From NCBI GenBank assembly GCA_035945995.1, contig DASYZR010000025.1, forward strand, positions 1-32,727: DNA of 32,727 bases. Direction: 5' to 3'. The translations under genes and the position numbers were made by a program. The DNA comes from a bacterium. GTDB lineage: Bacteria; Sysuimicrobiota; Sysuimicrobiia; Sysuimicrobiales; Segetimicrobiaceae. The notes under the pieces are model-generated. The model ran no database searches. It was not told the origin of the DNA and saw nothing but the letters and a program-made list of their open reading frames with translations. Positions within the stretch are counted from its first letter, which is position 1; each line of letters opens with the position of its first letter. This document shows, one piece after another, positions 1 through 32,727 of the stretch.

Positions 1-97
1 CGCGCACGAGTTCGACCGGGGACAACGTCTTGCGGCGAATTCTCGACGCGGCCTCCGCCGCGGATATGTCGCAGAGTTCGTCGTCGGTGCCGCTCAC
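1..97 (-). CDS. Amidase-family protein, N-terminal fragment (cut by window edge)
   Basis: Reading leftward from a GTG at 97, 32 codons are visible before the edge. The peptide contains ISAAEAASRIRRKTLSPVEL, which matches the usual N-terminus of amidase-signature enzymes (GatA and relatives: 'sAaeLa..Ir.gelSpvElv.A'). These are Ser-cisSer-Lys amide hydrolases. The catalytic region lies outside the window, so substrate and integrity cannot be judged. A purine-rich stretch (AAAGGGTGAG) just upstream could serve as ribosome binding site. It could also be a GatA-like glutamyl-tRNA amidotransferase subunit, but the N-terminus alone does not decide this. Confidence 0.6.
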   Translation of the reverse strand, partial: MSGTDDELCDISAAEAASRIRRKTLSPVELVR

Positions 98-380
98 GTC
101 TCACCCTTTGGAATGACCGGCAATCAGCCGCCCGGGATATGCCGTTGGAACGCAAACGCTAATGCGCTCGGCACGATACCCGCGATGATACCATCTGCCG
201 CCATCTACCGTAAGGTGTCCGACCATTCAACCAAGAGCTCCACACCGCAGAGTCCGAACGACGGTCCGCCGGTCCTCGTGAAGAGGCTCACCAACTCTCA
301 TGGATGTGCTTGAATGTGCAAGATCTTCCGCCAGACATCCAAGTCGACGCTCCTGCGCGCCAAACGCAACCGGCGGACGG
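98..380. other. Intergenic stretch without a supported gene
   Basis: This 283-bp gap separates the last gene of the long leftward operon from the amidase start. It is less GC-rich than its neighbours around 120-240. It holds a plausible leftward promoter (185-213) and two near-identical 10-mers in tandem at 191-210 (CCATCTGCCG, CCATCTACCG). A leftward reading frame from about 355 to 212 has one internal stop and no recognisable domain. It may be the remnant of a gene or chance. Confidence 0.5.
185..213 (-). promoter_or_regulatory. Candidate sigma70-type promoter for the amidase gene
   Basis: On the minus strand, TTACGG (213-208) is followed after exactly 17 bp by TATCAT (190-185). This is a reasonable -35/-10 pair placed about 85 bp upstream of the GTG at 97. 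The boxes each deviate from consensus by two bases, so this is only a candidate. Confidence 0.3.
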
Positions 381-1391
381 TCAGCCCGGCAAATCGGCGA
401 GGGTGGCCCGGATGTGGTCTCGTGCCCGCGCGAGTCGCGGGCCGGCGCGCTCGGGCCAGGGCGTTTGCTCCACCACCTCCGGGGACGGCATGGCGCCGCC
501 GGCGATCTGCCGTTCGCAGGTGCGCGCCAAACGCACCACGCGGGCCAACTCCCGGGGTTCGACGTCTCCGAATGTGGCGAGGAACGCATCGTCAAAGATT
601 GGGATGGCGTACAAGCCGCCGTGATCTTCGATCGACACTGCCACGTCCGGCGCGGTCGCCAAGAGCCCGCGGAGCAGCTCCGCGATCGCAAGGCCGCCGT
701 CCCCGCACGCGCGCGGGTTGAATCGCAGCCCATCATCGGCGAATATGACGATTCCGTCCTTGAGATGGACGGCGATCGTGTATGGCGCCACCCGGCGAAG
801 CGCGCAGAGGGGGTCTTCGAGGGTGATCGGGAGGTTGCCGGTGTCCAGGTTGACGCCGGCCACATCGGGGCCCAGCGCGTCCACGATGCGCATCAGCTCG
901 AAAGTCGTCGCATCGGCGTGATTTTCAAACGCGAGCTTGAGATCCAGGTGTTGCAGTACCGGCGCGAGGTCGCGTGCGACCGCCGTTGTGTCGGCAAGCT
1001 GCTGCGGCCACGGCACCGGGTCGAGGTGACGCGCGCCGGCGCCCGCGACGAAGCAGCGAACCGCCCGGGTGCCGGCGGCCGCCTCGGCGATGCCCTCCAG
1101 CTGCCGCCGCAGCCCGGCGCGGAGATCCCCGTCGCCGTCCCGGAGCGCCGCGGGCCCCGGGCGATGAGGGTTCGGACACGACAATCCGACCTCGAGGTAC
1201 AGGCCGTGGGACTCCGCGTGCCGGTGCACTTCGCGAATTTCCGCCGGATTCAGGGCCGGGCTGACCTCGTGGATGTCCCGGAACTGGCACCCGTCGAGGC
1301 CTTGGGCGCGTACGAACTCAAGCAGGGCAATCCCGTGCACGCCGTCCAGGTGCCGGAGAGTATACTGATCGACCCCGATGCGCATCGGCAC
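381..1391 (-). CDS. Sugar phosphate isomerase/epimerase-like TIM-barrel protein
   Basis: A 336-residue protein of the xylose-isomerase-like TIM-barrel family (AP endonuclease 2 fold). Expected metal ligands are visible in the right order: E156 (AFENHAD), D183 (NLDTGN), H209 (AVHLKD) and E255 (VSIEDHGG). Such proteins isomerise, epimerise or dehydrate sugars, inosose or keto-sugars in the cytoplasm, using a divalent metal. It is the last gene of the leftward operon and begins 8 bp after the stop of the Gfo/Idh gene. AAGG precedes the GTG at 1391; an ATG at 1385 is an equally possible start. Pairing with an oxidoreductase suggests oxidation followed by isomerisation of a sugar-like substrate. 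The exact reaction is unknown. Confidence 0.85.
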   Translation of the reverse strand: MPMRIGVDQYTLRHLDGVHGIALLEFVRAQGLDGCQFRDIHEVSPALNPAEIREVHRHAESHGLYLEVGLSCPNPHRPGPAALRDGDGDLRAGLRRQLEGIAEAAAGTRAVRCFVAGAGARHLDPVPWPQQLADTTAVARDLAPVLQHLDLKLAFENHADATTFELMRIVDALGPDVAGVNLDTGNLPITLEDPLCALRRVAPYTIAVHLKDGIVIFADDGLRFNPRACGDGGLAIAELLRGLLATAPDVAVSIEDHGGLYAIPIFDDAFLATFGDVEPRELARVVRLARTCERQIAGGAMPSPEVVEQTPWPERAGPRLARARDHIRATLADLPG

Positions 1392-1398
1392 GAACGCC

Positions 1399-2598
1399 TT
1401 ATTGACGGAGCGCGACGCGCCGCCCCTCGGACGCGGAGACGTACCCCGCGTAGACGGTCTCGATCACATCGCGCCCGAGCCGGCCGTCCGCGAGCGGCGC
1501 CCGGCCCGTGGCGACGCATTCCACGAAATCCTGGACCGCATGCCGGTGTCCCTGGGCCCAGTCCTCGTCAGGTGCGGGCGCGCTCCAACCGGCTTTCGTC
1601 TCGAGTTTCTCCATGAGATATTCGGTCTGGAAGATCGTGGGATCGGGAGCAAAGGCCTGCACGAGACCGGTATGCTCCATCCGGCATATGAGGTGCGTGT
1701 TGGACCCGAAGATCTCCAAGGCGCTCTCCATGCCGCCGAGCACCGCTTCCGACGCCCAGACAATACCCCGGCTGCCGTCATCGAACGTGATGATGAGCGC
1801 GCCCCAGCTTTCGACGTCGACCCATCCCTCCCCGACCCACCGCTTCTGCTGTGCTTGAAAACCCCGGGTATGGGTGAGGTCGCCGACGTCGGCGACGACC
1901 GCGGACGGGCGGATCGGCCGGCCGTCGCGGCGGAGGCCTTCCCGCCGCTTCAGATGCAGCATGGCGCCGACAGGATGCACGCCCAACTGGAGCAGCGCGC
2001 CGCCGCCGGCGTAGCGCCATTCGCGCGAGTACGGTGAATGCGAGCCGCTGTGGCATTCCCCGCCCCGCATCTCCAAGATCAGCGTCCCGGCCGCCGCGAG
2101 CAGCCGGTCCGCCTTGGTGATCGAGGGCGCGTAGGCCCAGTTTTCGGCGTACATCAGATGCACGCCCGCCCGCTCCGCCGCCGCGACCATGGCGTCGGCG
2201 CCGGCCGCGGCCTCCACCAGCATGCGCGTTCTCGGTACGGTGCGGAGGTCGGTCCCCTCGGGCAGGCCGGCGCCGTCAAACGCGGTCAGCGGCTTGGCAC
2301 AGACGATGTGCTTGCCGGCGGCCGCGGCCGCCTCCGTCATCCACTGGTGCAGGTGGTTGGGGACGCACAAATCCACCACGTGCACGTCGGGGCGCGCGAG
2401 CACCTGGTCGAAGTCGCGGTAGACGTCCGGCACGCCGTGCCTGTGAGCGTACTCCCTCGCGCGGTCGTGGGAACGGCTCATCACGGCTACGATGCGGACG
2501 TCGTGCCCCGTGACGCCGGCGTAGCACCGCGCGCGGGTCTCCGCGAGAAACCCCGCGCCGATCATCGCGACGTTGACCGTGGGCCGCGCCGCCGTCAC
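1399..2598 (-). CDS. Gfo/Idh/MocA family oxidoreductase
   Basis: A 399-residue NAD(P)-dependent dehydrogenase. The N-terminal Rossmann fold is visible (VAMIGAGFLAE, residues 10-20), followed by the family's cofactor/substrate loop DLCVPNHLH and the motif CAKPLTA (100-106). The usual form of that motif is EKP; here Ala replaces Glu while the catalytic-type Lys (K102) is kept. The C-terminal alpha/beta domain contains GGECHSGSHSPYSREW, typical of the subgroup acting on glycosides or cyclitols. GTG start at 2598 with GAGGA about 7 bp upstream. It lies between the binding protein gene and an isomerase gene. It probably oxidises an imported sugar or inositol-like compound. Confidence 0.88.
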   Translation of the reverse strand: MTAARPTVNVAMIGAGFLAETRARCYAGVTGHDVRIVAVMSRSHDRAREYAHRHGVPDVYRDFDQVLARPDVHVVDLCVPNHLHQWMTEAAAAAGKHIVCAKPLTAFDGAGLPEGTDLRTVPRTRMLVEAAAGADAMVAAAERAGVHLMYAENWAYAPSITKADRLLAAAGTLILEMRGGECHSGSHSPYSREWRYAGGGALLQLGVHPVGAMLHLKRREGLRRDGRPIRPSAVVADVGDLTHTRGFQAQQKRWVGEGWVDVESWGALIITFDDGSRGIVWASEAVLGGMESALEIFGSNTHLICRMEHTGLVQAFAPDPTIFQTEYLMEKLETKAGWSAPAPDEDWAQGHRHAVQDFVECVATGRAPLADGRLGRDVIETVYAGYVSASEGRRVALRQ

Positions 2599-2647
2599 GG
2601 ACGTCCTCAGGCCGGGCGGCGCATGGGGCGGAGGGGCGCGGCCGGAG

Positions 2648-4720
2648 TCAACTCTTCCAGTAGAATGTCTGCGGCCGGGAAATGCCCGGGCTGAACAGCG
2701 GCGAGCAATTGTACTCGCGGGACGGCGCGTTGCCGAGGTTGTTCTTCACGATCCGCACGCCGTTCGCGGCAGGCCCCAATCCGACGACGCCGATGACGTA
2801 CACATCCTCGGCCGCGATCCGCCAGATTTCTTTCCCCAGGCGGACCTGTTCCGCCTGGGGGACGCTGAACGCCTTCCGCCAGTCGTCCATCATCTGCCGG
2901 ATCCGCGTCGGCGGCTCCTTCCCCTGCGCTCCGTTCGTGTTGAACCAGCGGGCGTACAGGGGCCCGGTGGTCTCGGTGTTACTCTCCTCGTACGGGAACA
3001 CATGAACCGGTGAGACGAACAGGCGGTCGCTGCCGTCGTTCGCCCACGCCGCCAGTTGCTGCTGGTTCGCCCCGGTCCGCGTGAGCGCAAGGCTGCGTTC
3101 GACCTCACGAACGACAAGGTCGATGCCGATCTGTTTGTACTGCTCTTTGATCATCTCGCAGATCCCGGTGAACGGCAGCATCTGTCCGGCGATCGTCATG
3201 ACCTCGATGCTGAGCCGTCCCTTCCCGTCGGTGCGAAGGCGAAATCCCTGCGCGTCCTTCTGCTTCAGCCCGATCCGGTCGAGCATGGCGTTCGCCCGCG
3301 CGGGGTCGTGCGTCGCCCACAGGTTCCGGTACGCCGGCCCCGGATTGTACGCGTTGCTCTCCGCCGGCACGACCGATCCGGGCGTTCCCGTGCCCAACCA
3401 GAACGCCTCGTTGGCCTGATGCCGGTCGATGCCCAGCGACAGCGCGCGGCGAAAGTCCGCGGTATTGAACCACTTCGCGATCTCGGGGTCGGCGTCGAAG
3501 CTCATGTTGAAGAACAAAGCCATGTCCGCTCCGTACTCGCCGGGGTCCAAGTGGATTTGATAATTGCCCTTGGCCTGGTTCTGGATCAGCAGCGGGAGCT
3601 TGTCGAGCAGGATGTTTCGCGACTGGTAGTCGATCCCGCCCGACATCGCGCGGAGGATCAGCACGTCGAGGTCCTGGGTCAGCGTCATCTCGATCCGATC
3701 GATGTACGGCAGCTGGTTCCCCGCCGTGTCCACCCACACGCTGTAGGGATTCCGCACCAGGGCCCACACGGACCCGGTCGGCGGCAGGACGGTCTTCCAC
3801 GGCGAGATCACGGGCAGATCCGGGTTCAAGTGCCAGGAGTTGCGGTTCTTGAAGTAACTCACCCAGCTGTCGAACTTCGCCGCCCGGAACTTCTGCTCGA
3901 GGTCGTTCGGGGCCGTGTACTTGGGATGAAACTGCTTGAGGTACTGGCTCGGCGCGTACCCCCCCAGTCCGGCGCGGCCGTACCAACTCGGGCTGGCGAC
4001 GTGGGTGCCGCCGGCGAGCTGCTGCGGGAACAGGAAGTTCGGGGCTTCACCACGATATCGAACCGTGGACGCGTCGATCTTTTCCATGACGACCGGTTTG
4101 CCGCCGGCCTGCATCAACGTTTCGCTCTCCGGCACGAGCTCCTTGTTGCTGTACATGTCCTCGAACCAGAACAGAAAATCGTCGGCCGTGAACGGCGTCC
4201 CGTCCGACCAGCGCATCCCGCGCCGGAGATGCAGCGTGATGACGCGGCCGTCCCGGCTGATCTCGTACCCTCTCGCGATATTCGGGACGATCTTGTGGCC
4301 GGCGAAGTCGTACATCAGGGGCGAGTCCGGGCCCGACGCGAAACGCACGCCGCCCACGAAATCCGCGGGACCGGTGAAGCCTAGGTGCAGCGTGCCCCCG
4401 TACTTCCCCACCTCGTGAACCGGCTTGAGGACCAGCGGGTCGGCGCCGATCCGGTCCTTCACCGGTGGGAGGTGGCCGGCGCGCGACAGGGTCTGCAGCG
4501 TGGGGGCCTCGGCGAAGGCCTTTGGGTACCGGCTCGGGTCGGTGACGACGTCCGGGCCCTCCAGCTTGCCGATCAACGCCGCGCCGATGCGGGGCGCGGC
4601 TGCTTCGGCATCCGGCAGGCTCTGTCCGGCCGCGGGCGAGAGCCACGGGGCGGCGCCGGCGGCACCGGCACCCGCGGCCAGCCTTCGAAGAAACTCCCGC
4701 CGTCCTAGCCGGGTGTCCAT
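2648..4720 (-). CDS. Tat-exported ABC transporter substrate-binding protein, family 5 (Opp/Dpp type), large form
   Basis: A 690-residue extracytoplasmic solute-binding protein of the peptide/nickel family (SBP_bac_5). The start at 4720 is set by GGGGGAG (4733-4727) six bases upstream. The N-terminus has a twin-arginine signal (GRREFLRRL at residues 6-14, then an Ala/Gly-rich hydrophobic stretch), so it should be exported folded. The family body is recognisable: LHLRRGMRWSDGTPFTADDF, then the FRRALSLGIDRHQ segment. At about 690 residues it is longer than the usual 500-560. This matches the enlarged permease C of the same operon. It is separated from the transporter genes by an isomerase and a reductase gene. 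Ligand could be an oligosaccharide, glycoside or peptide; the neighbouring sugar enzymes favour a sugar-containing ligand (inference). Confidence 0.9.
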   Translation of the reverse strand: MDTRLGRREFLRRLAAGAGAAGAAPWLSPAAGQSLPDAEAAAPRIGAALIGKLEGPDVVTDPSRYPKAFAEAPTLQTLSRAGHLPPVKDRIGADPLVLKPVHEVGKYGGTLHLGFTGPADFVGGVRFASGPDSPLMYDFAGHKIVPNIARGYEISRDGRVITLHLRRGMRWSDGTPFTADDFLFWFEDMYSNKELVPESETLMQAGGKPVVMEKIDASTVRYRGEAPNFLFPQQLAGGTHVASPSWYGRAGLGGYAPSQYLKQFHPKYTAPNDLEQKFRAAKFDSWVSYFKNRNSWHLNPDLPVISPWKTVLPPTGSVWALVRNPYSVWVDTAGNQLPYIDRIEMTLTQDLDVLILRAMSGGIDYQSRNILLDKLPLLIQNQAKGNYQIHLDPGEYGADMALFFNMSFDADPEIAKWFNTADFRRALSLGIDRHQANEAFWLGTGTPGSVVPAESNAYNPGPAYRNLWATHDPARANAMLDRIGLKQKDAQGFRLRTDGKGRLSIEVMTIAGQMLPFTGICEMIKEQYKQIGIDLVVREVERSLALTRTGANQQQLAAWANDGSDRLFVSPVHVFPYEESNTETTGPLYARWFNTNGAQGKEPPTRIRQMMDDWRKAFSVPQAEQVRLGKEIWRIAAEDVYVIGVVGLGPAANGVRIVKNNLGNAPSREYNCSPLFSPGISRPQTFYWKS

Positions 4721-4802
4721 GCGTGACTCCCCCTTCGTTGGCGCCGACGCGCAGCGCTCGGAAGCGTCCGGTTGGAATTCTCCGCCGATCCGCTCAAGTC
4801 CG

Positions 4803-5627
4803 TCACGGCGCACCGCGCGGGACGAGCGGCCGCATTACGGCGATGGTCTGCCGGGCCGCGGCGTCGAGCGTGGGGTCCGGCGCGACTTCCGCGGATACGA
4901 AGCCGTCGTAGCCGGCCGTCCGGAGCGACAACACGCACGCGGCGAAATCGAGGTGTCCCCACCCGGGCGCGCGCCGGTTCTCCTCGGCGACGTGAAAGTG
5001 CCACAATCGCGGCGCGGCGTCGCGCACGGCGGCCGCGGGATCCGCCTCCTCGAGGCTCATGTGGAACGTGTCCAAGAGAACGCCGACGTTGTCCTCGCCG
5101 AGGCGCGCGATCAGGTCCAGGACCTCGCGCGCCGTGTGCAGCCAGTTCGTCGAATGACGCCGGATCGGCTCCACTACCAGCCGGACGCCGCGCCCCCGGG
5201 CCGCCCGCGCGACCCGGCGGAGCGCCGGCAAGAGCCGTTCCTCCGCGCTCCGGCGGCTTTCTCCGTCGGGAACCCGCCCGTGGATCACTCCGATCGCCAG
5301 CAAGGCGCCGAAGCGGTGGGCCGCGTCGGTCTGTGCGAGCAGCCGCGCGACGGCACTTTCGCGCACCGACGGGTCGGGTGCCGTCAGACACAGCCCGTCG
5401 CGCGTGCATGCCTGTCCGGTCGCGATCGCGGATACGGTGAGACCGAGGGTCGTGACGGCGCGCTCCAGCGCGTCCAGGTCGAGCACCGATGGGTCGCGAA
5501 TCGAAAGGTCGACCCCGTCAAACCCGTAGTCCGCCGCGACGCGGAGCGCGTCGAACGGGCGCGCGGGCGAATCGCCCGTTCCCGGGGCGGCCGCGTCGGG
5601 TACGGTCAGCGCGTAGCCGAGTTTCAC
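4803..5627 (-). CDS. Sugar phosphate isomerase/epimerase-like TIM-barrel protein
   Basis: A 274-residue xylose-isomerase-like TIM barrel. The metal-binding set is in order: E153 (VVEPIRR), D186 (LLDTFHM), H212 (HFHVAE) and E247 (SAEVAP). This pattern is that of the D-tagatose/psicose 3-epimerase, hydroxypyruvate isomerase and inosose-related group. The start chosen is the GTG at 5627, 14 bp after the stop of the reductase gene; the open frame extends upstream through that gene but the family homology begins here. No strong ribosome binding site is visible, so translation may be coupled to the upstream gene. It is the second isomerase of the operon and is not closely similar to the one at 381-1391. 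Confidence 0.85.
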   Translation of the reverse strand: MKLGYALTVPDAAAPGTGDSPARPFDALRVAADYGFDGVDLSIRDPSVLDLDALERAVTTLGLTVSAIATGQACTRDGLCLTAPDPSVRESAVARLLAQTDAAHRFGALLAIGVIHGRVPDGESRRSAEERLLPALRRVARAARGRGVRLVVEPIRRHSTNWLHTAREVLDLIARLGEDNVGVLLDTFHMSLEEADPAAAVRDAAPRLWHFHVAEENRRAPGWGHLDFAACVLSLRTAGYDGFVSAEVAPDPTLDAAARQTIAVMRPLVPRGAP

Positions 5628-5641
5628 CGGAGGGTCTCGGC

Positions 5642-6613
5642 TCAGAACGCGACAAACGCGTTCGACATCTCGGTGATCCGCCGCATCGCGTCCGGCGGCG
5701 CCGTGAGGTCCACCGCGGCGAGGTTCTCCTCCTGCTGCGCCACCGTCGTCGCGCCGACGAGGGCGCTCGTGATCCCCGGACGATTCATCACCCACGCCAG
5801 CGTCAGCTGGCCGACCGTGCATTCCGTCTCCGCGGCGAGTCGCCGCATTTCCTCGGCCAGCGCAAGGGTGCGCGCAGTCAGCCGCGCCGCGAACCCCGGC
5901 TGGGTCTTCGCGCGCGAATCGTGCGGGGGGTCGGTGTCCGAGCGGTATTTGCCCGTCAGCACCCCGCCGGCGAGCGGGTAGTACGCGAGCACCCCGACAC
6001 CCTCGTCGAGGCACAGCGGGATGAGCTCGCGCTCGACCCGCCGGTCCGCCGGCGAATATTCCGGCTGGACGGCGTCGTACCGGACCCATCCGTTCCGGTC
6101 GCTCACCCACAGGGCCTTGCACAGCTGCCACGCCGCATAGTTGGAACACCCGGCGTATCGGACCTTGCCGGCGCGGACGAGATCGTCGAGCGCCCGGAGT
6201 GTTTCTTCGAGCGGCGTGGCGGGGTCGAACCAGTGGATCTGATAGAGATCGATGTAATCCGTCTGAAGGCGCCGCAGGCTGCGCTCAACCTCCCGCATGA
6301 TGTGCCCGCGGGAACAGTTCGCATCGTTCGGCCCTTCGCCGGTCCTCTTGCCGACCTTTGTCGCGATGATCGTCGCGTCGCGACGGCCCTTGAGCGCCGT
6401 GCCGATGATTGTCTCCGACAGCATGCGCACGCCGGGAGTCGCGGGCGACCGGTTCGACGTGTCGATCAAGTTGACGCCGCGATCGAGCGCATGATGAATC
6501 AGCGCGGTCGACGTCGCCTCATCGGCGCGTCCCCCGAACGCGTTCGTGCCGAGGCCGTACACGGACACATGGAGCCCGGAGCATCCCAACCGGCGGTACT
6601 GGATCGGCTTCAC
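5642..6613 (-). CDS. Aldo/keto reductase family protein lacking the usual catalytic Tyr
   Basis: A 323-residue (alpha/beta)8 NADPH-dependent oxidoreductase family member. RRLGCSGLHVSVYGLGT opens the fold; the tetrad members D51 (IDTSN), K86 (ATKVG) and H127 (YQIHWF) are present. In the canonical motif D-T-x-x-x-Y-G the Tyr should fall at position 56, but the sequence reads DTSNRSPATPG with Ser there. Loss of the Tyr would impair ordinary carbonyl reduction. The protein may use a different chemistry or be inactive. The GTG start at 6613 is preceded directly by GGGAG, unusually close. It lies 85 bp after the ATPase F gene and just before an isomerase gene, so it belongs to the sugar-like catabolic part of the operon. 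Confidence 0.88.
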   Translation of the reverse strand: MKPIQYRRLGCSGLHVSVYGLGTNAFGGRADEATSTALIHHALDRGVNLIDTSNRSPATPGVRMLSETIIGTALKGRRDATIIATKVGKRTGEGPNDANCSRGHIMREVERSLRRLQTDYIDLYQIHWFDPATPLEETLRALDDLVRAGKVRYAGCSNYAAWQLCKALWVSDRNGWVRYDAVQPEYSPADRRVERELIPLCLDEGVGVLAYYPLAGGVLTGKYRSDTDPPHDSRAKTQPGFAARLTARTLALAEEMRRLAAETECTVGQLTLAWVMNRPGITSALVGATTVAQQEENLAAVDLTAPPDAMRRITEMSNAFVAF

Positions 6614-6698
6614 CTCCCACGGGATTGACCGCGGCCCGGCGTGGAACTCGTTTCACGGCCACGTTTACTCCGCCGCGGCAGATCGCATGGCCGCATCG

Positions 6699-7738
<1,040 letters not shown>

Positions 7739-7742
<4 letters not shown>

Positions 7743-8791
7743 GACGCTTCGCCGCGTCCGTACAGGAAACAGCGCACCCTGTGCCCGGGCGCGACCGCCG
7801 TTTCCCCCGGCGGATCGCGGTCGCACAGGCCGGGCATGGCGCTCGGACACCGGGGGTGAAACGGGCAGCCGGCCGGGCGGTGGTACGGGTGGGGGATCGC
7901 TCCGCTGACGGTGGGCAGCTTCGTCAACGGGGCCGCGTCGACCGACGGCAGCGAGCGGAGGAGGGCCTGCGTGTATGGGTGCTTGGGATCATGAAAGATC
8001 GCGTCGACCGGCGCGTCTTCGACGACCCGACCGAGGTACATCACGGCGACGTCGTCCGCCATTTCGGCGACCACGCCGAGGTTATGCGTGATCAGCAGCA
8101 CCGCCATGTTTCGTTCGGCCTGCAGGCGCCGCAGGAGATCGAGGATTTGGCCCTGGGTGGTGACGTCGAGGGCGGTCGTCGGCTCGTCCGCGATCAAGAG
8201 GCCGGGTTCGCCGGCCAGCGCCATCGCGATCATGGCGCGTTGGCGCAGCCCGCCGCTCAGCTGATGCGCGTATTCGTCCAGGCGCGCCTCGGGTCTCGAG
8301 ACGCCGACCTGCCGGAGCAGCGCCACGGCGCGCGCCCGCACGTCGCGCGGGGACGCGCGGCGGTGCACCACGATCGCCTCCGCGATCTGATCGCCGATCG
8401 TGTGGACCGGGCTGAACGAGGCCATGGGTTCTTGAAAGACCAGGCCGATCTCGGCGCCCCGGATCGACCGGATCTCGGGTCCGTCCGGAGCGAGACGGGC
8501 GAGATCCACTTCGCGGGCCGGGCCGGATCTCGCCCCGCGGCGCAACCGGATCTCGCCGCCCACGATGCGACCGGGGCGCTCGACGAGGCCGAGAATCGAC
8601 CGCGCGGTCACGCTCTTCCCGCAGCCGCTCTCGCCGACGACGCCCAACACCCGTCCGGGGTAGACATCGAGATCGACGCCGTCCACCGCCTTGACGACGC
8701 CTTCGTCCTGGACGAAATATGTGCGCAGGCCGCGCACCGAGAGCAAGGGCTCCCCGGCCGCGCGCGGGCGCCGCTCTGCCGCGCTATCCAT
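7739..8791 (-). CDS. Oligopeptide/dipeptide-type ABC transporter ATP-binding protein (OppD/DppD-like)
   Basis: A 350-residue ABC ATPase. Walker A GESGCGKS (53-60), Q-loop [10 protein letters not shown], signature LSGGLRQR (178-185) and Walker [12 protein letters not shown] are all intact. The C-terminal extension contains [15 protein letters not shown] and a later Cys, the iron-sulfur type motif of this family. The ATG at 8791 overlaps the end of the permease C gene by 8 bp, and its own stop overlaps the next ATPase start, so the genes are translationally coupled. It forms a heterodimer with the OppF-like partner on the cytoplasmic face of the permease pair. Confidence 0.95.
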
Positions 8792-9905
8792 AAGGATCGG
8801 CCGCGTCCCGCAGCCCGTCGCCGAGAAAGTTGAACGCCAGCACCGCGAGAATCACGAGCGCCGCGGGGCTCATGAGCCACGGGGAGAGGGCGACCGCTTC
8901 GATGTTCTGCGCGTCTTGGAGCAGCACGCCCCAACTGATCGCCGGGGGCCGCAGCCCAAGACCGAGAAAACTCAGGGACGTCTCGCTGATGATCATCGCC
9001 GGCAGCGCCAGCGTAGTCGCGGCGATGATGTGGCTGAGAAACGACGGCACCATGTGGCGGAAGATGATCCGCGGGGCGCTGCAGCCAGCCACCTCCGCGG
9101 CCGTGACAAACTCTTCCTCGCGCAGAGCCAGGAACCGACCGCGGACCACCCGCGCCAGTTCCGTCCAGCCGATGAACGAGATGATGATCGTGATGGCGAA
9201 GTAGACGCGCGTTACGCTCCACGTCCGCGGCATCGCGGCGGCCAGTCCCATCCACAACGGGATCGTCGGGATGGACCGGATCACCTCGATCGCCCGCTGG
9301 ATCACCGTGTCGACCGGTCCCCCGTAAAAACCGGACAGGCCCCCAAGGATGATCCCCAGGCACAGCGTCAGCGCGACCGCGACCAACCCGATCGTCATGG
9401 ACGTGCGCGTCGCGTACATCAGCCGGGACCACAGGTCACGGCCCTGGACGTCGGTCCCAAGGAGAAATAGCGACGTCTCCGCACTCGCACCTTCGACCCC
9501 GAGCAGGTGGCGGTCGAGCGGAATCGTCCCGAACACGTGGTAGGCGAAGCCGCCTGCGAAGAACCGCACCGGAACCTTCACCGAGGTGTCCGGCACGTAG
9601 ACCATCTGGAACGTCTTCGGGTCGCGGGCGCCCTTGAGGGCGTACACAAACGGCCGGAATGTCCCGCCGTCGAGCAGATGGATCGGCTGCGGCGGGATCA
9701 GCGTCCGCTCGGCGTTGGACGCCAGCGGAGCGGAGTAGGCAAAGAAATCGGCGCCGAGCGCCACGATGTACATGGCGGTGATCGCCGCGGCGCTCAGCAG
9801 CGCGAGGCGGTGCTTCCGGAAGCGCCACCACGTGAGTTGCCACTGAGTGGCGACCGAGATCCGCTCTTCCTCGGCGCCTGCGCCCGGCATCGCCACCGCC
9901 GTCAC
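8784..9905 (-). CDS. ABC transporter permease (OppC/DppC-like), enlarged first periplasmic loop
   Basis: A 373-residue binding-protein-dependent permease. One membrane segment near residues 34-55 (LALLSAAAITAMYIVAL) is followed by about 130 residues of soluble sequence including LLGTDVQGRDLWSR, then the five-helix permease core. The coupling-helix (EAA-type) region and the family's C-terminal SETSLSFLGLGLRPPAISWG are present. Usual OppC/DppC proteins are near 280-300 residues; the extra length sits in the loop after helix 1. The GTG at 9905 lies 2 bp after the stop of permease B; an ATG at 9890 is an alternative start. The large loop may contact the unusually large binding protein of the operon (inference). 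Confidence 0.92.
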   Translation of the reverse strand: MTAVAMPGAGAEEERISVATQWQLTWWRFRKHRLALLSAAAITAMYIVALGADFFAYSAPLASNAERTLIPPQPIHLLDGGTFRPFVYALKGARDPKTFQMVYVPDTSVKVPVRFFAGGFAYHVFGTIPLDRHLLGVEGASAETSLFLLGTDVQGRDLWSRLMYATRTSMTIGLVAVALTLCLGIILGGLSGFYGGPVDTVIQRAIEVIRSIPTIPLWMGLAAAMPRTWSVTRVYFAITIIISFIGWTELARVVRGRFLALREEEFVTAAEVAGCSAPRIIFRHMVPSFLSHIIAATTLALPAMIISETSLSFLGLGLRPPAISWGVLLQDAQNIEAVALSPWLMSPAALVILAVLAFNFLGDGLRDAADPYG

Positions 9906-9907
9906 GA

Positions 9908-10894
9908 TCAGCCGCTCAGCCGGATTCGTGGATCGGCCCAGATCAGTACGAGATCCGAGAGCAGCGTCCCGACGACCGTCATGACTCCGAGCATCAGGAT
10001 GATGACGCCGGCGAGGAACATGTCCTGTGCCAGGAGGGCTGTGACGAGGAGCGGACCGACGGTCGGCAGGTTGAGGACGAGCGAGACAATGATGGTGCCC
10101 GAGACGATGTACGGGAGCGAGTACCCGACGGTGCTGATGAAGGGATTGAGCGCCACCCGTACGGGATATTTCAGCAGGACGCGGACCGCGGTCAGGCCCT
10201 TCGCCCGGGCGGTGGTGACGTAGGGCTTTCGGAGCTCGTCGAGCAGGTTTGCGCGCATGATCCGCATCGTGTGCGCGATCCCGGAGATCGCCAGAATGAG
10301 GGCCGGGAGCGGCAGATGCTTGGCGAGGTCCCACGCCCGGGCGGCGCTCCAGGGAGCGTTCAGGTACGCGGGCGAGAAGAGGCCGCCCACCCTGGCGTTG
10401 AACAGGGTGAAGCTGACGTACAAGAGCACCAGGGCGAGCAGAAATCCCGGAACCGCCACCCCGATGAACCCGATGAACGTAAAAACGTAGTCCCCCACCG
10501 AGTACTGCCGCACGGCGGAATAGATGCCGAGCGGCAGCGCGAGCACCCAGGTGAAGAGCAGGGCGGCGACAGACAGCAGCACGGTCGTCCACAGCCGGTC
10601 GCCGATCACGTCCACGACCGGCCGCTGGTACTCCAACGACACTCCGAAGTTGCCCCGCAACAGCCGGCCCATCCATTTTCCATACTGGACGTACAGGGGC
10701 CGGTCCAGACCGAGCTCGTGCCGCATCGCGGCGGCCTCGCCCTGGCTCACGGTCCCGCCGCTGGCTTCCATCTCCGCGATGTAGCTCGTGACGTAATCGC
10801 CCGGGGGGAGCTTGATAATCACAAACGACAGGGCGCTGATGACGCCAATCGTCAGCGCGGCCAGCAGCAGGCGGCGGGCGACGTAGGTGATCAT
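9908..10894 (-). CDS. ABC transporter permease (OppB/DppB-like)
   Basis: A 328-residue permease with the classic start MITYVARRLLLAALTIGVIS (helix 1), a periplasmic segment with the family motif LGLDRPLYVQYGKWMGRLL, then five further helices. The coupling region YVTTARAKGLTAVRVLLKYPVRVALNP is typical of OppB/DppB. It is the first gene of the leftward operon. No clear ribosome binding site precedes the ATG at 10894, so initiation may be leaderless or use a weak site. The divergent plus-strand operon starts 138 bp away across a perfect inverted repeat. Confidence 0.95.
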   Translation of the reverse strand: MITYVARRLLLAALTIGVISALSFVIIKLPPGDYVTSYIAEMEASGGTVSQGEAAAMRHELGLDRPLYVQYGKWMGRLLRGNFGVSLEYQRPVVDVIGDRLWTTVLLSVAALLFTWVLALPLGIYSAVRQYSVGDYVFTFIGFIGVAVPGFLLALVLLYVSFTLFNARVGGLFSPAYLNAPWSAARAWDLAKHLPLPALILAISGIAHTMRIMRANLLDELRKPYVTTARAKGLTAVRVLLKYPVRVALNPFISTVGYSLPYIVSGTIIVSLVLNLPTVGPLLVTALLAQDMFLAGVIILMLGVMTVVGTLLSDLVLIWADPRIRLSG

Positions 10895-10912
10895 GTGTGA
10901 GGTGTGTTCTCA

Positions 10913-10936
10913 GCGCGGGGCCGGACGGCCCCGCGC
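10913..10936. repeat. Perfect 11-bp inverted repeat between divergent operons
   Basis: GCGCGGGGCCG (10913-10923), two bases GA, then CGGCCCCGCGC (10926-10936). It sits in the 137-bp gap between the leftward transporter operon and the rightward operon, 19 bp upstream of the permease B start. Its position suggests either an operator for a regulator controlling both operons or a stable hairpin in one 5' leader. No regulator gene is adjacent. Confidence 0.6.
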
Positions 10937-11031
10937 CTGGTCCTCGTTCGCCGTGTCCACACCCTCTCCTATCGCGCGCCGATCTGCGCCTGGTGGAAGG
11001 AGTACCGGCGCCACGACGGAAGTGGACGCGC

Positions 11032-11550
11032 ATGCTGCCGCTTCGCACGATCAATCAGGTCGCCCTCGTCGTCGAGGATCTCGATGCCGCCGTGCGGCGG
11101 TACTGGGAGCGCCTCGGCATCGGGCCGTGGCGCATCTACACCTACCAGCCGCCCCTCGTCAAGGACATGACGTACCGCGGCCGCCCGCACGAGTACCGGA
11201 TGCGCCTTGCGATCGCCTACGCGGGCGATGTGATGGTCGAGCTCATCCAGCCGCTCTCCGACGAGAACGTCTACACGGAGCACCTGCGGCAGAAGGGCCC
11301 GGGGCTGCACCATGTCGGCGTCTTCGTGCCGCTGCTTCGGGACGCCGTGGCCGACGCCACCCGAGCCGGGTATCAGGTGCTGCAGAGCGGGCGCGGGTAC
11401 GGCCTGCACGGCGACGGCGGGTACGCGTATCTCGACACGCAGGACCTGTTCGGCATGATCGTGGAGTTGATCGAGCTGCCGAAGGAACGCGTCGAGCCCG
11501 AGGCGGTCTATCCCCCTCCCGCTCCGCGCGGCGGCGGGGCGCCGGCATGA
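11032..11550 (+). CDS. VOC-superfamily (glyoxalase/bleomycin-resistance fold) protein
   Basis: A 172-residue protein with the paired beta-alpha-beta-beta-beta modules of the vicinal oxygen chelate fold. TINQVALVVEDLDAAVRRYW opens the first module and GLHHVGVFV the second. Candidate metal ligands are H94, E70 (VELIQPL) and E145 (IVELIEL). The family includes methylmalonyl-CoA epimerase, lactoylglutathione lyase and extradiol dioxygenases; this member is closest in pattern to epimerase/isomerase-like proteins. ATG at 11032 with GGAAG about 10 bp upstream. Its stop overlaps the start of the enolase-superfamily gene (ATGA), so the two are coupled and probably act on the same substrate. Confidence 0.85.
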   Translation: MLPLRTINQVALVVEDLDAAVRRYWERLGIGPWRIYTYQPPLVKDMTYRGRPHEYRMRLAIAYAGDVMVELIQPLSDENVYTEHLRQKGPGLHHVGVFVPLLRDAVADATRAGYQVLQSGRGYGLHGDGGYAYLDTQDLFGMIVELIELPKERVEPEAVYPPPAPRGGGAPA

Positions 11551-12668
11551 AGATCACGCGGGTCGAGGCGATCCCGCTGCGGATCCCGGACCTCGACTGG
11601 ACCCGCGCCGACGGCATTCAGGACGACGTCGTGGTGCCGGTGCACACCGACGCCGGGATCACCGGGGTCGGCGAAGCGGACTCGTCTCCCCATGTCGTCA
11701 AGGCGATCGTCGACGCGCCGGAGTCGTGGATGCGCTCCCGCGGCCTCGCGGGCATGCTCGTGGGCGAGGACCCGCTGCACACCGAGCGGCTCTGGGACGC
11801 GATGTACGAGGGGACGCTGTGGATGGGGCGGGGCGGGGTCGCCGTCCAGGCGATCGCCGCGGTCGATCTCGCGCTCTGGGACATCAAAGGCCAGGCCCTC
11901 GGGCTGCCGGTGCACACGCTCCTCGGCGGCGCCCGCCGCGAGACGATTCCCGTCTACGCGAGCATGCTCTTCGAGCGGGACCACGGCGCGATGCGCGAGA
12001 CGGCGCAGCGCTACGTCGCGGACGGCTACCGGGCGGTGAAGTTCGGGTGGGGACCGATGGGTCCCGACCTCGCGACCGACGTGGCGCTCGTGCGCGCGGC
12101 CCGCGAGGCGATCGGCGACGCGGCGCTGTTGGTGGACGCGGGAGGCGCGTGGACGCTGCGCGAAGCGGTGCGGCGGCTGGACGCGTTCCGGGAATTTTCG
12201 CCGTTCTGGCTGGAGGAGGCGCTCGCCAGCGACGACCTCGCGGGGTGGGCGCGGCTCACCGCGGCGGCGCGCACCACCCGGATCGCGACCGGCGAGCAGG
12301 AGACGCTGGCCTCGGCGTTCCGCGATCTGCTCGAGATCGGCCGCGTGGACGTCATCCAGCCGGATCTGGCGCGCGCCGGGGGCTTCACCCAGGGCCGGCG
12401 GATCGCCGACCTGGCCGCCGCGAACCACGCCCAGCTCGTGCCGCACGCCTGGAAGTCCGGGATTCTGGTCGCGGCCTGCATGCACTTCGCCGCGGTCCTG
12501 CCGGAAATTCCCTTCGTCGAGTACACGGTCGCCCCATCCCCGCTCAGGCGGGAGCTCGTGCGCAGCGACGTCGCGGTCTCGAACGGCGTCGCGCGCATCC
12601 CGAAGAGCCCCGGGCTCGGGGTGGAGCTGAACGAGGAAATCCTGGAGCGGTATCGCACGGACCGGTAG
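11547..12668 (+). CDS. Mandelate racemase/muconate lactonizing enzyme family protein (enolase superfamily)
   Basis: A 373-residue two-domain enzyme: N-terminal capping domain (1 to about 125) and C-terminal barrel. Metal ligands are D197 (LLVDAGGAW), an acidic residue at 223/224 (WLEEALASDD) and E250 (ATGEQET). The acid-base set includes K165 (AVKFGWGP) and the D273/H300 dyad (IQPDLARAGG, VPHAWKSG), as in the mandelate racemase subgroup. Only one Lys is present where many relatives have K-x-K, and DAGG replaces the usual D-x-N. Members abstract the proton alpha to a carboxylate, giving racemisation, epimerisation or sugar-acid dehydration. Start overlaps the VOC stop. The reaction is unknown, but a carboxylate substrate is implied. 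Confidence 0.9.
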   Translation: MKITRVEAIPLRIPDLDWTRADGIQDDVVVPVHTDAGITGVGEADSSPHVVKAIVDAPESWMRSRGLAGMLVGEDPLHTERLWDAMYEGTLWMGRGGVAVQAIAAVDLALWDIKGQALGLPVHTLLGGARRETIPVYASMLFERDHGAMRETAQRYVADGYRAVKFGWGPMGPDLATDVALVRAAREAIGDAALLVDAGGAWTLREAVRRLDAFREFSPFWLEEALASDDLAGWARLTAAARTTRIATGEQETLASAFRDLLEIGRVDVIQPDLARAGGFTQGRRIADLAAANHAQLVPHAWKSGILVAACMHFAAVLPEIPFVEYTVAPSPLRRELVRSDVAVSNGVARIPKSPGLGVELNEEILERYRTDR

Positions 12669-12732
12669 AACGCGCGTCGCCGGCCGTGGCTCGAAGCGCG
12701 CGACAACCGCACGCCGCCGGGAGGACAGGATC

Positions 12733-14094
12733 GTGGAGACGCGAGAGACGGTCATACCGCATCTGTTCCTGGACTTCATGCAGATGCGGGAGTTCGCGAA
12801 AGACCCGCTGGTGTTCGTGGGGGGCGAGGGGATTCGGCTCACCGACACGGCGGGACGGCGGTACATCGACGGGCTGTCCGGGGTGTTCGTGGCCAGCCTC
12901 GGCCACGGCAACATGCCGGTGATCGAAGCGATGGCCGCCCAGATGCGCCAACTCGCGTTTGCCCCGCCGCTGCACAGCACGAACCTGCCGGCGCTCAGAC
13001 TCACGGAACTGCTGCTGCGGATCGCCCCCGAGGGCGTCGGGGCGCTCAAACTGCTGAGCGGCGGCTCCGAGGCGACGGAGGCGGCGATGAAACTCGCGCG
13101 CCAATACCATCAGCAGAGCGGGCATCCGCGGAAGTACAAGATCGTCGGCCGGTACGGCTCCTATCACGGCGGGACGATGGGCGCGCTCTCCGCCGGCGGC
13201 GGCCGGGACCGGAAGTCGGTCTACGAGCCGCTCGGCGTCGGATTCCTGCACGTCCATCCGCCGTACTGCTACCGCTGTCCCTTCGACCAGACGTACCCCG
13301 GCTGCGGCCGGACGTGCGTGACGCTAGTCGAGCGCACGATCGAGGCCGAAGACCCGCAGACGGTCGCCGCGGTCATCGTCGAGCCGATTTCGATCTCCTC
13401 GGCCGGGTTCATCACGCCCCCGCCGGACTATCTGCCGCGCCTGCGGGAGGTGTGCACCCGGCACAACGTCGTCCTCATCTATGACGAGATCATCACCGGC
13501 TTCGGCCGGCTGGGCACGATGTTCGGGTCGCAGTACTATGAGGCCGCGCCCGACATTACGTGCTGCGGCAAGGGGATGAGCGGCGGGTACGCGCCGCTCG
13601 CGGCCATTCTCATCCGCGCCCAGATCGCGGACGCGTTCTACGGCGAGGCGGGGGACCGCCGCGAGTTTCATCACGGCCACACCTACGCCGGCAATCCGGT
13701 CGCGTGCGCCGCGGGGGTCGCCGCGATTACGCAGCTGCTCGAGCGGGACCTCGTGGGGAACGCCCGGCGGCAGGGCGAGCACCTCCGGCGCCGGCTCGCC
13801 GGGCTCGCGGCCCGGTTCCCGCTGATCGGTGACGTTCGCGGCGCCGGGCTCCTGCAGGGCGTCGAGTTCGTGCCCAGCCGCCGGAACGGCGGGCGGTTTC
13901 CACCGAGGGTGCGGCCCGGGAAGGCCGTGGAGCGCGCCGCGCGCAAACGCGGGCTGCTGCTGCGCTGCGGCGAGGACTTCGCCGTCTTCGCCCCGCCGCT
14001 CATCGTCACCGCGGCCGACATCGACGAGATGTGCGACATTCTCGGGGAGAGCATCGCCGAGGTCCAATCGACGCTGCCCGACGGCGCCTCGTGA
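12733..14094 (+). CDS. Class III aminotransferase (PLP-dependent) with four-Cys motif
   Basis: A 453-residue fold-type I transaminase. Visible features are GGSEATEAAMK (phosphate-binding region, 110-120), the PLP-contacting DEIITGFGR (251-259) and the Schiff-base Lys K280 in CCGKGMSGGYAP. A cysteine cluster at C179, C182, C191, C195 (C-x2-C-x8-C-x3-C) lies before the PLP domain core. Mammalian GABA transaminase has a CxxC iron-sulfur site in this family. Class III enzymes move amino groups from omega-amines, GABA, beta-alanine or diaminobutyrate to 2-oxo acids. GTG start at 12733 with GGGAGGA upstream; the stop overlaps the next GTG. Placed with deacylase genes, it likely processes the amine released by them (inference). 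Confidence 0.93.
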   Translation: METRETVIPHLFLDFMQMREFAKDPLVFVGGEGIRLTDTAGRRYIDGLSGVFVASLGHGNMPVIEAMAAQMRQLAFAPPLHSTNLPALRLTELLLRIAPEGVGALKLLSGGSEATEAAMKLARQYHQQSGHPRKYKIVGRYGSYHGGTMGALSAGGGRDRKSVYEPLGVGFLHVHPPYCYRCPFDQTYPGCGRTCVTLVERTIEAEDPQTVAAVIVEPISISSAGFITPPPDYLPRLREVCTRHNVVLIYDEIITGFGRLGTMFGSQYYEAAPDITCCGKGMSGGYAPLAAILIRAQIADAFYGEAGDRREFHHGHTYAGNPVACAAGVAAITQLLERDLVGNARRQGEHLRRRLAGLAARFPLIGDVRGAGLLQGVEFVPSRRNGGRFPPRVRPGKAVERAARKRGLLLRCGEDFAVFAPPLIVTAADIDEMCDILGESIAEVQSTLPDGAS

Positions 14095-15515
14095 CCGACG
14101 CCGCGGGCGGCGGGTTCCGCGCCGGGGTCGGGCGCGAGACGATCACGCCGGCGTTCACGGTGCCGCATGCCGGGTGGGGCGCGCAGACCCATCTGTTCGC
14201 CGAAGGTGTGGAAACGGATCTCTGGGCGACCGTGCTGGCGTTGGCCGACGAGGGCGGCATGGCCGCCGTGGTGGACCTGGACCTCGTGGCCGTCACGCCC
14301 GGCGACGCGCGGACGATTCGCACCGAGGTCGCGCGCGTGCTCGGTCTGGCCCCGGAGCAGGTGCGGGTGACGGAGACGCACAATCACGCCGGGCCGCCGC
14401 CGAGCACGTGGGCGTGGATGAAGGAGGGCGCGGCCGCGCTCAGGCGCTACTACGACCAGCTGCCCGACCGGGCGGCGAGTGCGGCGATGACCGCGCGGAG
14501 GGCGCTGCGGCCGGCGCGCGTGGCCGCGGGCGCCGGCGAGAGCCGCGTCGCCGTGAACCGCCGGGAGCGATCGCCGGACGGCCGGATGGCCACCGGGGTG
14601 AACCCGGACGGGATCATTGATCCCCACGTGTTCGTCGTGCGCATCGACGGCCGGGACGAGCGGCCGCTCGCGGCGATCGTCGGCTACACCGCGCATCCGA
14701 CGACGATGGGGCCGACGAACCGGCGCTTCAGCGCGGACTGGCCCGGCCATCTCAAGCGCACGGTGGAGGCCGTTACCGGTGCCGTGTGCCTCTTCGCCCA
14801 GGGCGCGACCGGCAATGTGGGACCGGGGCCGGAGGGGTTCACCGACGACGCCCGCGTGATCAAGCGCATCGGCGGCGCCGTGGGGTCGGTCGCGGCCGGC
14901 GTGTACTTCGATCTCCGGATCCCGCCGCGGCGGTTTCGCCACGAACGTGTCTGGGAGTCGGGGGCGCCGCTCGGCAAGTGGGTGGCGGAGCCGGAGCCCG
15001 CACCCGGGCCGCGGGTACGCGTGATGACCCGGGAGATCCGGCTGCCGCTGCGGCCGCAGCCGCCCCTGGCGCAGGCCGAGGCTGAAGCGGAGACGGCCCG
15101 CGGACGTCTCAATGATCTCGTGGGCCGCGGCGCCGCGGCGCGCGAGATCGAAGCGGCCACCTTCGTCACCAAGCGGGCGGCGATGACGGTGGAGCGCGCC
15201 CGCGCGTTCGCCGGCAAGTCCGACCTGCCGGTCGAATTGCACGTGCTGCAGGTCGGTCCCGCGGTTCTGGCCGGGATTCCCGCGGAGCCGTTCGCCGAGA
15301 TCGGGCTCGCGATCAAGGCCCGGTCGCCGTTTCCGCACACCTGGTTCGGTGGCTACGTCGGCGGATGGTCGGGATACATTCCCACACCGGAGGAGTATCC
15401 CCGGGGCGGGTACGAGGTGGACACGACACCGTTCACGTCCGACGCGGCCGGCCGGGTGATCGAGGACACGGTCGCCGCGCTCGAAGACCTCTACCGGCAG
15501 GAGACGGCTCGATGA
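14091..15515 (+). CDS. Neutral/alkaline ceramidase-like zinc hydrolase (cytoplasmic)
   Basis: A 474-residue member of the neutral/alkaline non-lysosomal ceramidase family. Family landmarks are FRAGVGRETITP near the N-terminus, the His-rich motif TETHNHAGPPPS, the metal-binding GYTAHPTTMG and the nucleophile-region FAQGATGNVGPG. Characterised relatives hydrolyse the amide bond of ceramide using zinc. Two points argue against real ceramidase: there is no signal peptide and it is much shorter than the 650-750 residues of secreted enzymes, lacking the C-terminal Ig-like domain. It probably cleaves a small intracellular N-acyl compound. The GTG at 14091 overlaps the aminotransferase stop by GTGA; the longer upstream frame lies inside the previous gene. 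Confidence 0.85.
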   Translation: MTDAAGGGFRAGVGRETITPAFTVPHAGWGAQTHLFAEGVETDLWATVLALADEGGMAAVVDLDLVAVTPGDARTIRTEVARVLGLAPEQVRVTETHNHAGPPPSTWAWMKEGAAALRRYYDQLPDRAASAAMTARRALRPARVAAGAGESRVAVNRRERSPDGRMATGVNPDGIIDPHVFVVRIDGRDERPLAAIVGYTAHPTTMGPTNRRFSADWPGHLKRTVEAVTGAVCLFAQGATGNVGPGPEGFTDDARVIKRIGGAVGSVAAGVYFDLRIPPRRFRHERVWESGAPLGKWVAEPEPAPGPRVRVMTREIRLPLRPQPPLAQAEAEAETARGRLNDLVGRGAAAREIEAATFVTKRAAMTVERARAFAGKSDLPVELHVLQVGPAVLAGIPAEPFAEIGLAIKARSPFPHTWFGGYVGGWSGYIPTPEEYPRGGYEVDTTPFTSDAAGRVIEDTVAALEDLYRQETAR

Positions 15516-15555
15516 TGGGCAACCCGGCGTAAGACCTGGGAGGAGGGGAGCAGCC

Positions 15556-17184
15556 ATGGCGGACGGCAACGCGGCGGGCACGTCTCGGACCCGGGGATGG
15601 CCGGACTCTCGTCATCTGACCCGGCGCGAGTTGATCCTCGGCGCCGGGGCGCTCGCGGGGGCGGGTGCCGCGGGCGCGTGGTGGCTCGGGGAGGCGCCGC
15701 GGGTCGAGGCGGCGGCCGCCCCGAAACGCGGCGGGCGGGTGACCTGGGGGATGACCTCTGACCCGACCTCGGTCATTCCGTTCGGCGCCGTCGCCGGGTC
15801 CAATTTCGAGATCACGTCGCTCGTCTACGAGTCGCTGCTGCGGTGGGACCGGCGGCTCAACGTCCAGCCGGCGCTCGCCGAGTCCTGGCAGATTCCCGAC
15901 AACCGGACGTACGTCTTCAAACTCCGCCGGGGGGTGCGGTTCCACAGCGGGAAAGAGCTCGACGCGGAGGACGTCAAGTATTCGCTGGAGCTGCAGAAGA
16001 CGCCGCCCCCGCCGGGGGCCGTTACGAGCTTCTACCCGAAAATCGGCGGCGTGACCGTCCTGGACAAGTACACGGTGCGGGTCACCATGACCGAGCCCGA
16101 CGCGACGATGCTGGGGTATCTCGCCTGGGGGCGATACTCGGCGATCATCCCGAAGGGCCTCTACGACCGCGCCGACTTGCGAACCCACGCGGACGGCACC
16201 GGGCCGTTCCGGCTCGAGGAATACGTGCCGAACGATCACACCCGGCTCAGCCGGTTCAGCGGCTACTGGCGGCCCGACCTCCCGTACCTCGACGAGATCA
16301 CGATGAAGGTGATGCTGGACGAGCAGGCGCGGCTCGCGGGGCTGCGCTCCGGCGCGATCGACGGCGCGCAACTCACGGCCGACACGGCCGCCGGCCTCGC
16401 CGGCGATGCGTCGCTCGCGATTCTCAAGGGCCTGACGGCCGTCTTCCGGGAAGTCGAGTTCACCATCAAGGGCAACGGCAAGCCCTGGGACAACGTCAAG
16501 GTCCGGCAGGCCGTGAACGCGGCCATCAACCGGCAGGCGATCATCGAAAAGGTCTACGGGGGCGACGCGGTCTACTCGAGCAAGATCCCCCAGGGCTACG
16601 GGCCCTGGCCGCTCTCCCAGGACGCGCTCAAGCTGAAATGGGAGCGGTACGATCTGCCGAAAGCCAAGGCGCTGATGGCGGCGGCGGGCGTCGCCGGCGG
16701 GTTCTCCGTCACGCTGCAGTCGATCGCGCATCCGACCGACTACACGCAGAACGCCGAAGTCATAAAAGAGCAATTGCGGTTGATCAACATCAACGTCACG
16801 GTGCAGCCGCTGGAGATCGGGACGTTCGCCCGCAACAACGGTCAGGGCGATTTCGAGTGGCAGTCCACGGGCCGCGGCATGCGGGGGGACCCGAGCGGCT
16901 TCATCGCCGATTTCGATCCCACCAGTTCGATCTACAAGGCCTGGTATCAGGGCGGCTACAACAACAAAGAACTGACCGATCTCTACTTCCAGGGTCTGCA
17001 CACGCCCGATCAGGCCCGGCGGCTGCAAATCTACCGGCGGCTGCAGGAGATCGTCCTGACCGAGTGGCCGGCGCTGCCGCTCGTCAATCCGATGATCTAC
17101 TTCGTCGTGCGCCGGCGGCTGCATAACATGTACGTCGCGTACGAGGCGACGGAGCGCGGCCTGGTCGAGACGTGGGCGGACTGA
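15556..17184 (+). CDS. Tat-exported ABC transporter substrate-binding protein, family 5
   Basis: A 542-residue SBP_bac_5 protein. The N-terminus carries a twin-arginine signal (LTRRELILGAGALAGAGAAG, residues 22-41). Family segments follow: FKLRRGVRFHSGKELDAEDV, GTGPFRLEEYVPNDH and VRQAVNAAINRQAII. Length is normal for DppA/OppA-like proteins. GGGAGGAGGGGAG lies about 6 bp before the ATG at 15556. It is the third of four transporter-related units of this operon, followed directly by two permease genes. It is clearly not a recent copy of the binding protein at 2648-4720. Ligand unknown; the neighbouring amide hydrolases point to a peptide-like or N-acyl compound (inference). Confidence 0.93.
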   Translation: MADGNAAGTSRTRGWPDSRHLTRRELILGAGALAGAGAAGAWWLGEAPRVEAAAAPKRGGRVTWGMTSDPTSVIPFGAVAGSNFEITSLVYESLLRWDRRLNVQPALAESWQIPDNRTYVFKLRRGVRFHSGKELDAEDVKYSLELQKTPPPPGAVTSFYPKIGGVTVLDKYTVRVTMTEPDATMLGYLAWGRYSAIIPKGLYDRADLRTHADGTGPFRLEEYVPNDHTRLSRFSGYWRPDLPYLDEITMKVMLDEQARLAGLRSGAIDGAQLTADTAAGLAGDASLAILKGLTAVFREVEFTIKGNGKPWDNVKVRQAVNAAINRQAIIEKVYGGDAVYSSKIPQGYGPWPLSQDALKLKWERYDLPKAKALMAAAGVAGGFSVTLQSIAHPTDYTQNAEVIKEQLRLININVTVQPLEIGTFARNNGQGDFEWQSTGRGMRGDPSGFIADFDPTSSIYKAWYQGGYNNKELTDLYFQGLHTPDQARRLQIYRRLQEIVLTEWPALPLVNPMIYFVVRRRLHNMYVAYEATERGLVETWAD

Positions 17185-17236
17185 CCGCCTAGCCGAGAGA
17201 CGTCCGACGGCCCGCTACGCGCTGCGCCGGCTGCTG

Positions 17237-18157
17237 TTGCTCATCCCGACGCTGCTCGGGATGTCCGTCCTGATCTTTGCGATGGTCCGCCTGTTGCCGG
17301 GCGACGTGGTGGACGCGATGTTCACCGCGGACACCGGCGCCGGGGCCGCCGCGAAGCAGGCCGTGCGCCGGGCCCTGGGCCTCACCGACCCGCTGCCGGT
17401 GCAGTACGTGAAATTCGTCGGCGGCGTCGTGACCGGGTCGCTCGGCCAGTCGCTGACGAGCGGCGAGGCGGTGTCCACGATCATGTCGCGGGCGGTTCCG
17501 ATCACGGTCGAGCTGGCCGTGCTGGCGGCGGCGGGGGCGACGGTGGTCGGGATTCCGCTCGGCGTCGTCTCGGCGACCCGCCCGAACACGGCGTGGGACG
17601 TCGCCGCCCGCGTCGGCGGGCTGGTCGGCCTCTCCGTGCCGAACTTCTGGTTCGCCACGCTGGCGCTCCTCGTGACATCGGTCTTCTTTCATTGGATCCC
17701 GCCGGTGACCTGGATCGCCCCCTGGCGCGATCTCGGGGCGAACCTCGCGCAGACGGCGATCCCCGCGCTCGCGATCGCGGTGTACCTCATGGCCACCGTC
17801 ATGCGGATGACCCGGGCCAGCATGCTCGAGGTGCTGCGGCAGGACTACATCCGCACCGCCCGGGCCAAGGGGGCGTCCGCCGGCGCCGTGATGTTCCGGC
17901 ATGCGCTCCGGAACTCGCTGATCCCGGTGATCACCGTGATCGGCTTCCAGGTCGGTACGCTGATCGGCGGCGCGACGATCGTGGAAGTGATCTTCGGCCT
18001 CCCCGGCATGGGTTACACGCTCGTGCAGGCCATCTTCGCGCGCGACTACACCGTGATCGAGGTCACCACACTCTTCCTGGCCGCCGTGTTCGTGATCGTC
18101 AACCTGCTGGTGGACCTCCTGTACGGGCTGCTCGACCCCCGGATCGAGCAGGCGTGA
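17237..18157 (+). CDS. ABC transporter permease (DppB-like) without a clear start codon
   Basis: A permease of at least 306 residues. The core is complete: LIPTLLGMSVLIFAMVRLLPGD (helix 1), the motif LGLTDPLPVQYVKFVGGVV, the coupling region IRTARAKGASAGAVMFRHALRNSLIPV and DLLYGLLDPR at the end. The natural N-terminus should be about 10 residues longer (the frame reads ARYALRRLLLLIP), but between the in-frame stop at 17093 and the TTG at 17237 there is no ATG, GTG or TTG. So either this TTG, a non-canonical codon (CTG at 17222, ACG) or a one-base error in the sequence must be invoked. The binding-protein gene ends 52 bp upstream. Confidence 0.88.
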   Translation: MLIPTLLGMSVLIFAMVRLLPGDVVDAMFTADTGAGAAAKQAVRRALGLTDPLPVQYVKFVGGVVTGSLGQSLTSGEAVSTIMSRAVPITVELAVLAAAGATVVGIPLGVVSATRPNTAWDVAARVGGLVGLSVPNFWFATLALLVTSVFFHWIPPVTWIAPWRDLGANLAQTAIPALAIAVYLMATVMRMTRASMLEVLRQDYIRTARAKGASAGAVMFRHALRNSLIPVITVIGFQVGTLIGGATIVEVIFGLPGMGYTLVQAIFARDYTVIEVTTLFLAAVFVIVNLLVDLLYGLLDPRIEQA

Positions 18158-19047
18158 ACGCCCGGCGGGCCGTGGAGCTGCCGATCGGCGGGCCGCGGCG
18201 GGCCGCGCGCCCGTGGGTGTGGGCCCAGGCGGCGCGCGTCGGGCGCAACACGATCGGGGTCGCCGGGGCGGCGATCATCCTCGCCACGGTCGTCGTGGCG
18301 TTGTTCGGGTCGCTCGCCTGGAGCACCGATTACGCGAGCCAGGCGTCCCGGCGGCTGCTGGCGCCGAGCGCGGGCCACCCGCTGGGCACCGACGAATTGG
18401 GCCGCGACGAGTTGAGCCGGATCATTCACGGCGCGCAGGTCTCCCTGCAGGTCGGGATGATCTCCGTCGTGATCGCGCTGGTCAGCGGCACGGCGATCGG
18501 GATCGCGGCCGGATTCTACGGTCGAAGCGTCGACGTCGTGCTCATGCGGGCCGTCGACGTCGTGTTCGCGTTTCCCGGACTGGTGCTGGCGATCGTCATC
18601 GCCGGGCTGCTCGGCCCGAGCCGGACCAACGCCATGGTGGCGATCGGGATCGTCTACGCGCCGGCCTTTGCCCGCGTCGTGCGGGGATCGAGCCTGAGCG
18701 TGTTGAGTTTCCCCTACGTCGAGGCGGCGCGGAGCCTCGGCAGTTCCGACCTCCGGATCGTGCGCAAACACCTGCTGCCGAACATCATGGCGCCGTTGAT
18801 CGTGCTCACCACCGTGTATCTGTCGACGGCGATTCTCACCGAGGCGGCGCTGAGCTTTCTCGGCCTCGGCACCCAGCCGCCGGAGCCGTCGTGGGGCGGC
18901 ATGCTCAACGCCGCGCGGTCGTACATGGAGCGGGCGCCGTGGCTCGCCGTCGCCCCGGGCCTCGCGATCATGCTGGTGGTGATGGGCTTCAACTTCCTCG
19001 GCGACGGGCTGCGCGACGTGCTCGATCCCAGGCTGCGCGAGGTGTGA
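18154..19047 (+). CDS. ABC transporter permease (DppC-like)
   Basis: A 297-residue permease of normal DppC length. Helix 1 (IGVAGAAIILATVVVALFGSLAW), the motif HPLGTDELGRDELSRIIHGAQVSL, the coupling region SYVEAARSLGSS-like (PYVEAARSLGSSDLRIVRKHLLPN) and LTEAALSFLGLGTQPPEPSWG are visible. It starts with GTG at 18154, overlapping the previous stop by GTGA. It partners the permease encoded just upstream. No ATP-binding gene follows; the next gene is a deacylase, so the importer must use ATPases from elsewhere, perhaps the D/F pair of the divergent operon. Confidence 0.94.
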   Translation: MNARRAVELPIGGPRRAARPWVWAQAARVGRNTIGVAGAAIILATVVVALFGSLAWSTDYASQASRRLLAPSAGHPLGTDELGRDELSRIIHGAQVSLQVGMISVVIALVSGTAIGIAAGFYGRSVDVVLMRAVDVVFAFPGLVLAIVIAGLLGPSRTNAMVAIGIVYAPAFARVVRGSSLSVLSFPYVEAARSLGSSDLRIVRKHLLPNIMAPLIVLTTVYLSTAILTEAALSFLGLGTQPPEPSWGGMLNAARSYMERAPWLAVAPGLAIMLVVMGFNFLGDGLRDVLDPRLREV

Positions 19048-20072
19048 TGATGGATGACGTGCCGGTGACGAGCACGGTGCACTTCGACCGGCCGGGCAGG
19101 CAGGCCGGCCGGCTGCACATCCCGCGCTCGACCAACGAGAGCGGCTGGTCCAATCTCTTCGTGCCGGTGATCTGCATCGCGAACGGGCGCGGTCCCACGG
19201 TCCTCGTGACCGGCGGGGTGCACGGCGATGAGCCGGAGGGGCAGATCGCGGCGCTCAAACTGGCCCGCGAGACGCAGCCCACGGACGTGCGTGGCCGCCT
19301 GATCATCCTGCCGTGCATGTCGCCGGACGCGTCACGGGCGTACACGCGGCTCTGGCCGAGCGGCGCTAACCTAAACCGTAGTTTCCCCGGCGATCCGTCC
19401 GGCCCGCCCGACCGGCAGCTCGCCGACTACGTCACGCGGCGCCTGTTTCCTCTGGCCGACGTGGTCTGCGACATTCACAGCGGCGGCCGCTCGATGCTCT
19501 GCCTGCCGTGGTCGGAGATGCACCTCGTCGCCGACCGCGCGCAGCGCGCAGCGATGCTCGACGCGATGCTGGCGTGGGGGACAGATTACCATTTCATTTA
19601 CATCAACATCGCGGGCGGCGGCCTGCTGGTGGACGAGGCGGAGCGGCAGGGCAAGATCACGATCGGCACCGAGCTGGGCGGCGGAGGACACGTGACCGTG
19701 GACATCCACCGCCTCGCGGAGCGCGGACTGCGCAACTTCCTCCGCCACACCGGGGTGCTCGCGGGCGAGGTCGAAACCCGCGCCGCCCGCGGACTGCCGG
19801 AGGCGGTGATCCTGCGCGCGGTCGACGCCGGCGACTACGTCCTGGCGCCCGAGAGCGGCCTGTTCGAGACGGCCGTCGGCCTCGGGCAAGAGGTGGACGC
19901 GTCGGAGATCGTGGGGCGGCTGCACTTTCCGGAGCGCCCGGACCGGCCGCCCGTAGACGTCCGGGCCGGCCGCGCGGGGATCGTATGCTCGATCCGTGCG
20001 ATCGCGACCACCCAGCAGGGGGACTGCCTCGTGGTAACGGGACAGCCCTGCTCCCGCGACGCACTGGTGTAG
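19047..20072 (+). CDS. DoeB/AstE/aspartoacylase-like zinc deacylase
   Basis: A 341-residue member of the succinylglutamate desuccinylase/aspartoacylase family (M14-like carboxypeptidase fold). Zinc ligands are H59 and E62 (GGVHGDEPEG) and H144 (CDIHSGGRS); the substrate-binding GANLNRSFPG (107-116) and catalytic E212 (GTELGGGG) are present. The overall pattern resembles DoeB, which removes the acetyl group from N2-acetyl-diaminobutyrate in ectoine breakdown. An aminotransferase in the same operon fits an ectoine-like scheme, but no ectoine hydrolase (DoeA) is seen. The ATG at 19047 overlaps the permease stop (TGATG). It likely removes an acyl group from an imported N-acyl amino acid or diamine; the exact substrate is open. 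Confidence 0.87.
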   Translation: MMDDVPVTSTVHFDRPGRQAGRLHIPRSTNESGWSNLFVPVICIANGRGPTVLVTGGVHGDEPEGQIAALKLARETQPTDVRGRLIILPCMSPDASRAYTRLWPSGANLNRSFPGDPSGPPDRQLADYVTRRLFPLADVVCDIHSGGRSMLCLPWSEMHLVADRAQRAAMLDAMLAWGTDYHFIYINIAGGGLLVDEAERQGKITIGTELGGGGHVTVDIHRLAERGLRNFLRHTGVLAGEVETRAARGLPEAVILRAVDAGDYVLAPESGLFETAVGLGQEVDASEIVGRLHFPERPDRPPVDVRAGRAGIVCSIRAIATTQQGDCLVVTGQPCSRDALV

Positions 20073-20089
20073 CGGGGAGGAGGCGCCGG

Positions 20090-21475
20090 ATGGGTCCGCT
20101 GCTGGCCGGGGTCGCCCAGGCCGACATCACGCCGCCCTACGGCCTGCCGCACGGGCTGTGGCGTCTCCGGACCGGGGTCGCGGCCGGCCGGCACGAGCCG
20201 CTCTTGGCGCAGGCGCTCGTTCTCGACGACGGGCGGCGGCGGGTCGCGCTCGTGGCGGTGGACCTCGGCTTCATCGGGCGGGAGCTCGCGCAGGAGGTGC
20301 GGGCGCGCGTGCGGCGGCTCACGGGGATCCCGCCGGACGCGGTGCTGCTGAACGCCTCGCACAACCACAGCGCGCCGAGCCTCGTCCGCGGCTCGGGCGT
20401 CGCGGCGATGGGGCACCATGGGGAGTTCGACGCCTACGCGCACGCGCTGCCGGATCTCATTGCCGGAACGGTGTACGGCGCCTTCTATCACCGGCGGCCG
20501 GCGCGGGCCGGCGGGGCCGCCGCCGCGGCGCCCGGTCTGACCACGAACCGGGTGCGGCATGAGGAGCCCGTGGACGACACGCTCGCGGTCCTGCGCGTCG
20601 ACGGGGACGACGGCCGGCCCATGGCGGTGGTCGCGTCGTTTGCGTGCCACCCGATTACGATGGCCGGCCACACGCTGCTGTGGAACGCGGACTTTCCCGC
20701 CCCCTTCCGGGCGGCGCTCGAGGCGGCGTATCCGGGTGCCGTCGCGATGTTCACGCAGGGGTGCGCCGGCGACGTGGGGCCGTGGAACTACTGGTTCGGC
20801 AACCCGGAGGCGCTCCCGCAGACCTACGAGCATCGAGACCGCCTCGGCCGCGCGATCGCCGACCGGGTGTCTGCGCTCGTGCCCTCGATCGAGACGCGGC
20901 CGCGGCTTGCGGTCGCGGCGCACGCCGGATCCGTGGCGCTCCGCCGCCGGCGGCTGCCGTGGGGACCGGACGACGTCGAGGTCCGGGCGGCCCGCCTCGC
21001 GCAGGTTCCCGAGCCCGCCTATCCCGAAGTCTGGCCGTCCGCCCTCCACACGATGAACTCCGCCCAGCGCCTTCCCTTGATGTACCAGAAAGGGGCGCTT
21101 GCGATGTACGCGACGATGCTGCGCCTGCAGGACACTCCGATGGAGGCGGAAGTCCAGGCGCTCGCGGTCGGCGATACGGCGATCGTGGGCAACCCCTTCG
21201 AGCTCTTCAATCGCGGCGGACGGCGCATCCGCGACGCGGCCCCGTTCGCGACGACGCTCGTGCTCGGCTACTGCAATGACTACCTCGGGTATCTGCCGGA
21301 TGCGGAGGATCTCGACCGCGTCGCGGACGTCCCGCTCGACGAGATCCTCGATCAAGACCGCTACCGCTGGGCGTACGGGATCACCAACACGCACCTCGCG
21401 CGCGGCGAGGCCGACCGTCTCGTCGCCGCCTGCGCCGAGGCCCTGCGCATCGTTCAGGACCGCGTGAAGCGGTAG
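20090..21475 (+). CDS. Second neutral/alkaline ceramidase-like zinc hydrolase
   Basis: A 461-residue relative of the neutral ceramidase family, distinct from the copy at 14091-15515. Landmarks are AGVAQADITPPYG at the N-terminus, NASHNHSAPS (His motif), ASFACHPITMAGHT (metal site) and FTQGCAGDVGPWNYW (nucleophile region). There is no signal peptide and no C-terminal extension, so it should act in the cytoplasm. GGGGAGGAGG (20074-20083) lies 6 bp before the ATG at 20090. It closes the operon. Two paralogues in one operon suggest different acyl or head-group specificity, or a heteromeric enzyme (inference). Confidence 0.85.
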   Translation: MGPLLAGVAQADITPPYGLPHGLWRLRTGVAAGRHEPLLAQALVLDDGRRRVALVAVDLGFIGRELAQEVRARVRRLTGIPPDAVLLNASHNHSAPSLVRGSGVAAMGHHGEFDAYAHALPDLIAGTVYGAFYHRRPARAGGAAAAAPGLTTNRVRHEEPVDDTLAVLRVDGDDGRPMAVVASFACHPITMAGHTLLWNADFPAPFRAALEAAYPGAVAMFTQGCAGDVGPWNYWFGNPEALPQTYEHRDRLGRAIADRVSALVPSIETRPRLAVAAHAGSVALRRRRLPWGPDDVEVRAARLAQVPEPAYPEVWPSALHTMNSAQRLPLMYQKGALAMYATMLRLQDTPMEAEVQALAVGDTAIVGNPFELFNRGGRRIRDAAPFATTLVLGYCNDYLGYLPDAEDLDRVADVPLDEILDQDRYRWAYGITNTHLARGEADRLVAACAEALRIVQDRVKR

Positions 21476-21483
21476 CGGATGGA

Positions 21484-21867
21484 GTGCCCGGGAATCACGA
21501 TTCAGACTCGTCACCGAGGAGCTCATCGAGCGACTTCGGCCTAGGTGCCGACGCGTCGCTCCATAAATCAACCCGCCGCCTCGCGAAACATGACCGGCTC
21601 TCCGTGACCCGCAACGGCGTCGCAATCTTGGATTCGACCGTTTCGGGGAGGTTTTCGGAGGTCGCGTTTGAGGACCGGGCCGTCGGGTTGACGGTTCCGG
21701 CCCACGAGGCCGACGGGCAGATCTCGCTGCCGGCGATCGACCCCGTGCACGTCGTCGGGATGTTTCTCGACGCGGACCCGCTGCCACTGGAGCCGGAGAA
21801 ACCGGTACGGATTGTCCTGCGTTCCTCACGGACGCCCCGCAGGCTCACTATCTATCTGCGCCGGTGA
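21484..21867 (+). CDS. Small hypothetical protein, doubtful
   Basis: A 127-codon frame from a GTG at 21484. Residues from about 38 to the end look coding: beta-strand-like alternation (RLSVTRNGVAILDS, PVRIVLRSSRTPRRLTIYLRR) and GC-rich third positions. I recognise no family. The first 37 residues are low-complexity Ser/Asp-rich. On the opposite strand this same DNA reads RPKSLDELLGDESES before a stop, which looks more like a real protein tail. The true start may therefore be an internal one, and the front part could be the relic of a minus-strand gene. It lies between the end of the catabolic operon and ribokinase and has no obvious ribosome binding site. Confidence 0.35.
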   Translation: MPGNHDSDSSPRSSSSDFGLGADASLHKSTRRLAKHDRLSVTRNGVAILDSTVSGRFSEVAFEDRAVGLTVPAHEADGQISLPAIDPVHVVGMFLDADPLPLEPEKPVRIVLRSSRTPRRLTIYLRR

Positions 21868-21939
21868 CGATGGCGAATTGCCCCGGCCGTAACGGCGTCG
21901 CCGCGGGTGCCGCATGGCTCTTTGAAGAAGCCTGACCGC

Positions 21940-22866
21940 ATGAACGAGATTTGCGTCGTCGGGAGCCTCAACATGGACCTCGTCGTGAAGGCGCCGCGTC
22001 TCCCTCGGGTAGGCGAGACGATCCTGGGCGGGACGTTCTCGACGTTCCCGGGCGGCAAAGGCGCGAACCAGGCTGTCGCCGCCGCCCGCCTTGGCGCCCG
22101 GGTGGCGATGGTGGGCAGGGTCGGCGAGGATGCCTTCGGCCGTCAGTTAGTCGAGAGCCTTCGGCGGGATGGTGTCGATGCGGCTCATGTGCACGCCGAT
22201 GGCGGCGCCGCGACGGGCGTCGCATTCATCGGTGTGGATCAGGATGGGCGCAACATGATCATGGTCGCTTCGGGCGCCAATTTGCGGTTGCTCCCCGCGG
22301 ACGTGGATGCGGCGCACGACACGATCGTTCGGGCCCGCGTGCTGCTCTTGCAGTTGGAAGTGCCAATAGAAACGACCCTCCGCGCGGCGGCGATGGCCAA
22401 GGCCGCCGGTGTTCTCGTCTGTCTCGATCCCGCGCCTGCGGCCCCCCTCCCGGATGCTCTATATGCCTGCGTCGATGTCATCACGCCCAACGAGGTCGAG
22501 GCCGAGATCCTCACCGGCGTCGAGGTGCATTCATTCGTCGATGCCGAACGCGCCGTCGAGGCGCTCCGCAGGCGGGGCCCGCGCGTGGCCGTGGTGAAGC
22601 TCGGGGACCGCGGCGCGTTCTATGCGGGCCCGGAAGGCCGCGGCCCCGTGCCTGCGGTTCGGACCCGCGTCGTGGATACCACGGCGGCGGGCGACGCCTT
22701 CACCGCAGCCATGGGCGTTGCTCTCGGCGAGGGACGAGGAGTGGCCGAGGCGGCCGCCTTTGCCGGGAGTGTTGCCGGGATCAAGGTGACCCGGATGGGC
22801 GCCCAGGTGGGGATGCCGGCGCGCGCCGAAGTGGAGGCTGCCATGCGGAGCGCCGGGGAGCCGTGA
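21940..22866 (+). CDS. rbsK: Ribokinase (PfkB family carbohydrate kinase)
   Basis: A 308-residue PfkB-family sugar kinase. VVGSLNMDLVVKAPRLPRVG opens the fold; the first PfkB signature GGKGANQAVAAARLGA follows; the second signature region DTTAAGDAFTAAMGVAL holds the catalytic Asp and the anion hole (usual form DTTGAGD, here Ala for Gly). VITPNEVEAEIL is the conserved TPNxxE motif. This pattern is that of ribokinase, which phosphorylates D-ribose at O5, though close paralogues take other sugars or nucleosides. The ATG at 21940 matches the family start; an upstream GTG at 21907 would add 11 untypical residues. It ends 4 bp before the following oxidoreductase gene, so the two are probably co-transcribed. 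Confidence 0.9.
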   Translation: MNEICVVGSLNMDLVVKAPRLPRVGETILGGTFSTFPGGKGANQAVAAARLGARVAMVGRVGEDAFGRQLVESLRRDGVDAAHVHADGGAATGVAFIGVDQDGRNMIMVASGANLRLLPADVDAAHDTIVRARVLLLQLEVPIETTLRAAAMAKAAGVLVCLDPAPAAPLPDALYACVDVITPNEVEAEILTGVEVHSFVDAERAVEALRRRGPRVAVVKLGDRGAFYAGPEGRGPVPAVRTRVVDTTAAGDAFTAAMGVALGEGRGVAEAAAFAGSVAGIKVTRMGAQVGMPARAEVEAAMRSAGEP

Positions 22867-22870
22867 ACCG

Positions 22871-24400
22871 ATGACGGACGTCATCATTGTCGGCGGCGGG
22901 CACAACGGCCTCGTGTGCGCGGCCTATCTGGCGAAAGCCGGCCTTGACGTGCGGCTGCTCGAACGCCGGGACATGGTGGGCGGCGCCTGCGTCACGGAAG
23001 AGTTGTTCCCGGGGTACCGGTTTTCCGCGTGCTCCTACTATTGCTACCTGCTCCAGACCAAGGTAATCGAAGACCTCCAACTGCGCCGTCACGGGTTCCA
23101 CGTGTCCCCCCTTGCTCCGTTGAAGTGCTGTCTCTACCCGGACGGCCGCGCGCTCCTGACGTGGGACAGCGTGGAACAAACCCAGGAGGCGATTGGGCGC
23201 TTTTCCAAGCGGGACGCCGAGGCGTATCCGCGCTGGGTGGCGTTTTGGGAGCGCGCCGCGGCCTTGATTCACCCGTACTTTCTTACGGCGCCCCCGACGC
23301 TGGCCGAATTGGCGGCCCGGCTGCGCACGCCCGACGACCGCACGTTTCTGGACCGGTTGCTTGCGGCAAGCGTCGAGGACGTGGTCACCGAGTTTTTCGA
23401 GGACGAGGCCATTCGCGGCGCGTTCATCCACGCGCACGATGCCGGCGACCCGACCGCCCCCGGCAGCGCCTGGTGCTTTACGTACATCAGATCCAGCGCT
23501 TTCACTCCTCGAGAGAACACCGGCATCGTTCGGGGCGGGATGGGCACCATCACTCAGGCAATGGCGGCGGCGGCGCGGTCACACGGGGTGACGGTAGAGA
23601 CGGGCGTCGCCGTTGCGGAGATCCTGGTCGAGGGCGGCGCCGCCGTCGGCGTTCGCCTGGCGGACGGCGGGGAAATTCGCGCGCGCGTCGTCGCGTCGAA
23701 CGCCGACCCGAAGCGCACGTTCCTGCGGCTCGTCGGCCAAGAACACCTGCCCGCCGAATTTCGCCGCACAGTCGGGCGGCTCAAGACGAACACGGCGTAT
23801 TTCAAGTTTCACGCGGCGCTCAGCCGGCTTCCCGATCTCTCCCGATACTTCCGTGGCGACTACGACGCGCGCTACCTCGGCTATACGAAGATCTCGCCCT
23901 CGATCGAATACTTCAAGCAGAGCTGGGATGACGCCAAGCACGGCCGGCCGCCCCGCGCGCCCGTGATGGACATCCAAATCCCATCGGGCTACGACCGGAC
24001 GATGGCTCCCGAAGGGAAGCACGTGATGTCGATCTGGGCCTCGTACGCGCCGGTGCGTCTGGCCGAGGGAACGTGGGACGAGAGGCGCGACGAGGTGGGC
24101 GAACATTTCATCGACGTCCTGGCGCGGTACGCGCCGGACATTCGGGACTGCCTTGTCGACTGGCAGCTCTTCACCCCGCGGGATCTCGAGGAGCGCGTCG
24201 GCCTCACCGACGGCAACATCCGCCATCTCGACATCGTCCCGAGCCAGTTTCTTGCCGGCCGGCCGATGCCCGGCTGGGCGCACTATCGGACTCCGATCAA
24301 GGGCTTGTACCTATGCGGCGCCGGCACGCATCCGGGCGGGGAAGTCACGGGCGCGCCGGGTCACAACGCGGCGCACGCGATACTCGCGGATATCGCGTGA
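22871..24400 (+). CDS. FAD-dependent oxidoreductase, phytoene-desaturase-like (CrtI/COG1233)
   Basis: A 509-residue flavoprotein. The dinucleotide-binding motif IIVGGGHNGLVCAAYLAKAG lies at residues 5-24, followed by the acidic-loop region LLERRDMVGGACVTEE. The C-terminal FAD motif is LYLCGAGTHPGGEVTGAPGHNAA. This pattern defines the NAD(P)/FAD-dependent oxidoreductases related to phytoene dehydrogenase and pyridine nucleotide-disulfide reductase domain protein 2. There are no carotenoid genes nearby, so carotenoid desaturation is unlikely. ATG at 22871, 4 bp after ribokinase. Substrate unknown. Confidence 0.88.
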   Translation: MTDVIIVGGGHNGLVCAAYLAKAGLDVRLLERRDMVGGACVTEELFPGYRFSACSYYCYLLQTKVIEDLQLRRHGFHVSPLAPLKCCLYPDGRALLTWDSVEQTQEAIGRFSKRDAEAYPRWVAFWERAAALIHPYFLTAPPTLAELAARLRTPDDRTFLDRLLAASVEDVVTEFFEDEAIRGAFIHAHDAGDPTAPGSAWCFTYIRSSAFTPRENTGIVRGGMGTITQAMAAAARSHGVTVETGVAVAEILVEGGAAVGVRLADGGEIRARVVASNADPKRTFLRLVGQEHLPAEFRRTVGRLKTNTAYFKFHAALSRLPDLSRYFRGDYDARYLGYTKISPSIEYFKQSWDDAKHGRPPRAPVMDIQIPSGYDRTMAPEGKHVMSIWASYAPVRLAEGTWDERRDEVGEHFIDVLARYAPDIRDCLVDWQLFTPRDLEERVGLTDGNIRHLDIVPSQFLAGRPMPGWAHYRTPIKGLYLCGAGTHPGGEVTGAPGHNAAHAILADIA

Positions 24401-24415
24401 CGGCTATTTCCGGCA

Positions 24416-24443
24416 TTGACGGTCTTCACATGTTGGCTATACT
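24416..24443 (+). promoter_or_regulatory. Candidate sigma70 promoter of the decayed toxin-antitoxin unit
   Basis: TTGACG (24416-24421), a 16-bp spacer and TATACT (24438-24443). Expected transcript start is near 24450, six bases before the GTG of the antitoxin remnant. Five of six bases match consensus in each box, which is exceptional in this GC-rich region. Confidence 0.5.
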
Positions 24444-24455
24444 TGTGGCCATAAT

Positions 24456-24599
24456 GTGACGCATTACGGCAAGCCGTACGCTCTCATCCAGCCGTTGTCG
24501 GAACGTGACCTGGAGAGCCTGGGGTGGAGACAACTCGGCGAGGCTCGTCTTCGGGAAGCTTGGGAGGGAGAGGACGATGCCCTCTACGATTACCTTTGA
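24456..24599 (+). pseudogene. Phd/YefM-type antitoxin remnant (N-terminal half missing)
   Basis: A 47-codon frame from a GTG at 24456 reads THYGKPYALIQPLSERDLES and ends DDALYDYL. The GKPYALIQPL segment matches the middle of Phd/YefM-type antitoxins (usual form 'I.r.GkPvA.lvPl'), which then continue into the toxin-neutralising tail. The N-terminal DNA-binding half (about 35 residues) is absent: immediately upstream there is only a promoter-like sequence and no continuing frame. It could be an internal deletion that fused promoter and 3' half. Directly followed by a broken MazF-like gene. Confidence 0.65.
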
Positions 24600-24958
24600 G
24601 CGGGGCAGGTAATCGTTGTCGACGTGCCGTTCTCGGATGATCCGGGACCAAGCCCCGACCGGCGCTGATTGTCAGCGCCAACGCGCGTCATCGTGACCTT
24701 CCCGACATCATCGTGTGCCCGATCAGTAGTCAGCCCCGGTACTTCACGCGCCCCGGACTAGGCGACTCTCCGCTACGGGTGTGGCGCGCCGTTGGGCTCC
24801 GTCATCCGAGCACGCTGCGTGTCTCCAAGTCACTCGCGATCGATAAGCGCATAGTCCGTAGAACGCTCGGGACGGCGTCGCCGGAAGACCTCGCGCACAG
24901 CGATGGAGCGCTGCGCCAGGCATGGCCCTCGCCTGAGAAGAGCCTTCCAAGGCCGTAG
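24600..24958 (+). pseudogene. MazF/PemK-type toxin pseudogene (frameshift, no start codon)
   Basis: Two frames together encode a PemK/MazF-like endoribonuclease. The first (24603-24665) reads GQVIVVDVPFSDDPGPSPDR; after a TGA at 24666 the homology continues in another frame from 24662 (ALIVSANARHRDLP, then DIIVCPISSQ, then WRAVGLRHPSTLRVSK) to the TAG at 24956. The family expects 'DRPALIVS' at the junction, so one base, or the four bases CCGG, is missing near 24660-24663. The 5' end also lacks an initiation codon: the in-frame triplets after the antitoxin stop are GCG GGG CAG. MazF toxins cut mRNA at specific sequences. Here both partners appear inactivated. Confidence 0.75.
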
Positions 24959-25053
24959 CCGGATGCACGAGGGTTGCAGACCGGGCGAGGCGCATTTCAT
25001 CGTGGCGGTCCCATGGAAATGTGGCCGGGCGGGCGGAGCCGGGAGGCGGGTTG

Positions 25054-25875
25054 ATGTTCTCGTTGGCCGGGAAGGCCTGTGTCGTGACGGGCGCGAGCCG
25101 GGGTCTCGGGCGCGCGATCGCGCTCGCGTTCGCGGAACAGGGGGCCGCCGTGCTGCTGGCCGCCCGAAACCGCGCGGACCTGGAAGCGGTGCAGGGGCAG
25201 ATCGCCGCGCGGGGAGGGCGCGCGGCCGTGCAACCGACGGACGTCACTGACATCGAACAACTGCGCGCCGCCGCCGCGGCAGCGGTCGGCCACTTCGGCA
25301 AGATCGACGTGTGGGTCAACAACGCCGGCGGATTCACCGACGTGCCGGGGAGTGCCACGGAGTGGCTGGACGTGACCCACGCCGGCTGGGACCAGATGCT
25401 CCGGCTCAACCTGACGGCGCAGGTGTTCGGCGCGCAGGCCGCGGCGCGGATCATGCGCGGGCAGCCTGCGGGCGGGGTGATCCTGTTCATGTCCTCGATC
25501 GACAGTCTCTACGCGGCGCCCGGAGGCGAGGGCATTTATGGCGCCTGCAAAGCCGCGCTCAACAATGTGACTCAGACGATGGCCGTTGAGCTGGGTCAGC
25601 ACCGGATCCGGGTGAACGCCATCGCGCCGGCGGTCGTCGAGACGTCGCTCACCGCGCCCTGGCTGGCGACGGAGGAAGACCGGCGGGCGCGCGCGGCCTT
25701 CTACCCGCTGCGCCGGGTCGGCCGGCCGGAGGACGTTGCCGCGGCGGCCGTCTACTTCGCCTCGGACGAAGCGGCGTGGGTGTCCGGTGCCGTCCTCTTG
25801 GTGTCGGGCGGCGCAGTCGTGACCAGTGACCCGTACCGGTACCTGATGCGCGTGAACCAGCCCGGACCGGCGTAG
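25054..25875 (+). CDS. Short-chain dehydrogenase/reductase (SDR)
   Basis: A 273-residue classical SDR. Cofactor motif TGASRGLG (12-19), NNAG (89-92), catalytic S147/S148, Y162 and K166 (IYGACKAAL) are intact, and the C-terminal PLRRVGRPEDVAAAAVYFAS is typical. The second beta-strand ends in AARNR, with basic residues where NADP-binding members have them. ATG at 25054 is preceded by GGGAGGCGGG, which sets the start. It follows the decayed toxin-antitoxin unit and converges on another SDR gene. Substrate not predictable. Confidence 0.92.
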   Translation: MFSLAGKACVVTGASRGLGRAIALAFAEQGAAVLLAARNRADLEAVQGQIAARGGRAAVQPTDVTDIEQLRAAAAAAVGHFGKIDVWVNNAGGFTDVPGSATEWLDVTHAGWDQMLRLNLTAQVFGAQAAARIMRGQPAGGVILFMSSIDSLYAAPGGEGIYGACKAALNNVTQTMAVELGQHRIRVNAIAPAVVETSLTAPWLATEEDRRARAAFYPLRRVGRPEDVAAAAVYFASDEAAWVSGAVLLVSGGAVVTSDPYRYLMRVNQPGPA

Positions 25876-25905
25876 CACAGGTCCGTTCACGGGCAAGACG
25901 CCATT

Positions 25906-26685
25906 TTAGTGGAAGATCATGCCTCCTTCCACGTTAATGGCCTGGCCGGTGATGTATCTCGCGTCCTCGGAGCACAGGAATGCCACGGCATCTCCCACAT
26001 CCTCGGGTTGTTCCAAGCGACCCAGCGCGATCGCGTTCACACGGCTCTGGGTGAATTCACCTGGTTCCATCCCCAGCAAGACGCCGGCCTCGCGTTCGAT
26101 CTTTGCCCACATCTCCGTGTCAACGATGCCGGGGCACACGCAGTTTACGGTGACGCCGCGTTTTCCGTAGGCAACGGCGAGATTGCGCGTGAGGGCGACG
26201 ACGCCGGCCTTACTGACGTTATAGTGAACGAACGCGGTGCTGCCCGCTTTGGCCGCGATGCTGGCGATGTTGACGATTCTGCCTTGGCCCCGTGCGAGCA
26301 TGTGCGGCAGCACCGCCTGGCAGGTGAAGTAGGTGCCTTTCAGGTTTGTCGCCTGAACGAGGTCCCACTCTTCTTCGGTAATCTCGAGCGGATCGCTGAC
26401 GCGGATGATGCCGGCGTTGTTGACGAGGATATCGATTCTTTCGAAAGTCGAGAGCGCCGCGTCCACGAGCGCGCGGCGATCGTTAGCGTGGGCGACGTCG
26501 GTCTGAACGGCCAGGGCTCTTCGCCCGGCTGCCCGCACTTCGCCTGCCACGACGGATGCCGTGGCGGTATTCACGTCCGCGATCACGATGTCCGCGCCTT
26601 CACGCGCCAGGCGCAGCGCGATCGCGCGACCGATCCCCTGTCCCCCGCCGGTGATGATCGCGACCTTGTCTCTCAGTCCCCGCAT
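25906..26685 (-). CDS. Short-chain dehydrogenase/reductase (SDR), FabG-like
   Basis: A 259-residue classical SDR: TGGGQGIG (12-19), NNAG (89-92), S142, Y155 and K159 (VHYNVSKAG), and the end motif EDVGDAVAFLCSEDARYITGQAINVEGG. Asp follows the second beta-strand (VIADVN), suggesting NAD preference. The start at 26685 has GGGGGGAG just upstream; a longer frame beyond it is not supported by homology. It converges with the plus-strand SDR across 30 bp. Similar enzymes oxidise sugars, polyols or 3-hydroxyacyl groups. Confidence 0.92.
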   Translation of the reverse strand: MRGLRDKVAIITGGGQGIGRAIALRLAREGADIVIADVNTATASVVAGEVRAAGRRALAVQTDVAHANDRRALVDAALSTFERIDILVNNAGIIRVSDPLEITEEEWDLVQATNLKGTYFTCQAVLPHMLARGQGRIVNIASIAAKAGSTAFVHYNVSKAGVVALTRNLAVAYGKRGVTVNCVCPGIVDTEMWAKIEREAGVLLGMEPGEFTQSRVNAIALGRLEQPEDVGDAVAFLCSEDARYITGQAINVEGGMIFH

Positions 26686-26705
26686 GAGTCTCCCCCCGGG
26701 GGGCG

Positions 26706-27359
26706 TCACGGCTTGCTGCCGCGCAGGAATTCCGCCAGCCGATCGTACCATCGGACTTGGTCCTCGACGGTGAAGTGCGCGTTCGCCGGACTGGGATTCG
26801 GAGCGACGAACAACCGGGTTCGTCCCGCGGTGAGGGGCTGCGCTCCCAACACAATCCCGGCAGGATCTTCGTGCAGCGCAAACTGCACAAACGGCCGAAA
26901 CCCGGTCAATCCGTGAAAGCAGGCGACCCGGGGCTGATGCTTTGCCAGACGCCGCAGCAGTCGCGGCGCCCACTCCCGGAAGATCTCACGCGAGAGGTCT
27001 CCCGCGTTGCGGCTCGGTACCTTGACCACGTCCGTGAAGCCGATGCCGAATCGCAGCAACGACACATCCTGCTCGGGTCCAAGCGCGGGCTTGCGCAGCG
27101 CCCTGCGAATTGGCGCGGACAATAGAGACCGCGAGAACGCCGGCCAAAATCGGCTGGCCGGCCGCGCGAAATAGTGCCCGCGCTCGACCGAGTAGAGTCC
27201 AGGGTTGATGCCGACGAAAACGACGCGCAGGCCTGGTCTCAGGTAGTCCGGTAACGTGCGAAACGGGTACCTCTCGCCGGTTGGAGGCACGACGTCGTTT
27301 TCTCCGTATGTTCGGCCATCCCTGGTGCTGTCACGCACAGGGCCGGACTCGAAGAGCAT
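26706..27359 (-). CDS. mug: Mismatch-specific (G:T/U) DNA glycosylase, Mug/TDG family
   Basis: A uracil-DNA-glycosylase-superfamily protein of about 217 residues. The active-site motif VVFVGINPGLYS (residues 46-57) has the Asn (N52) that activates water in Mug/TDG, and the second motif APNPSPANAHF (186-196) inserts into DNA. Mug removes uracil or ethenocytosine opposite guanine. E. coli Mug is 168 residues; the extra length here is N-terminal. An ATG at 27359 is taken as start; a GTG at 27290, just before the conserved part (194 residues), is a good alternative. It is divergent from a VOC gene and 20 bp downstream of the SDR gene start. Confidence 0.85.
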   Translation of the reverse strand: MLFESGPVRDSTRDGRTYGENDVVPPTGERYPFRTLPDYLRPGLRVVFVGINPGLYSVERGHYFARPASRFWPAFSRSLLSAPIRRALRKPALGPEQDVSLLRFGIGFTDVVKVPSRNAGDLSREIFREWAPRLLRRLAKHQPRVACFHGLTGFRPFVQFALHEDPAGIVLGAQPLTAGRTRLFVAPNPSPANAHFTVEDQVRWYDRLAEFLRGSKP

Positions 27360-27458
27360 GGAATTCCGTAGAAGCGGACATTCCGCCTTCCTCGGTGAGG
27401 CGTCCCACGAATCGCCGACGATCATCGGTGCATCTCTGCCGATCGCGAGGTGCTGGTC

Positions 27459-27851
27459 ATGGTGGTGTTCGATCACGTGGCGATAGCGGTTTGCCGCATC
27501 CTGGATGCCGAGCCACTCCTGCGGGATCTCCTGGGTGGGACCCCCGGGGAGAGCGGGGCCGGCAACGGTTTCGCCTTCAAGCAATATGTTCTTCCGGGCG
27601 GCGTTGTCGAGCTGTTGGAGCCGAAGGGGGACGACAGCTTCCTCGTTCGTTTCCTGCGGGATCGCGGTGAGGGTCTGCACCACATCACGTTCAAGGTCAC
27701 GGGGCTGCGTTCGTGGGCCGCCAAGCTGCGCGCCGCCGGATACCAGGTTGTGGGTGAGAACTACGATAATCCGGCGTGGCAGGAATTATTTGTTCATCCC
27801 AAGAGCGGTCACGGGGTGCTTATTCAGTTCGCCGAAACGCAGGAGGCGTAG
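27459..27851 (+). CDS. VOC-superfamily protein, methylmalonyl-CoA-epimerase-like
   Basis: A 130-residue single-domain VOC protein. FDHVAIAV (H6) opens the first module, VVELLEP (E51) ends it, GLHHITFKV (H74/H75) opens the second, and GHGVLIQFAE closes it. In methylmalonyl-CoA epimerase the last position is a Glu metal ligand; here Q123 occupies that place, so metal use or reaction may differ. GAGG at 27447-27450 is 8 bp before the ATG at 27459. It stands alone on the plus strand, followed by a hairpin. Activity unknown. Confidence 0.8.
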   Translation: MVVFDHVAIAVCRILDAEPLLRDLLGGTPGESGAGNGFAFKQYVLPGGVVELLEPKGDDSFLVRFLRDRGEGLHHITFKVTGLRSWAAKLRAAGYQVVGENYDNPAWQELFVHPKSGHGVLIQFAETQEA

Positions 27852-27880
27852 GTCGCATCCGCCACGACGACCTCGACCTG

Positions 27881-27900
27881 CGCGCCGTATTCGGCGCGCT
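27881..27900. terminator. Hairpin between convergent genes
   Basis: GCGCGCCG (27881-27888), loop TATT, CGGCGCGC (27893-27900): a perfect 8-bp GC-rich stem in the 50-bp gap between the VOC gene and the convergent RES toxin gene. No U-tract follows on either strand, so it would be a non-classical bidirectional terminator. Confidence 0.5.
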
Positions 27901-27901
27901 C

Positions 27902-28537
27902 TCACCCAGGCGTGATCACCAAGCCAAACCGCCGGATCGCGTCAGCCAGCAGCCTGCGGTGACGAATCAAGGGCCCCAGGCCCTTTGCCGTAATCTTCGG
28001 CCTGGCGCGTTCGTGGAGTCCCACGGAGATGACGGCTTGTCCCACTCGCGAGCTCCAGACGATTCCCTCCGGGGCGCTTGGATGCATGAATAGCGGCCGC
28101 GACCACTGGGTCGAGACCGAATGCGGGGCTGTCAGCAACCAAGGGCCTGCGCCGATCTGCGTGAGGCCGGACGGCGTCCGCAGGTCGACACACGTCAGCG
28201 GTTGCGCGAAGGTGATCGTCGCGAGCGCAAAGGTTTCGAGTGTCGTGGCAGACACGGGGACGCGCACGCCATTCGCCGCCCCGACGGGCCCCATGATCAA
28301 ACCGGCGGCAAGCAATAGACGCTCCGCAAAGGCAGCCACGTCGGTACCGGCGGCGTAGAGCACACCGTCTTGCCGCCGGGGATCGTTGAAGCGGCCGTCC
28401 TGCCGGTTGAAATGCAGCGGACGGTGGTCGCCCGGGTACACGCGCCAAGCCGGCTCTTGGATTGTGGTCAGAAGGAGCGTTCGCGCTGCAAGATCGGCCG
28501 GCGGCGTAGGGTCATCCGGAGCCCTACCCGAGGCCAT
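27902..28537 (-). CDS. RES-domain toxin of a type II toxin-antitoxin system
   Basis: A 211-residue RES-family protein. Core motifs are AWRVYPGDHRPLHFNR (R32), GVLYAAGTDVAAFAE (Y61, E72) and EGIVWSSRVG (S162/S163, R164), the Arg-Glu-Ser set that names the family. Characterised RES toxins (MbcT, ParT, Res) break down NAD+ or ADP-ribosylate a host enzyme. All key residues seem present, so the toxin may be active. Its ATG at 28537 overlaps the antitoxin stop by 14 bp, which couples translation. The gene order antitoxin-toxin is standard for this family. Confidence 0.82.
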   Translation of the reverse strand: MASGRAPDDPTPPADLAARTLLLTTIQEPAWRVYPGDHRPLHFNRQDGRFNDPRRQDGVLYAAGTDVAAFAERLLLAAGLIMGPVGAANGVRVPVSATTLETFALATITFAQPLTCVDLRTPSGLTQIGAGPWLLTAPHSVSTQWSRPLFMHPSAPEGIVWSSRVGQAVISVGLHERARPKITAKGLGPLIRHRRLLADAIRRFGLVITPG

Positions 28538-29216
28538 ATGCCGCGTAGGTACGTGCGAGCGCTACGACCTCGTCAATGCGCCCGGCGCCCAGCGCGTGCA
28601 ACGGGGTTTCGCCTTCGAGGTCCGGGTGCGGGCTCAACAAGAAGAACACCTGCTGCCATGGGTCATGCGGAGCCAAGGCGTGGATCACCTGTGGAACCCA
28701 CGGCCAGATTCCGACCGGGCCGAGTTGCCAGGCAATCCGTGCCGGCCCACCGGTAGACCAATGAGACGATGGTTCCGTGCGGCGCAGATCGACGGCCTGC
28801 CGGGTCAAATGAAGACGGCGGGCCATCTGCTCGGCGCTTAGCGTACCGCCTTCGGCCTCCAGCACCTGTTGCCGTGCGTCCAAGCCACCGAGCTGAGCCC
28901 TGGCGATGACTTCTTCGTCGGTGGCACTGTCCGCGTCCGGAAGCGACGCCTCAAGGGTTGCCAGCACAGCCGTGAGGTCTGAATCCGCGCTGGCCGCCTT
29001 CGTCAAGGTGCCGGTATTTGCTGCGCTGAGCGCCGAGCCGGCCGCACGAAGAAAGCGTGTCAGGATAGCCCGACGAAGCGGCTCCTTGGTCTGCTCCATG
29101 AGAGTGGCCACAGGAGCGTAAAGCACATCGGACGCCGATAGCACGAGGGCACTTCGCTCCCCGCCGCGTCTTCGAGGGGCTAGTGACGCGCTTGTCGATC
29201 GCTGACGGTGGGACAT
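28524..29216 (-). CDS. Xre/MbcA/ParS-type antitoxin, long form
   Basis: A 230-residue protein preceding the RES toxin. A helix-turn-helix-like segment LSAEQMARRLHLTRQAVDLRR lies near residues 126-146. The C-terminal part (about 185-228, VFFLLSPHPDLEGETPLHAL then GRIDEVVALARTYAAYG) matches the toxin-binding domain (DUF2384) of Xre-MbcA-ParS antitoxins. Usual family length is 120-160; here about 90 residues rich in Ala/Leu/Thr are added at the N-terminus. No strong ribosome binding site precedes the ATG at 29216, and internal starts are possible. It should neutralise the RES toxin and repress its own promoter. Confidence 0.78.
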   Translation of the reverse strand: MSHRQRSTSASLAPRRRGGERSALVLSASDVLYAPVATLMEQTKEPLRRAILTRFLRAAGSALSAANTGTLTKAASADSDLTAVLATLEASLPDADSATDEEVIARAQLGGLDARQQVLEAEGGTLSAEQMARRLHLTRQAVDLRRTEPSSHWSTGGPARIAWQLGPVGIWPWVPQVIHALAPHDPWQQVFFLLSPHPDLEGETPLHALGAGRIDEVVALARTYAAYGLG

Positions 29217-29238
29217 TGGGTGACCGCCGCTGTGTGGC

Positions 29239-29280
29239 TTGACGATCTATATAATACCATTGCAGAGATAAACCGTCAAG
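29239..29280. repeat. Inverted repeat framing the antitoxin promoter
   Basis: CTTGACG (29239-29245) and its exact reverse complement CGTCAAG (29274-29280) are 28 bp apart. One arm covers the -35 box, the other lies near the transcript start. This is a fitting operator layout for autoregulation by the antitoxin (inference). Confidence 0.5.
29251..29279 (-). promoter_or_regulatory. Promoter of the antitoxin/RES operon
   Basis: On the minus strand TTGACG (29279-29274), exactly 17 bp, then TATTAT (29256-29251). The predicted transcript starts near 29244, about 28 bp before the antitoxin ATG at 29216. The region is AT-rich against a GC-rich background. The -35 box forms one arm of an inverted repeat. 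Confidence 0.65.
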
Positions 29281-29283
29281 AAG

Positions 29284-29301
29284 ACTTAACCAACTTAACC
29301 A
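29284..29301. repeat. Tandem 9-bp direct repeat upstream of the antitoxin promoter
   Basis: ACTTAACCA occurs twice back to back, just upstream of the -35 box on the minus strand. Possible second operator or activator site; chance is not excluded. Confidence 0.45.
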
Positions 29302-29337
29302 GAGGTTCCGCGACGCCGTAGATGAGCTCCATCGAGT

Positions 29338-30408
29338 CTAGCGTCCGAACGTCACCGGTTTGAGGTCCACGCCGTCCGGATCCTTGAGATAGCCCGGCTT
29401 CCGGCCCGCGACCCCCGTCACCCCGTATTGCCAAAGAATTCTCTTGGTGCGCCGGCTGAGGACGATGACGCGGTCATTCTCGTCGTCGTTCAAAAGAAAA
29501 TTGCCGTTCGGGAGTTCGATCGCTAACGACGGATGATTGAGCATGCCCGGCCCCGACGTGGGTCCGTACGACCACAGGACCTTTCCGCTCCGCGTGACGA
29601 CAACGACCTTGCCGGGGCGTACGTAATCTACGGTGAGGTACTCTCCCGCCCGGGTCAGCTGCGTGTCCGATGCGTAGGCGACGGGCAGAGGAACGCGATA
29701 GAGAATTTTCCCGGTCGCCAGGTCGAGTTCGGACGCGGTTCGTCGCCCGATCTCGGTGACGAGGAGATTCCCGTTGGGGAGGGGAGTGTCGCCGTTGGGG
29801 GACATGAAATGCCCCGGCGCGGCGTCGCACCGCCCCGTGACGCCGAACTGCCGCCGGATGTGGCGCGCGGGGGGCGGGTCAAAGAGGAGGACCCGGCAGT
29901 TCTTGATGTCCGCGACGGTGATGCGGCCGTCGGGGAGCTGGTAGGCGTCGTCGGGCGTATTGAGATATCCCGGCGCCCTCCCGGCATGGCCGGCACGGCC
30001 GTACTCCCACACGATCTTCCGCGTCGCGTAGTCAATGATCGCGATCATGTGGTTGTCTTCCTGGTTGGTGATGATCGTATGGCCGCCGGGCGTGTAGAAC
30101 GCGTCGTCGGGATCGACAAACGTCTGGCCGGGGGCCAGATCGCCGGGCCGCGGGAACTCCCAGGCGATGCGCTTGTCCGGGGTGACCTCGAGAATTCGGT
30201 TGTTGTCCGCGTCGGCGATCAGGACGTTGCCGGTGAGGCCGACGTCGGAATCAGTCGCCGGACCGGCGAGAACGTCCGGCCGGCTGGAGAGCGAGACGAC
30301 GAGCAACAGCGCGAGCGCAACCACGATGACGCGAGCCGCGGATGAAAGCCGCAACAGAAGATCGCCCCTTCCTCGCCGGTTGGTTCCGGTACAGCCGGCG
30401 GACATCAT
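29338..30408 (-). CDS. Exported beta-propeller (NHL/PQQ-like repeat) protein
   Basis: A 356-residue protein with a long basic N-terminus and one hydrophobic segment (VIVVALALLLVVSLSS, about residues 27-42) that serves as signal peptide or anchor. The rest is repeated blades of about 45 residues: NVLIADADNNRILEVTP, HTIITNQEDNHMIAII, GRITVADIKNCRVLLFD, GNLLVTEIGRR, GNFLLNDDENDRVIVLSR, each followed by a 'W-Y-G' strand (IVWEYG, VLWSYG, ILWQYG). This is the pattern of NHL-type or arylsulfotransferase-like propellers. Catalytic His residues of arylsulfotransferases cannot be assigned, so function is open. Two adjacent ATG codons (30408, 30405) are possible starts. Confidence 0.82.
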   Translation of the reverse strand: MMSAGCTGTNRRGRGDLLLRLSSAARVIVVALALLLVVSLSSRPDVLAGPATDSDVGLTGNVLIADADNNRILEVTPDKRIAWEFPRPGDLAPGQTFVDPDDAFYTPGGHTIITNQEDNHMIAIIDYATRKIVWEYGRAGHAGRAPGYLNTPDDAYQLPDGRITVADIKNCRVLLFDPPPARHIRRQFGVTGRCDAAPGHFMSPNGDTPLPNGNLLVTEIGRRTASELDLATGKILYRVPLPVAYASDTQLTRAGEYLTVDYVRPGKVVVVTRSGKVLWSYGPTSGPGMLNHPSLAIELPNGNFLLNDDENDRVIVLSRRTKRILWQYGVTGVAGRKPGYLKDPDGVDLKPVTFGR

Positions 30409-30439
30409 TAGGTACGAGCGTAGCGCAGGCGCGGTCTGA

Positions 30440-30932
30440 GAGCATATCGGGTCCTGGTTGGATTATGAATTCGCACCAGCGGGCGATCTCGACGGCAACC
30501 TCCGGTCCGTGCGGTCCGCGCGGTCGGTGTCCGATCTCGTGCTGGTCAGCCTGCACGCGCACGAGCTGGGGCGCGAGCGCTGGGAGCCGGCCGACGACTA
30601 CGCGACGCCGCCGATCGATCCGGCCAAGTCGCCGGACGAGTGTTCGGCGAGCTGTCCAGGGACGGCACCCAAAGCTTTCCGGCCGATCGGCACTACTGGG
30701 AAACCGTGCTGCCCCTGTGCCGTTTCGAAGACCGGCGTCTTACGGAGATCGTCCTGCATCCGCTCAGTCTTGGCTTCGGTACCGGCTGGCCGGATCGGGG
30801 AACGCCGGTCTCGCCAAGCCCGAGCTTGCCGCCGAGATCCTGACGTGGATGCGCGGGCTGTCGGAGCCATTCGGGACGACCATCGAGGTCGCGTCGGGCG
30901 CGGGCCGAGTGCAGATCCCCGCGGCGGCCTGA
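30440..30932 (+). pseudogene. CapA-family protein, 3' remnant with two frameshifts
   Basis: Three successive frames give the C-terminal third of a CapA-like (PgsA, poly-gamma-glutamate-type metallophosphoesterase fold) protein. Frame 1 (30440 to about 30640) reads NLRSVRSARSVSDLVLVSLHAHELG; frame 2 (about 30638-30808) reads VFGELSRDGTQSFPADRHYW and LPLCRFEDRRLTEIVLHPLS; frame 3 (about 30806-30932) reads AGLAKPELAAEILTWMRGLSE and ends in a stop. The order matches intact CapA proteins, where SLHAHE is a conserved metal-site motif. The N-terminal two thirds are gone; upstream lies the unrelated propeller gene on the other strand. Confidence 0.68.
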
Positions 30933-30962
30933 GCGATCAGGAGTCGCCGGAGTCCACGCCCG

Positions 30963-31823
30963 TTACAGTTGTCCGGCCTCCCGGAGGAACCGCTCGGCCC
31001 TCCGCACGACCGGGTAGTCGACAAATTGTCCCCGCACCTCGACGGCGGCCCGGCCGCGGGCTTCGGCCTCCCGGAATGCGGTTACGACATCCCTCGCCCA
31101 TGCCAGCTCCTCCGGGGTGGGTGCGAAGACGCGGTTGGCCACCCGCACCTGGTCCGGGTGGACACACAGGCGGCCCTGGAACCCCAGCGCCCGGGCGCGC
31201 CGGCAGCCGTCTTCGAATCCCGCGGTGTTCTGGAGGTCGAGGTACACGGTGTCGATGGGCGGGTCGAGCTCACCCGAGCGAGAGTATATGGCCATCCGGG
31301 TGCGGGCGAACAGCAGCTCGTTCTCTTCTGCCGTTGCCGTGAACCCGACGTCGAGACTCAAATCGACGGCGCCGAAGGTGAGGCGGCGCATCCTCGAGAT
31401 TCGACTCGCCGCGATCTCGGGGAGATGCACCATCCCCCGCGCCGTCTCAATGAGGGGGAGCAGATCGATACTCCCCGCGGTCAGGCCTCGTTCACGCTCC
31501 AGGTGTGTCAGGAATCTGTCGGCCAGGTAGACTTCGAGGGCGCCGCCGACCTTGGGAAGGACAACGCCGTCCACCCCGGATCCGATGATTCCTTCGAGGT
31601 CGCCGAAGAACCACGGCGTATCGACACCGTTCACACGCACGTATGCCTTCGTTGTATGAGGCACGTCCACGGCGTCGCGCACGAATTGGCGCGTGCGCGC
31701 CTTTTCCGCCGTCGGGACGGTGTCTTCCAGATCGAGGATCGCCGCGTCGGCGGCGGCATGATGCAGCGCTCGGGTGGTCGCCTCCGCGTCGTTGCCCGGA
31801 GCGAACAGCATGCTTCGCAACAC
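30963..31823 (-). CDS. HpcH/HpaI aldolase/citrate lyase beta-like CoA ester lyase
   Basis: A 286-residue TIM-barrel protein of the citrate lyase beta (CitE/MclA) group. SMLFAPGNDAE opens the fold; AAILDLEDTVP carries the Mg-region acidic residues; YVRVNGVDTPWFFGDL, VVLPKVGG, LLPLIETARGM and FGAVDLSLDVG are the family's conserved strands; CVHPDQVRVAN closes the barrel. Such enzymes cleave malyl-CoA, citramalyl-CoA or related 3-hydroxyacyl-CoA esters. GAGGGGAG lies just upstream of a GTG at 31823 (TTG at 31820 and ATG at 31811 are alternatives). It starts 12 bp after the aminotransferase stop, so both form an operon. Exact CoA ester unknown. Confidence 0.88.
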   Translation of the reverse strand: MLRSMLFAPGNDAEATTRALHHAAADAAILDLEDTVPTAEKARTRQFVRDAVDVPHTTKAYVRVNGVDTPWFFGDLEGIIGSGVDGVVLPKVGGALEVYLADRFLTHLERERGLTAGSIDLLPLIETARGMVHLPEIAASRISRMRRLTFGAVDLSLDVGFTATAEENELLFARTRMAIYSRSGELDPPIDTVYLDLQNTAGFEDGCRRARALGFQGRLCVHPDQVRVANRVFAPTPEELAWARDVVTAFREAEARGRAAVEVRGQFVDYPVVRRAERFLREAGQL

Positions 31824-31834
31824 CTGTCTCCCCT

Positions 31835-32727
31835 CTAGGCCAGCGCCTCCGCGACGCTCTGCCGGAGGAGCCGCCCGAGCTCCGCGATCTGGTCCGCGGA
31901 GATCGTGAGCGGCGGTCCCACGAGAATCTGAGTGCCGACGGTGCCGGGGAGCGATCCGCCCGCCGGATACACGAGAAGCCCGTTGCGCGTCGCGGCCGCC
32001 GCGACCGCCGGTCCCGGCGCCGCCGCCGCCGGGTGGCCGGCCGGCACCTGGAAATCCACGCCCCACATGAGACCGAGTCCGCGCACCTCGGCGACCGCGG
32101 CGTGCGAGCGGAGGGGCTCGAGCTCGTCGCGGACCAGCCCGCCTTTCCGCCCGGCCGCCGCAACGAGCTCATGCGTCCGGATGTAGTCCAGCACCGCCGC
32201 GGCGGTCGCGCACGCGAGCGGGTTGCCGGCGTACGTGTGCCCGTGGACGAACCGTCCGGAGACCGCGAGGATCCGATCCGCGATCCGCTCGCGGACGATC
32301 GCGGCGCCGACCGGGATGTAGCCGGCCCCGAGCCCCTTCGAGCAGGTGATGATGTCCGGCACCACGTGCCAGTGATCGATGGCGAAGTTCGCGCCGGTCC
32401 GGCCGAGCCCGGTCATCACCTCGTCGGCGATGAACAGGACGCCGTGCCGGTCGCAAATCTCGCGAATCGCGGGAAAATACTCGGGCGGGGGGACGACCGC
32501 GGCGTTGGCCGCGCCCGACACCGGCTCGGCGATGAAGGCGGCGACGGTGTCGGGTCCTTCCCGCCGGATCGCGTCGTCGAGCGCGGACGCGCACTCGATG
32601 CGGCAGCGGCCGTACTCGAGCCCGAACGGGCAGCGGCGGCAATGCACTTCCGGGATCTGCGGAAACGGGAGCAGGAGGGGCTCGTAGGGTCCGCGGCGCG
32701 CGGCGAACCCCGAGGCCGACAGCGCGC
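31835..32727 (-). CDS. Class III aminotransferase with four-Cys motif (cut by right edge)
   Basis: At least 297 residues of a class III PLP enzyme; the N-terminus is outside the window, and the frame is open to the edge (ALSASGFAARRGPYEP). Visible are the Cys cluster HCRRCPFGLEYGRCRIEC with spacing C-x2-C-x8-C-x3-C, FIADEVMTGLGR (PLP-contact Asp) and the Schiff-base Lys in ITCSKGLGAGYIPVGA, then the HGHTYAGNPLACA motif. The downstream part GADFQVP and NGLLVYPAGGS are typical of omega-amino-acid:pyruvate-type transaminases. It is upstream of a CoA ester lyase gene. The two could act in breakdown of a beta- or omega-amino acid, with the carbon skeleton later cleaved as CoA ester (inference). 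Confidence 0.9.
   Translation of the reverse strand, partial: ALSASGFAARRGPYEPLLLPFPQIPEVHCRRCPFGLEYGRCRIECASALDDAIRREGPDTVAAFIAEPVSGAANAAVVPPPEYFPAIREICDRHGVLFIADEVMTGLGRTGANFAIDHWHVVPDIITCSKGLGAGYIPVGAAIVRERIADRILAVSGRFVHGHTYAGNPLACATAAAVLDYIRTHELVAAAGRKGGLVRDELEPLRSHAAVAEVRGLGLMWGVDFQVPAGHPAAAAPGPAVAAAATRNGLLVYPAGGSLPGTVGTQILVGPPLTISADQIAELGRLLRQSVAEALA

Follow-up and report, generated by a model that had tools for sequence, protein, structure and literature searches.

Remnant of a Phd-PemK toxin-antitoxin pair, very probably of recent decay, between an oxidoreductase gene and a dehydrogenase gene

Type II toxin-antitoxin pairs that combine a Phd-family antitoxin with a toxin of the PemK/MazF superfamily have been described as PHD-MazF (SMa0917-type) systems (Makarova et al. 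2009, PMC2701414), and the set described there is alphaproteobacterial. Decay of chromosomal toxin-antitoxin systems is likewise in print (PMC2654758, PMC7167474), the example being ccdO157 of E. coli (Mine et al. 2009, as cited in both articles), a chromosomal pair that lost its function by mutation and deletion. The anti-addiction model (Saavedra De Bast et al. 2008, cited in PMC2654758) holds that an antitoxin encoded on the chromosome counteracts a related toxin carried by a plasmid, and a chromosomal system was shown there to be protective.

The window analysed here is the whole of a 32,727-nt contig (C25) of a draft genome (4.15 Mb, 181 contigs, 98.8% complete). We are confident, at a level short of certainty, that positions 24416-24958 hold an ordinary, recently decayed type II pair, in which a Phd-family antitoxin was encoded ahead of a PemK/MazF-family toxin (presumably an RNase) whose ATG overlapped the end of the antitoxin gene by 23 nt. 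The families involved are those of the PHD-MazF pairs, to which the locus was likened by their published description, but the pairs reported here come from the window's order and from Rokuibacteriota MAGs. With ccdO157 the locus shares its fate, and differs from it in toxin family, antitoxin family and host. The remnant is a fossil of a common module, not a novel type of system, and points to no new mechanism. What it contributes is one more documented example of toxin-antitoxin decay, along with a small Phd-PemK family that spans the window's order and Rokuibacteriota MAGs and includes both intact and broken copies. The features of the locus are collected in Table 1.

Table 1. Features of the remnant and its flanks, in window coordinates
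Feature	Position	Strand	Basis or remark
CrtO-like FAD oxidoreductase gene	22871-24400		one flank of the remnant; ORF and family profile matches
Promoter-like site, sigma-70-like TTGACG-16-TATACT	24416-24443	+	1 found against 0.1 +/- 0.4 in shuffles; -10 block kept in six relatives
Imperfect palindrome over the -10, likely operator	24431-24454	.	7/12 pairs
Deletion junction (about 98-103 nt lost)	24452-24456	+	spacing against relatives and alignment; exact point uncertain by a few nt
Phd-family antitoxin tail, last 47 codons and stop	24456-24599	+	homology; intact relative matches PF02604
Retained toxin start and first 11 codons (MPSTITFERGR, then stop)	24577-24612	+	ATG matches toxin ATG of relatives
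Second toxin piece (AGQVIVVDVPFSDDPG), another frame	24600-24650	+	ORF and alignment
Third toxin piece, PemK/MazF family, third frame (KPRPALIV)	24650-24958	+	PF02452 and alignment
Short-chain dehydrogenase gene	25021-25875		other flank of the remnant; ORF and family profile matches

Each of the six relatives examined has the same -10/operator block ahead of its antitoxin, and pairing within the palindrome reaches 11/12 across relatives (in L055). The palindrome is likely to be the operator of this Phd antitoxin family. The distance from the block to the valine codon that opens the V-T-H-[YH]-G stretch is 21 nt in the window versus 119-124 nt in five relatives (L009, 124 nt; L010, 119 nt; L011 and L012, 121 nt each; L053, 120 nt), the sixth, L055, having been left out of this comparison as it is without that stretch. 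About 98-103 nt has therefore been lost from the window, and with it the ribosome-binding site, the start and the first 28 codons of the antitoxin; the promoter and operator are now fused to the VTHYGKP stretch. The preliminary description, which had placed an antitoxin devoid of its DNA-binding part behind an intact promoter, was accurate on both points. The operator palindrome survives, and the protein presumed to bind it is gone.

The tail that remains is 89% identical to the intact copy in genome G009. Alone, it matched no Pfam or NCBIfam family, and its Phd family was assigned because intact relatives match: the intact L012 antitoxin (75 aa) is recognised by PF02604 (31.9 bits, cut-off 29.8) and by TIGR01552. 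Since the N-terminal, DNA-binding part that belongs to a Phd/YefM antitoxin is missing, the window holds the remnant of a member of that family and no working member.

The third toxin piece matches PF02452 (E 8.6e-11, 42.4 bits, cut-off 23.1; the intact L009 toxin scores 69.6 bits), which places it in the PemK/MazF family. Open toxin pieces start in three different frames, from 24577, 24600 and 24650, so that two frameshifts are needed, one at 24598-24609 and one at about 24640-24650; in addition, the alignment shows an altered and longer C-terminus, caused by 5 extra nt at about 24921-24926. The toxin had earlier been thought to lack a start codon and to carry one frameshift near 24660, put down to the loss of one base or of one CCGG copy. 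Its ATG is in fact kept, within the antitoxin end; the two genes overlap there by 23 nt up to the antitoxin stop, just as they do in the four relatives compared, and the loss of a CCGG copy is unneeded. With the antitoxin truncated and the toxin in three frames, two complete adjacent or overlapping genes are not present. An overlapping gene in another frame was also considered; the minus-strand ORF at 24744-25490, on the strand opposite to the conserved dehydrogenase gene, was judged by eye to be spurious.

Relatives of the pair were found both intact and broken. Among 100 genomes searched with the toxin fragment, 10 had a match at E <= 0.001, its own included, and five reached an identity of at least 64% (its own, G009, G041, G029 and G035). 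At E <= 0.01 the tail had matches in 6 of the order's 43 genomes, strong ones in the same five, and 10 loci emerged when named genomes were scanned, including L052 (Bacillota bacterium Centralia_MAG_233), L056 (CSP1-3, placed under Candidatus Sysuimicrobiota in the NCBI taxonomy), and L053 and L055 (Rokuibacteriota MAGs), whose toxins are 72% and 68% identical, respectively, to that of L009. Four pairs are intact, three from the window's order (L009, L011 and L012) and L053; they agree in gene order, overlap and promoter block, their toxins are each encoded in a single frame, and they presumably work as toxin-antitoxin pairs. In L010 the antitoxin is complete and the toxin has a frameshift within the G-rich stretch that also holds the second shift of the window, which reflects either a mutational hot spot or repeated decay. 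In L055 (1903-2354) the antitoxin carries an out-of-frame deletion and the toxin frame is open with one codon missing, a sequence change by which that toxin may be inactive. L060 and L049:5834-5902 are fragments only. Two minor observations concern these loci: a nearly perfect 24-nt palindrome (11/12 pairs) spans the -10 region at L055:1860-1883, and the pair at L048:5388-5519 and following (CSP1-3) is the same as that of L010, with its toxin frameshifted.

The shift shared with L010 would suit programmed translational frameshifting, by which a full toxin would be produced from three frames. That reading calls for two separate shifts, is at odds with the single-frame toxins of L009, L011, L012 and L053, and would leave the antitoxin truncated all the same; we give it next to no credence.

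Selection on the decayed pair was assessed with a codon model that allowed the window branch its own omega, using six sequences (the window, L009, L010, L011, L012 and L053; L055 and L060 were left out as parts of them are missing) on a topology fixed by hand, so that all values come from small samples. For the toxin (87 codons), the window branch had an omega of 0.12 against 0.072 for the other branches, a difference that was not significant (LRT 1.06), and the model rejected omega = 1 on the window branch (LRT 9.27). Purifying selection thus acted on the toxin along most of that branch, and its decay is therefore recent, in agreement with what its preserved similarity had first suggested. 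At toxin sites invariant in the other five sequences, the window carries private amino-acid changes at 6 of 50 and L009 at 4 of 48. For the tail (39 codons, overlap excluded), omega was 0.00 on the window branch versus 0.067 elsewhere, and with six sequences this differed significantly neither from the background (LRT 2.04) nor from 1 (LRT 2.81); the model did not single out the tail for special conservation. In the 47-codon set of the tail, private amino-acid changes at sites invariant in the other five sequences number 0/29 in the window and 0/29 in L009.

The low toxin omega, together with the position of both one-base shifts in short G-rich stretches, would also fit assembly or sequencing errors in a toxin gene that is in truth intact, with only the antitoxin truncated. 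We regard this as very unlikely. Two shifts and 5 extra nt would have to fall within 350 nt, yet both flanking genes have long, uninterrupted frames (509 and 284 aa) and share 87% and 89% identity with their counterparts in the same-genus genome G002, which argues against many indel errors in the contig. The toxin has, moreover, changed at six of the 50 sites mentioned above, L010, which was assembled independently, has a shift at this same position, an active toxin deprived of its antitoxin would presumably be harmful to its host, and one-base errors could not account for a deletion of about 100 nt in the antitoxin.

Under the preferred reading of recent decay, a deletion of about 100 nt joined the promoter and operator to antitoxin codon 29, and the toxin gene was shifted out of frame twice and gained a small insertion close to its 3' end. 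The toxin was probably lost no later than the antitoxin. What is left appears to have no function and is most likely inert, save for possible residual transcription from the old promoter; the unchanged tail (no private changes at 29 sites) and its fitted window-branch omega of 0 speak against a functionless remnant.

These same two properties bear on the idea that the deletion created an antidote that has since been kept. An operator-promoter once autoregulated would have been fused to the toxin-binding tail and, now unrepressed, would express a leaderless 47-residue peptide from a GTG, acting against related MazF toxins of incoming elements; the preliminary description had raised such a leaderless peptide as an anti-addiction agent against a related toxin elsewhere. 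The anti-addiction model is in print (PMC2654758), the 47-codon frame is open directly behind a good promoter, and the tail is free of private amino-acid changes. Apart from this open frame and the absence of changes in the tail, nothing positive emerged: the GTG is the ancestral valine codon of intact homologs, the ribosome-binding site is gone, so that leaderless translation would be needed, and the tail omega is not significantly below the background or 1. Whereas the chromosomal system of the anti-addiction modules is reported as protective (PMC2654758), what remains in the window is a tail whose expression is hypothetical, and no cognate toxin was found in the genome. We consider a kept antidote to be extremely unlikely.

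An intact related pair, sought by family, was not found in the same genome. The only other MazF match lies on contig C99 (L001:1483-2057, G000:C99), shares 27% identity with the toxin of the intact relative across 86 residues, and is a complete gene adjoining a ribbon-helix-helix-like gene, the product of which gave weak matches to such profiles (RHH_8, 24.2 bits, under the cut-off of 25.4). Because this one further MazF is so divergent and has a ribbon-helix-helix-like partner, the genome yielded no cognate toxin against which an anti-addiction peptide could act. Five Phd-like genes of the genome match at E <= 0.001, and their neighbours resemble PIN-domain proteins by eye. Mobile elements gave a similar picture: the plasmid records searched held no relative of the tail and only toxin relatives below 60% identity (19 records), and the viral contigs searched held no antitoxin relative and distant toxins only (5 loci, 27-47% identity). 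PADLOC reported nothing.

The decayed pair sat at a site of gene turnover between the CrtO-like oxidoreductase and short-chain dehydrogenase genes. No relative of the toxin or of the antitoxin tail was detected in the two same-genus genomes searched, G001 and G002, where the flanking genes are 10.7 kb and 6.7 kb apart, respectively, with other genes between them. Six ORFs scanned in the G002 interval encode an aldo/keto reductase, a GFO/IDH/MocA oxidoreductase, two permeases, a solute-binding protein and a polysaccharide deacetylase, and three scanned in the G001 interval encode an rpiR-type regulator, an amidohydrolase and a creatininase. The interval at 24400-25021 of the window is thus a gene-turnover site, and the pair was either gained in the window's lineage or else lost in G001 and G002.
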